The notes below the pieces were generated by a model. It had not been told where the DNA came from and made no database searches. It worked only from the letters and a program-made list of their open reading frames with translations. The translations under genes were made by a program, and so were the position numbers. Of a DNA stretch of 63,820 nt, positions 1 to 63,820 are shown in pieces. Positions within the stretch are counted from its first letter, which is position 1. Every line of letters begins with the position of its first letter. Source of the DNA: Opitutales bacterium (lineage in GTDB: Bacteria; Verrucomicrobiota; Verrucomicrobiia; Opitutales; Opitutaceae); contig JABITN010000050.1 of NCBI GenBank assembly GCA_018700525.1, forward strand, positions 1 through 63,820, read 5' to 3'.

Positions 1-1284
1 CTGAGTCACTTCGACGTCGGCTGCTACGGTGGCCAAGCTCACACGCCAAATATCGACGGACTCGCCGAGGAAGGCATGCGTTTCACAAACTGCTTCCAAG
101 CTGCTCCCACTTGCTCCCCCACTCGCCACAATATCTATACCGGTCAATCGCCCTTCAAAACCGGTGCCTACCCGAATCACACCTTCGCCTTCGATAATAC
201 TCAAAGCATCGTCCATTACCTCAAAACCCTCGGATATCGTATCGCCCTCAGCGGCAAACGCCACATCCTCCCAACAGAAGTGTTCCCTTTCGAATACCTC
301 GGAAAAGAAAACAATCCCGACTTCGATGTCGTCGAAACCTTCATCGCCGATTGCGTAAAGTCAGACACCCCGTTCTGCATCTTCCTCACCTCCAACGAAC
401 CCCATGCCCCCTGGGATAAAGGCGATACCAGCCAATACCCTCAGGACAAAATCAAACTACCTGCGACATTCGTCGACACGCCCGAAACGCGCGATGCGAT
501 GGCCCGCTATCTAGCCGAAGTCACCTACTTCGACGGACAAGTCGGTGACGCCCTAGACCTCATCGATCGCCACAAACTCACCGACAACACGCTCTTCATC
601 GCGACAACCGAGCAAGGATCCAGCCTCCCCTTCGCAAAATGGACGCTCTACGATGCAGGCCTCCACACCGGTTTTATCGTCCGCTGGCCCGGCCACGTAA
701 AACCCGGTTCGACATGCGATTCACTTATTGAATACGCCGATGTCGTACCCACATTCGTCGAAGCCGCAGGCGGCAAACCCGCAGCGATTATCGATGGCAA
801 AAGCCTCATTCCTCTACTCAAGGGAAAGAAACGAACCCACAAGAAATACGTCTTCTCCGAGATGACCACCAAAGGCATCATCAATGCGCCCAAGCACTAC
901 GGAATTCGGTCTGTCAGGTCATTGAAATATAAATACATATGGAATTTCACTCCCGACGTTAAATTCGAAAATGTCGTCACGATCCCCGAAGACACGAAAT
1001 GGGGCGAAGCGCAAGTATTCAACTCCTGGAAACGCGCTACGAAGACGGACCCCGATGCCGCGGAAAAAGTCCGCCGCTATCACCACCGCCCAGGCGAAGA
1101 GCTCTACGCGATCGATGAGGACACCGACGAGTGGAACAACCTCGCCTACAACCCGGAATACGCAGCCATCAAAAAACAACTGCGAAATGCCCTCCTCGCC
1201 CACATGGAAGAAGTCGGCGATCTAGGCCAGGCGACCGAAGCCGCAGCAGACCAGCGCAATGCCAAGAACTTGAAGAAAAAATAG
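1..1284 (+). CDS. Sulfatase, N-sulfoglucosamine sulfohydrolase-like (5' end outside window)
   Basis: The reading frame is open from base 1, so the signal peptide and first metal-binding aspartates lie upstream of the window; 427 codons are visible. The formylglycine motif CSPTR is at visible residues 38-42, inside the sulfatase block that continues to RHNIYTGQ. A second conserved block reads TTEQGSSLPFAKWT, where most sulfatases have S/T-D-N/H-G; this E-Q form is seen in heparan-N-sulfatase-like members, as is the following LYDAGLHTGFIVRWPG. The product should remove sulfate esters or N-sulfate from a glycan in the periplasm after Cys to formylglycine conversion. It ends in a lysine-rich tail. 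Family assignment is firm; substrate is inferred only. Confidence 0.93.
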   Translation: MSHFDVGCYGGQAHTPNIDGLAEEGMRFTNCFQAAPTCSPTRHNIYTGQSPFKTGAYPNHTFAFDNTQSIVHYLKTLGYRIALSGKRHILPTEVFPFEYLGKENNPDFDVVETFIADCVKSDTPFCIFLTSNEPHAPWDKGDTSQYPQDKIKLPATFVDTPETRDAMARYLAEVTYFDGQVGDALDLIDRHKLTDNTLFIATTEQGSSLPFAKWTLYDAGLHTGFIVRWPGHVKPGSTCDSLIEYADVVPTFVEAAGGKPAAIIDGKSLIPLLKGKKRTHKKYVFSEMTTKGIINAPKHYGIRSVRSLKYKYIWNFTPDVKFENVVTIPEDTKWGEAQVFNSWKRATKTDPDAAEKVRRYHHRPGEELYAIDEDTDEWNNLAYNPEYAAIKKQLRNALLAHMEEVGDLGQATEAAADQRNAKNLKKK

Positions 1285-1651
1285 ATCCTCCACCAATCAA
1301 TATTTACAGGATACGCTCCTGCGTCGCTTACATGATAATTCGACAATCATCATACTGCCGCAAAGCGGTATCATCTAGCGGCTTGCCGCGTATCATGTTA
1401 AAAATAACCAATTTTCTATCATCTTTCGTCGCTTCGCTGCTTCGAAACTGGTGCAACTCATTTTAAAATTGAGATTCTTCGTAACTCAACGCGATCGAGC
1501 TGGAGTAATTGAATAATAGAAACTGTCCAATTTCAGCAATCAACCAGACATCCCAAGCTCAAGCAACCCACTCGCTTTCCCTTGCCTCCAGCTATCCCTC
1601 TTTTCAAATTCATCCTTCATACCTCTTCCTTCATACTTTCTCACAAAAACC
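1285..1651. other. Intergenic stretch between sulfatase and PhoD-type phosphatase
   Basis: No gene is supported here. It holds a short GC hairpin (GCGGC-TT-GCCGC, 1378-1389) flanked by near-repeats of TATCATG/TATCATC, which may act as a terminator for the upstream sulfatase but lacks a T-tract. From 1609 to 1641 there is a pyrimidine-rich stretch with TTCAT repeated three times just before the phosphatase start. Confidence 0.5.
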
Positions 1652-4195
1652 ATGCGTTCCCTAACTCTGACCTTCGCGCTCGCTCTATCGGCGACCATTC
1701 TCAACGCAGACGACTACTCGCTGAAGTCTCCGTCTCAAGTAACCCGCCCCTGGATCGCTCCGGAAATCTGGACCACACCCATGATGGACTGGCAATTGAA
1801 CAAGGGGCGCGTCGAGATCACCCAAGGCGGCCGAGGCCACGACCTCCAGCTTCTAACCCACCAAATGAAAGCGGGTGACGGAAGTTTCCGGATGTCAGTC
1901 CGAACAGGAGAACTCAATGCCCATTCTAAAGGCGGAGCAGCCGGTTTCCGCTTCGCAGTTACCGGAGCCATGCCGAACGAATATCGTTCAGGCCTCTTCT
2001 CAAGCAACGGCGTCAACGCCGGGATCACCACCGAAGGCAAGCTTTTCATAGGAGGCAAGTTCTCCCCGGAAACCCTCAATGTAGCGCTTCTTGACGACGT
2101 ACGCCTCGACCTCGAAATTATCTGCAAGGGCTCCAACGCGTCAGCCACCATTACCGCCAAATCGGGTAATGGCTCGGTGGCGGTTATCGGCGAATTTTCC
2201 GCCAAAGTGAAAAGCGACCCACTCATCGGCAATATCGGCCTATTCGCCGGTCCCATCGACAACCAAGGCCAATCCAATGCTAGCCGGCGTGCCGGAGGCA
2301 ATGGCGACTTCCGCTTCTGGTTCAAAGATTGGTCCGTATCAGGCGACAAAATTGCCGCTAAGCCTCAGCAGCGCTTTGGCCCCCTCCTCTGGTCGCAGTA
2401 CACCGTGCACGACAACATTATGAAAATGACCGCCCACGTCGCTCCAGTTGGACCGCACGAAAACAAGGTCGTCATTCTTTCTATCAAAGAAGGCTCAAAA
2501 TGGAATCCTGTCCGCCGAGCAGCCATTGATCCGCTTTCACGCACCGCCCACTTCCGCATCGAGGCTTGGGACAGCGCTAAGAATGCCGACTACCGCTTGA
2601 GCTTCGACTACGCAACCGCCCGCGGCACCGTGACCGACCACTGGGACGGCGTCATTCGCAAAGACCCAGTTGATCAAAAGGAAATCAAACTCGCTGCCCT
2701 TTCCTGCATGGTCGATTACGCTTTCCCGAATCAGTACATTTCCGAAAGCGTACGGGCCCAAAACCCGGATCTCGTCTTCTTTGCTGGCGACCAAATTTAC
2801 GAAAGCGTCGCAGGATACAGCGTCGTCCGCACGCCTACTGTAAACGAAGTGCCCAGAGCAGCCCTCAACTATCTCCAAAAATACTGGCTATTCGGCTGGA
2901 GTTTCCGCGACGTACTCAAAGATCGCCCATCGGTCATCATTCCCGACGATCATGATGTCTACCACGGCAACATATGGGGCAACGGGGGTATGGCCATGCC
3001 CAAGATCGCCAAGACCACCAGCAGCTTCGGCGGTTACAATATGCATCCGAAATGGGTCAACATGGTTCACCGCACCCAAGTCTCCCACCTTCCCGACGCC
3101 TACGACCCAACGCCAATCAAACAAGGCATCACCGTTTACCATACCGAACTCAACGTCGGCGGAGTCAGTTTCGCCATCCTCGCTGACCGGATGTTCAAAT
3201 CCGCTCCTGGCGATGCGCTCGACGAGCCCGTAGGTGGACAAGGTCGAATCGACCACGTAAACGACCCCGATTTCGATACACGCAAAATCGACAAGCCCGG
3301 ACTCACTCTTCTCGGAGATCGCCAACTCAACTTCCTGGATGGTTGGGCCACTGATTGGAAAGGCGCCAAACTCAAAGCCGTTCTTTCCCAAACCCCATTC
3401 GGCTCCGTCGCCACCACTCACGGCAACATTAACGGCCGCCTCGCAGCCGATCTCGATTCCAACGGATGGCCGCAAAGCGGACGCAACCGTGCCCTCGAAT
3501 CCATCCGACGCGCCCACGCTCTCATGATCCACGGCGACCAACACGTCGGCACGCTCACCCATCAAGGCGTCGACGACTGGAACGACTCCGGTTGGTCCTT
3601 CGCCCCTCCCGGAATAGCCAATGGCTACAAGCGACTCTGGGATCCTCTCGAGCCAGGAAAGAACCGTCAACCAGGATTTCCAGAATACACCGGCGAGTTC
3701 CTCGACGGCTTCAAAAACAAAGTCAATGTCTGGGCCGTCAACAATCGCCCCGACACGATCAACCCGAACTTCGAGTTTACAGACGACACTATGCTGACTC
3801 GCCTCCAAGGAACTGGGAGCGGATATGGTATTATTAAATTCAATACAGACACGCTGGAGACGACTCTAGAAAATTGGGGCCCCGACAAGAATTGGATGCC
3901 CAAGAAAAACCGAGGCCAATACCTCGGCTGGCCTCATACGATTTCCGCGGAAGATCAATACGGACGCAAAGCTGCCGCTCACCTTCCGAGCATCAAAGTA
4001 CCTGGAAAATCCAATCAAAAAGCCAATGCTCAAGTACTCAACGAAAAGACAGGAGAAATCGAATACACGCTCCCAGTAAGCGGCAGCGATAACCTCTCCC
4101 TTAAAGTCTTCGACAAAAAAGCCACATACACCGTCACTCTCCGAGACACCGCCGGCGAAGAGCTCAAAAAGCTTAAGAAACAGCGTGCGAAGTAA
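1652..4195 (+). CDS. PhoD-like metallophosphatase with an N-terminal beta-sandwich-like extension
   Basis: Exported protein of 847 residues with a Sec signal peptide (1-19, cleavage after LNA). The PhoD-type phosphodiesterase/alkaline phosphatase domain occupies roughly 345-760: FAGDQIYE (378-384 region, D380 and Y383), PDDHDVYHG (431-439) and IHGDQHVG (626-633) supply the metal ligands expected for a calcineurin-like PhoD enzyme. It probably hydrolyses phosphate mono- or diesters outside the cytoplasm. About 240 residues precede the domain (for example GAAGFRFAVTG), resembling a concanavalin-A-type sandwich, so the protein is clearly longer than usual PhoD enzymes. A strong stem-loop follows the stop codon. 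The start has no Shine-Dalgarno sequence, as is general in this window. Confidence 0.9.
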   Translation: MRSLTLTFALALSATILNADDYSLKSPSQVTRPWIAPEIWTTPMMDWQLNKGRVEITQGGRGHDLQLLTHQMKAGDGSFRMSVRTGELNAHSKGGAAGFRFAVTGAMPNEYRSGLFSSNGVNAGITTEGKLFIGGKFSPETLNVALLDDVRLDLEIICKGSNASATITAKSGNGSVAVIGEFSAKVKSDPLIGNIGLFAGPIDNQGQSNASRRAGGNGDFRFWFKDWSVSGDKIAAKPQQRFGPLLWSQYTVHDNIMKMTAHVAPVGPHENKVVILSIKEGSKWNPVRRAAIDPLSRTAHFRIEAWDSAKNADYRLSFDYATARGTVTDHWDGVIRKDPVDQKEIKLAALSCMVDYAFPNQYISESVRAQNPDLVFFAGDQIYESVAGYSVVRTPTVNEVPRAALNYLQKYWLFGWSFRDVLKDRPSVIIPDDHDVYHGNIWGNGGMAMPKIAKTTSSFGGYNMHPKWVNMVHRTQVSHLPDAYDPTPIKQGITVYHTELNVGGVSFAILADRMFKSAPGDALDEPVGGQGRIDHVNDPDFDTRKIDKPGLTLLGDRQLNFLDGWATDWKGAKLKAVLSQTPFGSVATTHGNINGRLAADLDSNGWPQSGRNRALESIRRAHALMIHGDQHVGTLTHQGVDDWNDSGWSFAPPGIANGYKRLWDPLEPGKNRQPGFPEYTGEFLDGFKNKVNVWAVNNRPDTINPNFEFTDDTMLTRLQGTGSGYGIIKFNTDTLETTLENWGPDKNWMPKKNRGQYLGWPHTISAEDQYGRKAAAHLPSIKVPGKSNQKANAQVLNEKTGEIEYTLPVSGSDNLSLKVFDKKATYTVTLRDTAGEELKKLKKQRAK

Positions 4196-4197
4196 CA

Positions 4198-4230
4198 GGC
4201 AGCGGATGACTGGGGCAGTCAGTCGCTGCC
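4198..4230 (+). terminator. Stem-loop after the PhoD-type gene
   Basis: Three bases after the stop there is a long inverted repeat: GGCAGCG pairs with CGCTGCC, and the inner TGACTG pairs with CAGTCA around a GG loop. No T-tract follows, so this is a candidate terminator or mRNA 3'-end stabiliser rather than a textbook intrinsic terminator. Confidence 0.5.
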
Positions 4231-4288
4231 AAGAATCGTGATCGAAGATTGGAAACTCCCAACCCATAGAAACATATAACTCTGAAGC

Positions 4289-5632
4289 ATGAGCACCCCC
4301 AACAGAAGAAACTTTCTCAAGACCGCCACTACCGGTGCCATCGCCGCAGGGCTAAGTCCCACCTTCAGCTTGGCCCAAGAAAACTCGGGCCGAAAACCAA
4401 ACGTCGTCATGATCTTTATCGACGACCTTGGATTCGGCGACATCGCTTGCTTCGGTAATTCACGAATTCCTACCCCGCACATCGATTCCCTCGCCACGCG
4501 CGGGGCGAAGTGCACCATGTCTTACATCACCAATCCACCCTGCTCGCCCAGTCGCTGCAGCCTCATGACCGGTATGTACGCTCAGCGCTACGGTAAGTCC
4601 GGCATGGCTCGAGGACTTCCTATCCCCGAAGACCACCCCACCATGGGCGAGTTCATGCGAGACGCCGGCTACGTAACCGGCCAGGTCGGCAAATGGGATA
4701 TCGGCTCCAATAAACAAGGTCCTTCGAATCGCGGCTTCATGGAAGTAGCCAAACGGGCTCCAGCCGACCAATACGAGGCTACCTTGGAAGATGGCGGCAT
4801 CGCCTACCTGACCGATCTCGACGGCGACTACATGGCGGAATTCGTTGACCGAAACGCCGACAAACCTTTCTTCCTCTACTTCTCTCCCAATGCCGTTCAC
4901 TCGAAGGTCAAGGACACGCCGCAACATTATCGCGACCGCGTTCCTGCCGAAGATGGCACCGCCTACGAAGGCGCGGTCATCGCGGTCGATGACCAAGTAG
5001 GCAAGATGCTCGCCATGCTCGAAAAGCATGGCTTAGAAGAGGACACGCTGATCATCTTTTCAAGCGACAACGGAGCCAATATTCCGGAAGGCGGATTGTC
5101 GGAACCTTATCGTGGTGGCAAGGGCAAGGATACGCAACAGGAGGGCTGGGTCCATACGCCAAGCATCCTCTCTTGGCCTGGAACAATCCCTGAAGGAATC
5201 ACCTACGACGGCAAGATGGCGACCATTGACTTCTACACCACCATGGCCGCTGCCATCGGCAAAACCGCGCCTAAACGCTGCGACGGGAATAATCTCTTGC
5301 CCTACTTCAGCAGAGAGAAGAAAGGCGACGCTCACGAATACCTATACTGGCACAACGCCGATCCCACCGATGCACCACGACGCAATCTCTACGCCGTACG
5401 CTGGAAAGATTGGCGCATGGTCAAGTACCCAGACGGATGGTGCCTCTTCGACCTAAAAAAGGACCCCAAGGAACTGAAAGATCGGGCATCTCAGTACCCG
5501 GAAGTGATCGATCAACTACGCAAACGCTACGATGCCTTCGTCAGCACTCTTCCGCCCCTAAAGCCGAGCGCCGACTACAAGGGCGGTGGACAAGTCCCTA
5601 AAGGCTGGGGCTGGGAAATCGGGAAAGGATAG
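4289..5632 (+). CDS. Tat-exported sulfatase
   Basis: A 447-residue sulfatase with a twin-arginine signal (RRNFLK at 6-11, hydrophobic segment to about 28). FIDDLGFGD (43-51) carries the metal-binding aspartates, CSPSR (85-89) is the formylglycine motif, and SSDNGANIPEGG gives the second half of the metal site. The C-terminal region (LYAVRWKDWRMVKYPDGW, then LFDLKKDPKEL) is the usual arylsulfatase C-terminal subdomain. Tat export is unusual among the sulfatases here, which otherwise have Sec signals. It follows the PhoD gene on the same strand after 93 bases but is separated from it by a stem-loop. The substrate is not evident. Confidence 0.95.
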   Translation: MSTPNRRNFLKTATTGAIAAGLSPTFSLAQENSGRKPNVVMIFIDDLGFGDIACFGNSRIPTPHIDSLATRGAKCTMSYITNPPCSPSRCSLMTGMYAQRYGKSGMARGLPIPEDHPTMGEFMRDAGYVTGQVGKWDIGSNKQGPSNRGFMEVAKRAPADQYEATLEDGGIAYLTDLDGDYMAEFVDRNADKPFFLYFSPNAVHSKVKDTPQHYRDRVPAEDGTAYEGAVIAVDDQVGKMLAMLEKHGLEEDTLIIFSSDNGANIPEGGLSEPYRGGKGKDTQQEGWVHTPSILSWPGTIPEGITYDGKMATIDFYTTMAAAIGKTAPKRCDGNNLLPYFSREKKGDAHEYLYWHNADPTDAPRRNLYAVRWKDWRMVKYPDGWCLFDLKKDPKELKDRASQYPEVIDQLRKRYDAFVSTLPPLKPSADYKGGGQVPKGWGWEIGKG

Positions 5633-5678
5633 AACGCTTACTACAATACCTGTTTTTCGTCGGTGACTTTAGTCTTTC

Positions 5679-7619
5679 TCAATGGAAATCGTTTCTCAGG
5701 ACTTCGAATTCTGGAACAACTCCTCGATCGGTCACCTCTAGGAAAATCTGTGACCCCGCCTTATCTATAAGGATGGTCCAAGTATCTCCAGTTTGATTCA
5801 TCGTAACAACCGGATGCCGTTCCTCCGGTCTCAATGCAAAGCCGGCCATCATTAGCAGCGGATTCTCTACCGATCCATCAAGGCTACTTTCAATATATCG
5901 ATATTCATAATCAGCCAGATCCTTGGGGACTTTATATACCGTCCGCACATTGTTCACTGGAGCCGATCCGCCAAGGTATCCATAAAAACGAGCCCTTGGG
6001 CGACTGATTTCAAACCTACGGCCACTGACCTTCGCGTCACCTTGACCATCCTTGTTCTCCACATGCCAAAGGGCCGACAATTCCGTCATCCCTTTTGGCT
6101 TTTCAACCTTGTCCAAAACAACAAAACAGGACGCTTGAGGAAACCCGATCACCGTGCGCGTCACCGAACTCAGTTCAGGATTGTACCAACGATAAGCGGC
6201 AGTGGCATCGCTTACCCACCAAGCAAAACCTGGACGTTCTCCTGATCGAATTATCCGGGCACTCGATTTCGATTCGTTAGTGCCTTCTTCCCCTTTATGG
6301 TAATGCTGCTCCAGTCCGTCGATTAACACTGTGTTGTGTCCTATCGAACCGCGAAGTTTCCATTCCGCCGAATCCGCACTGTAATTTAGTTTAGTATGAT
6401 CGGCCAATAGAATTTCGCCCAACGCCTTAAACTGAATACTGTTGCGATCCGCGTGCTCGTGATTCGCAGGGAGCCCACTACGCATTGCCAAAACGAGATC
6501 ATCCATTTCGTATCCATCTCTCAATACAATCCAATCGAGATCGAGTTTCACGAAATGAGTAGCTGCGTCAGGAACAATTGGTTTCACTGAATCGTCATAG
6601 TGCAGGAACGAAAACAAATCATGAGGACTGTAATTTAAACCGATAAACTGCGATCGCCCATCCCTCGCATTGGCCGCTACCCAGAAAGCGGTTGAGGATG
6701 CCATCGTGCGATTGGCATCACCGAAGCTGACCGATCCATACTTATCCAAGGAATTTGGTAGATAGAGGGACAATACATAATCCATCAATCCCTGAAAATT
6801 GGCCGAATCGAAAAAATCGATACCGCGTTTACGCTTCACGACCTCCATGGCCATTACTTGATGGGTCATCGCATAATTCGCATAAGCCACAGCTTCATCG
6901 TAACTGCCGTCTGGCTTCAATAACTTGTTGAACGTTACGATGCTATCGAGAAGCGTTTCCTCCCATGCCTCCACGCGGTCATCGTGACCTTCCAACGCAT
7001 ATATCCCCAAAGCGAACCCGCCATTAATAACTGCCCGAAAATTATTGTTCCCCAGAATGGTCGGCCACCGGCTCATATCAATCGCGGGCCTTTCGTTATA
7101 CGGATCTCCAGGAAAAAAAGACCAGCCCTTCACTTTGTCTGGGTGACGCATTCCGTAAAGGGCCCTATAGATGGGCAAGCATCCTTTTTCCGCGATGGCC
7201 TCGCGTACAAAAACTCGCTCTTCCTCGGTGAAAAGATCATATAGCCAGTCGTAGCAAAGTGCCGCGTAAGTCGCTTTCTTCCCCGTAGTCAAAAATCCAA
7301 GCGGCAAGTCGCCTGCTTCAGCAAAGCGAGCCCAACGCTCTTCCGCGGCAAGAGCCAAAACCGATTCCTTCGCCCGCTGCCCGCGCTCTGAATCTCCAGT
7401 AATCAAATAGAGAAACGCTTCGCGCATACAATTTTGATCGTCCTCCAGATCTTGGCCCAACAGTTCTTCCCAATAAGCCTGAAAAACGGGAAGCTCCGTC
7501 TTTTCCCGCATACGATCGATATCCGGTTTTGAAAAGAGCAGTTCCTCCTCCACTCCCAAGGCAGAGACGAATGAAACAAACAGCGTGAGCAGTCCAAAAG
7601 GGACTATAAGTATTCTCAT
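5679..7619 (-). CDS. Heparinase II/III family protein (putative polysaccharide lyase)
   Basis: Exported protein of 646 residues if begun at the ATG at 7619, which places a Sec signal peptide (MRILIVPFG...) at the N-terminus; an upstream in-frame start would add 34 residues without a signal. The N-terminal half (about 60-330) looks like the alpha/alpha-toroid of heparinase II/III and alginate lyases, with NNNFRAVINGG (191-201) and DGSYDEAVAYANYAM (237-251). The C-terminal beta-sandwich begins near 375 with SGLPANHEHADRNS (H387, H389), typical of the family. It likely beta-eliminates uronate-containing polysaccharide in the periplasm. The gene is convergent with the sulfatase gene at 4289-5632. 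Exact polymer unknown. Confidence 0.88.
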   Translation of the reverse strand: MRILIVPFGLLTLFVSFVSALGVEEELLFSKPDIDRMREKTELPVFQAYWEELLGQDLEDDQNCMREAFLYLITGDSERGQRAKESVLALAAEERWARFAEAGDLPLGFLTTGKKATYAALCYDWLYDLFTEEERVFVREAIAEKGCLPIYRALYGMRHPDKVKGWSFFPGDPYNERPAIDMSRWPTILGNNNFRAVINGGFALGIYALEGHDDRVEAWEETLLDSIVTFNKLLKPDGSYDEAVAYANYAMTHQVMAMEVVKRKRGIDFFDSANFQGLMDYVLSLYLPNSLDKYGSVSFGDANRTMASSTAFWVAANARDGRSQFIGLNYSPHDLFSFLHYDDSVKPIVPDAATHFVKLDLDWIVLRDGYEMDDLVLAMRSGLPANHEHADRNSIQFKALGEILLADHTKLNYSADSAEWKLRGSIGHNTVLIDGLEQHYHKGEEGTNESKSSARIIRSGERPGFAWWVSDATAAYRWYNPELSSVTRTVIGFPQASCFVVLDKVEKPKGMTELSALWHVENKDGQGDAKVSGRRFEISRPRARFYGYLGGSAPVNNVRTVYKVPKDLADYEYRYIESSLDGSVENPLLMMAGFALRPEERHPVVTMNQTGDTWTILIDKAGSQIFLEVTDRGVVPEFEVLRNDFH

Positions 7620-7779
7620 ATTCGCAGGATAGGAAATCCACACAGAATTCCCAAGCGTTTTAAGGCCCCTTTTTCTTGTATTGTAAAATTTGGAATACGC
7701 CCGTCCCATGCGAGCAGTCAACAGGATCTATGGACTGTTTTCACCGTACCCGTTCATCGGTTTGTTAATCGGAGAATTT

Positions 7780-9462
7780 CTATTTCGAAAGAATCGGACC
7801 CGTACCCTGAGGATTGGTCGTGCGAGGACGATCGATTTTCGTCGCACTATTGGAAATCGTTGAACGATCCCATGATAAGATCTCTGCATCATCGATTACC
7901 TTAAGATGGAGGTCTTTAATTTCGACCCGATAGGGATTCCCGTTGTGTAGTTGAATCGCCAACAGACCATCCAATGCTCGGCCCTCTTTATGATGATCGA
8001 TCAACTCTGAAGTAATCTTACCATTCACTCGATGAATCAGATGATTGCCACGAGCCTCCACAGAGTATTCAGTCCATTGAGAAAGGTCCGCTTTCACCGG
8101 CTCATGTTCCGACAACAACCAACGCTCGCCTTTCCTATCAAGCATAACATTTTTCCCATTAAGTCCAAAGATACCACGTCCTTTCTCCTCGTAGGTCATG
8201 CCCGTGTGTTCGATAGCTGGATGTGCATCGCATTGATAGCCGGCAATTGCATACGGACCAACTTTCGGCAGCACTCGACTGCGATACTGGATACCGGAAT
8301 TATTATCTCCTATCAATCGCATTGTTGCTCGTAATTCGAAATCCCTCACCGTCCCATCTTTCCAGATCAAAAAGGTATTGTGAGCCAAATGTCCGGGCCC
8401 ATCGCAGGTGCCAACAACAATACCGTCCTCAACTTTCCAGAGCCCCGGAGCACCCTCCCAACCAGTCAGGTCCTTTCCATTGAACAAGGAGACGAAGCCC
8501 TTTCCCGCATCCACCCTATCCTTAGTCAGCGTCGCAATGAGGTAGTCCGTGGCGCTCGCATGCTTCACTCCTGGCGCCTGCGGATAGACTAGCTCAGTAT
8601 CTACTCCGATCTCCCTGCAATGCTCCTGCAATTTCAATCCAAAATTCGCCGTATGCGTAGGATCTTTCTGGTCCTGCCCAAGCTCTGGTGGATTCGAATA
8701 ATTAAGATACACAGGAGGGTCATCCTTTGTCACTAGGGCATAAGGCGAATACTCGGCGATCCAAGGCAAAATAGAATCCCTTCCCTTAAGAAAGGAATCG
8801 AATTTCATCAGCCCAAAGGCATGCCCACCGTATCGACTATTTGGAGTCCACATTTTCATTTGCTTCGGGTCAAGCGATGTCTGGGCCCCATTGACAGCAG
8901 CACACCAAAGACGAGAAGACTCACGAGCAACAGGATCTTCGCTATCAGGATCCGCAAGATCGTCATGAAAAGCCAACCACAAGCTAGAGCAAGCCCCGGC
9001 AGAACCTCCCGCCGCTCCTATGCGTCTTTTATCAAGCCCCCACTCGTCTGCTTTGCTACGAATGAATTGCAGGGCTCGAGCCGCATCATGCAAAGGCGCC
9101 TTCACCGGTGGTTCAATTCCCGCATCGACCGCTTGGGACACGTATCGATAATTAATTGCCACGATCGAGATGCCGGCTGCTAGCAGAGCATTAGGCTCCG
9201 CGAAACGGTGAAGCCGTTCCTTCGAACCGCCATTCCAACCACCACCATGAATCACGAGGACGACCGGAGTCGGCCTGTCCGAATCAGCTTTCCAAAAATC
9301 GAGAACATGACGTTCATGATCGCCATAGGCCACTTCGGTCAAGGTAGGCTTTGGCACAGAGGCATCGTAACCCTCAGGCTTACGCTCAGCGGTTTGAGCG
9401 GTTGCGAGACTAGCTAAAGCGAAGTCAACAATAAGAAGAATCAGGGGAGCACGAAATTTCAT
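7780..9462 (-). CDS. Fusion of alpha/beta-hydrolase esterase with a C-terminal DUF1080 (3-keto-disaccharide hydrolase) domain
   Basis: Exported 560-residue two-domain protein; ATG at 9462 gives a Sec signal ending near ATAQ (20-23). Residues about 35-320 are a BD-FAE/hormone-sensitive-lipase-type esterase: oxyanion motif HGGG (72-75), nucleophile motif GGSAG (152-156, S154) and a likely histidine in PGVKHAS. Residues about 335-525 form a DUF1080 domain, opening with LFNGKDLTGWEG and containing SGIQYRSRV and EEKGRGIFGLNG; it closely resembles the single-domain DUF1080 protein at 61272-62012. The esterase may remove acyl groups from a glycan that the DUF1080 part then cleaves. Both domain calls are secure; the joint substrate is inference. 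Confidence 0.9.
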   Translation of the reverse strand: MKFRAPLILLIVDFALASLATAQTAERKPEGYDASVPKPTLTEVAYGDHERHVLDFWKADSDRPTPVVLVIHGGGWNGGSKERLHRFAEPNALLAAGISIVAINYRYVSQAVDAGIEPPVKAPLHDAARALQFIRSKADEWGLDKRRIGAAGGSAGACSSLWLAFHDDLADPDSEDPVARESSRLWCAAVNGAQTSLDPKQMKMWTPNSRYGGHAFGLMKFDSFLKGRDSILPWIAEYSPYALVTKDDPPVYLNYSNPPELGQDQKDPTHTANFGLKLQEHCREIGVDTELVYPQAPGVKHASATDYLIATLTKDRVDAGKGFVSLFNGKDLTGWEGAPGLWKVEDGIVVGTCDGPGHLAHNTFLIWKDGTVRDFELRATMRLIGDNNSGIQYRSRVLPKVGPYAIAGYQCDAHPAIEHTGMTYEEKGRGIFGLNGKNVMLDRKGERWLLSEHEPVKADLSQWTEYSVEARGNHLIHRVNGKITSELIDHHKEGRALDGLLAIQLHNGNPYRVEIKDLHLKVIDDAEILSWDRSTISNSATKIDRPRTTNPQGTGPILSK

Positions 9463-9532
9463 CCTTCCCAAAGTGACATCGTAACAAGAACCAGGTCAAC
9501 CCGACACTACTCCCGCACCAACTATCAAACAC

Positions 9533-9572
9533 AATGTAGCTACGCGAGAAACTCGCGTGGATTTGCAAACCA
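9533..9572 (+). repeat. Dispersed palindromic repeat, family A copy 1
   Basis: TGTAGCT is followed by the hairpin ACGCGAG-AAA-CTCGCGT (9542-9558) and GGATTTGCAA. Near-identical copies lie at 28842-28880, 25722-25762 (inverted) and 32270-32300 (left arm decayed). All are intergenic, as expected for a REP-like element. Confidence 0.7.
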
Positions 9573-9614
9573 GCGAGGGACTCAGAAAACCCTCCCTTCC
9601 ACTTATCCCACTAT

Positions 9615-10994
9615 TTACATCTTGTAATACTCTTCCCAGCCCTTGCGAGGCGCTGGGTCGAGGAGAGCGTTGCCTGTCTTATTATTCGTGATTCGCCGGG
9701 TTTTCGGATTGAACTTTATCGTACCTCCAAGTCGTTGAGCGATTACTCCAAGATTAAATACTTGCGTGAGTTCTCCGCTAACATGGAAAGGCGAACGCGA
9801 CTCTTCTTCTCCCTTACAAGCTAATAGATAGTTGGCGTAGTGATTCGAATTCTTGCCAGCGATGCGGGGCAAGGTTTCCCGGACCTCCATAAACTTCTTT
9901 TGCGGAACGACTCGCAGGGCATCCGAGTGACTGCCCCCCGCAAACGTGAGATCTTTGCCGTAAATGATTTTTCCCGGTTTGCTTATATTGAGCTCGCCGA
10001 GATCATCTTCGACTTTCGGAAGGTTTTCCTTTCCGTCATACCAAGTGACCGTGCAGGCAGGCATCGCTTTTCGTTTGGCAAACTGAAACTGGATCGTGGA
10101 AGCTTGAGGGAATACGAGATCATTCGCTCCGTCACGCTTTAGAGCGGTGATTCTGCGCGGCAGTCCTAATTCAAGGAAGCGATGGGCAGTATCCAATATA
10201 TGAGGACCCCAATCGCCAAAAGCTCCGCTACCATAGTCGTACCAGCTACGCCACTCCTGCGGGTGAAGTTTATCGCTAAATGGATGTACCGGACCGCTAC
10301 AATGCCACGTATCCCAATCCATACCCTCTGGAAGGGGCTGATTTGGATATTTCTCAACAGACGCTCCCCAGCCATGCCAGCGACGATCTTTATTCATGAA
10401 CGCACTGATACGATTCACATCTTTGATAACTCCCGCCTCGGTCCACGACTTGAACTGAAAATAATTCGCTCCCGAATGCCCTTGGTTTCCCATTTGCGTA
10501 ACCACACCACTGCGCTCAGCCAAATCGATAAGTCGCTCGCATTGCCCAAACGTGTGAGCGAGCGGCTTTTCAACATAGACATGCTTGCCCAACGACATCG
10601 CTAGCATCGCAACGCAAAAGTGAGCATGATCCGGAATCGCAATAAGTACGGCATCGATCTCATCAGCCATCTGATCAAACATCACCCGGAAATCGGTAAA
10701 TCGCCGCGCGTTTGGATGATTAGCCTGAGACTCTTGCGTATGTTTCCCCTTTAAATCCACATCGCAAAGAGCCACCACGTTGCAATGGCCGGATGCGTAC
10801 AAGTTACTCAAATCACCTCTTCCCTGATTTCCGATACCGATCGCTGCCAAATTTACACGCTGACTAGGCGGGAGCTGCCCTCCACTTGACTTCTGACCGA
10901 AAACGAAATGACTCGGCAGAATTGAAAACGAAGCAAAAAGCGCTGAGCGCTTCAGGAAAGTTCTACGGCTACTCATCAGAGGTAATTTTTTCAT
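9615..10994 (-). CDS. Tat-exported Gfo/Idh/MocA family oxidoreductase
   Basis: NAD(P)-dependent sugar oxidoreductase family, 459 residues from the ATG at 10994, which puts a twin-arginine motif (SRRTFLKRS, 9-17) near the N-terminus. The nucleotide-binding fold starts with AAIGIGNQGRG (50-60) and the family signature EKPLAHT (142-148) carries the conserved EKP lysine. The C-terminal half has the expected GWGPHILDTAHR-like segment (GDWGPHILDTAHR). Tat export with a folded cofactor indicates a periplasmic enzyme. It stands between the esterase-DUF1080 fusion and a ceramidase-like gene on the same strand. Probable role: oxidation of a sugar hydroxyl, perhaps C3, on oligosaccharides; substrate unproven. 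Confidence 0.93.
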   Translation of the reverse strand: MKKLPLMSSRRTFLKRSALFASFSILPSHFVFGQKSSGGQLPPSQRVNLAAIGIGNQGRGDLSNLYASGHCNVVALCDVDLKGKHTQESQANHPNARRFTDFRVMFDQMADEIDAVLIAIPDHAHFCVAMLAMSLGKHVYVEKPLAHTFGQCERLIDLAERSGVVTQMGNQGHSGANYFQFKSWTEAGVIKDVNRISAFMNKDRRWHGWGASVEKYPNQPLPEGMDWDTWHCSGPVHPFSDKLHPQEWRSWYDYGSGAFGDWGPHILDTAHRFLELGLPRRITALKRDGANDLVFPQASTIQFQFAKRKAMPACTVTWYDGKENLPKVEDDLGELNISKPGKIIYGKDLTFAGGSHSDALRVVPQKKFMEVRETLPRIAGKNSNHYANYLLACKGEEESRSPFHVSGELTQVFNLGVIAQRLGGTIKFNPKTRRITNNKTGNALLDPAPRKGWEEYYKM

Positions 10995-11047
10995 GAGATT
11001 CTTGCTATAGAAAAGAAGGGGAAATCGCAAGCCTCAGAACGCATCAC

Positions 11048-12607
11048 TCAATATTCTAGTCCCCGATTAGTGCGATTGTTATCGTCGGCTCTGGCTTTCC
11101 GTATCGCCTCCCGCTGTTGATCGTTGTAAAAATCTGTAGTGAGGGGCTTCCGTTTTAGACCTGAGAGTTCTTCCAGCATTCCGAGCAGGGCGTCGACGAT
11201 GATAGGTTCTGCATCCAGCTCCAGTCCAGCAGTGCGGGCGGGCCATGTCGTATAGCCACCGAGAAAGTGTTGTTCCGGAGGGGGAATGTATCCGGCAGCG
11301 CCATTGGCGAGCTCCATATTGAAAGTAGCCTCAAATGGGCTCTGGGCTTTGAGCTTCAATCCAGTGATCCCATAGACTTCATTCGGCATGGCGGTAATCC
11401 CGAGGTCGCCGATACGAATCGCCTGAAGGACGAGCTCCTCTTTAGGGTGTTCAAGAAACCAGACAACCTGTTCGGCGTAGACTTCCGGACGATTTCCCGG
11501 GCGACGATCGCCGCGCTTGGCGTTAAGTTCCGCAGCCCAGGCCAAGCGTTCCGCGCCAGCTAAGCGACGATCGAGAGTAATCGTGGTTTCGACCATTGCC
11601 AATTTAGAGGCATCGATCTTGTAATCGATTGTCTGGTACGCATCGAAAGCAATGCTGGCTAGCTCCTCCGTATATTGTTCGATTCCGTAGTTCTCTTTTT
11701 TCGGTCTGGAATAGTTCATCCAGTGAAGGTCTCCGGAGGTGCCTTGCGACATCGCGGCGACAAAGGGCCGTTCCGCCGAATCGGAAGCCGAGATTCTTTT
11801 TTCCATAAGCTCGCAGAACCGACCATAATAGTCAGCTGAGAAACCTCCGCTAACGCCGAAGTAGTGCATCGAATAGTTAGCCAGCAAGCCGATGGGGCGG
11901 CTTCCGTCCGCAGACTCGATACTGATCAACGAAAGGCCGGAATCGACAGGTCCGGCTTCGCCAATGTAATCAGGATTCTGATACTGCGGATGCATCATGG
12001 CGCGGACCGTTTTCTCCCCGAAAGGGTCATCGGCATAGCTGTTCGGATGCTTCAGCCAACGCCGGTTATGGGTATGCTCCGGCGCATCGACGACCGTCCA
12101 GCCAGTTCGAGCAGGTTCGAGATTCTCATAGGCCGATGCGATCCCTTCGGCAATTTTTGGAGGCAGGAATTTATCGTAACTGGGATCGCTGCTACTGCCA
12201 AGGCACATGTCCATGACACTTGGTGCACTGTGAGTGTGAGTGGAGGAAATCAGGATGCGATCAGCGGGGATACCGGTTCGTTTACTGGCCAGGACCTTAG
12301 CTTGATTGCAGACGTCTCTGGGAATCATGCAGGAATCGACCACGGCGATGGCAATGATTTCGTCCTCGGACTTGAATACAAAACAACGAGCGTGCAAGCG
12401 ATCGAGAACCTGGTCCAAGGTCTGCTGGATAAAGCCGCCGTTACGGATTGCGGGAAGCTTCTCCGGCGTTATGTCAATCGAGTGGGCGCCTACCTGCAAC
12501 AATACCGCGTTTGGCTTACAACCAGTGTAGAGAGTCGCAATCCCGATCACCATCGAAAGTCCGATTATTATTAAAAGAGGAGCTACTGACCAACGTAGTC
12601 GTTTCAT
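11048..12607 (-). CDS. Neutral/alkaline non-lysosomal ceramidase-like protein
   Basis: A 519-residue protein from the ATG at 12607; this start is preceded by GAAAGGA seven bases upstream, one of very few clear ribosome-binding sites in the window. Residues 8-28 form a hydrophobic signal or anchor followed by Cys30, possibly an atypical lipobox. The body matches the neutral ceramidase N-terminal domain: VGAHSIDITPE near the start, an ISSTHTHSAPS metal-binding block, and a MSQGTSGDLHW block. PVC genomes hold many such proteins without a sphingolipid context, so amidase or ester hydrolase activity on another substrate is equally possible. It lies 19 bases downstream of the CxxCH heme gene, probably in one transcript. 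Confidence 0.85.
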   Translation of the reverse strand: MKRLRWSVAPLLIIIGLSMVIGIATLYTGCKPNAVLLQVGAHSIDITPEKLPAIRNGGFIQQTLDQVLDRLHARCFVFKSEDEIIAIAVVDSCMIPRDVCNQAKVLASKRTGIPADRILISSTHTHSAPSVMDMCLGSSSDPSYDKFLPPKIAEGIASAYENLEPARTGWTVVDAPEHTHNRRWLKHPNSYADDPFGEKTVRAMMHPQYQNPDYIGEAGPVDSGLSLISIESADGSRPIGLLANYSMHYFGVSGGFSADYYGRFCELMEKRISASDSAERPFVAAMSQGTSGDLHWMNYSRPKKENYGIEQYTEELASIAFDAYQTIDYKIDASKLAMVETTITLDRRLAGAERLAWAAELNAKRGDRRPGNRPEVYAEQVVWFLEHPKEELVLQAIRIGDLGITAMPNEVYGITGLKLKAQSPFEATFNMELANGAAGYIPPPEQHFLGGYTTWPARTAGLELDAEPIIVDALLGMLEELSGLKRKPLTTDFYNDQQREAIRKARADDNNRTNRGLEY

Positions 12608-12626
12608 ATTGGTTCCTTTCATCTCA

Positions 12627-15578
12627 TTATTTCGCCGCAGCGACATAGGCGATTACATCGGCCAGGTTCTGTTGAGTCAGACTCGTTTCCAGGCCGTCCG
12701 GCATGAGCGACCTTCCTGTATTGGTCAATGACACCAACTCGGACCTCAGAATCACATGCTCCTGGTTTGCCTGGTCTCTGATCGTAATGTTGGCACCCGT
12801 TTCCGAAATCAAAATTCCCAGGACCGATCGGCCGTCTTTAGCGCTGACCAGGTAGGAGCCGTATTTGCTTTCCACAGACGCATTCGGATCCAGAATGCCA
12901 GACAGCAGCGAGGCTGGGTTTCGGTCGGTGACCGATGCTAGATTAGGCCCAAGTTCAACCCCTACTCCATCCAACTGATGGCAAGCGATACAGACCGACT
13001 GAAAAACCAATTTGCCACTTTCCACGTCCCCTTTCAATTCCAGTGCCGGTTGGAAGGCTTTTATCACCCTGAGGCGATCCGCGTTAGATTTTGGCAACAG
13101 TTCCTTTGCCCGCACCCTCATCTTTTTGTCACGATGAGTGATCAATAACTGCCGGATTCCCGCACTCAATTCTGTCGGAGCGATCTCTTTGAGTTCAATC
13201 GCGTCGAGCAATTTCATCAGCCAGTCGGAGCGTGTCGTCAAAACGTTCAACACCTCTGAACGAATTGACGGAGTGTAACCCCTCCAACCAGCTATAAGGA
13301 CTTCCGGCACTTCCGATGCCGACAATTCGCCCAAACGGGAAACCGTTACCACCTGAATTTCGCCCGGGGTTTGCACGCCTAACAACGATCCGAGGGAATC
13401 GATATCCGCAGCGAGAGTACCCGCTTTTCTAGCCATCAAACGAATGGCCGATTTTCGCTGCCTCTCAGGTGAATCGTCATGCAAAGCAATTCGTCGGGCC
13501 GAAGCCATTACACCCTTTACGCGCTCCAACACATCCGAGCGTAAATCGCTTGTCTCTTGAGTAGGCGTTTTCCGTCGATCAATAGCATCGAGCAGATTAG
13601 CCACAGCACCGTATTGCCACTCGAGATCCGTTCCTTTTGTCAACACGCCACCCAGAGCTCTAATCGTCGCTTCGCGATTATTATACGCAACGGCCAGGTC
13701 TAACAAAGGGCCGAGAAGCTCGCCTCCCCGACCATTTTTGTTCAGTTCATTCAATAGCGAAAACAAAACACCCTCTAAGTTTTCTGTATTCACGGAACTG
13801 ATAATTGCCGCAGCCATAAAGGGGTCCGCTCCATCGGCGAACGCCAAACGACCCAATGCAGTCGCTACCGCCTTTCCGCTCCACTCACCCAGGCTGTAGG
13901 CAAGTTGCATGCGGACTTTGGCATCCGTGTCATCGACCCGCTTCAACAAAGCTTCTCGTAATTCCGAATGATCGTTTTGCAAAGTTTCCGACAATACGAC
14001 CGCGTGCTTTCGAATACCGGGCGACGGATCGGTTACCGTGCTTTTCAGAACCGCAGGAGTCAGGGCATCCAATCCCTGCAATGTATACAACGCATGCAGA
14101 CGTGCCAATGGCTGCTTGCTGGCTGTCGCCATTTTCATCAACTCAGGAACCACTGAAGCGTCGTTGCGATCCACTAGCAGAGCTTGAGCCGTGTCCCTCT
14201 GCCAGCCGTTTCTATTATCCAGGACCGACACCAACTCGCTGCTGGTCAACGTTTCGAAGTTGGGCGGCTTGCGCAGTTTCTGCCCCTTGCGGTATACGCG
14301 ATAAATGCGTCCTCGATCATCGCCCTGACGATAGAAATTCTTCAGCTCAGCCTTTCCTGCATCGGGCAGAAACTGCGGATGTTCGATCATATAACGGTAC
14401 ATATCCGCCACCCAGAGGGCTCCATCAGGACCCGTCCGGACCATAACCGGACGACTCCACCGGTCTTTCGAAGCAAAGAAATCCACACCGTCGCTCAACT
14501 CCACCGGCCCATCGAGAGAAACCGTAAAACTCACCCCATCCGACTCCGATCGATTGTGCTGAACCAAGTTGCCAAACGGCTCGCAAGTGAAAATATCGAT
14601 CGTGCCGAAATCCAACTCGGGAAACAGCCGGTCATCCCGGTAAACCATTCCTCCGCAAGCCGAAGTAAACCGTCCCACCTGTTCAAATCCGTGAAAGCGT
14701 TTCTGATAATCCTTGTATGGATACACCTTCGGATTTCGAGGAAGCACCAATTGCTTGCGAGGATCAGGCGATGCTGCATGGGGATTTCGTCGGATGTATT
14801 TATCTTTTAAGACATAGTGCCACATCGGATAGCTATTCATTTCCCCAAACCAATTGCCCCAATCGTCCCGATTGCGGCCAAATTGACTTGGACCAGACTG
14901 CGGATTCAGCTCGCCGGTTTCCGCATTGAAACGGAAATCCCGACTGCCCAGTTCAACGACCTTCCCCGTCTTCAAGGATTTGATACGACTACCGGCACCA
15001 TATTTCGCGTTATGAGCTCCACTTGCGCAATAGATCCAGTTGTCCAGCCCTCGGATCAACCCGTTCACGCGCAATTGCTGGTTTCCCGTCTGGAAACCTT
15101 CAAACAACACATGCCGCGCGTCCGATACTCCATCCCCGTCACTGTCTTCCAGATAGAGAATCTGAGGGGCAGCCGTCACAAGCACGCCCTTTTTCCATGG
15201 CAAGACCCCATTGGGAAAAGACAAGCCTTCGGCAAACACGACCGACTCGTCGTAACGTCCATCGCCCGTATTGTCACGCAACCACCGCACTCGCCCGCCC
15301 GCCTTTCCTTCGCCATCCATTCCCATGGGATAACCCGCCATCTCTGCGACCCACAGCCGTCCATCCGCTCCCCAGGTGAAGGCGACCGGATCCATAACAT
15401 CCGGCTCAGCGACGACCAGCTCGACCTCATATCCCGCGGGAACATGGAGCAGAGCCAGGGCATCCTTAGGCTCCACAGGCTGAGAATCCAGTTCGCTAGC
15501 CGCAGCGCCGAAAGGCGAGGCTGCCAAGCACAAAACGGAGAAAAGACACGACGAAAATTTGAAGGGATGACGTTTCAT
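12627..15578 (-). CDS. PVC-type membrane-bound dehydrogenase/CxxCH heme-binding protein
   Basis: Exported 983-residue protein with a Sec signal (1-27, ending AAASE). The N-terminal 400 residues form the beta-propeller domain known as Piru_Ver_Nterm, a putative sugar dehydrogenase (LHVPAGYEVELV, FTWGADGRLWVAEM, VNGLIRGLDNWIYC). The middle (about 450-820) is built of HEAT-like helical repeats. The C-terminal 121 residues hold a class I cytochrome c domain of the Pirellula/Verrucomicrobium type with CIACH at 863-867 and a likely axial Met in RSLMPDG (M959). It probably oxidises a sugar or alcohol in the periplasm and passes electrons through its own heme. The substrate is unknown. Confidence 0.93.
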   Translation of the reverse strand: MKRHPFKFSSCLFSVLCLAASPFGAAASELDSQPVEPKDALALLHVPAGYEVELVVAEPDVMDPVAFTWGADGRLWVAEMAGYPMGMDGEGKAGGRVRWLRDNTGDGRYDESVVFAEGLSFPNGVLPWKKGVLVTAAPQILYLEDSDGDGVSDARHVLFEGFQTGNQQLRVNGLIRGLDNWIYCASGAHNAKYGAGSRIKSLKTGKVVELGSRDFRFNAETGELNPQSGPSQFGRNRDDWGNWFGEMNSYPMWHYVLKDKYIRRNPHAASPDPRKQLVLPRNPKVYPYKDYQKRFHGFEQVGRFTSACGGMVYRDDRLFPELDFGTIDIFTCEPFGNLVQHNRSESDGVSFTVSLDGPVELSDGVDFFASKDRWSRPVMVRTGPDGALWVADMYRYMIEHPQFLPDAGKAELKNFYRQGDDRGRIYRVYRKGQKLRKPPNFETLTSSELVSVLDNRNGWQRDTAQALLVDRNDASVVPELMKMATASKQPLARLHALYTLQGLDALTPAVLKSTVTDPSPGIRKHAVVLSETLQNDHSELREALLKRVDDTDAKVRMQLAYSLGEWSGKAVATALGRLAFADGADPFMAAAIISSVNTENLEGVLFSLLNELNKNGRGGELLGPLLDLAVAYNNREATIRALGGVLTKGTDLEWQYGAVANLLDAIDRRKTPTQETSDLRSDVLERVKGVMASARRIALHDDSPERQRKSAIRLMARKAGTLAADIDSLGSLLGVQTPGEIQVVTVSRLGELSASEVPEVLIAGWRGYTPSIRSEVLNVLTTRSDWLMKLLDAIELKEIAPTELSAGIRQLLITHRDKKMRVRAKELLPKSNADRLRVIKAFQPALELKGDVESGKLVFQSVCIACHQLDGVGVELGPNLASVTDRNPASLLSGILDPNASVESKYGSYLVSAKDGRSVLGILISETGANITIRDQANQEHVILRSELVSLTNTGRSLMPDGLETSLTQQNLADVIAYVAAAK

Positions 15579-15600
15579 TAATATTGGGTGCGGTGTGCGA

Positions 15601-17055
15601 TCATCTCAAGAGTTGGGGAACCGGATTGGAGACTTTTCCAGGAAGACGCTGGCCCTGGCCCTGCACCCCCTGGTCGCCGAGTTCCGTTCGCGCTTCATCG
15701 GCGATTCGTTTGAGTCGGGCCACGACATTCGGATGCTCCAAAGCGACATTCTTCTCGCTGGCAATATCCTCAACCAAGTTGAACAACAAATACTCCGCTT
15801 TCCGATCCTCATTGAAATGCGGATGCCGCCGTGCGGACTCGACCGGAAGAAACAGTTTCCAAGGGCCGGAGCGAACCGCCTGAAGCTGCTCTTGATGGTA
15901 GTAGTAAAAGGATTCGTAAGGCGTCTTCGCATCCGCATCGCCAAAAAGCAACGACGCAATGTCGTGACCGTCAACGGAGCCCGCAGAAGGCGGATTACCG
16001 CCTGCAAGCTTCACGAAAGTAGGCAGCAGGTCCATCGTCGTTACAAGTTCACTACAGGTGGTGCCAGCCGGAACTTTTCCCGGTTGCCAAACGATGGCTG
16101 GGACGCGGAATGCGCCCTCGCCGGTCGTGTAGCCTCTGCCATGTAGCGGGAGGTTCGATCCACGGCGTAAATCCCCGGGCTCCCGGTTGATGGGCGCTCC
16201 ATTGTCGGAGGTCCAGATAACGAAGGTATTCTCGGCGATCCCCAATTCGACGAGTTGATCGTGCATCACCCCCATCGACCAATCAAGTTCCTCGATAGAA
16301 TCCCCCCAGGGGCCGTTCCGACTTTTGCCTTTGAAATCCGGACTCGAAAAAGGCGCTGTCGTGCTGCCTGGCATGGCTTGCGGGAAATAGAGAAAAAACG
16401 GTTCATCCCGATGCTCGCCGATCCATTCCATAGCCCGCTCCGTGAGGCGCTTCGTGAGCGTATCGCGATCGCAAGGCGCTTCGACAACGGTTTCGTTTTC
16501 CATCAAGGGAAGCGGCGGCCAACCAGGCTGCTTATCCCCGACCATGTCATCGCTATACGGGAGGCCGTAAAACCAGTCGAACCCCTGACGCGTTGGCAGA
16601 AATTCCGGCTGATCGCCGAGATGCCATTTCCCAACAATCGCCGTTGAGTATCCCTCCTCCTTTAGAGCTTCCGCGATAGTGGTTTCATCCGGGTTCAGTC
16701 CGTAGGGCGAGATTGGGCGCAGTACCCAGCCGTCGTGATCCGTCACATGCATTCCAACGCGCTGCGAATAACAGCCGGTCATGATGCTAGCGCGCGAAGG
16801 AGTGCAAACCCCTGCAGTGACACAGAAATGCGTGAACCGCCTACCCTCTTCGGCCATACGGTTGAGATTCGGCGTGCTATGCAAAGTCGATCCAAAAGGT
16901 TCGATGTCGCCGTAACCGAGATTGTCGCAGAATATTACGATGAAATTCGGCTTCTTCTCATCGGCCCGAGCCGCTACATAAAGCCCGCAAAACGACGTCA
17001 AAAACAAGCAGACTCCGACTGCGCGCGTTACTGATAAAAAATTCCTTTTTAGCAA
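15601..17055 (-). CDS. Arylsulfatase, probable TTG start
   Basis: A 484-residue Sec-exported arylsulfatase. FCDNLGYGD (42-50) is the aspartate block, with Asp-Asn in place of Asp-Asp as in arylsulfatase A relatives; CTPSR (84-88) is the formylglycine motif and TSDNGAPINREPGD the second metal block. No ATG or GTG gives the hydrophobic signal peptide, so the frame appears to begin with TTG at 17055. It lies 22 bases downstream of nothing else on its strand and is followed by the heme protein gene after 22 bases, suggesting a sulfatase-heme-ceramidase transcript. Substrate not identifiable. Confidence 0.93.
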   Translation of the reverse strand: MLKRNFLSVTRAVGVCLFLTSFCGLYVAARADEKKPNFIVIFCDNLGYGDIEPFGSTLHSTPNLNRMAEEGRRFTHFCVTAGVCTPSRASIMTGCYSQRVGMHVTDHDGWVLRPISPYGLNPDETTIAEALKEEGYSTAIVGKWHLGDQPEFLPTRQGFDWFYGLPYSDDMVGDKQPGWPPLPLMENETVVEAPCDRDTLTKRLTERAMEWIGEHRDEPFFLYFPQAMPGSTTAPFSSPDFKGKSRNGPWGDSIEELDWSMGVMHDQLVELGIAENTFVIWTSDNGAPINREPGDLRRGSNLPLHGRGYTTGEGAFRVPAIVWQPGKVPAGTTCSELVTTMDLLPTFVKLAGGNPPSAGSVDGHDIASLLFGDADAKTPYESFYYYHQEQLQAVRSGPWKLFLPVESARRHPHFNEDRKAEYLLFNLVEDIASEKNVALEHPNVVARLKRIADEARTELGDQGVQGQGQRLPGKVSNPVPQLLR

Positions 17056-17359
17056 CCTAGACTTGAGTTGGGGGTTCCTTCTCCGAATAAAAGTCGTACC
17101 GAGAAAAGTAAGGGAGAAATGAACACTCGCAGCATTACCATCATGATGCGAGCCATTTTAGGAACAAGAGATAGTGACGGATATTCCTAACGCGTCAGGA
17201 AGCCACGTTCCAGATTCTATCCTACAAATGGCTAGGTGGATCTGAGACTCCGGACGAGCTTGATTCGCAAAGGTTGCACCTTGACCACATTAATAGGTAG
17301 CACATGCTCCGGAAGCCCCTTCCCCTTAACTCTTCTTTCCATTGCCTCAATACCGCCTT
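17056..17359. other. Divergent intergenic region between sulfatase and alpha/beta hydrolase
   Basis: The two flanking genes diverge from this stretch, so it should hold both promoters. I recognise no repeat, RNA or small gene in it. A long reverse-strand frame that covers part of it has no family resemblance and shadows the hydrolase. Confidence 0.4.
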
Positions 17360-18187
17360 ATGAAATACAGAAACCATTGGATAGTCGTGCTTGCGATACT
17401 TGGACTCACTACACTTACGTTCAATCGCACCAGCTACGCAGCACCGGAACCGAACCCAAAAGCCGAACCGGACATCAATGAAACGCTTAAAAGCATCAAT
17501 AGCAGTTTCAAGAATACCGAAGTACAAATCATCAATTGGCCGGATAAGCTGCACAAGCGATTAGGCAATCTCAAGAAATCCGCCTTTATTGCATTTCCAA
17601 CCCAAAGGCCTTCCGGAAAGCTTCCCTTGCTCATAACGCTACATGGTGGTGGCGGGAAAGAGATGAGCCTACAAAAGCAGCTCGTGCGATCCTCACAAGT
17701 TAAAGGACTCGCTCTTGCCGAACTTACAGGGAAAAACCTAATACTACTGGACCCAAATTCCTCTGATAATTGGGATGCGGATACGCTCGACCGTATGCTT
17801 GATTACGTCCTCAGAACTTACAAGGAAATCGACAAAAGCCGCATCTACGTCATGGGCCACAGCATGGGCGGACGCGGAACCTGGAGCTGGATCCTTAAAT
17901 CCGCCGACCGGTTCGCCGCTGCAGCTCCCTGCGGATTTCCAAATGGATCCAGCAAAGAAGGAATAGAAAACCTCACCAAACTCCCAATCTGGGGAATGGT
18001 CGGAGGCGATGACGGCGACAACGTAGCAGGTATCCAACAAATGACCGAAAACCTACGCGCCACAGGCAATGTAAACGTTAGGCACACGGCATTCCCAGGC
18101 GCGAAACACGCCCAAGGAAACGCCGCCGTTTTCAGCTCCATAGAATTAGTCGACTGGATGCTAAGCTTTTCCAAGTCGGCTCGATGA
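17360..18187 (+). CDS. Exported alpha/beta hydrolase (esterase/PHB-depolymerase-like)
   Basis: A 275-residue secreted hydrolase. The ATG at 17360 gives a Sec signal ending in TSYA (24-27). LHGGGGK (94-100) forms the oxyanion loop, GHSMGGRG (166-173) carries the nucleophile Ser168, and the acid and base are likely Asp218-220 (VGGDDGD) and His250 (PGAKHAQG). The arrangement fits the predicted-peptidase/esterase family related to polyhydroxybutyrate depolymerases and feruloyl esterases. Its stop codon overlaps the ATG of the following IS3 remnant by four bases, which probably reflects the insertion point rather than functional coupling. Substrate is unknown; esterified glycans are plausible in this setting. 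Confidence 0.88.
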   Translation: MKYRNHWIVVLAILGLTTLTFNRTSYAAPEPNPKAEPDINETLKSINSSFKNTEVQIINWPDKLHKRLGNLKKSAFIAFPTQRPSGKLPLLITLHGGGGKEMSLQKQLVRSSQVKGLALAELTGKNLILLDPNSSDNWDADTLDRMLDYVLRTYKEIDKSRIYVMGHSMGGRGTWSWILKSADRFAAAAPCGFPNGSSKEGIENLTKLPIWGMVGGDDGDNVAGIQQMTENLRATGNVNVRHTAFPGAKHAQGNAAVFSSIELVDWMLSFSKSAR

Positions 18188-18189
18188 AT

Positions 18190-18411
18190 TCTGAACCGTC
18201 AAAAGAATTTTTTCTAAAACGTTGGAGACGAAAAATCCGTGTTCTAAGAGAAGCGGAAAGAAGCGACAAGACGATCTTGGACGTCTGCCGCGAGCAGCTC
18301 TGGGCTCTGACCGAGGCGCGAGTTGTAATCGAAGACTGGCGATGGAAGTACAACAATATACGGCCCCATCACTCGTTGGGCTACATTACTCCACTGGAGT
18401 TCTCTTAGGAA
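18190..18411 (+). mobile_element. IS3-family transposase remnant: OrfA start joined to OrfB end
   Basis: The frame 18184-18408 contains two recognisable pieces in direct succession. RKIRVLREAERSDKTILDVC matches the helix-turn-helix N-terminus of IS3-group OrfA, and from about 18298 EARVVIEDWRWKYNNIRPHH plus SLGYITPLEF matches the last residues of the OrfB integrase core, including the RPH-LGY signature. Everything between (over 300 residues in a full element) is missing. This is therefore an internally deleted, inactive IS3 derivative. Its outer ends could not be defined exactly; it stops within a few hundred bases of the nitric oxide synthase gene. Confidence 0.8.
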
Positions 18412-18605
18412 CTGCTGGAGGAACCCGAACCAAACCATTGTCGGGCCTCCTTGCGACCCGGCATTGACAAGCTATACAACATCAACCACATCACCAAGGC
18501 GTCCCGGCTAACGAAAGCGATGGCTCAGTTCGGGTAACTCGATCAGCGGCATTGCTAGCCTTTGAATTTCATTTTGCAAACGAGATGTGAACGATAATTA
18601 GATCC
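18412..18605. other. Spacer between IS3 remnant and small ORF
   Basis: About 190 bases without a convincing gene. The first part probably still belongs to the 3' untranslated end of the IS3 element; the rest would be the promoter region for the small ORF and the synthase. I could not identify a terminal inverted repeat or promoter with confidence. Confidence 0.3.
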
Positions 18606-18758
18606 ATGATTCTCTTTGTTGAAATATGCTCCTCATTTATAATTCTTTCTCTGCCTTTCCTTGCAATTTGCGGGCATCGTGCACCAATTGCCTACCAGGA
18701 TGCGAGCGAGTTCCCTTTAATGAACCCCGAGCCAAACATTAACAACTACGGAAAGTGA
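18606..18758 (+). CDS. Small hydrophobic protein overlapping the nitric oxide synthase start
   Basis: A 50-codon frame opened by ATG at 18606. Residues 1-23 are strongly hydrophobic (MILFVEICSSFIILSLPFLA then ICG), followed by a short polar tail rich in Pro and Asn ending NPEPNINNYGK. Its TGA stop overlaps the GTG start of the synthase (GTGA, 18755-18758), the arrangement of translationally coupled genes. I do not recognise a family. It could be a membrane peptide partner or anchor for the synthase, or a chance frame; the exact overlap and the signal-like N-terminus favour a real gene. There is no clear ribosome-binding site. Confidence 0.45.
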   Translation: MILFVEICSSFIILSLPFLAICGHRAPIAYQDASEFPLMNPEPNINNYGK

Positions 18759-19876
18759 TCAATACAGACATAAAGAACTGCACCAGCGAAGCGATGGAGT
18801 TCATAGATATGTGTGCCGATGAGCTGCGAGACGCAAATATTGATTGGGCGGCACGCCGTGCATTCGTGCTTGAGTCGCTAAATTTAGACAAGGCATGGTC
18901 GCCCACGCCGGAGGAAATTGAGTTCGGTGCACGTGTCGCCTGGCGCAACAATGCAAAATGCATCGGGCGCCTCTTTTGGTCATCGCTCCAAGTAAGAGAT
19001 CGCCGCAAGCTAAGTGACCCTGATCTTGTGGCAGAAGATCTACTTGAGCATATACGTTTAGCGACTAACGGAGGCAAGATTCTTCCCATCATAACTGTCT
19101 ACTCACCGGCTGACAGAGCAGGACCACAACTGCGGATCTGGAATGATCAATTATTCGGCTATGCTGGATATGGACGACTGGCGGATGGTTGCTATTTGGG
19201 CGATCCGAAAAACGAGGCCTTTACGCAGAAAGCCCTTGCTCTTGGCTGGCAATCGGATCGTACCAATTTCGACTTGCTTCCGTGGATTATCCAAAAGCGC
19301 GGCGAAGAGCCGCGCCTATTTAAGCCCCCAAAGACAGAATGCTTGGAGATCAGACTGAAACACTCAAAATTCGATTGGTTCAGGGACTTAAACTTACGTT
19401 GGTATGCTGTGCCAATACTATCGGGAATGAATTTAAGTATCGGTGGCATAGAATTTCCAGCCGCTCCGTTTAACGGCTGGTATATGGAAACGGAAATCGG
19501 GTCCCGCGACTTGGGGGATACTGCACGTTACAATGTTTTGCCGAAAATAGCCGAGCTCATGGGTCTATTGCGGCCAACTGAGGATCCTTTATGGAAAGAT
19601 CGGGCGTTAGTTGAATTGAATGAAGCAGTTTTGCATTCTTTCAATGAAGATGGCGTGCGTATCGTCGACCATCATCGCGCCTCTTCAGAATTTATGCGAT
19701 TTGTCGCCGCGGAAAAAAAGCAAGGCCGTCTCACTTCAGGAAACTGGAGCTGGCTAGTCCCACCTATGTCTGGTTCCACGACCGATGTCTTTCACCAAAA
19801 TTGGAAGGACCTAAAAAACACGCCTGCCTACCTGTACCAAGACCATGCCTGGAAACAGAATTTGGAAACGATCTAG
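18755..19876 (+). CDS. nos: Nitric oxide synthase, oxygenase domain only
   Basis: A 373-residue bacterial-type NOS oxygenase that should oxidise L-arginine to citrulline and nitric oxide using heme, a pterin and an external reductase. Visible signatures: WRNNAKCIGRLFW (63-75) with the proximal heme Cys69; substrate glutamate E247 in TEIGSRDL; NEAVLHSFNEDGVRIVDHH (289-307); pterin-side WSWLVPPMSG (331-340) and VFHQNW. The GTG start at 18755 is preferred because the N-terminus then aligns with Bacillus NOS (about 363 residues). No reductase domain or reductase gene is adjacent. Odd: Glu245 stands where GWYMGTEIG normally has Gly. An IS3 remnant lies upstream, which suggests acquisition. The family is certain. 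Confidence 0.96.
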   Translation: MINTDIKNCTSEAMEFIDMCADELRDANIDWAARRAFVLESLNLDKAWSPTPEEIEFGARVAWRNNAKCIGRLFWSSLQVRDRRKLSDPDLVAEDLLEHIRLATNGGKILPIITVYSPADRAGPQLRIWNDQLFGYAGYGRLADGCYLGDPKNEAFTQKALALGWQSDRTNFDLLPWIIQKRGEEPRLFKPPKTECLEIRLKHSKFDWFRDLNLRWYAVPILSGMNLSIGGIEFPAAPFNGWYMETEIGSRDLGDTARYNVLPKIAELMGLLRPTEDPLWKDRALVELNEAVLHSFNEDGVRIVDHHRASSEFMRFVAAEKKQGRLTSGNWSWLVPPMSGSTTDVFHQNWKDLKNTPAYLYQDHAWKQNLETI

Positions 19877-20051
19877 CACCTAGATGCTCAAGCTCTTGAA
19901 AAGCTCCCATGATGCTAACGCTGCAAGTCTGCGATCCTTATCGCCCGATTTGAGCTATTTAATAAATCGTCTCAAAGAAACACTATAATTCAGTAGCTCA
20001 ATGCTTTGGCCTTAGTCGCCACCCAATCATTCACTTTTACCCCTATACCCC

Positions 20052-21218
20052 ATGAAACATCTCGTCCCTATACTCTCACTCCTGTTCGCTCTACAAGGGT
20101 TCGGCGCCGAAACCAAGGTGCTACCACTTCCACACGGATCGTGGACAGATCATGGTCTCGACACCGCCCAGCGTAGTGCCATCCGACAGGCATTCCAGCG
20201 AGGCATCGACGAGAAATTCATTCCGGGCGGGTCGCTCATGATCATCCACAAGGGAGAGGTAATTCTTCAGGAAGGATTTGGCGTGGCGAATCTTGAAAGC
20301 GGAGAGCCATTCAAGGCCAATGCCCCTTGCCGTATCGCATCGCTAACCAAACCACATACCGCCACTACCCTGGCTCTGTTAGCCGAAATGGGAAAATTGT
20401 CGTTTAGCGATCCGGTCAGTAAATACCTTCCCGCATTCAAGAAACTCAAAGTCCGCGGGGAAAATGGCGACGCAAAGCCAATCACCTTGGCAATGTGCCT
20501 TTCGCATACCGCCGGTTTCGCCAGCAACAACCAGTTAAAAGCAGGAGAATTTGATTTGGATTTAAACGGGAGCCTAGCGGAAGTAGTAGACGAACTAGCC
20601 AGCCAAGAACTATTCTACGAACCTGCCACGGCCTATGGGTATAGCCGCCTTGGATACATGACCGCAGCGCGAGTCGCCGAAGTCGTGACCGGTAAATCGT
20701 TTGAAGTCGTAATGGAAGACGTTCTCTTTGCCCCAGTGGGCTCCACCGAATCCACCTTCGACTACCAATCCATGATCGATCGGATTCCTTCCCCTTATGT
20801 ACGAACCAAAGGAGGATTCGAACTTCGGACAGGAGAACCCATGGGCACCGTAACCAATCCCGGCGGCGCCCTCATCGCCACCCCGAACGACGTGGCACGA
20901 ATGCTCCTACTTCACCGTAACCAGGGCAAAGTGGACGGGAAACGCGTACTATCCAAAAATACCCTACAACAAATGTACGTATCCCAGCCCGGACGCGGCA
21001 AAGCCAAGTACGGCCTGGGATTCAATATCCTACAACAAAGACCCGACGGAACCGCTAGCCGCATTCAGCACACAGGCGCATCCGGAACGATCGGCATCAT
21101 CGATTTCGATCTCGATCTAATCGTGATCGCTCTCACCCAAGTCCCCCAAGCCCAAACCAACAAATGGCGAGGCCCTTTGTTGAAAACCGTGTTCGGAGCT
21201 TTTGAAGCGACCGAATAG
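20052..21218 (+). CDS. Exported serine hydrolase, class C beta-lactamase fold
   Basis: A 388-residue protein with a Sec signal (1-19, QGFGA). The SxxK motif is SLTK at 97-100 and the third motif is HTG at 340-342, as in beta-lactamase-related esterases and peptidases (PF00144). The second motif, normally YxN, reads YSR at 197-199 in YGYSRLGY. This PVC-rich group often acts on esters or peptides rather than on antibiotics, so resistance should not be assumed. It is preceded by 175 bases after the nitric oxide synthase gene and is followed by a palindromic intergenic repeat. The substrate cannot be read from sequence. Confidence 0.88.
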   Translation: MKHLVPILSLLFALQGFGAETKVLPLPHGSWTDHGLDTAQRSAIRQAFQRGIDEKFIPGGSLMIIHKGEVILQEGFGVANLESGEPFKANAPCRIASLTKPHTATTLALLAEMGKLSFSDPVSKYLPAFKKLKVRGENGDAKPITLAMCLSHTAGFASNNQLKAGEFDLDLNGSLAEVVDELASQELFYEPATAYGYSRLGYMTAARVAEVVTGKSFEVVMEDVLFAPVGSTESTFDYQSMIDRIPSPYVRTKGGFELRTGEPMGTVTNPGGALIATPNDVARMLLLHRNQGKVDGKRVLSKNTLQQMYVSQPGRGKAKYGLGFNILQQRPDGTASRIQHTGASGTIGIIDFDLDLIVIALTQVPQAQTNKWRGPLLKTVFGAFEATE

Positions 21219-21243
21219 ATCGGATTCACCCATGAAGATCAAT

Positions 21244-21338
21244 TGTAGAATGGGTCGCTGACCCGTCAATAATGACAAGGTGTCGCTTCCTCCTTCGCGT
21301 AAAGCTTCGGAGAGACGCGGTCATCGAGACGACCTACA
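21244..21338 (+). repeat. Dispersed repeat, family B, full copy with inverted ends
   Basis: It begins TGTAGAATGGGTCGC and ends GACGACCTACA, so the ends are inverted relative to each other; an internal hairpin GGGTC-GCT-GACCC follows the left end. Related copies: 25949-26003, 30615-30674, and partial ones near 33198 and 36426. Confidence 0.65.
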
Positions 21339-21366
21339 CCAAAACTCACGCAGAACAAAAACCCTT

Positions 21367-22695
21367 CTAGCCAACCGGTTTGATTTTCCAACCTTTACGA
21401 TACGTTTTGGAGACGAAATGACTGGCTTCGTCGAAGTTCGTAAACGAAAGCGTCTCACTATTCCACTGCAACGTTTCGTCTGGAAATCGGCTCGCTATAT
21501 TACCAAGTTGAACGGCCTCGGTTAAGGGACCTCCATAGTCGAATCCGTCGCTGGGCTGGAGCCCGGACAAACAGCCGTCTACGAATCCGTGATAATGGTT
21601 AAGGTCATCGGCTATTTCAATACTACCTTCAGGGTAATTAGCTTCAGGATATAAAAGTGGTTTACGAAAATGCGGCAGCACCAGAGTACCGGTCTCTCCA
21701 AGAAGTAGAGAACCGCTTGAGGGGAGTGCCGTCATCTCCGAAATGTGCGTACCAGCGGTGGGCGGCTTCAACCCTCCGTTGTACCACGTGATTCGAATCT
21801 TATCTTTTTCCGTGTATTCGGTTCCTGGAAACAAATAATGTACTGTGCTTTGGGCAGGCCAAACTTCGTCATTCATTCCCGTATGCTCTGCTTTTATCTC
21901 AAAGGGACCGCAGCTCATATTTATTGCAGTGAAAACGGGATCGAGAATGTGGCAGCCGAAATCGCCCAATGCGCCGCTGCCGAAATCCTGCCAGTCTCGC
22001 CAGCCCCAAGGGTGGTATACTCGATCGCCCCCGTAGCGACGTTTAGGAGCAACGCCAAGCCAGAGATCCCAGTCGAGCGTTCGAGGAATAGGTGGGGTTG
22101 ATTTCGGTCGGCTGATCAGTCCGGATCGTCCGTGGCCCGCAGCGTTTACCCAGGAATGAATGCGTTTAACTTTGCCGATTTTTCCCTCGCGGATCGCCCG
22201 CACCGCAGTGCGATAGTGAGTGTGGGAATGAATTTGATTTCCCTACCGCGTGATCACTTTTGACTTTGCCGCTTGAAGCGCCATTTGCCGTGCTTCCCAA
22301 ACGGTATGGGTGAGTGGCTTTTGACAATAGACATGCTTGCCTCTGCGCATTGCGTCCAGGGAAATGTAGGCATGCATATGGTCAGGAGTGGAGACCGAGA
22401 CTGCGTCGATTTTATCGCCAAGAGTTTCGAACATTTCACGATAATCTTGAAATACGGGTGCATTAGGCCGCAACTCCTTAACCTTTGCAATCCGGGCGAG
22501 ATCAACATCGCAGAAAGCGACGTGTATCGCACGACCGTGATTGGCCATTATTGCGGTATCGGAGTATCCCTTACCTCCTGTACCGATCGAGGCAAGCTGA
22601 AGCTTCGAATTGAGATTACGTCCACGGACTAAGGCGGGGGCAACCGCTAGAAATGCAGTAGTGGTTTCGAGAAAGCGACGTCGGTTTGTCTTCAT
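21367..22695 (-). pseudogene. Gfo/Idh/MocA oxidoreductase interrupted by an in-frame amber codon
   Basis: Translation from the ATG at 22695 gives a Tat signal (NRRRFLETTT), a Rossmann start (ASIGTGGKGYSD) and the CQKPLTHT signature, then stops at TAG in 22243-22245. The same frame continues without a shift (GNQIHSHTHYRTAVRAIREG) through a complete C-terminal domain to 21367. The interruption falls where relatives read ITQMGNQ-H, here ITR-stop-GNQ-H, so a single codon region is altered. The whole frame is about 443 codons, normal for the family. Either the gene is recently inactivated, the base calls are wrong, or the stop is read through. Otherwise it would be a periplasmic sugar oxidoreductase. 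Confidence 0.85.
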
Positions 22696-23006
22696 GTTGA
22701 TGGGGTTATCTACGTTTTCTACCTCAATAAAGAATTACGCTGCAGAATTGGATTTCGGACTTTCTCGTGACAATCGAGTCGGTATGTTTCGAAAGCATGA
22801 TCGGGGATATAATTGGTCGAATACACGAAATCATCAATTGGAACGGCAGTGGGGCTATCTGGTCTTCTAGAAAACACGAAGCACGCACGCTACGAAACCT
22901 GAAGAAAACCAAAGTTTTTTACCCTCTGCTTACTCTAGGAAAAGCGGCGACTCAAACTTTCAACAACACGCGCAGCCTCTCCCTTTGATCCTTCACGAGC
23001 CCATTC
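22696..23006. other. Intergenic stretch upstream of the interrupted oxidoreductase
   Basis: About 310 bases between the start of the interrupted oxidoreductase and the end of the PQQ-like gene on the same strand. Several short frames cross it but none resembles a known family, and I see no repeat of the families found elsewhere. It probably contains the oxidoreductase promoter. Confidence 0.35.
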
Positions 23007-24350
23007 CTACGATTCGTCATTGGCGATGCAGTACAAACGGGCGGAAGTCCTAATAAGCAGCTTGCCGTCGGCTATAGCCGGTGTAGCCATCCCCATATCG
23101 TCCTCGGCCAAACGATTTATGCCGAGCAACTCGAACGATTTTCCCGCTTTGAATACATATGTTTCCCCGTCTTCGTTCAGACAGAAAATCTTCCCATTGT
23201 AGGCCCAGGGGGATGCGGTAAAGCCTGACTTATTGTCGGGTATCCGTTCTCGCTCGAAATGGAAATCGCCAGTCTTTGAGTCCATAACCGAAAGAAGACC
23301 CCGGTCTAAAAGCACATAAAGTAATCCGTCATGAACCAGCGTGCTGGGGTTGTAGGGAGCCGCCCGCCAATCGCACCAGACAATGTAGTCATTCGATCGT
23401 AAGGTCTCGTCGATCGATATATCTCCGGCAGCTCCGGGACGAATCGCGTAGATCGGTTTATGGCGACTACCCACGTATCCAGAACTCACGTATAGCAATC
23501 CATCCGCCGAGTAAGGAGTGCCGATGGTAATGCTGGACATCCCTTTAAATGACCAAAGTTCCTTTCCTGCCAAGTCATAGGAAATGACCCGATGGGTTGC
23601 GGGAACGATGATTTCCTTCCGTAATTCGTTTTCCCATACGTATGGAGTCGACCAATTGCTTTCCGGTTCGCGATCGATCTTCCAAATTTCCTTTCCGGAC
23701 TTCGCTTCGAGAGCCATCAGCCATGACGCTTCATCGTTGTCGTTAACCAAATAAAGGCGACCGTCATCAAGCACGGGCGAGGCCGCTGTGCCCCAGCCGT
23801 GACGCGTTTTACTAACAGGAAAACGTTTCGACCATTGAAGCTCCCCGTCGAAAGCGAAAGCGAAAACGCCCAGATTGCCGAAATAGAAATAAACCCTTTC
23901 GCCATCCGTAACGGGCGTTTCGGACGCATAGCTATTTTTCAAATGGATCGACGATTCAGGCGTGGCTTGATGCATCGTCTTCTCCCACAACAGGTCCCCG
24001 GATTCAAGATCGATGCAGTAAGCTACCCAACGGTGAACCGTTGTGGGCGCATCGGGCCGATTGCCTCCCATATAAAGGCCTTTCTTCGGCTCCTCCGATT
24101 GGCCGGAATTAATTACGGAACTAAAGAATACTTTGTCTCCCCATACGATCGGGGAAGCCCAACCGCGGCCCGGGATATCCACTTTCCAGGCGACGTTTTC
24201 GGTGGCCGACCATTTTGCCGAGAGAAACTCACCGGACCCTATCCCTCGAGCGCCAGGGCCTCGAAACTGGGGCCAATTGGATGCTTCGGTCGCCAAAGAT
24301 GCGAGTATCAGGAAAACAATAAAGGTAAGGAGAGAGAGGCGGCGTTTCAT
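23007..24350 (-). CDS. Exported PQQ-binding-like beta-propeller protein
   Basis: A 447-residue protein with a Sec signal (1-23, SLATEA). It opens with NWPQFRGPGARGIG, the hallmark start of PVC outer-membrane-assembly/BamB-like propellers, and continues with repeated PQQ-type blades (WKVDIPGRGWASPIVWGDKV, TPVTDGERVYFYFGN, YLVNDNDEASWLMALEAKSG, LYVSSGYVGS). These are structural blades; there is no evidence of true PQQ-dependent dehydrogenase catalysis. It lies between the interrupted oxidoreductase and the EI24 gene, all on the minus strand. Likely role: periplasmic scaffold or sugar-binding protein; function not assignable from sequence. Confidence 0.88.
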   Translation of the reverse strand: MKRRLSLLTFIVFLILASLATEASNWPQFRGPGARGIGSGEFLSAKWSATENVAWKVDIPGRGWASPIVWGDKVFFSSVINSGQSEEPKKGLYMGGNRPDAPTTVHRWVAYCIDLESGDLLWEKTMHQATPESSIHLKNSYASETPVTDGERVYFYFGNLGVFAFAFDGELQWSKRFPVSKTRHGWGTAASPVLDDGRLYLVNDNDEASWLMALEAKSGKEIWKIDREPESNWSTPYVWENELRKEIIVPATHRVISYDLAGKELWSFKGMSSITIGTPYSADGLLYVSSGYVGSRHKPIYAIRPGAAGDISIDETLRSNDYIVWCDWRAAPYNPSTLVHDGLLYVLLDRGLLSVMDSKTGDFHFERERIPDNKSGFTASPWAYNGKIFCLNEDGETYVFKAGKSFELLGINRLAEDDMGMATPAIADGKLLIRTSARLYCIANDES

Positions 24351-24387
24351 GAGGTAAAAAACTATTACCCCGCAAATTCCAACAAGG

Positions 24388-25140
24388 TCAATCCTCCTTC
24401 AAACTTTCCACACCACTAATCGCTGCTGCCACGATGGCGTAGGTCGGTGCCACAAACCATCCAAGGATCGGTATCAATACGATCAACATAAAGCCCGCCC
24501 CATTCCCCATGACTCGCATTTTATGCTCGGAGGAAAAACCCAAACTCTGGCGAATCCCATAACGCCTTCGTTCCAGAACGGGGTCTACAAAGCCGACCCC
24601 GGCAAAATACGCCTGCACCATAAGCATCCCAACGAGGGAGACCACCACACCGGCTACTGGGATCAGTAAGAACGCCCAACATGCCAATGTCAACAGAAGC
24701 GAAAATCCCAGCGAAATTAAACTCACCATCGTACCACGATAAATATCGTAGATCAGACCCTTGAATGAAAAATCCGGCCCACTCGTCCCAAATTCTTTTT
24801 TCTCCGCCGACTCGGAAATAAAACCGATAAAAGGTGCGTAAAGAATCATCAAAACGCTCCTAAAAAGAAGAAAACCCAAATACAGCCCGAGCAATCCTGC
24901 GATAAAGCCCACGCCCCAAGCCATCCAATCGAATACTTCTTTCGGTATCCATTTTTCACCTATGTAACCTCCAAGCTCTGTCATTCCGTAAACCGAACCG
25001 GAATACACTCCGCCGAAAACAACCGGGAAATAGAGCACTCCCAAGAACCCTGGAATAATCATATGCTTCCAGATGCCTTCTTCCCAAATGAGACTGTGCG
25101 CCCTCTTGTAATCCGTTAAGCCTAGCCAAAAATGCTTCAT
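24388..25140 (-). CDS. EI24/CysZ-like integral membrane protein
   Basis: A 250-residue membrane protein from the ATG at 25140; a TTG five codons earlier is less likely. It has four long hydrophobic stretches and the EI24-family layout, including LMILYAPFIGFISESAEKKE in the middle and a C-terminal helix pair ending in GWFVAPTYAIVAA. Relatives include CysZ sulfate permeases, so a sulfate-related role is tempting in this sulfatase-rich region, but many EI24-family proteins are uncharacterised and that link is inference. It is one of the few non-secreted proteins in the window. The gene starts a minus-strand run with the PQQ-like gene 37 bases downstream. Confidence 0.82.
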   Translation of the reverse strand: MKHFWLGLTDYKRAHSLIWEEGIWKHMIIPGFLGVLYFPVVFGGVYSGSVYGMTELGGYIGEKWIPKEVFDWMAWGVGFIAGLLGLYLGFLLFRSVLMILYAPFIGFISESAEKKEFGTSGPDFSFKGLIYDIYRGTMVSLISLGFSLLLTLACWAFLLIPVAGVVVSLVGMLMVQAYFAGVGFVDPVLERRRYGIRQSLGFSSEHKMRVMGNGAGFMLIVLIPILGWFVAPTYAIVAAAISGVESLKED

Positions 25141-25405
25141 AAGAAATGCTTCCAAATTGATGCCTTCCTACAACACCTAAGCCAACTCAAAAGTCGCCAT
25201 AATTCTTCGTTTCGAAGCCTCGCATTGCGTAGTTCGAAGAAGGTAGGTGCTCATCGAAATTCGAAGAGCGTCGTTGGAAGCACGCTTCGCCAATACAACA
25301 GCATCAATCCCCCTTGTGCCTTCTGTGGTCAAAATCAACCAAGCCGAGCGACAGTTACCGCAACTAGGTCTCGACTTTGCGTCTTTTTAATAGCTTAAGA
25401 TTTGC

Positions 25406-25612
25406 ATGACGCAATTTCAGCCAGATAACGCCGACAAAACCATCCCGTCGCCGGAAGCCAAACAAGAGATCCAGGACAAAAGGGAAAAGATGCAGGTCCT
25501 GAAGCGAAATCTTAAAAAAGCCCCGCTAGCCAAGAAAGCCGAATTGAAGACTGAAATCAAAGCTCTGGTAAAAGAGCTCAAGATGATTTCTCCCCAAAAG
25601 GCTTCATGGTGA
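25406..25612 (+). CDS. Small charged protein, probable coiled coil
   Basis: A 68-residue frame with no signal peptide. From about residue 18 it is Lys/Glu/Leu-rich with a heptad-like pattern (KREKMQVLKRNLKKAPLAKK, then ELKTEIKALVKELK), consistent with a single helix or coiled coil. No family recognised. Compositional regularity and the ATG argue for a real gene; there is no ribosome-binding site and no conserved neighbour. Two overlapping palindromes lie about 35 bases after the stop. Confidence 0.4.
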   Translation: MTQFQPDNADKTIPSPEAKQEIQDKREKMQVLKRNLKKAPLAKKAELKTEIKALVKELKMISPQKASW

Positions 25613-25647
25613 TCCGAGGATAACCAGCGATATTTGCAGAAACACCG

Positions 25648-25676
25648 CCTCGATATATCGAGGTAGCTACTACCTC
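25648..25676. repeat. Two overlapping perfect palindromes
   Basis: CCTCGATATATCGAGG (25648-25663) is a perfect 16-base palindrome. Its last four bases, GAGG, also begin the hairpin GAGGTAG-CTA-CTACCTC (25660-25676). The two structures are mutually exclusive in RNA. They lie 35 bases after the small coiled-coil ORF. Confidence 0.7.
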
Positions 25677-25721
25677 TATCTCAGCCCAAACGAGTCAACT
25701 TAAGTCCAGATCGTTTACCAA

Positions 25722-25762
25722 TTGCAGAATCCACGCGAGTCCCTCGCTTAGCGACGTAGCAG
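25722..25762 (-). repeat. Dispersed palindromic repeat, family A copy in reverse orientation
   Basis: Read on the minus strand it gives GCTACGTCGCTAAGCGAGGG followed by ACTCGCGTGGATTCTGCAA, matching the consensus with a small change in the left arm. Confidence 0.6.
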
Positions 25763-25948
25763 CGGGAGGCAGCTAAGGTGGCGTCAATACCTAAGCGGGC
25801 GGCGGAAACAAAGTGCGGGTCGACCTAACGAACCAGCCACAAAATGCAGTGAAGTGATTTCGGCCCTGCCCCGTAGGTACCCATTGAGGAACGAGCGATG
25901 TTAATAAACATCATTTCTCAACTCTCCCCGTTTTTCGATTAGATTGAA

Positions 25949-26003
25949 TGTAGGACGGGTCGCCGACCGAACTCAGGATGACACCTCAGCGGGGCGACCT
26001 ACA
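25949..26003 (+). repeat. Dispersed repeat, family B, compact copy
   Basis: Begins TGTAGGACGGGTCGCC and ends GGGGCGACCTACA; the ends are inverted copies of TGTAGG(N)TCGCC. Only 55 bases long, so it could fold into one hairpin. Confidence 0.65.
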
Positions 26004-26090
26004 ATAGGACAGGATCACTTATCCCTTGTAGCTCATTCCTCGAATCACTAGCTTATCAGCTTCGTTCACCTCTACCCAAGTTAATTGCTT

Positions 26091-27392
26091 ATGAAGCGAA
26101 AGATACACCATTCAGATGCCGGACTCGCTCAAACACGTAGGACCTTTCTCAAATCCAGCGGCCTCGCAGCTCTAGGAGCAGCGGCGCCTTCGACGTTGCT
26201 AGGTCAAAGATTGAATTTGAAGAAGTCCCCAAAAGTACGCGTTGGAATCGCCGGTGGCCGGTTTGGATCTAGCTTTGGAGCCTTTAAGCTCCATCCGGAC
26301 TGCGAAGTAGTTGCAGTGACTGACCTGCGGCCAAAACGACTCGAAAGAATGGTGAAGACCTTCGAGTGTACCCATACCTACCCCTCTCTCGAAGAAATGA
26401 TAAAGGATCCCAATATCGACGCCATCGCAGTTTTTACAGGTGCGCCGGATCATGTGGATCACGCGACCAAAGTATTAAGACACGGGAAACATGTCTTGTC
26501 GGCGGTCCCTGCCTGTATTGGTTCGATCGAAGAAGCCGAAAGGCTCTTGGATGTGGTTGAATCAACAGGGCTTACTTACATGATGGCCGAGACGAGTTAC
26601 TACCGCGACTATATGATGTCGGCCCGCGATTTCTACAACAAAGGACTACTGGGAGATATATACTACTTCGAAAGTGCCTATCATCATCCCGGTTTGAAAT
26701 CGCTCTACTATGAAACCGGAGCTGACGGTGAAGATGGGGATCAATGGAAGAAAGGGCAACGGACTTGGCGTTACGGATTCCCGCCCGGATATTACTATAC
26801 CCACAACGTATCCTATATCACAGGATTGACTGGCGAACGATTGGTGGAGGTATCGGCTACCGGCTGGGGCGATGACGATCCGATAATGAAGGACAATTCG
26901 TACGGTAATCCTTTTTGGAATACATACGCCCAGTTCACAACCGACAAGGGACATGCAGCTCGAATAGATGTAGTTTGGAATTCACCCGTCAAAGCTGGAC
27001 ACCCAACCCGTTGGCTTGGGACAATGGCGGGCTTTGAAACGAATGGCACCGGCGGGAAGGGCCTGAAATCCGAGATCGTTCACCAGTCCCGAGAAAAAGG
27101 GAATGACGATGTAGGCTATTCCCATGCGGCCAATGGAATCGAACCCTACAAACAAGAGGCCTGGTATGAACGAGAAGGTCTATTGCCTCCCGAACTTCGT
27201 CTTCCCAGCGGACATGGAGGATCGCACAACTTCCTCGTGCATGAATTCGTAGACTCGATCGCCAAAGCCCGGAGACCAGCCATCGATATCTATGAAGCGC
27301 TGGCCTATACCCTTCCTGGAATAGTCGCCCATCAATCGGCACTGCGCGGAGGGGAAAAAATGAAGATACCGCAATACGAGAGGAAAGGCTAA
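26091..27392 (+). CDS. Tat-exported Gfo/Idh/MocA oxidoreductase, first of a tandem pair
   Basis: A 433-residue oxidoreductase from the ATG at 26091 with a twin-arginine signal (TRRTFLKSS, 15-23). The Rossmann start is VGIAGGRFGSSFGAF; the usual EKP signature is replaced by a HVLSAVPACIGSIEEA block, which marks a subgroup lacking the canonical catalytic lysine motif. It is closely related to the next gene (shared HPDCxVxAVTDL, YPSLEEMxKDPNIDAI, TYMMAETSYY). It begins after the repeat-rich region and ends 150 bases before its paralogue. Likely a periplasmic sugar oxidoreductase; the altered motif leaves catalysis in doubt. Confidence 0.9.
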   Translation: MKRKIHHSDAGLAQTRRTFLKSSGLAALGAAAPSTLLGQRLNLKKSPKVRVGIAGGRFGSSFGAFKLHPDCEVVAVTDLRPKRLERMVKTFECTHTYPSLEEMIKDPNIDAIAVFTGAPDHVDHATKVLRHGKHVLSAVPACIGSIEEAERLLDVVESTGLTYMMAETSYYRDYMMSARDFYNKGLLGDIYYFESAYHHPGLKSLYYETGADGEDGDQWKKGQRTWRYGFPPGYYYTHNVSYITGLTGERLVEVSATGWGDDDPIMKDNSYGNPFWNTYAQFTTDKGHAARIDVVWNSPVKAGHPTRWLGTMAGFETNGTGGKGLKSEIVHQSREKGNDDVGYSHAANGIEPYKQEAWYEREGLLPPELRLPSGHGGSHNFLVHEFVDSIAKARRPAIDIYEALAYTLPGIVAHQSALRGGEKMKIPQYERKG

Positions 27393-27410
27393 CCTATCTT
27401 ACTATTTTTT

Positions 27411-27495
27411 AAACCACGAAGCTACAAGAACACGGAGAAACGGGGCAAAACTAATCCCAACATCTCCATACCTCCGTGCCCTTAGTAGTTAAAAT
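27411..27495. repeat. Imperfect palindrome of the CCACGAAG type (family C)
   Basis: The left arm AAACCACGAAGCTACAAGAA with CACGGAGA is mirrored by a right arm whose complement reads AACTACTAAGGGCACGGAGG. A related element lies at 51471-51552. It occupies most of the gap between the tandem oxidoreductase genes. Confidence 0.55.
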
Positions 27496-27542
27496 TATTA
27501 TACAATTCTCGAGACCTCTTATAGTTAAAAATTAAGGCCCAT

Positions 27543-28790
27543 ATGAAAAACTACGTTACAAGAAGGCAATTCATAAACAAAGGGAGCCTGGCGGTTGCTG
27601 GCGCTCTGGGAGCCTCTCAGGCTTTGGTTTCAGCTCGAGAGCAGGCCTCTTCGAGGCGAGGCCGTTCAGATAAGGTGCGCATAGGAATAGCCGGGGGACG
27701 TTTCGGCTTGCAGTTCCAATGGCACGAACATCCGGACTGTATTGTTGAAGCGGTTACGGATCTTATACTGGAGAGACGGAATGCGTTAATGAAAACCTAT
27801 GGGTGTTCGAATTCCTATCCGTCGCTTGAGGAAATGGTAAAAGATCCAAATATCGATGCGATTGGGATTTTCACGCCCGCGCCGGATCACGTAAGACATG
27901 CAAAACTGGCCATGGAGCACGGTAAGCATGTTATTTCTGCAGTGCCAGCAGCATGCGGCACACTGGAAGAAGCCTATGAGCTCTTGGATACCGTTGAGCA
28001 AACAGGACTGACCTATATGATGGCCGAGACGAGCTACTACCAACAGTTCGCTATTTCGGCACGGATGTTCTACGAAGCCGGAAAATTCGGCAATCTCTAT
28101 CACTGCGAGTCATTTTATCAGCACGATGGACTGGAGTCCCTCTTCTATAACGCCGATGGATCCAGAACGTGGAGACATGGATTCCCGCCGATGTACTACC
28201 CCACCCACTGCACCGCTCATCTAGTGGGCGTGACGGGTGAAAGGCTGACCGAAGTCTCCTGCCACGGATGGGGAGACAACGACCCAATCCTTCAGGACAA
28301 CGTATACAAGAATCCATTTTGGAACAACACGGCCATGTTCAAAACGGATCGCGGCAATAGTTTTTACTGCAAGGTGTGGTGGAAAGGAGCCCATATGGGG
28401 GGCGAACGGGCAGAATGGATTGGCGATAAAATGAGCTTTTACGGCCCCAACCGGACCTATTCGTCGCCGCCTATGATTGTAAACAGAACCGAGACGAAAG
28501 ATTCGGATGACGCCGGATTCGCACGCAGCAAAACCAATTCTATTCCCTACGAGCAGGTGGAGTGGTTTATGACCGATAGACTTCCGGCTCCCTTGAGGCA
28601 CAACAGCGGCCATCATGGCTCGCACACATTCCTGACGCATGAGTTTGTAAGCGCTCTTAAGGAAGGCAGAGCACCCACCGTCGATATCTACGAAGCACTT
28701 TCCTACACGGTCCCCGGAATCGTCGCCCACCAATCTGCCTTGAACGATGGAGAGTCGATGAAAGTCCCCGTGTTTAGACGCCCAGCGTAG
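27543..28790 (+). CDS. Tat-exported Gfo/Idh/MocA oxidoreductase, second of a tandem pair
   Basis: A 415-residue paralogue of the preceding gene, starting with a twin-arginine-type signal (TRRQFINKGS). Rossmann motif IGIAGGRFGLQF; HVISAVPAACGTLEEA occupies the place of the EKP signature, as in its neighbour. Long segments match the first copy (TYMMAETSYY, WGDxDPIxxDNxYxNPFWN, PAxDIYEALxYTxPGIVAHQ), so the pair arose by duplication within this lineage. Both end in KxPxxxR. The pair may act on related substrates or form a heteromer. No ribosome-binding site stronger than AAGG ten bases upstream of the ATG. Confidence 0.9.
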   Translation: MKNYVTRRQFINKGSLAVAGALGASQALVSAREQASSRRGRSDKVRIGIAGGRFGLQFQWHEHPDCIVEAVTDLILERRNALMKTYGCSNSYPSLEEMVKDPNIDAIGIFTPAPDHVRHAKLAMEHGKHVISAVPAACGTLEEAYELLDTVEQTGLTYMMAETSYYQQFAISARMFYEAGKFGNLYHCESFYQHDGLESLFYNADGSRTWRHGFPPMYYPTHCTAHLVGVTGERLTEVSCHGWGDNDPILQDNVYKNPFWNNTAMFKTDRGNSFYCKVWWKGAHMGGERAEWIGDKMSFYGPNRTYSSPPMIVNRTETKDSDDAGFARSKTNSIPYEQVEWFMTDRLPAPLRHNSGHHGSHTFLTHEFVSALKEGRAPTVDIYEALSYTVPGIVAHQSALNDGESMKVPVFRRPA

Positions 28791-28841
28791 TGCATTGGTG
28801 CCAATTTAACTAAAAATTATTTAGGAACCACACTGCGCCGC

Positions 28842-28880
28842 AATGTAGCTACGCGAGGGACTCGCGTGGAATCTGCAATA
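28842..28880 (+). repeat. Dispersed palindromic repeat, family A, best-preserved copy
   Basis: CAATGTAGCT is followed by the perfect hairpin ACGCGAG-GGA-CTCGCGT (28851-28867) and GGAATCTGCAA. This is the reference copy for the family. Confidence 0.72.
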
Positions 28881-29002
28881 AAATTCTTCTAAAGTGAATT
28901 AAGTTGACTTGTATCCACGCAAAAAACGCCAACAACAACAAAACCCTCATTCCCATTTGGGATCGCCTGCAAGCAGCAAGACCGAGACTATTCGCAACAC
29001 AC

Positions 29003-30553
29003 ATGAAGAGCAAATCACTCCTACTTTCACTATTGGCCATGACGGGCCTTGTCCTTTCGGTACAGGGACGACCGATGAATATCCTCTACATCATGTCTGA
29101 TGATCATGCGACCAATGCAATTAGCGCCTATGGAAGCCACCTGACTTCGGTTTTCAAAACGCCCAGTATCGACCGATTGGCAGCAGAGGGCGTCCGCATG
29201 GACCGAACCTATTGCGTCAATGCCATTTGCACGCCTAGCCGAGCTAGTGTATTGACCGGCCAATACGGTCACATCAACGGCGTCAAAACGCTTAGGGACC
29301 CCATTCCACCTGACGCGGTCAACGTCGCCGCTCTCCTGAAAAAAGGCGGCTACCAAACAGCCCTCATCGGCAAGTGGCATTTGAAGACCGAGCCCTTCGG
29401 CTTCGACTACTGGAAAGTCGGACCGGGACAAGGGAAGTACCACGACCCTATCTTTATCGAAAAAGGAACTCCCTACAAATTGACCAAGAACCTCAAAACC
29501 ACGCCGGGATATTACACGGACTTGATCACCGACTACGCCCTGGAATGGCTAAAAGATCGTCCCGCCGACAAACCATTCGCCCTCTTCCTCCACCACAAAG
29601 CACCGCACGGCAAATGGGAGCCAGCGAAGCGGCATTTGAATTTCCTCGAAAACGTTGAGATCCCTGAACCTGACAGTCTCTGGGAGGACTACAGTCACCG
29701 TTCCGAAGCCAGCCGCGATTTCGGCACTTCCATTTCCCACCGTCTGGCAGACCGTCGCAACATGATCGACGATGTGACTAGCTACAAATGGCCTACCGCC
29801 CAGCTGGACATGACCGGAATGACCGAAGAACAAAAAACTAAGGCGGCCTACCAAAAGTACCTCAAAGACTACCTACGCTGCGTCAAAGCAGTCGACGAGA
29901 ACGTCGGCCGCGTCCTCGACTATCTGGACGAATCGGGACTGACCGAGAACACGCTGGTCGTCTACACCTCGGACCAAGGCATGTTTCTCGGAGAGCACGA
30001 CTACTTCGACAAGCGTTGGATCTTCGAAGAGGCCTTTCGCATGCCTTTCATCGCCCGCCTTCCAGGACAAATTCCCGCCGGCAGTTCTACCGACGCTTTG
30101 TGCGCGAATATCGATTTTGCGCCCACCCTGCTCCGAGCTGCCGAGCTGCCCGCTCCGGACGCCATGCAAGGCAAGAGTTTCTTTAACATTCTGAATACAG
30201 GAAAACAACCGAAGAATTGGCGCGAGTCTGTCTACTACCGCTACTGGATGCACTTAAACGGACACCACATTCCCGGACACTTCGGAGTACGAACCGATCG
30301 CTACAAGCTCATCTTCTACTATGGACTTGCCCTCGGAGCCACGGGAGCCGTCGACAAGCAGACTCAAGCCGGATGGGAGCTCTACGATCTACAGAAAGAC
30401 CCTCAAGAGGTGAGCAACGTGTATAAAAATCCCGAATACAGTGATATAAGCGCGAAACTCAAGATTGAGCTCATACGCCTCAAAGAAGAATTCGGCGACA
30501 GCGACAAACCCTACCCCGACCTAAAAAAAGTCATCGAAGAATCCTGGAACTAG
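29003..30553 (+). CDS. Sulfatase with DUF4976-type C-terminus
   Basis: A 516-residue Sec-exported sulfatase when started at the ATG at 29003; the longer TTG frame would bury the signal peptide behind 33 polar residues. IMSDDHATNAISAYGS (30-45) gives the metal site, CTPSR (76-80) the formylglycine motif, and TSDQGMFLGEHDYFDKRW the second metal block, typical of choline-sulfatase/iduronate-sulfatase-like members. The C-terminal YDLQKDPQEVSNVYKNPEY is the DUF4976-type ending. It is the first of two adjacent plus-strand sulfatases downstream of the tandem oxidoreductases. Probable role: exo-desulfation of polysaccharide fragments. Confidence 0.95.
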   Translation: MKSKSLLLSLLAMTGLVLSVQGRPMNILYIMSDDHATNAISAYGSHLTSVFKTPSIDRLAAEGVRMDRTYCVNAICTPSRASVLTGQYGHINGVKTLRDPIPPDAVNVAALLKKGGYQTALIGKWHLKTEPFGFDYWKVGPGQGKYHDPIFIEKGTPYKLTKNLKTTPGYYTDLITDYALEWLKDRPADKPFALFLHHKAPHGKWEPAKRHLNFLENVEIPEPDSLWEDYSHRSEASRDFGTSISHRLADRRNMIDDVTSYKWPTAQLDMTGMTEEQKTKAAYQKYLKDYLRCVKAVDENVGRVLDYLDESGLTENTLVVYTSDQGMFLGEHDYFDKRWIFEEAFRMPFIARLPGQIPAGSSTDALCANIDFAPTLLRAAELPAPDAMQGKSFFNILNTGKQPKNWRESVYYRYWMHLNGHHIPGHFGVRTDRYKLIFYYGLALGATGAVDKQTQAGWELYDLQKDPQEVSNVYKNPEYSDISAKLKIELIRLKEEFGDSDKPYPDLKKVIEESWN

Positions 30554-30614
30554 TTTCAGAACAACGAAGACTGATACACTGATTGACGGTTCAGCGACCC
30601 ATCCTAAAATCTAA

Positions 30615-30674
30615 TGTAGGGCGTCTCGCTTACCGCGTCCCGCCGTAGCTTTACGCGAAGGAGGAGGCGACAAT
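30615..30674 (+). repeat. Dispersed repeat, family B, diverged copy
   Basis: Begins TGTAGGGCGTCTCGC and ends near GGAGGCGACAATT, with an internal GCGTCCCGCCGTAGC segment. It sits between two sulfatase genes. Confidence 0.5.
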
Positions 30675-30755
30675 TCATGCTCGAAATGATCGAGCTTAAC
30701 GGAAATGCGCTCGCCTTCGATTCAAAATGCGATTCTCTACAAAAACCTATTTGTT

Positions 30756-32198
30756 ATGAATCAATTCCCAAAGCCCCTACTTCCCCTTTGCTCTCTGCTT
30801 GCACTCGTCTTCGCGGCACTAACTGAGGCAAAGGCGTCCAAGCCCTACAATGTATTGTTCATCATCTCCGATGACCTGACACCGACCGCCCTCTCATGCT
30901 ACGGTAACACGGTTTGCAAAACGCCCAACATCGACAAGCTTGCCGAGACGGGAACTCTCTTTTCAAGAGCCTACTGCCAGGGCACCTATTGCGGTCCTTC
31001 TCGGGCCTCATTCATGTCGGGCTATTATCCCCATGCTACAGGCGCACTTGGATACAGCAACCCTCGTCCTCAGATCGGTGATCGGGCCATGTGGTCCGAG
31101 CATTTCAAGAACAACGGCTACTATGCCGCCCGCGTCAGCAAGATCTTTCACATGGGCGTACCCGGTGGAATAGAAGAAGGAGGCCACGGCGCCGATGACG
31201 AAGCTTCGTGGACCGAGCGCTTCAACAGTCCTGGACCCGAATGGACCGCACCCGGAACCGGCGAAACCTTGGAAGGAAATCCCGACGGCACCCTACCAGT
31301 AAAAGGCGGCAATACCTTTGTCGTGGTCGAAGCGGACGGAGACGACATGGTCCATTCCGATGGCAAGACAGCCGCAAAAGCCGTCGAGCTTATAGAGAAA
31401 CACAAAGACGAACCGTTCTTTATCGCAGTCGGATTCGTCCGCCCTCACGTACCCTTCGTAGCCCCCCGCGAATACTACGACGACTATCTGCCCTATAGCG
31501 ACATGGTCCTACCTGAAAAACGCGATGGCGACTGGGACGATATCCCGAAACCAGGAATCAACTACAAGACCAGCGTAAACATGAAGATGGATGTACGCCG
31601 CCAGAAAAAAGCCGTAGGCGGCTACTACGCCTCGGTTGCGTTTATGGACCGGCAGGTGGGCAAAGTGATGGATGCTTTGAAAAAGTCCGGGCAGGAAGAC
31701 AACACCATCGTCATCTTCACCAGCGACCATGGCTACCATCTAGGCGAACATGATTTCTGGGCCAAGGTCAGCCTACTCGACCAGTCCTCCGGCGTACCGC
31801 TGATCATCCGCGTACCTGGTCAAGAGCCTGCCGTCTGCCACTCGCTCACCGAATTGCTCGATCTCTACCCTACTGTGGCGAAGCTATGCGGATTACCCGC
31901 TCAAGATCGCCTCCAAGGCAAAGACATTTCGCCTGTGTTTCAAAATCCTGAATACACGGTTCGCGACGCGGTGTTCAGCGTAGCGCCCATGCGGAAAGGC
32001 TTTTTGCTCCGCACCGATGACTGGGCATATATTCAATACCACGAAGATGCATCAGGCGGTATCGAACTTTTCGATATCAGGAAGGATCCCGACCAATACA
32101 CGAACTTGGCTCAAAACCCAGAGCACGCCCCAACCGTCGAAGCCTTCAAAGCGAGAATGACCGCAAAGCTGGAAGCAATTCGAGACAACGATCTGTAA
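30756..32198 (+). CDS. Sulfatase, iduronate-2-sulfatase-like
   Basis: A 480-residue exported sulfatase from the ATG at 30756, with a Sec signal ending near EAKA (24-27). FIISDDLTPTALSCYGN (35-51) and CGPSR (79-83) are the active-site blocks, and TSDHGYHLGEHDFWAK is the iduronate-2-sulfatase-type second metal block. The body retains FVRPHVPFVAPREYYD, also characteristic of that group. C-terminal LFDIRKDPDQYTNLAQNPEH is normal. It follows the previous sulfatase by 202 bases that include a family B repeat. Substrate probably a 2-O-sulfated uronate or fucose, inferred from family only. Confidence 0.95.
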   Translation: MNQFPKPLLPLCSLLALVFAALTEAKASKPYNVLFIISDDLTPTALSCYGNTVCKTPNIDKLAETGTLFSRAYCQGTYCGPSRASFMSGYYPHATGALGYSNPRPQIGDRAMWSEHFKNNGYYAARVSKIFHMGVPGGIEEGGHGADDEASWTERFNSPGPEWTAPGTGETLEGNPDGTLPVKGGNTFVVVEADGDDMVHSDGKTAAKAVELIEKHKDEPFFIAVGFVRPHVPFVAPREYYDDYLPYSDMVLPEKRDGDWDDIPKPGINYKTSVNMKMDVRRQKKAVGGYYASVAFMDRQVGKVMDALKKSGQEDNTIVIFTSDHGYHLGEHDFWAKVSLLDQSSGVPLIIRVPGQEPAVCHSLTELLDLYPTVAKLCGLPAQDRLQGKDISPVFQNPEYTVRDAVFSVAPMRKGFLLRTDDWAYIQYHEDASGGIELFDIRKDPDQYTNLAQNPEHAPTVEAFKARMTAKLEAIRDNDL

Positions 32199-32269
32199 AC
32201 CGATCACGGAACATCGGCGTTTTACCCATTTAAGCAAGAGATCGCCAAAACGCCACGCCACCCTCTTAA

Positions 32270-32300
32270 GTAGCTACACTAGGGACTCGCGTGGATTCTC
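32270..32300 (+). repeat. Dispersed palindromic repeat, family A, decayed copy
   Basis: GTAGCTACACTAGGGACTCG continues CGTGGATTCTC; the left hairpin arm has lost its CGCG core while the right arm is intact. Confidence 0.5.
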
Positions 32301-32391
32301 CCTCTTTTCAATTCTAATCGGGAATCAGAACAGACACCCCCACAAACCATAGGAGCTTGCCACCGGATACCTAGAATGAGAGAAAATTCTA

Positions 32392-33084
32392 ATGTGCTTA
32401 CCCCATTTCATTAGCTGTTTCCTCGTCGCGGTTTTGCTACCTTCTCTTTCGAGCCTCGCTGGCCCGTTAGCGAAAAAAGGGAAACTGATTCTGGATAGCC
32501 CCTTTGAAAGGTCATTAACCTGGGGCGAATCAGTCACACTGCAAGAAGGATGGATCCGCAGAGTCAGTGCGGGCGATTGGTCTCTCCAGTCCGATGGGTC
32601 GCTGCTTGCCGTAAATGTCCCCGAGCACAATCATGGGCCAGTGATCACCTACACCGCACCGATAAACGATATTATCATCGAGTGCGAATTCAAGCTGCCC
32701 GCCCAGGAGGGTCCCAACCGTCATTTCCGCATTTTCCTGGATCAAGCCGGCTACGCAGGACATAACATCCAATCGACCGCCAATGTATCTTCAACGTTTC
32801 GACCGGTCGGATTAACGCTTCAACATTTATTAAAAGACAAAGAAAAGAAATCTGTAGCGGATGTAGATTTCGGACTCGAAGCGCTAAACCTCAAAGGAGA
32901 CGTATGGTACACGATGCGACTGGAAGTTCTCGGCGACAAAGCGCGGACCACCGTTGCGGGGAAAACACTGGGAGGTCAGCTTCGCGGACTGAATGTTGAA
33001 AAATCGAAAATCGGTTTAAACCCTGGTCTAGCCGGAGGGTCCATTCGTAATTTCAAGGCTTGGGAAGTGGATACAGGCTCGTGA
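32392..33084 (+). CDS. Small exported protein, concanavalin-A-like sandwich predicted
   Basis: A 230-residue protein with a Sec signal (FLVAVLLPSLSSLA, cleavage near residue 23). The rest alternates short hydrophobic strands (WSLQSDGSLLAVNVPEHNHG, IIIECEFKLPAQEG, WYTMRLEVLGDKARTTVAGK) in the way of LamG or DUF1080-like beta sandwiches, and closes with IRNFKAWEV, the usual last strand of such domains. I cannot place it in a named family. It is the last plus-strand gene before the gene graveyard. A glycan-binding or 3-keto-glycoside-cleaving role would fit but is not shown. Confidence 0.7.
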   Translation: MCLPHFISCFLVAVLLPSLSSLAGPLAKKGKLILDSPFERSLTWGESVTLQEGWIRRVSAGDWSLQSDGSLLAVNVPEHNHGPVITYTAPINDIIIECEFKLPAQEGPNRHFRIFLDQAGYAGHNIQSTANVSSTFRPVGLTLQHLLKDKEKKSVADVDFGLEALNLKGDVWYTMRLEVLGDKARTTVAGKTLGGQLRGLNVEKSKIGLNPGLAGGSIRNFKAWEVDTGS

Positions 33085-33436
33085 AAAAATTGTGACAATA
33101 AATCGAATACGAGGTATTTTACCACTGATGAACACTGATGTCTTGTAGGCAATTTCTTAGGGGATGTCCCATTAATAACTTTTTCGCCTGTATTAAGTGT
33201 AGGGCGGGTCGCTAATTCGCCGGTAACCTAGGAGGCAATGACTTACGTCTTAAACTCGTTGCAGTAAGTGGTGTTTGCATGCACTAAACTGCAGAGAATA
33301 TGACATGAAACTGGCAGGTGGTTGGATTTACCGAAACGGGGGGCACCGTTGAAATACTATGACGGGGGGCGGGGGGTCTGGTCAATGAAGCTAGAGGATA
33401 TGATTATACATCGATAAACCCCTAAAAAATTAGGCT
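33085..33436. other. Intergenic region with repeat fragments and G-rich runs
   Basis: No gene. It holds ACCACTGATGAACACTGATG (33120-33139), a partial family B copy (33198-33236, TGTAGGGCGGGTCGC), and three six-G runs (33338-33343, 33364-33369, 33371-33376). The last part may be the non-coding end of the IS1595-type remnant that follows. Confidence 0.5.
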
Positions 33437-33640
33437 CTAGACAAGCATGGCGTATTCATTGACCAATACATCCATTAAGTTTCTATTTCTATTATTGTAT
33501 CTGAATTGGCATTCAGCCAGATGCAGGATGAATTTATCATCTCTGATGCCGTTGGATTGCGCGAGCCTTCTTTTGGCGAATGACCAGATGGCTTCTATTC
33601 CATTGATATGGTTCTCAGGCAACCGAAACGAGCCACCAAC
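33437..33640 (-). mobile_element. IS1595-family (ISXO2-like) transposase C-terminal remnant
   Basis: The minus-strand frame reads NHINGIEAIWSFAKRRLAQS followed by a segment ending LHLAECQFRYNNRNRNLMDV. This is the conserved C-terminal end of ISXO2-like transposases, where NHINGIE-FW--AK-RL and LHLKECEFRFNHR are diagnostic. A TAG lies just upstream in frame (before VGGSFRLPEN), and the rest of the transposase is gone, so the copy is dead. It adjoins the 3' end of the heparinase-family gene. Confidence 0.82.
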
Positions 33641-33679
33641 CTATTTCAGGAACTTTAAATAGGTTAAAGCGAATGAGTT

Positions 33680-36085
33680 CTATTTCTGCAAAACCAAGTT
33701 ATGCCCCGTGTTTGACTGCAGTGGCTGCACACTTTCGGGGCTAAAGCTTTCAATGAGTCCGTCGCGTGTTATTTTAAATGTCAGAAGTTCAGGTGTGACT
33801 GCGTTGTAGGCATCCGGTGTTACGATCCACCCAGCGTCTGTTCGATCAAACCGTCCCTCAAACGGACCATCAAAGCTCAGTTGAATGGTTTCTTGTACCG
33901 AATCTATCGTTACAGAGTCTTCATTCATAACGATAATCCTGCTAACCTCGCCTTCGACCCGGCGCACCCACCAACCCGAGTCATCAGAGATTTTCTCATC
34001 ATGGTCTGGCCAATCGGCCAAGCTCCAGGAGAATTGATCGACTTGCTTTCCATCATTTGCGATTTCCACAGTGAATCTGTCTGGATTGTCTTCGACAACT
34101 CGGATCTGTGATTGCCGGGCCTGCTTTTCAATCGAAGGAGTTAGAACCGTTACCGATTTAAAAGGAAATTTTACCGTACCGGACTTCAAAAGCGCCGGGG
34201 CTGGATGCGTCCGAACCGCATTCAGGGGGGAATGATTACCAAAAGACCCTACCCACCCGCGACCACCGGGTTGCCAATCGAGAAAACTAGGATACTGACG
34301 AAGGAAAGTGGTCCCAGGAAAGTGGGTGTCGCCTATAAGAACTTCAGACTGTAGATCCGCTCCAAACGCTTCAGCTACATCGAGCGTGGCCCCATTGGGC
34401 GCGGTAGCCTGGGCACGATCGTCTTCGAGCTGAACCTCATTCCCAACCATGAACTGTAGATTGCTCTCGACGCGATGCTCTCCTTCTCCGTAGATGGCAT
34501 CGATTAGGATCCAATAATCGTCTTTGACGTAAAACACACTCCTACGCCACATGGCGTCGAGTAGGTTGTTTCTGAATTCGTAGGTACCCTCCAAAAAATC
34601 ATAAACCGGATTCGTGACCCATCTATTTTCAAGGACGTCAAACGCGTAGTGACGATCCCATCCCGTATTGGGATCGATGCCATCAATTGTGATCACATTG
34701 TGTAAAAATCCTAGTCGCATATCATACCGTGGGCCTGGTTCCGCAGAGGTATACAAGGATGTGCCTGGGTCGACAATAAACGCGGCGCCATCGGCTGATA
34801 GCGTGATGCTCAATTTGTCGCCGTGCTGGTGGTTTGTACCGAACGGCCCAGCGTCCATCGACAGATACTGCGCATCCATATCCCACCCATTTCGCATCGC
34901 GTAGTATCCGCTTAGATAATACGGATTCGATTCAAATGGAAAAGATTGAAAGCCGTCGGACCTTTCCTTGGCTCCAGATTGATCAGCAATCTTGGCCAGG
35001 TCAGGTCTATCGAAAAGCTGCGCGCCCTTGCGCAGGACGCGATCACGAATATCGTAAATACCGTGATCTCCATAGCGAGGGATACTGCGATCCGGTTTCA
35101 TCATGCCTACATGAGCATCGAAAATAGCCTCCAGTTTGGGAGATATCCTATCTTTAGCTGGAGTGTCGGGTAGTGATTCAAACATCGTGCTGCACATCAA
35201 TAAAGTACCCTCGGAATACCCAAGGGTCAGTTCGATGAGAAACTCACGTGGATAGAAGGCCGTATCCAAAAAACTATCTAAAAGCGCTGTTGAGTCGCTT
35301 TGCCATAAGGAAGCGGATCGAGCTTCAGGATACTGGAGAGAAGCATAAAGAATGGTGGACGCATTACCGAGCGTTCCATTGTGAAGCCCTAGGATTTTAT
35401 GGGGCACAAGCCAATCCACCTCATCCCACATATAATTTAGAATGCGAAGATAATCTTCATCGGACAATGAGGGTGACGCCCGAAGGTGCGCCAATACATC
35501 GATCCATCGTTTCACACGCCATTGGAGAAGCACCCAGTTCCAAGGGTTGAGGTTGGCTGCGACTTGCACATGATAGTCGACGGATTTTGAAAGAGGGACG
35601 TGTTCAACGAAGTCCAACATGTCTCTAACCATCGCTGCCGCATAGCGCTCCTCCTTCGTGGATGCATACGCGCGAGCCAGGTAATCGAAATGCGGAAATC
35701 GGGCGAGAGTCACCAGCTTCACTGGAGCATTAAACCAGGGCAGATTATCAGGGAGAGGGAACTCCCCGGAACGATCGGTTATAATGTGATCAATGGCTTT
35801 GTCGGCTTGCTCAATATCTAACTCGGTAGCCTTCGCAGTTGTAGGAATCACCCAAAGTGAGGTCAAGGGCGATCGTGATCGAAAATGAGTTGCCGCTGTG
35901 GCAATGACCTGCGCCCTGGTTGGCTGCTTTCCAAGGCTATTCATTTTATTGGCAAGAGCATTTTCAGGGTCTAATCGCTCTAGAAAATGAGGTAGCCAAT
36001 CCTCAGATTTCTTTTGGCCAAGTGCTTGTTGGGTCAGCCCTTCGAGGTCAAGGATTAATAGAAATGCAAGCGTCCAATGTTTCAT
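33680..36085 (-). CDS. Heparinase II/III family protein (putative polysaccharide lyase)
   Basis: An 801-residue exported protein if begun at the ATG at 36085, which gives a Sec signal (MKHWTLAFLLILDLEGLTQQ, cleavage near ALGQ). The alpha/alpha-toroid spans about 60-370, with NPWNWVLLQWRVKRW and HNGTLGNAS (235-243); the C-terminal beta-sandwich starts with FGTNHQHGDKLS (N418, H419, H421), the family hallmark, followed by FIVDPGTSLY. It is distantly related to the lyase at 5679-7619 but longer. The frame stays open for 90 codons upstream into a fucosidase fragment, so the start choice rests on the signal peptide. Its base composition is more AT-rich than the sulfatases around it. Confidence 0.87.
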   Translation of the reverse strand: MKHWTLAFLLILDLEGLTQQALGQKKSEDWLPHFLERLDPENALANKMNSLGKQPTRAQVIATAATHFRSRSPLTSLWVIPTTAKATELDIEQADKAIDHIITDRSGEFPLPDNLPWFNAPVKLVTLARFPHFDYLARAYASTKEERYAAAMVRDMLDFVEHVPLSKSVDYHVQVAANLNPWNWVLLQWRVKRWIDVLAHLRASPSLSDEDYLRILNYMWDEVDWLVPHKILGLHNGTLGNASTILYASLQYPEARSASLWQSDSTALLDSFLDTAFYPREFLIELTLGYSEGTLLMCSTMFESLPDTPAKDRISPKLEAIFDAHVGMMKPDRSIPRYGDHGIYDIRDRVLRKGAQLFDRPDLAKIADQSGAKERSDGFQSFPFESNPYYLSGYYAMRNGWDMDAQYLSMDAGPFGTNHQHGDKLSITLSADGAAFIVDPGTSLYTSAEPGPRYDMRLGFLHNVITIDGIDPNTGWDRHYAFDVLENRWVTNPVYDFLEGTYEFRNNLLDAMWRRSVFYVKDDYWILIDAIYGEGEHRVESNLQFMVGNEVQLEDDRAQATAPNGATLDVAEAFGADLQSEVLIGDTHFPGTTFLRQYPSFLDWQPGGRGWVGSFGNHSPLNAVRTHPAPALLKSGTVKFPFKSVTVLTPSIEKQARQSQIRVVEDNPDRFTVEIANDGKQVDQFSWSLADWPDHDEKISDDSGWWVRRVEGEVSRIIVMNEDSVTIDSVQETIQLSFDGPFEGRFDRTDAGWIVTPDAYNAVTPELLTFKITRDGLIESFSPESVQPLQSNTGHNLVLQK

Positions 36086-36373
36086 AATTTGATGCCTTTT
36101 GAAGCGAGGTTCGCGTGTAAGTTTTTTATAGACACTTTCGGGGCCTTTCCAATCGGTTTCCTCTATTTTGAAACCCCATGAATCATTCATTGTATAACAG
36201 GATTTCCAATAGTGTTTTAATTTTGAGTCGGGGCCAATTTGCTCAAATGAGCCAAAGCCTTTTTTGAAGATTCTGCGTTTCGAAACCCGATTGTCGATGA
36301 AAACACCTGGCTTTAGTTCCCTGATGAACTGGTATAAATCATCACTATCTTCCAATGTCCAGTAGTAGCTTGT
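36086..36373 (-). pseudogene. GH29 alpha-L-fucosidase fragment fused in frame upstream of the lyase gene
   Basis: The minus-strand frame reads YYWTLEDSDDLYQFIRELKP, GVFIDNRVSKRR and KSCYTMNDSWGFK, closely matching the catalytic-domain segment of GH29 fucosidases (RELQP-IVINDR ... WE-C-TMNDSWGY). A stop bounds it upstream (before TSYYW) and the downstream part of the domain is absent; after about 85 residues the frame runs straight into the lyase signal peptide. The piece is too short to fold as an enzyme. It marks a deletion or recombination junction and records a former fucosidase gene at this locus. Confidence 0.75.
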
Positions 36374-36425
36374 CTAAACTCCGTCGAACCATAAAGTTTC
36401 GGTGTCATACTTTTCAATCAATCAA

Positions 36426-36530
36426 CGAGGCGGCCTACAATTAAGAAGGTGCGCCTCCTCCGTAGTCCCTCATTCGCGGAACTACGGCGGGATGCGGTCA
36501 GCCCGAGTGAGGACCTGACATCGGAAAAAA
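36426..36530. repeat. Inverted-repeat rich segment related to family B
   Basis: GAGGCGGCCTACAATT is a reverse-orientation family B end. It is followed by CCGTAGT...ACTACGG (14-base loop) and a longer arm pair GTCCCTCATTCG / CGAGTGAGGAC, so the segment can fold into alternative hairpins. Confidence 0.45.
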
Positions 36531-36566
36531 GTACCGAACGAAGAGACACATTCATCTCCTATCAAC
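36531..36566 (+). repeat. 36-base repeat D, copy 1
   Basis: GTACCGAACGAAGAGACACA continues TTCATCTCCTATCAAC. It matches 41478-41513 at 33 of 36 positions; similarity extends slightly upstream (ATCGGAA). Confidence 0.7.
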
Positions 36567-36650
36567 TTTCAAAACCAAGCCGTTGCCACAACGGACGATA
36601 AATGAAAGACTTTTTAAAAACGGCCGCCCACGGAACCGGATAATCCCTAA

Positions 36651-37287
36651 TTGTATAGTCCCCTCTTATTCCCCTTTCTCCTTCTTGCCAATATAATCAT
36701 CGCCGACGATGGAACCGCGCCCGAAAATATTCAAGGGCAGAGCTTTCTTTCAATTCTCAAAGAATCGAAGACTCAAGTACGTCAACTGGTATTTTCCGAA
36801 CACGACTGGCATGTCTACAAAAACCACGAACGCATGGTTCGATTCGGAGATTTCGTGTACGTGAAAAAATTACCCGAAACTCGCTTACGAATCCGATACT
36901 CAATCTCCTGCAGGGCTGGAGCTATGAAAAGTGCACGCCGCAGGAAAGAAGACCGCAGCTCAATAGCAGGTATTTGCGAAGTCCTGCCCCGAAGAAGAAT
37001 TGTTCCTTTTGAGCAAGGATCCGAATCAGCTAACGAACTTGGCGGGAAATCCTGAATACGAAAATATCATAGCTTAGGCCCACGGTTTGATTGCCGATTG
37101 GACGGGCAAACCGGAGATACGATTTTGACTAACTCGAGCCCTCATCGGCATACGTCTCCCCGGATCGAGAATGGAAAAATCATTCCTGCAGGAGACTACG
37201 CGAGCCGGATTCCGCATGGCGAAATGCCGGGCGCGACTAGGAATGCGATGGAGATCAATGACCCCGATTCGCTCTCGCTGAAATAAG
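36651..37287 (+). pseudogene. Decayed sulfatase, C-terminal part only
   Basis: One frame has PENIQGQSFLSILKESKTQV and FSEHDWHVYKNHERMVRFGD, the C-terminal region of a heparan-N-sulfatase-like sulfatase. After a frameshift near 37010 a second frame gives LSKDPNQLTNLAGNPEYENI ending at a stop near 37076, and a third (37098-37286) gives RIPHGEMPGATRNAMEI, again typical of that subgroup's C-terminus. The whole N-terminal catalytic half, including any formylglycine motif, is missing. It is a clear pseudogene with at least two frame disruptions, next to the fucosidase fragment. Confidence 0.75.
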
Positions 37288-37578
37288 ATTTTTTCGAACA
37301 ACTGCAGCACAGGTCGTGGATGGGCAATCCCTTCCATGGCTAAACCCTCAAGCCGTTCGCGGGTTTATGGATACAGTAGATAATATGAGCGAAGCCGAAC
37401 ACATCGCCAAAGCCTCCTTTATTATGTGGCTCTTAAGTGGAGTCCTTCTCAAAAAAGGTCTAGGCTTAGCGTATTAACTCGACGAATATTTGACTCGAAA
37501 TAAAATCGTTACCTTTTAGAGCTATTCTGGGTTTCCCAATAGCTCTCGTACCAATAACCAAAAAACCACTCCTCTACT
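37288..37578. other. Intergenic remainder of the gene graveyard
   Basis: Contains a 36-codon frame (37367-37477) with a hydrophobic centre (ASFIMWLLSGVLLKKG) that I cannot assign; it may be a fragment of another lost membrane protein gene. The rest up to the beta-propeller gene shows nothing recognisable. Confidence 0.35.
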
Positions 37579-38910
37579 ATGCCATTCATAGGTCAAAACA
37601 TGAACCTACTTAGAAGACCCAAAGTCGCCTGTCTCTTACCCATTGCTGTATTCCTGCTTTCATCATTGCTTCTATGTTCAACACAGGGACAGACCGCTCC
37701 ATTCGATCTGACTGTCAAACAAATCACCTCCGGCAAAAAGCATCACATCTTTGGATACATCGGTCAGTGCCGCACCATTCCGTGGAACGCCTCCGGTCGC
37801 TACATCCTCGGCCTCGAACTTGATTTCATAGACCGCATGCCCAAACCGGAAGATGCCGCAACTGTCTTCGTGGTCGACACGCAAAAGAACAATCGAATCA
37901 TTCGCCTCGATAAAACTCACGGCTGGAACCCACAACAGGGCACGATGTTCTACTGGAATCCCAACAATGCTGAACACCAATTTTTTTTCAACGACCGTGA
38001 TGTCGATACCGGTCAAGTCTACACCGTCCTCTACGATGTCCAAAAAAGAAAACGGGTCCGCGAATACCGTTTTGATGACGCCTCCATCGGCAATGGCGGG
38101 GTCGCCTTCGACGGCTCAAACTTCATGGCCATCAACTACGGACGCCTCGCACGCCTGCGACTCGTTACCGGATATCCCGAGGCACTCGACTTTTCCAAAG
38201 AGGACATCGCCCCGACCAACGACGGTATATTCGCGGTCGACATAGCATCCGGCAAAAAACGCCTCATCGTCTCCTATCGTCAGATGGAGGACGTCCTAAA
38301 AAAACACGGGATGCACTCCCCTCACACCGGTCTTTTCATCAACCACACGCTTGTCAATCGCGATAGCAACCGCGTTTACTTCTTCGCCCGAGCCAACTGG
38401 ACGCGCATGCCCGGCGAAAAGAAAAAAGGCGAACGCGTGAATGTCCCCTTCACCGTAGGTATCGACGGCTCGAACCTCACGCCGCACACGCAATTCATCG
38501 GTGGCCACCCCGAATGGGATCTCGGCAATGTGATGATTGGCAGCCTTAAGGAAGACGGTAAACTGGAACAGACTCGCTACGACACGAACACTCGAAAAAT
38601 TATCGGCCGCATCGGAACCAAAAGGATGTTTCCCAAACCAGAAGGCGACATCGCCCTATCGCCTGACGCCAACTGGTTCGTAAACGGCTACAAACCCAAA
38701 GATGATTCCACCGAAAACTTCTTCTCCGTCTACCACCGTCCCACCGGGGCCTTCGTCCGCAGTCCAGGCATCCCTAAAGGCGTCCGCAGTGAAAACCGGG
38801 ACGTGCGCATCGACCCGGCGCCCCGTTGGAATAGAACCAACGATCAGATACTGACGCCGGGCTTGGACAAAAACAACCGGCGCCAAATGTTCCTCATTGA
38901 GATCAAGTGA
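37579..38910 (+). CDS. Exported beta-propeller protein (WD40/TolB-like)
   Basis: A 443-residue protein; a second ATG at 37600, preceded by ATAGG, gives a cleaner Sec signal (MNLLRRPKVACLLPIAVFLL) and may be the true start. The body shows repeating blades with Asp-rich turns (YILGLELDFIDRMPKPEDAA, FYWNPNNAEHQFFFNDRDVD, VPFTVGIDGSNLT, GDIALSPDANWFVNGY), as in TolB-like or oligogalacturonate-lyase-type propellers. It ends RRQMFLIEIK. No catalytic residues can be named. It stands alone on the plus strand between the sulfatase pseudogene and a convergent DUF1080 gene. A uronate-related lyase role is possible but unproven. Confidence 0.78.
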   Translation: MPFIGQNMNLLRRPKVACLLPIAVFLLSSLLLCSTQGQTAPFDLTVKQITSGKKHHIFGYIGQCRTIPWNASGRYILGLELDFIDRMPKPEDAATVFVVDTQKNNRIIRLDKTHGWNPQQGTMFYWNPNNAEHQFFFNDRDVDTGQVYTVLYDVQKRKRVREYRFDDASIGNGGVAFDGSNFMAINYGRLARLRLVTGYPEALDFSKEDIAPTNDGIFAVDIASGKKRLIVSYRQMEDVLKKHGMHSPHTGLFINHTLVNRDSNRVYFFARANWTRMPGEKKKGERVNVPFTVGIDGSNLTPHTQFIGGHPEWDLGNVMIGSLKEDGKLEQTRYDTNTRKIIGRIGTKRMFPKPEGDIALSPDANWFVNGYKPKDDSTENFFSVYHRPTGAFVRSPGIPKGVRSENRDVRIDPAPRWNRTNDQILTPGLDKNNRRQMFLIEIK

Positions 38911-39020
38911 AGCATCCTTCGCGCAAACTCTAGACCTATCGGTCAACCAGCGAGGATTTTTCAAAGGTAGCGACGAAGCAAGCTTCGAGGTATTTACCCA
39001 AAAAGGAATAAAGAACCAAT

Positions 39021-39737
39021 CTAGAGTTTTCGCAGCTTCAGGTTGCGGTATTTCACTGCGTCGCCATGCGCTTGTAGAACGATGTGCCCTTCGGGAAGCG
39101 CACCAAATCCTGGATACTTGTTGAATTTGCTATTGACTACCCGCTTCTTGAAATCGGCGGCGTTAGTATTGTAAGAGCCCACCTTGGTACCATTGTGATA
39201 GACGACCACCTTCGTTCCATTAACCACGATCCGGGTTTCATTCCAAGCTCCACGTTCCCGAAACGATTTCGTCTTCGCCGGATAAAGCGAGTAAATGGCA
39301 CCGGCCGCATGCGTCAGTTCGTTGGTAGCCATTTCGTTCGTCTTCTTGTTCAAGTGAAACTCGTTATCGAGAACCTGGATCTCAACAGCGGAGTGCCAGA
39401 CTTTTTGATTGTCTTCCGATGCCCGAAAGAGAATTCCGCTGTTACCTCCCTCGGAGATTTGCCATTCTGCTACGAGTTCAAAGTCGCTGTACTCTTTCGT
39501 CGTTAGCAGATCTGTCATCCCCTTCGTCGGCGTTAGAACCAGGCAGCCGTCTTGCACGTCCCACCCTGGATGTGCAACGTCGAGCTGGTAACCGCGCCAT
39601 CCCTCGAAACTCTTCCCATCGAAAAGAAGCTTCCAGCCATCAGTCTTTTCTTTACCAGTTAGATGGTTATTCGCCGGCTCCGCCCAGGAAAAGGCGACCG
39701 ACAGGAATACGACAACGAGAGCGAGAGGTGTTTTCAT
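39021..39737 (-). CDS. Exported DUF1080 (3-keto-disaccharide hydrolase family) protein
   Basis: A 238-residue protein from the ATG at 39737 with a Sec signal (FLSVAFSWAEPA). The single DUF1080 domain starts WKLLFDGKSFEGWRGY and includes FELVAEWQISEGGNSGILFR and AVEIQVLDNEFH, standard for the family, which adopts a concanavalin-like sandwich. Members of this family cleave glycosides that have first been oxidised at C3. The gene converges with the beta-propeller gene and diverges from a sulfatase. Together with the Tat-exported oxidoreductases in the window it could complete such a route; that link is inference. Confidence 0.92.
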   Translation of the reverse strand: MKTPLALVVVFLSVAFSWAEPANNHLTGKEKTDGWKLLFDGKSFEGWRGYQLDVAHPGWDVQDGCLVLTPTKGMTDLLTTKEYSDFELVAEWQISEGGNSGILFRASEDNQKVWHSAVEIQVLDNEFHLNKKTNEMATNELTHAAGAIYSLYPAKTKSFRERGAWNETRIVVNGTKVVVYHNGTKVGSYNTNAADFKKRVVNSKFNKYPGFGALPEGHIVLQAHGDAVKYRNLKLRKL

Positions 39738-39943
39738 CGGGCCGACAATAAGCCCACGCCGAAATCTGTCACTCTCAATTTGTCGGGTCTTTCGGAGGGG
39801 CAGTCCCATGCCACGCCGTATTGAGCAATCTACAAGAAGGACCTAGTAAAGCCACGCGATTTACACCTTGATACCACGAAACCTCCCCTTCAACCTGCCC
39901 TAGACCTAAAATTGGACCTACTGAATCTCCCATCCCCTCGAAA

Positions 39944-41389
39944 ATGAAACGCTTCATACTCCTCGCCGCCGCGCTACACCTCGGTTCTCTCGGCTTCTCA
40001 CCTGCCGTAGCCGATGAGAGCCAATCCAAAAAGCAGAATATTCTGCTCATTTGCGTCGACGACCTTCGTCCCGAGCTAAAGTCCTTTGGCGTCGATTACA
40101 TCCAATCGCCGAACATCGACCGACTCGCGGCCTCTGGCAGAGCCTTTCACAACCACTACGTAAACGCTCCCACCTGCGGTGCCTCGCGCTACACGATGCT
40201 AACTGGGCAGTACGGTTCTTATGGCAACCAAGCCCTCTTTGCACGGGCCGAGAAACTGAAATCTCCCAATTCATCCGTTCCCCCTAGCATGCCGGAGTGG
40301 TTCCGGAAAAATGGATACAAAACCGTATCCGTCGGCAAAGTCTCGCATCACCCAGGCGGCTGGGGCGGCGAAGATTGGTACGATCACAACGTCCTCGAAA
40401 TGCCCGGCGCTTGGGATCGTCAACTCATGCCCACCGGCCAATGGAAACATCCACGAGGCGCTATGCATAGCCTGGCTCACGGGGAGATCAAACCCATCGG
40501 ATCCTTTTCGGAAAACAAAATGGATGCTTTTCAAAGTGCTGGAGACAACGACGCCGATCAACATGATGGTCTAATTACCGACGCCGGGCTCGAACAACTC
40601 GAATATTTGGCCGGTGAAGACGAGCCCTTCTTCCTCGCCATCGGCCTCATCAAGCCTCACCTCCCCTTCGGTTCGCCCAAGCGCTATATGGACCCCTACA
40701 AAGGAATCGACCTACCTCCGATCCCCCATCCAGGAAAGCCAGGCGGGCAAAGCACCTGGCATGGTTCGGGCGAATTCATGAGCCAATATTTCCATTACGG
40801 GCAAGACCCTCGCGACGATGACGCCTACGCGGATACAGTGCGTCGCCACTACGCTGCCTGCGTAAGCTACGTCGACCATAACGTCGGAGAAATCCTCACC
40901 AAACTAAAGGAAACCGGTAGAGACCAGGACACCATCGTCATTCTCTGGGGCGATCACGGCTGGCACCTGGGAGAGCACGCCATCTGGGGCAAGCATTGCC
41001 TCTTCGAAGAAGCCCTACGCTCCCCTCTCATCATCTCAGTCCCCGGTATGAAACGTCCGGGCGCAAAGTCGAGCGCGGTCATCGAAACCGTCGATCTCTT
41101 TCCCACCCTTTGCGAACTCACCGGCTTGGAGCGCCCTGACTTCGCCCACGGTTCTTCACTGCTTCCTCTAATCGAAAAGCCAAACGCCAAAGGCCACACG
41201 GCCTACGCCTACACCAACAAAGCTCAGACCCTCCGCACCGACCGCTATCGTTTCACTCTGCACAATGATGGCTACGCGGAGCTCTACGACCATGATTCTC
41301 CCAAAAAAGAAACTCAAAATATCGCCGGACAATTCCCCCGCAAAGTCGAAGAGCTCAAACAAGTGCTCCTAAAGAAAACGTCCAATTAG
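39944..41389 (+). CDS. Sulfatase, iduronate-2-sulfatase-like, with CxAxR motif
   Basis: A 481-residue Sec-exported sulfatase (signal 1-23, SPAVA). [14 protein letters not shown] (37-50) holds the first metal ligands. The formylglycine motif is CGASR (78-82), so alanine replaces the usual proline, a permitted variant. [17 protein letters not shown] gives the second metal block and [18 protein letters not shown] the iduronate-sulfatase-type loop. Codons are strongly C-ended compared with the AT-richer graveyard upstream. It is convergent with the long minus-strand sulfatase block. Substrate likely an O-sulfated uronate or related sugar, by family. Confidence 0.95.
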
Positions 41390-41477
41390 TCTGAAGTAAC
41401 TACTTCCTATTTCAGGCGGCGAATCATTCCCGACCTAAGTGGGCGAACCACTGCGCCCGAATCGAATCGGAACAATT

Positions 41478-41513
41478 GTACCGAAAGAATAGACACATTC
41501 ATTTCCTATCAAC
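41478..41513 (+). repeat. 36-base repeat D, copy 2
   Basis: GTACCGAAAGAATAGACACA continues TTCATTTCCTATCAAC; three mismatches to the copy at 36531-36566. It lies between two convergent sulfatase genes. Confidence 0.7.
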
Positions 41514-41616
41514 CAACAGTAAAGCACTCGCTTCTCTTCGGTTCAAACGCCCCATTATTTCCTAATTATTCGGCGTTTTCTGTCTTGCCCATATTCAAAT
41601 TCAATCGCTGGCCCAA

Positions 41617-43071
41617 TCAATCCGGAATCGCTTCGTTGGGATCGATGTCTTCGCCTTCCCAATTGGCCACTCCGTTTTCATAAATGAGCACTCTTTTAGA
41701 GCTTCCCGGAGCATGGGCACGGTCAAACTTAGGGATGTGCTTTCTCAATTTTCGTTTTTGCGAATCGTATTCAGGATTCGATGCCATATTAATGAACTCG
41801 TTCGGATCCTTCACCATGTCGTAAAGCTCCTCCGATCCATCCGCGTAGCGAATATAGCGCCAATCCTCGCTCCGTACGCCATGGTTGCCTGGATTGTGAG
41901 TCGTTAACGCCGGACGACTTCTGGGAGCCTTCGCGTTCTTCAACTGCGGCACTAAGCTGAGACCTTCCAAGTGATCCGGAACGTCCAATCCGCACAACTG
42001 GCTCAAGGTGGGGTATATATCCAAGAGCTCCGCCGGGCGATGGGATTGCTGTCCCGCTTTCACTCCTGGCCCCGCGAAAACCAAAGGCACGCGAGCCGAG
42101 CGGTCCCAGAGCGTATTCTTACCTGTGATTTGCTTCTCACCCAAATGATAACCGTGATCCGACCAAAGTACGACGATCGTATCATCCTCCAATTCGTTTC
42201 GCTCCAAAGCATCCAATACGCGTCCCACCTGACTATCAACAAAACTCACGCTGGCGAGATAGGCTTGAACGATCTTAATCTGCTCCCCTGCCTCCAAGAG
42301 AAACTTCTGTCGCGGCTCCGGCAGTTTCCAGTGGATATACCAACTAAAACGCGGCGTGTCCTCACGGTCGTCCAAAAGCATTCGCGGCAATACGACTCCA
42401 TCTTCCGGATACATATCGAACCACTTTTGTGTCGCGAATAAAGGCACATGAGGCAGAGAAAATCCCACCGCCATAAAGAAAGGATCTTTCGGTTTTGCAT
42501 CTAACTGCTCGACCGCCCAGCTAGCGGTCTTCCAGTCATTTTGATTGGATTCTTTGTAAGGATAAACACCCCAGTCCATCCCGGGTCCACCCCGAGGCGT
42601 CGCTACCCGTTTTGTTTTGGGCCTCATTCTTCCTTTCGCTTCCGCGACGACATCGAATTCTCTAATTCCTAAGCTATTCCAATCTCTTCCGTGGTAGATT
42701 TTCCCACCCGTATAGGTTTTGTAGCCCGCCTTCGAAAAATGCTGCGGTAAGGTCACCAGATCCTTTAGGTCATCGACCTGACGAAACCAAGGAGCCAAGC
42801 CATACACGCCCGTCGTCGAAGGGCGTAGTCCCGTCATCACGCTCGTTCGAGAAGGGTTGCAAATGGGGGCCTGACAATGAGCGTTGGTAAACAAAGTCCC
42901 CCGCTCCGCCAAGGCATCGATGTTGGGCGTCTTCACTTGAGGATGGCCATCCAAGCAGCCCACCCAGTCATTTAAATCGTCGATCGCGATAAAGAGCACA
43001 TTTGGCGGAGCCCCCGGGCTCACTGGGAGGCACGTAACCAAAAGTATAGTCGTAATGAGGATACGTTTCAT
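41617..43071 (-). CDS. Sulfatase, iduronate-2-sulfatase-like
   Basis: A 484-residue exported sulfatase starting MKRILITTILLV with a short Sec signal ending at PGAPP (18-22). FIAIDDLNDWVGCL (27-40) and CNPSR (71-75) are the active-site blocks; WSDHGYHLGEKQITGKNTLW is the second. AVGFSLPHVPLFATQKWFD is typical of the iduronate-2-sulfatase group. The extended C-terminus ends EDIDPNEAIPD. It is the last gene of a minus-strand run in which DUF1501, PSD1 and another sulfatase lie upstream, spaced 20-90 bases apart, so co-transcription is likely. Confidence 0.95.
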   Translation of the reverse strand: MKRILITTILLVTCLPVSPGAPPNVLFIAIDDLNDWVGCLDGHPQVKTPNIDALAERGTLFTNAHCQAPICNPSRTSVMTGLRPSTTGVYGLAPWFRQVDDLKDLVTLPQHFSKAGYKTYTGGKIYHGRDWNSLGIREFDVVAEAKGRMRPKTKRVATPRGGPGMDWGVYPYKESNQNDWKTASWAVEQLDAKPKDPFFMAVGFSLPHVPLFATQKWFDMYPEDGVVLPRMLLDDREDTPRFSWYIHWKLPEPRQKFLLEAGEQIKIVQAYLASVSFVDSQVGRVLDALERNELEDDTIVVLWSDHGYHLGEKQITGKNTLWDRSARVPLVFAGPGVKAGQQSHRPAELLDIYPTLSQLCGLDVPDHLEGLSLVPQLKNAKAPRSRPALTTHNPGNHGVRSEDWRYIRYADGSEELYDMVKDPNEFINMASNPEYDSQKRKLRKHIPKFDRAHAPGSSKRVLIYENGVANWEGEDIDPNEAIPD

Positions 43072-43156
43072 AAATTTATTGGGTATAATTTTTAATTACA
43101 GATAACCTAGATCAGCGAGCGGTTAATTTTTTGTTGAATATCATTTACTTCAACCT

Positions 43157-44605
43157 TCATGAGAAGATCTCCGAGACCGGTTTTCCTTTCCCATCTTCGG
43201 TCACGTAGAATGGGCGGCCTTCGATAGAAAACTCGGTCTTGGGGCTAACTCCCATTGCGGTCATGATCGTAGCGTGTAGGTCCGTAATGTTTACAGGATT
43301 CTCGACAGCGACCAAAGGACGTTCATCCGCTGTTTTGCCATACAATAATCCTTTCTTAACGCCACCGCCAAATAGCGCCACGCTGGTTCCGCCTGTGAAG
43401 TGACGGTGCAATCCGTAGTGTTTTGCTTCAGTGATAACGTCGACCTTGTGCGTGGCTTGATCGTTCGCGTCCGAACCGGGCTTGCCCTCCATTATGGCAT
43501 CGCGACTGAACTCGGAGGCCACGACGACAAGGGTGCGATCCAGCATTCCCCGCTCTTCCAAATCAAGGACCAGTTGAGCGATGGGACGATCGATTTCACT
43601 GTGCAGACGAGCGACCGTATCATGGCCACCCGCATGCGTATCCCAATGCAGAAAAGGAACGTACTCAGTCGTGACTTCAACGAAACGCGCCCCATTCTCG
43701 ACCAGACGTCTCGCGAGTAAACACCCTCGGCCGAAGCGGCCCGTATCGTATCTATCACGAACTTCCTGCGGCTCTTTTTCGATATCGAACGCATTGCGTT
43801 CCTTCGAATTCAGTAGCCGATAAGCACTTTCCATCGAGCGTATCAGAGACTCTTGTTGATAATCGCTAGCGTATTCGCGATGTGGATTCCGATCGACAAG
43901 CTGGCGGAAAAGTTTGTTGCGATTCGTAAAGCGTTTGCTGGTCATACCCTCGGGCGGACGAACGGATTGCGCGGCCCGCTCAGGAAAGGGAAGGTTCATC
44001 GGACCATACTCGCTACCGAAAAAGCCCGCTGTGGTAAACGCCTTGAGCTCTTCCTTTTCACCCACGCCTTCCAAGCGTTGACCAATGTTGACGAAAGGCG
44101 GCATGACTTCATTCCGAGGCCCGAGAACACGGGCCATCCAGGCACCGATATGCGGGCACGCCACGGTCTGCGGCGGCACATAACCGGTGTGCCAATGATA
44201 CTGATGGCGCGAATGTAATATACTGCCGAGATCGGGTTGGACAGCGGAGCGAATCAACGTTCCACGATCCATGATCTGAGCGATGTTCTCGAGACCCGCA
44301 CAGATTTTTATATCGTCCACCGTCGTGTCAATCGAAGGAAACGTGCTGAGAACGGAATCCACCGCCATACCCTTTTCGAAAGGCGCATATCGCTTTGGGT
44401 CGAAGGTTTCCGGAGCTGCCATGCCTCCCCCCATCCAAAGCAGAATACACGCATCCGCTTTCGCTGCAGGAGCCTGAAGGTCTCTGCCAAGTACCAATTG
44501 CGGAGAGCCCGACATCCAGGCGGCGCTCGAAGCCAAAGCGAGCTTCTTCAGAAAGTCCCTTCGCGCGATGGCCTCAGGTGCGGTCGGATCGATATTGAAA
44601 TTCAT
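43157..44605 (-). CDS. DUF1501 protein, Tat-exported
   Basis: A 482-residue DUF1501 protein, a PVC-abundant family in the alkaline-phosphatase/sulfatase superfamily. A twin-arginine signal (ARRDFLKKLALASS, 14-27) precedes ACILLWMGGGMAAPETFDPK, the conserved start of the family domain. Later blocks are PFLHWDTHAGGHD and LVVVASEFSRDA, positions where related enzymes hold metal ligands. It lies 23 bases downstream of the partner PSCyt1/DUF1549/DUF1553 gene, the usual pairing in planctomycetes and verrucomicrobia. The activity is undetermined; a periplasmic hydrolase paired with a heme protein is the working idea. Confidence 0.94.
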   Translation of the reverse strand: MNFNIDPTAPEAIARRDFLKKLALASSAAWMSGSPQLVLGRDLQAPAAKADACILLWMGGGMAAPETFDPKRYAPFEKGMAVDSVLSTFPSIDTTVDDIKICAGLENIAQIMDRGTLIRSAVQPDLGSILHSRHQYHWHTGYVPPQTVACPHIGAWMARVLGPRNEVMPPFVNIGQRLEGVGEKEELKAFTTAGFFGSEYGPMNLPFPERAAQSVRPPEGMTSKRFTNRNKLFRQLVDRNPHREYASDYQQESLIRSMESAYRLLNSKERNAFDIEKEPQEVRDRYDTGRFGRGCLLARRLVENGARFVEVTTEYVPFLHWDTHAGGHDTVARLHSEIDRPIAQLVLDLEERGMLDRTLVVVASEFSRDAIMEGKPGSDANDQATHKVDVITEAKHYGLHRHFTGGTSVALFGGGVKKGLLYGKTADERPLVAVENPVNITDLHATIMTAMGVSPKTEFSIEGRPFYVTEDGKGKPVSEIFS

Positions 44606-44628
44606 GGCGTGTCTACAGGAATTGCGAT

Positions 44629-47127
44629 CTATCGCATTATGAAGAACTCGGGCGTCATTACAAGAGCCCAGAGAAGATCAGTCAGCTTGTCGGCGTCGGG
44701 ATTGCGACCCAGTGTTTTGCGAAGTAGTGCCTTTTCCTTCCTATTAGGAAATCGCGTCAATAAACCGAGGTAAACGTCTTCTATTATCGCATCCTTGTCT
44801 ATGCCTCTAGCCTCAATCAGCTTCTCCGCGCCTAAACCGAGGTATTTCATCAGATCCTCGCTTGTAAAAAGGTCGACGGCTTCTAGCGTAGTGAGTTCGT
44901 TAGGACGAGAGGTGACTATTTGATCTCTGTTCGGGCGGCCGAGCGAACGCATCAGGCTATCCGCCTTGAATAGCGAGGCCCGCAGCATTCGCTCGCTTCC
45001 GACCAAAGTCTTGGCCAAGACAGCGCCAATTTGAGCGTCCGTTTTCTTTTCCCAACTTGTATCCTTAAGCTCTCTAGCAGCGCTCCAAGACAGCTCATCA
45101 AGTCGCCACCTCTCCGGAGCGATTCCTTCAGGAACTGTTTCGCTTACTTGCCAGGAACTGTCAGTGACAATGACCTCTTCGCTACCGTCCTCGTACTCCA
45201 TGCGGATCGCGCAGAAAACGCCGGCCGCATTCGGCTTGGGTCCCGTGTTTTCAGCTACAATAAGAATTCGATTTCCGCCCTGCTCCAATCGCGAAGCGAT
45301 GGAGCCGGCTTTGAGATCCATCCAACCGGAACCGCTAATAATCCGCTCATTGTTCAAATAGAGCGTCATTATATTGTCCGCGGCCGCAATAACACTCGCG
45401 AAACGGGTTGGCTTACTAGGGTTGAACTCCCGACGAAGCAAAACAGTCTCCCCGTTGGGAGGAAGCCCTGTATCCACCGAAGGGCCCCATACCCAAGAAC
45501 TTGATATCGAGAGCTCATCCGAATTATCAGGAAGGGCCGCACCTCGCACTATCGGCGCATCGTAAGCGACGGGAGCGGATGCGCTCAATTGCCAGATTGC
45601 GTCGACAAACTGTTCTGCTGTAAGCCGCTTTGGAACAGGACCCTTGTATACGAAATCGCCCTTCTCATTCGTTCCAGTTTTCTCGTCGCCAATACTCTGA
45701 TACGCCTGAGAAGTCGCAATAAGGCGCAGTGTACGCTTTAGATCATATCCATTGCGTTGAAAATCGGATGCTAGCCAATCCAAGAGATCCGCATTCCAAG
45801 GCTCCGTTCCCATCGCATCGAGCGGATACACGATGCCCCGCCCCATCATCTGCCCCCAGAGACGATTCACGATCGTTCGTGGGACGCGGCCGTTTTCCGG
45901 ATGGAGGAACAATTCGGCCAATTGAGCGAGTCGCTCTTGCTTGGGAGCAGCAGGATCGACCTGCCCCAGTTCTGGATAAAGCCAAGCGGGACTAGCCTTT
46001 TCGCCTGTCGGTATATCGCAGCGAAACAACTCCAACGGTTCTTCGGAATAAATGGCTGCCAATCCATAAGCCTCGGCCAAGGTCCAACGGTCGACGAAGC
46101 TGTCATGACAGGAAGCGCACTTCATGTTGATACCGAGAAGCGACTGCGAAACGTTTTGCGAAAATTGGATTGGAAGGCTCTGTCCCGCGCTGACGGTCCC
46201 GCGCCATTTGATTCCATCAATAAAACCCGAGCTTTCGTCGTCGATTGGAGCAATCAGTTCACGCACCATGGCGTCGAAGGATTTGTTTTGCCTCAGCGAT
46301 TCGTAAAGCCAGCCACTGATTTGCTTACGGCCACCAGTGATGAAACCCGTACCGTCGTAATCGTTTCGCAGGAGATCGTTCCAGAATGTAAGCCAATGCT
46401 CCGTATAAGGGATGTTTCTTCCGAGGAGATCATCAATCATCTTCGTCCGCTTGCCCAGTGACCGGTCTGCCAGAAACGCCCGCGTTCCCTCAGGAGTCGG
46501 CAGCAAGCCCACTAAGTCCAAGAAGACGCGGCGCAAAAACGTCGCATCATCAATCGCCTTTGGTCGCGAGTGATTTCCTTCCGACAAATAACTATCGATC
46601 AAACGATCCAACGGGTGATCCCGACCATTCGCAATAGCCGGCAAATCGGGATTGCGCGGTTTCAATGGCGGCTCGTAAGTCGGCCCGCCAAAAGTATAGC
46701 CGACTTCCCAGTCCATACCTTCTTCCACCCATCGCTTCAACAAAGCGACTTGCGCCTCCGGAACGGGTGGTTTCCCGTCGGAAGGCATTCTGTATTCAGG
46801 ATCTGGATCTAAGATTAATTCGAGAAACAGAGATTCCATCGCGTTCCCAGGAATCGCGGCATCCCCTTCGAGAAACAATCTACGCGTGTTGATTGAGAAC
46901 CCGCCCTCGGCCTCTTCTCCTCCGTGACACTCGAAGCAGTGCTCCTTAAGGATCGGAACGATATCGTGGGCAAAGTCGACTCCAAGCTCTTCTCCATGAG
47001 ACGAAAGACTGATGAGGAGCAATGAGGCGACGCATAAACCTGCCTGTAGGGACTTCGTTTGCGTAGACCCTACAAACCGCTCTCGTAGCCCGCTCATTAA
47101 GGCACTGCCGAATCCTGTATATTGCAT
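44629..47127 (-). CDS. PSCyt1-DUF1549-DUF1553 (PSD1) protein
   Basis: An 832-residue protein from the ATG at 47127 (another ATG at 47097 is possible). A signal segment (GLCVASLLLISLSSHGEE, 30-47) is followed by the planctomycete cytochrome C domain with CFECH (64-68) and a GGFSINTRRLFLEGD strand. DUF1549 follows (FLRRVFLDLVGLLPTPEGTR, YTEHWLTFWNDLL) and has a second heme-like motif CASCH; DUF1553 closes the chain (RTIVNRLWGQMMGRG, LIATSQAYQS). A beta-sandwich insert lies between. It probably carries heme in the periplasm and works with the adjacent DUF1501 protein. The biochemical role is unknown. Confidence 0.93.
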   Translation of the reverse strand: MQYTGFGSALMSGLRERFVGSTQTKSLQAGLCVASLLLISLSSHGEELGVDFAHDIVPILKEHCFECHGGEEAEGGFSINTRRLFLEGDAAIPGNAMESLFLELILDPDPEYRMPSDGKPPVPEAQVALLKRWVEEGMDWEVGYTFGGPTYEPPLKPRNPDLPAIANGRDHPLDRLIDSYLSEGNHSRPKAIDDATFLRRVFLDLVGLLPTPEGTRAFLADRSLGKRTKMIDDLLGRNIPYTEHWLTFWNDLLRNDYDGTGFITGGRKQISGWLYESLRQNKSFDAMVRELIAPIDDESSGFIDGIKWRGTVSAGQSLPIQFSQNVSQSLLGINMKCASCHDSFVDRWTLAEAYGLAAIYSEEPLELFRCDIPTGEKASPAWLYPELGQVDPAAPKQERLAQLAELFLHPENGRVPRTIVNRLWGQMMGRGIVYPLDAMGTEPWNADLLDWLASDFQRNGYDLKRTLRLIATSQAYQSIGDEKTGTNEKGDFVYKGPVPKRLTAEQFVDAIWQLSASAPVAYDAPIVRGAALPDNSDELSISSSWVWGPSVDTGLPPNGETVLLRREFNPSKPTRFASVIAAADNIMTLYLNNERIISGSGWMDLKAGSIASRLEQGGNRILIVAENTGPKPNAAGVFCAIRMEYEDGSEEVIVTDSSWQVSETVPEGIAPERWRLDELSWSAARELKDTSWEKKTDAQIGAVLAKTLVGSERMLRASLFKADSLMRSLGRPNRDQIVTSRPNELTTLEAVDLFTSEDLMKYLGLGAEKLIEARGIDKDAIIEDVYLGLLTRFPNRKEKALLRKTLGRNPDADKLTDLLWALVMTPEFFIMR

Positions 47128-47147
47128 TGTTATTCGTCGCCCAAAAC

Positions 47148-48479
47148 TCAGTCTCTCAGCGAACGCCGCCAATCCTCGATACGCCTCTTTAAGCGTTCGA
47201 CCACTTCCGGATGCCTGTCCGCCACATCTTCTTTACCATGCGGATCTTCCTTCAAATCAAACAGACTGACCAGCTTCGTATCCCAAATGTGCACATTCTT
47301 ATAATTCGTAGTGTCCACTCCCGATAAGCGGAGCAAGAGTTTCCAGTCGCCTTCCACGCACCACAGGTATTGCAGCGTATCATCAGGATCCCCACGCGTC
47401 ATATTGTGAATCGAATGCGTCACACCGAAAACAGTTTTCCGTTTTCGAAGCGCGCCTTCATCGAGCAGATTAATCCCCGCTAAATCCTTCGGAGCCTCCA
47501 ACCCCGCTGCGGCGGCAATAGTAGGATAGAGATCAATCGCATGGGCCAATTGAGACGACCGTTCCGGTTTCACTTGGCCCGGCCAAGACAGCATGATGGG
47601 CGTGCGAATTCCGTTCTCGTAAGGCGAACCTTTCGAGCGCAGAGCAAACCCTTTCCAGAGCGATTGATCCGGGTCATCCGCGTTCGTACTTCGAGCCGCC
47701 CAACCATTATCGCAGATATAGACCACCAGCGTATTTTTGGTCAGCCCTTTATCATCCAAATAACCAAGCAATTCCCCGCAGGTTTCGTCAAACCAATCGC
47801 ACATCGCATAGTACTTAGCGACGTCGACTGCTCGCCCAGGCTTCGTATATTTATTAAGCAAACGTTCCGGTGGATTGTGAGGCGTATGCGGTAGAAAGGG
47901 AGCATACCAGAGCAGGAAAGGCTTTTCCGCCTCGGTCGCCTCGTCGATAAAGTCCGTGATTGGTTCCATCCCTTCGCGGCCGATCTTCAGTCCCGCATCG
48001 CCATGTCTACCCCCGCGTTCCGGGTCGCCATGCGTCATACCGCGGGTGAAGCCACCATCACTGTAAGAGCCCTCCCACCATTTTCCCGACTGGTGAGCAA
48101 GATAGCCGTTCTGGGTCAGCGTTTTAATAAAACTGGGATGCTGGTGAAAGCCCGCTTGCATGGGAGCGTCCAGTTCCACGCGATTATTTCGCCCGTCAAC
48201 ATCATTGCCCGTTATGCCATGCTGAAATGGATACAGCCCTGTTGCCATCGAGGCCAGGGATGGTCGGCAAAGCGGTGCCGCCACATAACCCCGTTCGAAA
48301 ACAAGACTATTCGCAGCCAATCGATCCAGGTGCGGCGTCTTGATATCCTGGTGCCCCATGAAGCCGTAATCGGTCCAAGCCTGGTCATCACTCAGAATGA
48401 ACACAATATTCGGAGGAGTCGCTTGGTTAGCTGCTAATTTCCCGAGCAATATCGTAATTATGAATAGTATCCGTTTCAT
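47148..48479 (-). CDS. Sulfatase with CRPSL in place of CxPxR
   Basis: A 443-residue exported sulfatase-fold protein (signal 1-20). FILSDDQAWTDYGFMGHQ (27-44) and CDNGWAARSTNADDP keep both metal blocks, but the modification motif reads CRPSL at 71-75: the arginine that normally ends CxPxR is leucine. The same change occurs in the gene at 53177-54571, which is its close paralogue (TPHLDxLAxxSxxFxRGYV, HQSGKWWEGS, FLPHTPHNPP in both). Either this is a subgroup still recognised by the formylglycine system or an enzyme that has lost the modification. It lies 20 bases upstream of the PSD1 gene. Confidence 0.93.
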   Translation of the reverse strand: MKRILFIITILLGKLAANQATPPNIVFILSDDQAWTDYGFMGHQDIKTPHLDRLAANSLVFERGYVAAPLCRPSLASMATGLYPFQHGITGNDVDGRNNRVELDAPMQAGFHQHPSFIKTLTQNGYLAHQSGKWWEGSYSDGGFTRGMTHGDPERGGRHGDAGLKIGREGMEPITDFIDEATEAEKPFLLWYAPFLPHTPHNPPERLLNKYTKPGRAVDVAKYYAMCDWFDETCGELLGYLDDKGLTKNTLVVYICDNGWAARSTNADDPDQSLWKGFALRSKGSPYENGIRTPIMLSWPGQVKPERSSQLAHAIDLYPTIAAAAGLEAPKDLAGINLLDEGALRKRKTVFGVTHSIHNMTRGDPDDTLQYLWCVEGDWKLLLRLSGVDTTNYKNVHIWDTKLVSLFDLKEDPHGKEDVADRHPEVVERLKRRIEDWRRSLRD

Positions 48480-48537
48480 CTAGTTTCATTTTGAGGGCGT
48501 TAAGTATCGTAATTATACGACTCTACAAATCTCGAAC

Positions 48538-49974
48538 TTATTGGACATCTTCAAAGTTTAAATCTACATTGGATAAGGTTTCAGCAAGCGAATCAGTTCG
48601 ATACCGAAGCTGAGTTAAGATCTCCCCATACTCTGGATTCTCCGCCAGATTAACCAACTCATCGGGGTCCTTTTCCAAATCGTGAAGAAACTCGTAATCA
48701 GGATCCTGGTCCGTATAGCGAGCGTATTTGTAGCGTTCGCCTCGAACCCCTTCCCAGGACATCGAATAACGTGGGTTGGAATGCTCGCAAAAGAAGTCCT
48801 CACGCCAGGCCTCCAACGGTTCATGACCATCGATCATTGGCTTTAAGCTATAGCCCTGATAGCTCGCCGGGATCGGAGCGCCCGCCCAATCGAGAAACGT
48901 TGCAGGAAGATCCAGATTGAGTGCCATCGTATCCACAATTCGGCCACGGTTCTGTTCCGGCTGACGTGGATCGTAAATCACCAAGGGCACGCGCTGGGAC
49001 TGCTCGTGATGCGACCACTTTCCGGCAAAACCGCGATCGCCCATATAGTAGCCATTATCCGCTGTATAAATCACGATGGTATTGTCCGCGAGCCCCTCAT
49101 CTTTCAGAACCTTCAAAACGCGGTTCATCGCATGATCGATTCCCGACAACATTCGAAAATAGGCCCGCATATTGAGCTGATACTTCTCTTGCGTATCCCA
49201 ACGCCAATGGTAGCGCTCACGGTGATTCGACGTTTTGAAAAATTCCGGGTGCAATTCGAAAATAGCGGGATCGGATAATCGCGGCGCCGGAATCGTAATA
49301 TCGTCATAATTCCCATCCATCGCCTTTGGCCACGGATAGTGCCCCGTTCCTGGAATGCGGTCGTTGTCTTCGGCATGCCCTGCGTTGAACCAAAGATTGA
49401 GAGAGAAGGGCTTTTCGTTTCCCCGTTGAGATTTTAGGAACGCGATCCCGCGATCTGCAATCAAATCGGTCTCGTGCCGCTTCGAACCATCCGGCATCTC
49501 TTTGAAGTAGGGATTGCGCAAGATCCGCTCGTATTCATCGAAATGTTCCTCCGGTTTGAAATCCTTCGGCATCTTAGCGTGCCATTTCCCATAGAATGCC
49601 GTTCGGTAACCCGCATCTCGTAAGCGATCGGGAAACAAGGCCGTTAAAGCCTCCGGCTTAACTTGGTCCGACGCATCCGACTCAGCCGAAGAACGCGAAG
49701 TTAATCCTGTCAAGATAGTGGTTCGGCTCGCCCAACAGGTCGAACGCGTGACGAACATATTCGTAAACCGGACACCCTCAGCCGCAAGTCGATCGATAGT
49801 CGGGGTCTCAATAATCGGGTGACCCGCGCATCCCAAAGTATCATGTCGCTGATCGTCAGCGAAAAAGAAGAGGATATTCGGTTTCGACACGCTCACCGCG
49901 TGCGGTTTCTCCTCAGCGACAACCGGTGACAAAGCAGCGGTTAGAATAAAAAGAACGCGAAAGATCAATTTCAT
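48538..49974 (-). CDS. Sulfatase with CxAxR motif
   Basis: A 478-residue exported sulfatase from the ATG at 49974, with a Sec signal ending PVVAEE (17-22). FFFADDQRHDTLGCAGH (36-52), CWASR (80-84) and TADNGYYMGDRGFAGKW are the active-site blocks; alanine replaces proline in the modification motif. The C-terminal part has FLHDLEKDPDELVNLAENPE. It sits 26 bases downstream of the CSTFR sulfatase, so the two are probably co-transcribed. N-acetylglucosamine-6-sulfatase-like relatives share this domain layout, but the substrate cannot be deduced. Confidence 0.95.
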   Translation of the reverse strand: MKLIFRVLFILTAALSPVVAEEKPHAVSVSKPNILFFFADDQRHDTLGCAGHPIIETPTIDRLAAEGVRFTNMFVTRSTCWASRTTILTGLTSRSSAESDASDQVKPEALTALFPDRLRDAGYRTAFYGKWHAKMPKDFKPEEHFDEYERILRNPYFKEMPDGSKRHETDLIADRGIAFLKSQRGNEKPFSLNLWFNAGHAEDNDRIPGTGHYPWPKAMDGNYDDITIPAPRLSDPAIFELHPEFFKTSNHRERYHWRWDTQEKYQLNMRAYFRMLSGIDHAMNRVLKVLKDEGLADNTIVIYTADNGYYMGDRGFAGKWSHHEQSQRVPLVIYDPRQPEQNRGRIVDTMALNLDLPATFLDWAGAPIPASYQGYSLKPMIDGHEPLEAWREDFFCEHSNPRYSMSWEGVRGERYKYARYTDQDPDYEFLHDLEKDPDELVNLAENPEYGEILTQLRYRTDSLAETLSNVDLNFEDVQ

Positions 49975-49999
49975 GAATAAGCGTTTCTCTGCAAACGAG

Positions 50000-51457
50000 C
50001 TATTTCCCATCCATTCGCCATTGCTTCATTAACGCGATATTCGCCTCTATTTTCGCCACTGCTTCCGGTTTTCTTACCCTCAAGGTTTTCAGGTAAGGCT
50101 CCATATCGCTGTCATACATTGCGATCGACTCGGGGAACCTACCTTTGTCATCAGTATCCATTACCCAACGACCTAGCAAAGCGCGAAAGCCTGAGAGTTC
50201 ATTCTGATAAGCCGGGTCGCTCGCGAGGTTATTGATCTCCCACGGATCACGAGTCAGATCGTAGAGCTCCTCTTCCGGACGGGTCTCGGCCATGTGAAGG
50301 GACTGAACTTCATTTAGCTTTCCCGCGGCATAGAGTTCGCGAAGGACAGGCATGAAGGGTTTGGCATCCTTGTAGGCGCAAGGTTGAAGGTAAGGGCGTT
50401 GAGGATAGAAATTGCGGATGTATTTGAAATCTCCCTTACGAATACTTCGGATACGATCGATCGTTTCGTCGCAGCGATCTCGCGCCGAGACCACGTAGTC
50501 GCGCGGGTTGGCATCTGGGCCAAAGAGCGGCCTACCCTGCATGCCTGATGGAAGCGGAATACCTGCAAGTTGGAGCGAGCTTGCTCCGAGATCGATATGA
50601 GCGATAAGCTCATCCCGAAAAGACTCACCGGAAAGAAGGCCAGGACCCCAGACTACAAAAGGAATTAAAATCCCCTCTTCGTATAGGAATTGCTTTCCCC
50701 TGGCATGACTGATCCCGTGATCGGTCAGGAAAAAGACGACAGTGTTATCGAGGGCTCCGTCCTTTTCCAAGCGATCCAGAATGCGACCCACTTCGATATC
50801 GGTGTAGTTAACCGAATCGAGATACTGCGCCCAGTCCTCGCGAATCACAGGATGGTCCGGATAGTAAGGAGGCAGCTTTACAGCGCTGCGGTCGACCCGT
50901 ATATCCATATCAGCGCTGGCGGCCTTGTAGCCTCGTTCGCTATTCCTGATTTTCCCTCCACGCAGTTGGAATTGGGCAAAGAACGGCTGGCCTTCCGCTC
51001 GCTGGTTGTAGTCGACCCCATCGTAGAAATCGGATGGCTCGTACGCGAAGTCGTAGTCTTGCTTCCCGTTTCTTTTGCCAGAGGCATCGGCGATGGTGGT
51101 GAAATAACCTGCCTCGCGGAACAATTCGGGAATTGGCCGAACACTTTGCGACAGCTCGACTTTCAGCTCTCCCCGAGAACTCCGGTGATTATGGGCGCCG
51201 ATTGTCGTCTGGTACATGCCTGTGATCATCGCGGAACGGAATGTGGAACACACCGGCGCCGTCGCATAGGCTCGACTGAAGACAATGCCTTCCTTTGCCA
51301 AGCGATCCACGCGAGGCGTGGTGACGAGCGGCTCTCCTTGGTATCCGAAGTGAGACGACATGTCGTCGACCACGATCCAGACGATATTCGGGCGGTCATC
51401 CGCTGAAGCGAACCCAATCGCGAGAAAGACGGCAAGCGTTGTAAGTATACGTTTCAT
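50000..51457 (-). CDS. Sulfatase with CSTFR motif
   Basis: A 485-residue exported sulfatase (signal 1-19, IGFASA). [15 protein letters not shown] (27-41) holds the aspartates. The modification motif is CSTFR (70-74): threonine replaces the core proline and phenylalanine the usual serine, within [40 protein letters not shown] is the second metal block. This group is known from PVC and Bacteroidetes genomes, but conversion to formylglycine in a Thr-containing motif is unusual. C-terminal [20 protein letters not shown] is normal. Upstream lies a palindromic repeat (51471-51552) separating it from the next sulfatase. Confidence 0.94.
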
Positions 51458-51470
51458 ATGAAAAAATATC

Positions 51471-51552
51471 CCACGAAAGGCACTAAGAGCACAAAGAGAT
51501 TTTACCTTTACCCAATCACAGAACCTCTTTGTGACTTTCGTATCCTTCGTGG
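51471..51552. repeat. Imperfect palindrome of the CCACGAAG type (family C), long copy
   Basis: Left arm CCACGAAAGGCACTAAGAGC plus ACAAAGAG (51471-51499); right arm complement CCACGAAGGATACGAAAGTC plus ACAAAGAG (51525-51552). The arms match at about three quarters of positions and could fold into one long hairpin. It lies between two sulfatase genes. Confidence 0.65.
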
Positions 51553-51579
51553 GCGATAAAAACCACCTATTACCACATT

Positions 51580-53010
51580 CTAAAACATAGCCTTACTCAT
51601 TTCGCCGTTCATCTTTTCCCAAATAGCCACCAGCTCGGCAAGGCGCTCGGGATTGGATCTCGCCAGATTCTTTTCTTCCGAAAGGTCATTGGAAAGATCA
51701 TACAGTTCCCACTTGGAATTACCGACTCCCTTTCGTCCACCCATGCGAACCAGCTTCAAATCGCCATGACGCAAACCGGACTTCCCGCCCTGACGCCAAA
51801 ACAAGGTCTCATGCGGTCTGTCGGAACGTTTGCCTGTTAGGTAAGGTACCAGATCGACGCCTTCAATATTCTTCGGAGCTTTCGCTTTAGCACTCGCGGC
51901 AGCCGTCGCATAGATATCAAGCGAACTGACTGGTTTTTCATATACCTTTCCTTTCGGCAGCGTCCCCTTCCACTGGACCATAAACGGCACCCGCAAGGCG
52001 CCCTCGTACATGGTACCCTTTCCCGCACGCAAAGGAGCATTCGAGGACGTCAATTCTTCAGTCGGGCCGCCGTTATCGCTCAGAAAAAAGACCAACGTAT
52101 TCTCCTCCAATCCTGATTTCCTCAACTGCTTCAAAATCGCCCCCACGCTATCGTCCATATTACCCAACATCGCCGCGAAGATGCGTCGCTGAAGATCTTC
52201 GATGTGAGAGAACTTCTTCATATAGGCATCGGCGCCCTGCAGCGGACTGTGAACCGCATTGTACGGCAGATAAAGAAAGAAGGGCTTGTCGTCGTGCCTA
52301 TCGATAAAATCGACGGCCTCACGCGTCAGTGCATCGGTCAGGTATTCAGATTCTTCTACCGGTTGTCCTCCGCGTATGATCGGATTGTCCGCATCGTAGT
52401 CCGGCTCGTCGCGCGGCCACTTGTGATAGCTCAAACCCTTTTTTCCGACCCAGCGTCCCTCCTTACCGCCCCCAGGTAAGGTGGAGCGGCGCAGCATCGT
52501 GTGAACGCCCTTCCAAGGCGGCGGCACGAAATAATGCCCCTCGTGCATAAAACCATAAAACTCTTCAAACCCATGACGAAACGGGTGATAAGCCGCCGTA
52601 CCTCCGAGATGCCATTTCCCAATGACTCCCGTGACGTAGCCCGCTTCTAGCAGCGTCTCGGCAATCGTCACTTCACTTGCTGGAAAGCCTATGGCCGGAT
52701 CCTCATTGCGCTCGCCGATCGGGTTGTTCTCATAGCCGAATCGCGTCGGTATCCGTCCTGAGAAGAATCCCGCTCGTGACGGACTGCAATTAGGACCCGT
52801 CACGTATCCATTGGTAAAACGCACTCCATTGGCTGCGATCGAATCGATATGCGGCGTGGGGATCTCAGGATTGCCCTGGATGCTCAGTTCTCCATAGCCC
52901 AAGTCATCCGCAAGGAGGACAATAACATTAGGCTGCTTAGAGGCATTGCCTAGACTAGCGAAAGCCACGGCAATCACCATAGCAAAAAGGGTAGATAAGA
53001 AACGATTCAT
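51580..53010 (-). CDS. Arylsulfatase
   Basis: A 476-residue arylsulfatase from the ATG at 53010, which starts a Sec signal ([20 protein letters not shown]); the longer frame adds 37 unlikely residues. [16 protein letters not shown] (32-47), CSPSR (75-79) and [15 protein letters not shown] give a complete arylsulfatase A/galactosamine-6-sulfatase-type site. The middle segment [20 protein letters not shown] is the usual lysine/histidine block. C-terminal [20 protein letters not shown]. It is one of a minus-strand series of sulfatases from 48.5 to 56.0 kb. Confidence 0.95.
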
Positions 53011-53176
53011 AAGGGCGAGGAACATTTTGGAGCGTGAACGATGGCCTTGTCGAAAGCCAACTATTTTGAATGAAGCTGAACGCGATTGAAGAGCGGATTC
53101 ACCCTTATATCTCCTTCTCATCTCAAATCTGCCGACAAATCCCGCAAATAAGAATTTCTATCATTCATTTTCGAGC

Positions 53177-54571
53177 CTACTTGAAAACGCGCACGACTTT
53201 TCGTTCTGTCACTGGATACCAATTGTCGATCTTCTTCACGAGTCGCTTCACTACATCGGGATGATCCCCGGCTACATTCTCCGTCTCGTGCGGGTCCTTG
53301 AACAGATCGAATAGCTGGGGACGTTTCTCATCACGCGGATGGGTGGTCTTGTAGTGGGCAACTTCGCCATCGTAGGTCAGCAATAGTTTCCATCGCCCTT
53401 CGATCGCCCACCGATAAAGAAGGGTTTCCTGCGGATTATGCAGGTCGGCGATATCATGGGCAAAGCCTTCTCCGAATATCGTCTTGCGTTTGATCTCCTT
53501 GCCATTCTGCAAATTCGACCAGAGGTCCAGCCCGGGCAAGCCTTTCGGCATACGAGCTCCAGTGGCTTTTGCGATCGTGGGGAACAGGTCGATACTGCTC
53601 ACCAATTCCTCCCGGTCGGCTGGTTTCAACTTCGCTGGCCAGTTGAAGAAAATCGGCTGACGAATGCCCGCCTCGTAGGGGGTTTGCTTGGAGCGGGGAG
53701 CGTAGCCCCGCGCATCTGGATTTTGTATCCACCCATTGTCGCATACATAAACGATCAAGGTATTGTCTCGAACCCCTTTGTCCTCGAGGATTTTCACCAA
53801 CTGACCGCAGGTCTCGTCGAACCATTCGCACATCGCGTAGTATCGAGCAACGTGCGGCGAGTCGACCTTGTCCTTGTATTTGTCGAAGAGACGGGCTGGC
53901 GGATTGTGCGGCGTGTGCGGTAAAAAGGGCGCATAATTGATGAAAAACGGCTTTCGTTCCTTCACGGCCAAATCAACGAAGTCCTCGATAGGCTTCATTC
54001 CTTCTCGTCCAATCTTGAGTCCGTCATCCCCGTGACGTCCGCCAGGCTCAGGAAAGCCGCGCGTCATCCCATGAGTGAATCCACCGTGCTGGAAACTTCC
54101 CTCCCACCATTTACCGCTTTGATGACTCAAGTAGCCCTGCTCGCCAAGCAGTCCCTGCAGCGTATCATGATTTTTGATAAACGAGATCAATTCCGCTCGC
54201 AGCTGGGTGTATTCCGGCGAATCTCGATCGGTTCGAGCGCGGGAAGGGTCGTTGCCGGTCACGCCGTGCTGATGCGCGTATAAGCCGGTCGCCAGCGTCA
54301 TCAATGAGGGACGACAAAGCGCGGTGGGAACGTACCCGCGACGAAACAGAACGCTCTCTTTGGCGAGCATATCCAGATGCGGGGTCTGAATCGTTTCGTG
54401 GCCCATGAAGCCGTAATCAGTCCAAGACTGGTCGTCTGAAATGATCAGGACTACGTTGGGTTTTTCCGACATAGCTGCGTGGGCCAGTCCAGCTGCCATC
54501 CAAATTCCGGCAACAGTGGCTAAAAGAATTGATCTTAATCGGTTGGTGAAGGGGAACGACAGATTTTTCAT
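53177..54571 (-). CDS. Sulfatase with CRPSL in place of CxPxR, paralogue of 47148-48479
   Basis: A 464-residue exported sulfatase-fold protein (signal to about residue 33, LAHAA). LIISDDQSWTDYGFMGHE (42-59), CRPSL (86-90) and CDNGWIQNPDARG align block for block with the gene at 47148-48479, including the Arg to Leu change in the modification motif. Shared segments such as HQSGKWWEGSF, RHGDDGLKIGREGMKPI-like and FLPHTPHNPPARLF show recent common origin. The conservation of Leu in two copies argues against random decay. Its substrate is unknown. Confidence 0.94.
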   Translation of the reverse strand: MKNLSFPFTNRLRSILLATVAGIWMAAGLAHAAMSEKPNVVLIISDDQSWTDYGFMGHETIQTPHLDMLAKESVLFRRGYVPTALCRPSLMTLATGLYAHQHGVTGNDPSRARTDRDSPEYTQLRAELISFIKNHDTLQGLLGEQGYLSHQSGKWWEGSFQHGGFTHGMTRGFPEPGGRHGDDGLKIGREGMKPIEDFVDLAVKERKPFFINYAPFLPHTPHNPPARLFDKYKDKVDSPHVARYYAMCEWFDETCGQLVKILEDKGVRDNTLIVYVCDNGWIQNPDARGYAPRSKQTPYEAGIRQPIFFNWPAKLKPADREELVSSIDLFPTIAKATGARMPKGLPGLDLWSNLQNGKEIKRKTIFGEGFAHDIADLHNPQETLLYRWAIEGRWKLLLTYDGEVAHYKTTHPRDEKRPQLFDLFKDPHETENVAGDHPDVVKRLVKKIDNWYPVTERKVVRVFK

Positions 54572-54609
54572 TGGCTATACATTAAAGGTATTAGATTGAT
54601 GGATATTCG

Positions 54610-56019
54610 CTACTCCGCATGCCCCCAAATTTTGGGGGCTTTAAACTTGCTCGGTATTGTTCTCGGGGCAATGTGCGGCGCCACCGCCACTCCCGACAGC
54701 TCTGCCAACTTGGCTTTCAGTTTTCGAAACTCCTTTGGATATTTCGAGGAAAGGTCCGTCGTTTCATAAGGATCGACGCTCAAATCAAAGAGCTCCCATT
54801 GTTCTTCGCCCTTGGCGGTACGCTCATTGGCCCCTGCTTGACCGTTGTGCACTAGCTTCCAATCACCCATACGGATCGCTCCATGAAACGGACTTAAATT
54901 ATAAAGAATGAATGCGCGTTTCACCGCTTTACCTTTGATGATGCTCGGCCAGGCATCTTTTCCATCGAGCGGAAGCCTTTGCGAAATCTCGCCTCCCGCT
55001 AGCCCTAGCAAGGTGGGGTAAAGGTCCACCACATGTAAGGGATCTTCCACGACAGCACCTGCATCGATCGTCCCCTCCCAGGCTGCGATCGCCGGGACGC
55101 GTACACCCCCTTCATAAAGCGTGTCTTTCTCTCCGCGAAGCTCCCCATTAGAGCCCAAACGGACGAGGCCCCCATTGTCCGAAAAGAAAACGATCAAAGT
55201 ATTTTCACGAGAAAGATGTTCATCGACGGAATCGATAATCACGCCAATCGCATCGTCCATGCTCGTCACCATTGCCGCATAGGTACGCCGATTTTTAACT
55301 TCGATATGAGCATTCCGCTCCAGCTGCTCCTCCGTCGCCTGCAAGGGCGTATGCGGCGCATTGAAGGGGACATAGAGGAAAAGCGGCGTATTCGAATCAT
55401 GGGCCTCGATGATATCGGCCGCAGCCTCCCCTAGTAAATCGGTCGCATAGCCTTCGTCGTAAACCGGCTGATCGTTACGATGCCAATCGTGGCCTCCTTC
55501 TCGATCGTGGGTGAAGTAGTCCAAGGCGCCGTTGTAATGTCCGTACTGTAGATCAAAACCCCGCTGAAGAGGTAAGTAGTCCGGTTCAAAATGTCCCAAA
55601 TGCCATTTGCCTACCACGGCCGTCTTATAACCCGCAGCATTCATTCCCTCAGCCAAGGTCTGTTCGTTCAGCGACAAGCCATGACTAGCCCAAGGTTTCA
55701 CGACCCCGCACTGCATGCCGTAGCGCATCGGGTAACGTCCCGTCATCAAAGCGGCCCGGGTCGGCGAGCAAACGGGCTGAGAATAGAACTGATCCAAGCG
55801 AGCGCCGCGTTTCGCCAAGCGGTCAATATGAGGCGTAGCGATTTTGCCTACGCCGTGGTAACTCACGTCTCCCCACCCCAGGTCGTCTGCTAGCATCACG
55901 ATGATGTGCGGACGCTCCGCAGCCAAGGAAAGGCTAGCCAGCAGGGTCTTGGCCCAAATAGCGAGGAGTGAAAAACGGAAAAAACGTTTCGAAAAAAATG
56001 GGGGCATTGAGGCAGTCAT
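54610..56019 (-). CDS. Arylsulfatase B-like sulfatase
   Basis: A 469-residue exported sulfatase. A short polar lead (MTASMPPFFSKRFFRF) precedes the Sec hydrophobic segment ending SLAAE (31-35). MLADDLGWGDVSYHGVG (42-58) and CSPTR (84-88) are the active site; FSDNGGLVRLGSNGELRGEK is the second metal block. GHYNGALDYFTH is characteristic of the arylsulfatase B (N-acetylgalactosamine-4-sulfatase) group. It is the first gene of the 41.6-56 kb minus-strand block after the second DUF1501/PSD1 pair, 142 bases away. The substrate is likely a 4-O-sulfated hexose or hexosamine, by family only. Confidence 0.95.
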   Translation of the reverse strand: MTASMPPFFSKRFFRFSLLAIWAKTLLASLSLAAERPHIIVMLADDLGWGDVSYHGVGKIATPHIDRLAKRGARLDQFYSQPVCSPTRAALMTGRYPMRYGMQCGVVKPWASHGLSLNEQTLAEGMNAAGYKTAVVGKWHLGHFEPDYLPLQRGFDLQYGHYNGALDYFTHDREGGHDWHRNDQPVYDEGYATDLLGEAAADIIEAHDSNTPLFLYVPFNAPHTPLQATEEQLERNAHIEVKNRRTYAAMVTSMDDAIGVIIDSVDEHLSRENTLIVFFSDNGGLVRLGSNGELRGEKDTLYEGGVRVPAIAAWEGTIDAGAVVEDPLHVVDLYPTLLGLAGGEISQRLPLDGKDAWPSIIKGKAVKRAFILYNLSPFHGAIRMGDWKLVHNGQAGANERTAKGEEQWELFDLSVDPYETTDLSSKYPKEFRKLKAKLAELSGVAVAPHIAPRTIPSKFKAPKIWGHAE

Positions 56020-56161
56020 ACGTATGGCAAAAACGATATCTCGAAAAGAACCTTATTCTGCCGATATTTTCCGAGAAAGCTCCCTTTTTCGACTCATCTT
56101 GGAAAAATTTCCGAGTCGAAAATGCGCAACTGCTCGTTTGCCTGAGTCGATTGAAATCCCT

Positions 56162-57619
56162 TCAGGTCAAGATATCCCGGATCACATGACCATGAACATT
56201 GGTCAAGCGGCGTTCGATTCCGTTGTGGTAATAGGTCAGTCGCTCGTGGTCTAGGCCGAGCAGATGGAGGATGGTGGCATGAAAGTCGTGAGGCGTGGCG
56301 ACATCTTCGACAGCTTTGAATCCGAATTCGTCAGTGCGACCGTAAGATACGCCCGGCTTGACGCCCGCTCCCGCAAGCCAACCGGTAAAGCCGTGCGGAT
56401 TGTGGTCGCGGCCCTGAGTGCCCATTTGAAACATGGGCATTCTTCCGAACTCGGTCGCGAAGACGACTAATGTTTCATCCAGGAGTCCTCTTTGCTTAAG
56501 GTCCTTGAGCAAACCTGCAACGGGCTGATCGAGGATTTCGCCGTGAATATCGTACTGTTCCTTCATTGCGCCATGTCCGTCCCAGTTCAGACGTCCCATC
56601 GTGGCATAGGCGCCATTGAAGAGCTGGACGAAACGTACCCCACGCTCAACGAGTCGCCGTGCCAGAATGCAGTTCTTGGCGAAGGCGGCCTTGTCTTCGT
56701 TGGCACTGTCGGCACCGTAGAGTTTCCGAATATGTCCGGGCTCGGAATCCAGGTCTACCGCTTCAGGAACGGAAAGCTGCATGCGCCCGGCCAGCTCGTA
56801 GCTCGATATACGAGCGGCCAACTCTTCATCGCCTGGATAGCGTGCCGCATTTTGCTCGTCGAGGAACCGCAATGCCTCACTCGCGGCTTGGTCGGTATCG
56901 CTGCTAAACGCAGCGGGACGATCGAGGTAGCGAATGGGCTTGGTGCTGCTGAAGGGCGTTCCTTGGAACGAAGCGGGTAGAAAGCCATTAGCCCAGTTGT
57001 TGGGCCCTGACACCGGGTTGCCTCGGGGATCTTCTATCGCGACGAAGGCGGGAAGATTTTGGTTTTCGCTGCCGAGAGCAAAGTTCACCCAAGCTCCCAT
57101 ACTGGGAAACCCGTCAAAGGTGAAACCTGTGTTCATGAGGTTTACCGCGGGTCCGTGAGTATTCGAGGTATTGGTTAGAGAGTGAATAAAACTGATCTCG
57201 TCGGCCATTTCTCCGATGTGCGGAACGAGGTCGGAGATCATCTTGCCACTCTGGCCGCGAGGCCGGAACTTCCAAAGCGGCTGGGTTAGATTTCCATTAG
57301 GACCCTGAAAGGAAATCAGCTCTTCACTGCCCGGCATCGGCTTGCCGTGATGGCGGATGAGCTCCGGTTTGTAATCGAAGGTATCTACATGGCTAAGAGC
57401 TCCAGAGCAGAAGACTACGATTACGTTTTTCGCTTTGGCTTCAAAATGGGGCTGGCGGGGCGCGTACGGATTGGCCGCGTCGATCTTCGGCGAGGCGGCG
57501 CGAGCGCGTTCTTCGGCCATCAATTTCGTAAGAGCGATGCCGGCAAGTCCCTGGACGGAGCCCGAAAGAAAGCTGCGTCGATCGAGCATGGGTCTGCCTA
57601 GCTTTTTGAAATGCTTCAT
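56162..57619 (-). CDS. DUF1501 protein, translationally coupled to PSD1 gene
   Basis: A 485-residue DUF1501 protein with a twin-arginine-type signal ([16 protein letters not shown], 12-27). [20 protein letters not shown] opens the family domain; [13 protein letters not shown] and [15 protein letters not shown] are the conserved later blocks, the latter with His/Asn residues in metal-site positions, more canonical than in the DUF1501 gene at 43157-44605. Its ATG overlaps the TGA of the upstream PSD1 gene (ATGA, 57616-57619), so the two are translationally coupled. Family secure, activity unknown. Confidence 0.95.
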
Positions 57620-60408
57620 TGGAGAAAGGCGAATTCGCTGGAGTTGAAGATTACGCGACAGACCTGTTCAAGACCATGGTCGTCAACTAAGACGGAAAGG
57701 CGTTCTCGCTCCGCTGGCGAGGCTTCGCGAGAAAAAGCGATGGCAAAGGCGCGATCGATTTGGGCGCCTCTGTCGTCCCCCATCTCCCGCTGGAGACGCT
57801 CCGCGAAAAAACCAGCTTGACGATTGACGAACGGGCTATTGAGCAGCCCCAAGGATTGCACGGGAGTGATCGAACGAGGGCGTTTCGGTTTCATCTGACC
57901 GGCATCGGGACAGTCAAAGGCTCCAAATATGTCAACGGAGACCATGCGGATTTTATGCGCGTAGATCATGCGTCGCCAACCCTCCTCCTCGAAGGTCTCC
58001 TTCGGCACGTAGTCGGTGAGTCCGCCGCGTTGATTGAAAAAATCGAATCCAGGACCGCCCATCTCGAAATGCAGTTTGCCACTCGCACTGAGAATAGAGT
58101 CGCGCAGCGTTTCCGCCTCGATTCGTCTGGGCGGATAGCGCCAAAGCAGTCGGGAATCCGCGTCGATCTCGAGAGCTTCTTTTCGCGGGATGCTTGACTG
58201 AACAAACGTCTTTGACGCAAGTATGAGCCGATGGAGCTTTTTGAGAGACCAACCATCGGCGACAAACCTCCCGGCGAGCCAGTCAAGCAGTTCGGGGTGA
58301 GAGGGAGCCGATCCCATATATCCAAAATCTGAGGACGTTTCAATCAGACCAGTTCCGAAGTGATGTTGCCACACACGATTGACGATAACACGGGCCGTTA
58401 GAGGATGCTCCGGCTGAGTGAGATGGTGGGCGAGAGCCAGGCGGCGTTCTTCTTCCGCAGCGCCATCAGAGATTTCAAGTTGACCAAGCACTGCAGGGAT
58501 GGCGGGAACGACTTCATCCTGACGTTGCATCGAATCACCACGACGAAGCATATAGGTCGCTTCGGGCTCGGCGGCAAAACTGGCGGCATAGACTTGAGGA
58601 CCTGCTGAAAGACGAGCGAGTTCTCGCTCCGCAGAGCGGAGGGCTCGGATTTTCTCAACAATTGACTTCTTTGCATCGAGACCAATCGAAGGAAGATCGA
58701 TATCTTCTACCTTTCGTGTATCGCTCGTTCTGGGAAGCCGATCGCGGGTGTGAGAGACCTCGCGCCATTCTTCCGAGTCGGTGGGGAGCACCTCGATAAC
58801 GTATTCCGCTGGCAGGTCACGGCTGCTACGGCCCTGATGCCAGATTACTTGATCAATGATCGTTGCATCCGTAAATTCGATACGCAACCAGGCAGGACCC
58901 GTTTCATTGGCAATCCACGGATAGGCCTGACGCTTGTCAACCGTTCCATCGACGAGATTATCGAAATGACGCGATTGATTCATCAATGCGTAACTGGACG
59001 CAGAGACCTGCGAGCCATTCGAAGCGAGGGCAACGTTGAACCGATCCGATTCGTTATCACTGCTAGACCAGACTTCGAATTCGTATAGCGAGGCTGCCGA
59101 CCCAAATTCGGTTGCGGCAATGCGCATGCGTATCGACCGCGCCTCTATTGGGGCAAACGTTTCGGTGTGTATGGTATCCAGCGGCTTGCGAAGTTGGTGT
59201 TCTGAGCGAAGCGATTCCAGTTCGGTCTTGGCTACATCCCGTTTCGTTTTCGCTGCAGGAACGCGGGCTGACCAGTCGTCGTTCTCCGAACCTCGTTTGC
59301 GGCGGTCACCGTATTTCAGACCGGCGAAGATCGCCTGCATCGAGTAATAATCGCTCTGTTCGATGGGATCGAATTTGTGATCGTGGCAGCGGGCACAACC
59401 GACGGTAATCCCAAGAACGCCCTGACCCACGGTACGCAACACCTCGTCAAGTTCGTCCTGGCGAGCATTACGCATGGCCGCTTCGTCCCGGCCGATTTGG
59501 CCTGGGAGATTCGCGGGCCCCGCGACCAGAAAACCAAGAGCCGCGTCTTCGCCGACCGTATCTCCAGCAATTTGCTCGAATATAAATTGATCGTAGGGCT
59601 TGTCGTCGTTGAATGCGGCGATGACCCAGTCGCGATACGGCCAGGCGTTGGAACGGAGAAAGTTCGTTTCAAAACCAACGGTTTCCGCCCAGCGAATCAC
59701 GTCCAACCAGTGCTGAGCCCATCGCTCGCCATAACGAGGCGATGCCAGCAGTCGCTCGACCAAATTCTTGTAAGCCTGCGGGTCCGGGTTCGTTACGAAG
59801 GCTTCGACTTCCTCAGGCGTCGGCGGTAATCCGGTTAGGTCCAAGCTCACCCGTCGGATCAACGTCCGTCGATCCGCTTCCGGATTCAGCGTCAGCCCGT
59901 TGGTTTTCAACGTCGATTCGATGTAGGCGTCGAGCGATGCATGCTTGGGTTTAGATAAGGGCTGGTAGGACCACCAGGATTCATCCGCTTTCGATGCTTC
60001 TTTGAGAACCAGTCCTCCGGGCCATTCCGCTCCCGCATCGATCCAAGCAGCGAGTGCCTTGGTTTCCTCTTCGGTCAACGCATCTCCCTCCTCCGGCATT
60101 TCAGGGGCTTCCCCATCATCCAGCGGCAAGGTAATCCAATAGAGCATACTTTCCTCCGCGTTTCCCGGAATCACATACTCCTCGTCGGCCGTCTGAATGG
60201 CTTCCAAGGTGGCCATGGAGAAATCGCCTTCCTGCTGGTTCGGGTTGTGACACCCGAGACACTTAGCTTCGAGTATCGGAGCGATGTCTTTTTCAAAGCT
60301 CAACCCTATAGCTTGATCAACTTCACTAGCCCCGTTAATCGCGATCAAACTTCGAGCCACTAGAAAGGCTGCTATAGTCAGTCGAAACGTTTTGCCTGGG
60401 GCTGTCAT
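57616..60408 (-). CDS. PSCyt1-DUF1549-DUF1553 (PSD1) protein with F5/8 type C-like insert
   Basis: A 930-residue exported protein (signal 1-27). Planctomycete cytochrome C domain: CLGCH (50-54) then [15 protein letters not shown]1549: [40 protein letters not shown], with [13 protein letters not shown] as a second heme-like site. Residues about 410-560 resemble a discoidin/F5-8 type C sandwich ([52 protein letters not shown]), which could bind carbohydrate. DUF1553 ends the chain ([20 protein letters not shown]). It is coupled to DUF1501 downstream and follows an orphan sulfatase N-terminus by 11 bases. Confidence 0.94.
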
Positions 60409-60419
60409 ATGGGAATAAT

Positions 60420-60569
60420 CTAGTACGAATTAATACCGATATCCGCCCAGCCCAGATCATCGATGTTGATATAGATAATATTGGGTTTCTCTGCAGCCGT
60501 CGTTCCGAGCATCGCCGAGAGCAGCAGCAAACCTGAGAGCAGGTATTTGGTCGCGTAATTTATAATCAT
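60420..60569 (-). pseudogene. Orphan sulfatase N-terminus
   Basis: The frame from the ATG at 60569 codes for a complete Sec signal (YLLSGLLLLSAMLGTTAAEK) and the first sulfatase block (PNIIYINIDDLGWADIG), then stops after 49 residues. No modification motif or remaining domain follows; 11 bases later the PSD1 gene begins. This is the stump of a sulfatase whose body was deleted, with the junction near 60420. Confidence 0.75.
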
Positions 60570-60881
60570 TTTCCTGAAATAGGGACCGTGAATCAACACT
60601 TGAATATTAGAGACAGTGGCCGCTATCCAAAATGGAGAATTGATCTCTGTATACCCTCCCGCATCCGCCAACAGCAAAAATTAGAATGTTCCGCTCCTAG
60701 GACACCTCAGACCCCTGTAGGGACTAAGAGAAAATTAAATAGTTTCTTGTAGGTGAACACTGACGCCCGTGCTCTCGCACGCCTCGTACCGAGGAGCAAG
60801 CACGACGACACCTCAACGAGCGGAGTGAGAATAACAGAGGCATTTAGAAGAACTTCAAGGCACAAGAAACAGCAGACTGCC
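60570..60881. other. Intergenic region upstream of the sulfatase stump
   Basis: About 310 bases. It includes a segment with CCTCG-TAC-CGAGG (near 60786) and other G/C-rich fragments reminiscent of the dispersed repeats, but no complete copy. The reverse-strand frame covering part of it shadows the downstream end of the lipoprotein gene. Confidence 0.35.
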
Positions 60882-61253
60882 CTACTTCTTTTTTTCAGCA
60901 GTGATGGGAAACGTTCGACCCATGACGGATAGCGTTCCTTCAAAGGATTCTCCTTCGAAAGCTCCACTCATCACAACCGTATTCCCCTGCGCCGAAAAAC
61001 TACTGCTTTCGAGAACGTTAACCGCTATCACTATATCATCGAGAGCAACACCATCTCCACCCTTTCTTTGAAGCTTGCCCGTATAGCCCTCCCCGTCCTT
61101 CGCTATGGTAAACATTCCTTCAGGCTCTCCGCGGGGAAGGTTTTCAATGACGTACTGCCATTCGCCAAGCGTTGGGTCGACCTGCGTTTGAAGAGTTGCG
61201 CACGCGCCCATCAGACTCACTGCGATTAGAGAGAAAATTATTTTGAATATCAT
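60882..61253 (-). CDS. Small putative lipoprotein
   Basis: A 123-residue protein with a hydrophobic N-terminus and a lipobox-like LMGAC (14-18), so probably lipidated at Cys18. The rest is predicted beta-rich: GEWQYVIENLPRGEPEGMFT, DGEGYTGKLQRKG, GAFEGESFEGTLSVMGRTFP. PVC and Bacteroidetes genomes have similar small proteins beside DUF1080 genes. Family not named. It is 18 bases downstream of the DUF1080 gene on the same strand, suggesting joint expression. Confidence 0.75.
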   Translation of the reverse strand: MIFKIIFSLIAVSLMGACATLQTQVDPTLGEWQYVIENLPRGEPEGMFTIAKDGEGYTGKLQRKGGDGVALDDIVIAVNVLESSSFSAQGNTVVMSGAFEGESFEGTLSVMGRTFPITAEKKK

Positions 61254-61271
61254 TGGAATTTATGGGTTGGT

Positions 61272-62012
61272 TTATTGCCTCAAGCGGATGTTCTTAAACT
61301 GCACAGTCATGTTCTTTCCTTTGTGCAGCTGCAATGCGAGTATGCCAGACTTGGCGGCCTTCTCCGCATCTAGATCCGTCACATCCACCGTTTTTTTGCC
61401 ATTGATGAAGTGCATCAATCGGTTCCCTCGGGCGACGATGCGATAGTCATTCCAGTCGCCCTGCTTAATCGCAGCCTGAATCTCATCGGAGTCGCCCACA
61501 CTACCCTTCACCTTGATCTCAGGCTTTTTCTTGCCTTCGGGAATGGGATGCACCTCCACCTTCTGTCCTCGCAGTGCCAGAATCCCGCGCCCTCTTTCTT
61601 CGTATAGAATTCCTGAATACTTGGTCCCTGCTTCGAAATCCGCCTGATAGCCGCCCACGGAGAACTTGGCCGCATCTAATACCTTGGCCCGGTACTGAAT
61701 GCCAGAGTTGGCCCAGCCATCATCATTGTTCCCCACGATTTTGAATTTCAGGAGCAATACGAAGTCCGCGACCTCTCCCCCCTGCCAAACGATGAAAGTG
61801 TTCGGGTCCACCACGTTGTCATCATCCGTCTGGCCCGTAATGGCCCCATCCTGCACCGACCAGAACTGAGGAAGTCCTTCCCAACCCGAGAGATCCTTGC
61901 CGTTGAAGATCTTTTTGAATTTCTTCTTTTCCTGAGCCAGGGCTCCGAAAGCAAAAAGAACAGAAAAAGCCGCACACAGGGCGACCTTCGAGTATGATTG
62001 AGTACGCTTCAT
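61272..62012 (-). CDS. Exported DUF1080 (3-keto-disaccharide hydrolase family) protein
   Basis: A 246-residue protein with a Sec signal (1-26, FGALAQ) and one DUF1080 domain: KIFNGKDLSGWEGLPQFWSV, NTFIVWQGGEVADF, NSGIQYRAKVL and YEERGRGILALRGQ. These blocks match the C-terminal domain of the fusion protein at 7780-9462 more closely than the DUF1080 protein at 39021-39737, so they form one subgroup. Expected role: cleavage of 3-keto-glycosides in the periplasm. It heads a two-gene unit with the small lipoprotein. Confidence 0.93.
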   Translation of the reverse strand: MKRTQSYSKVALCAAFSVLFAFGALAQEKKKFKKIFNGKDLSGWEGLPQFWSVQDGAITGQTDDDNVVDPNTFIVWQGGEVADFVLLLKFKIVGNNDDGWANSGIQYRAKVLDAAKFSVGGYQADFEAGTKYSGILYEERGRGILALRGQKVEVHPIPEGKKKPEIKVKGSVGDSDEIQAAIKQGDWNDYRIVARGNRLMHFINGKKTVDVTDLDAEKAAKSGILALQLHKGKNMTVQFKNIRLRQ

Positions 62013-62382
62013 ATTTATATGGTATCGTTGTTTTTTGAGGTCACATAGCTGTGCTCGAAACCCCTGGAATTTTAGAATTCATTCTTATAAGAATAATCCG
62101 TTAGATTAGACGGGCGGTACGTATTATGCAAGGTTGAATAACCTTTATGCTCTCTCGTTTCCCATCAGGTAATCAGCAAGCAAATATATGCTTAAAGGGT
62201 TAATCTATTGACAAATGCTATCCTTTATCCGGTACCGGAACATCCGGAAAGGGAATCTTAACAGATCATTAATCTTCCAAACTTCTTTCAGAGGCCTTAA
62301 TCCCTCAAGAAATATCCCCATTAAAGGGAACGACACTTTTGTGTACATCTCCAAACTAAGGGCTGACCCTTTGATGCCACTC
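62013..62382. other. Intergenic region upstream of the DUF1080 gene
   Basis: AT-rich stretch that should hold the DUF1080 promoter. It contains a short hairpin AAGGG-CTGA-CCCTT (62358-62371) that lies just beyond the end of the serine hydrolase remnant. No gene recognised. Confidence 0.4.
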
Positions 62383-62732
62383 TTATTTCACAGCAGCACT
62401 AACGATTCTCTGAAAAGTCTTAACCATTGGAGTCTGGTTGGAGCCCCAGTTGTTTCTCATTAAGATGTAAATCGTATCGTTTATCGGATCCGCCCAGATC
62501 ATAGAACCTCCAGAGCCACCATGGCCGTAAGCGCCCGGATTCAGACCTGCGGTTCTGTCATCGGTCGCTTCCCGCACCACGCGAAAACCCAGAGCCGAAA
62601 AACAATCCGGAATATGGTCACCTTTTTCCATAATGCGGCGCGTTGCAAGCGACGGCCCTACAAAATATCGAATTATTAGACACTCTCTGAGATTTCTTTC
62701 TGAAAAAGCGGGATCGATTGGTTCGTGTCCTT
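62383..62732 (-). pseudogene. Serine hydrolase (beta-lactamase fold) C-terminal fragment
   Basis: The minus-strand frame ends with GAYGHGGSGGSMIWADPIND and TIYILMRNNWGSNQTPMVK, the C-terminal HGG/third-motif region and last strands of PF00144 serine hydrolases (compare HTG in the gene at 20052-21218). Upstream family similarity begins only near 62650 (SLATRRIMEKGDHIPD) and the SxxK and YxN parts are absent; before that the frame runs into the AbgT gene in another frame. It is a truncated, non-functional copy. Confidence 0.75.
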
Positions 62733-63820
62733 TCACGGATTGTAGTAGGTCGGCGATCCTGGTCCCACAGGCAGGTCCAGACCAAAGGTCCATAGGACGA
62801 AGAAGCTGCTCCAGACGATGATGAAGAAGATCGTATAGGGCAGCATCATCGCGATCATCGTTCCTACGCCCAGGTTCTTGTCGTATCGGGTCGCCCACGC
62901 GAGGATGAGACCGAAGTAACTCATCATGGGCGTGATGATGTTTGTGGTGGAATCTCCAATACGATAGGCTGCCTGGATGGCTTCCGGAGCGTATCCAATC
63001 AACATAAGCATCGGCACGAAAATTGGCGCCGTTACCGCCCACTGCGCCGAAGCCGAGCCTAAGGAAAGGTTGATGACGGCGCACATGAGGATAAAGAAGA
63101 AGAAGACCATCGGGCCCGTCATGCCGGTATCTTTGAGGAACTCCGCGCCGGTGACCGCACTGATTGCTCCCAATTTGGTCCAGCCGAAGAAGGCAACGAA
63201 TTGTGCGGCGAAAAATACTAGGACGATATAAAGTCCCAAGGATGCCAAGGCCTTGGCCATGGCATCGATGACATCCCGATCAGTCCGCATTGTGCCGACA
63301 GCTCGGCCATAGGCATAACCCGTCGCGATGAAGAAAATGAGGATCCACACAACGAAACCGCGGAAGAACGGCGAATTGATCCGGTCTCCGGTCTCCGGAT
63401 TGCGAAAGACTCCCCATTCAGGAACCAAGGTCAGGGCCATCAGGCCCAACACTCCTAAGAGCACGATTAATGCCCAGAACAGCCCCCTCCTCTCATCGCA
63501 GGAGAGCCGCTCCATCATGCGCTTATCGAGTACGGCCGGATCGGCCCGAGAGGAATCGTATTTGCCCAGTTTTGGCTCTACGATAAAAATACTCACGAGC
63601 GAGCCCACAAGCGTTATCAAGAAAGTCGACGCGACCATGAAATACCAATTGGCGGTCGCCACCACGACATAATCCGGATCGATCAGACGAGCCGCTTCTT
63701 GTGTGATACCGGCCAAAAGCGGATCAATCGTCCCAATCAGAACATTGGCGCTATAGCCGCCTGAGACCCCAGCGAAGGCGGCGGCCATCCCTGCCAACGG
63801 ATGCCGATCGAGCGCGTAGA
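62733..63820 (-). CDS. AbgT family transporter (5' end outside window)
   Basis: The frame is open to the window edge; 362 C-terminal residues are visible of about 500 usual for the family. Multiple hydrophobic segments alternate with family motifs: FAGVSGGYSANVLIG, MCAVINLSLGSASAQWAVTA, PIFVPMLMLIGYAPE and RIGDSTTNIITPMMSYFGLI, the last two being the AbgT substrate-site region. AbgT proteins import p-aminobenzoyl-glutamate or act as drug/sulfonamide exporters. It does not obviously belong with the glycan genes. Its stop is followed immediately by the serine hydrolase remnant. Confidence 0.93.
   Translation of the reverse strand, partial: YALDRHPLAGMAAAFAGVSGGYSANVLIGTIDPLLAGITQEAARLIDPDYVVVATANWYFMVASTFLITLVGSLVSIFIVEPKLGKYDSSRADPAVLDKRMMERLSCDERRGLFWALIVLLGVLGLMALTLVPEWGVFRNPETGDRINSPFFRGFVVWILIFFIATGYAYGRAVGTMRTDRDVIDAMAKALASLGLYIVLVFFAAQFVAFFGWTKLGAISAVTGAEFLKDTGMTGPMVFFFFILMCAVINLSLGSASAQWAVTAPIFVPMLMLIGYAPEAIQAAYRIGDSTTNIITPMMSYFGLILAWATRYDKNLGVGTMIAMMLPYTIFFIIVWSSFFVLWTFGLDLPVGPGSPTYYNP

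Follow-up and report, generated by a model that had tools for sequence, protein, structure and literature searches.

A stand-alone nitric oxide synthase oxygenase assigned to a verrucomicrobial lineage in an Opitutales genome

Introduction

Among the described bacterial nitric oxide synthases (NOSs), one of the closest parallels to the gene considered here is that of Bacillus subtilis (bsNOS; PDB 4d3u, 1m7v), which consists of one oxygenase domain some 360 residues long. Flavodoxin is one reported donor, though not an obligatory one: passages of PMC3005942 report that flavodoxins support bsNOS, and that bacterial NOSs more likely rely on several electron sources than on a single reductase; in similar terms, part of PMC9311577 describes bacterial NOSs as using tetrahydrofolate together with available cellular reductases, and mentions reported roles in stress. 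A different arrangement, with the reductase preceding the oxygenase, is set out in a section of PMC3701330 for the self-sufficient NOS of Sorangium cellulosum, whose N-terminal reductase comprises 2Fe-2S, FAD and NAD domains, and, by similarity, for two cyanobacteria. As regards catalysis, a passage of PMC6104048 states that the residue at a Val/Ile position near the heme governs the kinetic profile of NOS, and Ile at this position is said there to hold for all bacterial NOSs.

For the Verrucomicrobiota, the relevant passage of PMC5673642 (2017) notes that a NOS gene was detected in Opitutae-Tous-C4FEB, that it is common to other reconstructed MAGs and that it lacks adjacent toxin genes. Further literature searching, which had most subscription journals outside its reach, gave no other title on verrucomicrobial NOS among the matches listed; PMC9500659, in the part concerned, names Verrucomicrobia for another enzyme. 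Here we analyze a NOS gene in a stretch of 63,820 nucleotides (hereafter, the window) that constitutes contig 6 of a 4.80 Mb Opitutales draft genome. It shares with the MAGs described in that passage of PMC5673642 the presence of a NOS gene in a verrucomicrobial genome and differs from them in that they are of freshwater origin, the likeness being one of description and not of sequence. The gene adds one member to the bacterial NOS family, itself well described and already reported from this phylum.

Identity and active site

The NOS oxygenase gene lies at positions 18755-19876 of the forward strand, exactly where the original prediction had placed it, and encodes 373 residues from a GTG start in an ORF that is open throughout (the frame from stop to stop spans 377 codons, four more than the called ORF). 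In a Pfam profile search the protein matches PF02898 over its full length (residues 8-367, profile positions 4-362 of 362; E 1.1e-138), and its 462.6 bits against a cut-off of 22.7 argue against any placement outside the NOS family. The best solved relatives in a phmmer search are bacterial NOS structures (residues 11-365, E about 1e-104), presumably of B. subtilis to judge from the title of 2an2, and the mammalian NOS isoforms rank after them; 161 of 352 aligned residues (45.7%) are identical to bsNOS. NCBIfam profiles, among which a NOS model may be lacking, gave no match. The protein consists of one Pfam domain without a fused reductase or calmodulin segment, and is the only NOS copy in the whole 4.80 Mb genome. 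Judged by its sequence, the gene is a genuine, intact-looking stand-alone bacterial NOS, and the full-length PF02898 match, the solved bacterial relatives and the catalytic residues described below bear out the family assignment first made for it.

An alignment of the window protein with bsNOS, 21 other verrucomicrobial NOSs (including two partial ones), 10 sequences from plasmids and 78 Bacillota loci places the proximal heme cysteine at Cys69 (codon 18959-18961, forward strand), accompanied by the stacking Trp63, and the substrate glutamate at Glu247 (codon 19493-19495, forward strand), with Trp242-Tyr243 as its neighbours, in agreement with the motifs and numbering previously quoted for this protein. 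The pterin-site residues Arg251, Trp331, Trp333 and Phe346 are also present, at positions that we take to be those of R375, W455, W457 and F470 in iNOS. The catalytic residues are identical in the nine other aligned members of the clade to which the protein belongs (see below), and the heme, substrate and pterin-site residues are the same in bsNOS.

The differences from bsNOS include Leu222 for Ile218, Gly224 for Asp220 and a PPMSGS stretch for PPISPA. Leu222 occupies the Val/Ile position near the heme, at which mammalian enzymes carry Val. Leu is found there in all ten aligned clade members, the window included, as against 67 Ile, 10 Val and 1 Leu in the 78 Bacillota loci, a sample that is biased for residue counts inasmuch as window-protein peptides served to collect it; the frequencies of Lys68 and Glu245 in Bacillota were set aside because the scanning peptides contained both residues. 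Outside the clade, Leu recurs in two other verrucomicrobial NOSs (L109 and L119) and in that one Bacillota locus. The window NOS departs, therefore, from the all-bacterial Ile criterion as worded in the passage of PMC6104048, and because Val or Leu occurs in other bacterial NOSs of the alignment, we do not take Ile at this position as defining the bacterial enzymes. Gly224 is unique to the window among the ten aligned clade members, the other nine having Asp. Together, Leu222 and Gly224 may confer on this NOS kinetics that differ from the usual.

Electron donor and pterin supply

In 38 of the larger ORFs of the window, Pfam recognised neither a flavodoxin or ferredoxin nor a reductase of the NOS type, matches being listed for part of the window with E <= 1e-8 only; this is in keeping with the earlier remark that no reductase gene lies nearby. 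The same remark had proposed a general flavodoxin or ferredoxin as donor. The flavodoxin half of that proposal is weakened by the host genome (96.5% complete), in which nothing exceeds the cut-off of PF00258, the one flavodoxin family searched; its sole and best match reaches 24.3 bits against a cut-off of 25 and has three stops inside. The host differs in this respect from B. subtilis, whose NOS is supported by flavodoxins according to the passages of PMC3005942. The only PF00175 protein of the genome is a CysJ-like FAD/NADPH module of 407 residues that lacks the flavodoxin part and falls below the NCBIfam cut-offs. Profile searches of the host genome for pterin genes found DHFR and two FolE2 loci, the second of which may be counted as incomplete since one of the pair is partial, but no FolE1; with FolE2 and DHFR present the required source of pterin is likely available, and tetrahydrofolate is likely to be the pterin of the window NOS.

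Phylogeny and distribution

Peptides of the window protein were used to scan 84,980 genomes; of the 225 relatives returned, 80 were kept, and the nearest kin among these 80 are a Puniceicoccaceae MAG from station ALOHA (73% identity) and an Opitutia MAG (69%), the other 78 being Bacillota at 45-51%. As the query peptides came from the window protein itself, these counts are not frequencies. Profile searches found NOS in 2 of 11 genomes of the genus, in 6 of 57 near relatives and, for the phylum as a whole, in 18 of 387 sampled genomes. A search with a fused verrucomicrobial NOS as query (E <= 1e-20) found it in 49 of 384 genomes of the class, every listed match extending into the NOS part of the query. 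The host genome is counted in all of these figures. NOS in Verrucomicrobiota is patchy but not rare. The original prediction had called a NOS in this group of phyla unexpected; as NOS in Opitutae was in print in 2017 (in the passage cited from PMC5673642) and 49 class genomes match, this appraisal is unsupported. A NOS was also found on 14 plasmid records, which belong to actinobacteria, alphaproteobacteria, a cyanobacterium, Deinococcus, Staphylococcus and haloarchaea.

In a first tree of 54 sequences, whose bootstrap had not fully settled and in which 20 of 51 inner branches are open, the window NOS groups with L002, G005, L003 and G172 (100/99, starred), apart from the Bacillota, actinobacterial, cyanobacterial, alphaproteobacterial, archaeal and Deinococcus sequences. 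The corresponding clade of a second tree, built from 46 sequences, has ten verrucomicrobial members (100/99, starred). The verrucomicrobial NOSs form several clades, and one (G249) joins Bacillota and a small number of further lineages in both trees (starred). The deep order is not settled in either tree; both were built without eukaryotic or planctomycetal sequences, without the fragments L103 and L118, without class-search genomes for which no locus was given, and with 55 (first) or 70 (second) of the 78 Bacillota loci omitted. The homologue search and phylogeny originally proposed for this gene thereby place its closest homologues in the Verrucomicrobiota, and on these trees the window NOS is assigned to an indigenous verrucomicrobial lineage. 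The NOS protein is kept under purifying selection: dN/dS is 0.075 between the L002 and G005 copies, while the window and L002 copies differ with pN 0.19 and a saturated pS of 0.87.

Genomic context

The NOS gene is preceded by an esterase-like alpha/beta-hydrolase of 281 residues (17342-18187, forward strand) and followed by a beta-lactamase-fold serine hydrolase (PF00144; 20052-21218, forward strand), neither of which shows any sign of partnership with NOS. Between the former and the NOS lies a transposase relic (18190-18546, forward strand), which we read as IS3-type and which consists of the C-terminal, integrase-core part of a transposase (rve_3, E 3.2e-12), a stop at 18406-18408 and the stretch from there to what is probably the terminus of the element. 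It matches two other places in the genome over 259 bases (query 101-359, 82%) and 103 bases (query 257-359, 89%); both matches end at window position 18546, and this shared end, which lies about 210 bp ahead of NOS, is probably the end of a transposable element.

Up to six ORFs on either side of NOS were compared, all against all, in the window and in 22 verrucomicrobial and 10 plasmid loci (281 ORFs, several loci being shortened by contig ends). No neighbour family occurs in more than 3 of these 33 loci, and a conserved NOS operon is accordingly rejected. Same-place neighbour families are confined to two loci each: the close pair L117/L119, the plasmid pair L130/L131, and the window with L002, which share an upstream alpha/beta-hydrolase that was set aside as a partner given its 27% identity and very common fold. 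The L002 and G005 NOSs are 92% identical and yet have no common neighbour in the stretches compared. A clean empty site in the congener G007, which lacks NOS, was also rejected: homologues of the flanks stand in the same order and on the same strand but some 5.7 kb apart with other genes between them, so that this interval varies and does not reveal a junction. From the relic and the differing neighbours, the NOS gene seems often to be moved or lost within the phylum.

Some neighbours elsewhere deserve mention, each being seen once: near NOS, G005 encodes a photolyase-related protein and an amine-oxidase-like flavoprotein (L104:5233-6828 and 6864-7922), and L002 a peroxiredoxin-like protein (L002:4689-5195), a set that is suggestive of stress roles. 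On Novosphingobium and Jannaschia plasmids (L130:2397-5197 and L131:2346-5173), NOS immediately follows a radical SAM gene, with an overlap of 4 bases between the two ORFs, and glycosyltransferase genes are found nearby; these two may possibly represent a divergent NOS group in a biosynthetic unit.

The window itself is a polysaccharide-degradation region, as originally described: it encodes 13 PF00884 sulfatases, two heparinase II/III-like proteins and three 3-keto-disaccharide hydrolases, as well as Gfo/Idh/MocA oxidoreductases. All 13 sulfatases fall within positions 76-60408 of this one 64 kb contig, together with the heparinase-like and PSCyt2/PSD1/DUF1501 proteins. Two adjoining ORFs on the reverse strand (21367-22203 and 22243-22695) match Gfo/Idh/MocA oxidoreductases, the first in their C-terminal part and the second in their N-terminal part; a frameshift, a stop or an assembly error may have divided a single gene into the two.

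Proposed function and alternative explanations

Taking together the family membership, the residues, the clade, the stand-alone context and the pterin genes observed here, we consider it highly probable that the gene encodes a stand-alone NOS oxygenase of an indigenous verrucomicrobial lineage that makes NO from arginine with tetrahydrofolate and a general cellular donor. By homology, the enzyme would be a homodimeric heme-thiolate protein that uses O2 to convert L-arginine into N-hydroxyarginine and then into citrulline and NO. Tetrahydrofolate made via FolE2 and DHFR would serve as its pterin, and electrons would arrive singly from a general low-potential donor of the cell, perhaps a ferredoxin system, which we propose because no flavodoxin of the tested family was recognised. 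The NO most likely serves responses to oxidative, UV or respiratory stress, as is reported of other bacteria. Against this explanation stand the lack of a donor among the genes found, the residues Leu222 and Gly224, the absence of a role-giving neighbour and that of an NCBIfam name.

The origin of the gene admits of two other explanations. That the contig is a contaminant or a binning error, which the original prediction had named as an outcome that would undo it, might be entertained for a draft in 268 contigs and a gene that is patchy within its genus, but is hardly credible: the contamination estimate is 0.43%, the NOS is closest to Verrucomicrobiota, and the same contig encodes proteins 94% (62733-63818) and 89% (61272-62012) identical to those of the congener G005, both at 61-64 kb, one 79% identical to G007 (39944-41389) and, directly downstream of NOS, one 79% and 75% identical to proteins of G007 and G009. 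The verrucomicrobial host, one of the two that had been envisaged, is supported, and the congener-like genes, together with both trees, lead us to reject contamination or recent transfer from Bacillota. A recent move of the gene, perhaps with a transposable element, such that it is not yet integrated into host physiology, deserves more weight though it remains unlikely. The transposase relic ending about 210 bp upstream, the presence of NOS in only 2 of 11 genus genomes and the lack of a shared neighbour around the L002 and G005 copies all speak for mobility; however, in both trees the closest relatives belong to Verrucomicrobiota, the GC (0.49) and GC3 (0.51) of the gene lie inside the range of the other window genes, albeit in its lower part, and the window and congener copies share about 70% identity, so that a move to this place need not have come from outside the phylum.

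A further alternative concerns the product rather than the origin, namely that Leu222 and Gly224 shift the chemistry toward slow NO release, or toward mainly N-hydroxyarginine, nitroxyl or nitrate, for a specialised use such as nitration or nitrogen scavenging. It would be consistent with the uniformity of Leu at the Val/Ile position in the clade, as compared with the (biased) Bacillota sample, with the kinetic importance that the passage of PMC6104048 attributes to this residue, and with the biosynthesis-like genes beside some plasmid NOSs. Nevertheless, the residues needed for the chemistry are conserved, Leu also occurs in the verrucomicrobial L109 and L119 outside the clade, and the verrucomicrobial copies have no common biosynthetic neighbour, all of which makes us regard a shifted product as improbable.

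Production of NO by a stand-alone oxygenase is thus the reading we retain, and it indicates a bacterial NO source native to Verrucomicrobiota that is mostly a stand-alone oxygenase and resides, in this case, on a sulfatase-rich contig. The window gene is, moreover, a test case for NOS in a genome without a recognised flavodoxin, and the stand-alone clade with Leu in its pocket is worth following along with the fused forms found in related genomes.

Reductase-fused and long forms in the class

In 3 of the 49 matching class genomes, NOS is fused to an N-terminal reductase, a layout of the Sorangium kind; the window protein shares with these and with the Sorangium enzyme the oxygenase family and consists of the oxygenase domain only. 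The fused NOS of G502 (L178:5170-8397, forward strand; 1075 residues, complete) comprises two cyclic-nucleotide-binding stretches, a BFD-like 2Fe-2S domain and an FAD domain, followed by the oxygenase. That of G036 (L102:3-2648, reverse strand; 882 residues, the gene being cut by the contig end) has the same domain order, its FAD domain falling just under the Pfam cut-off; Pfam shows no NAD domain in either. The third, from G530 (L179:1243-4608, reverse strand; 1121 residues), carries 2Fe-2S, FAD and NAD domains before the oxygenase, and the second tree separates it from G502 and G036, the fused NOSs not forming one group. Arg and Tyr stand in it at the two pterin-site positions that are Trp in the remaining sequences of the alignment, and for this reason it may not be a normally working NOS. 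The N-terminal part of G530 also differs, with an EF-hand-like stretch, DRDRDELISRAE, discerned by eye and without a Pfam match. A narrow literature search, which proves little, found no paper on a cyclic-nucleotide-binding NOS.

More speculatively, Verrucomicrobiota might be one of the main homes of NOS, long established and diverse, with a stand-alone, Leu-tuned clade that works without flavodoxin as well as reductase-fused NOSs, some of them cyclic-nucleotide-binding; we put this forward tentatively and think it, as a whole, rather doubtful. If true, the cyclic-nucleotide-binding domains could place NO synthesis under second-messenger control, and the fused NOSs that bear them may merit more study than the window gene itself.

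Twelve further long NOS frames of the class (L175 and 11 others) were rejected as fusions, their extensions appearing by eye to be low-complexity or read-through; in L175, the one of the twelve that was scanned, the N-terminal extension has no other domain. The NOS frames of genus g263 (L180-L184 and L190) share an upstream peptide, CPFLALSERLRLTGR, before the oxygenase part, and we know of no domain to which it corresponds. Another contig of G036 carries, mid-contig, a NOS fragment of 199 residues (L103:3085-3684, reverse strand) that is probably a remnant.
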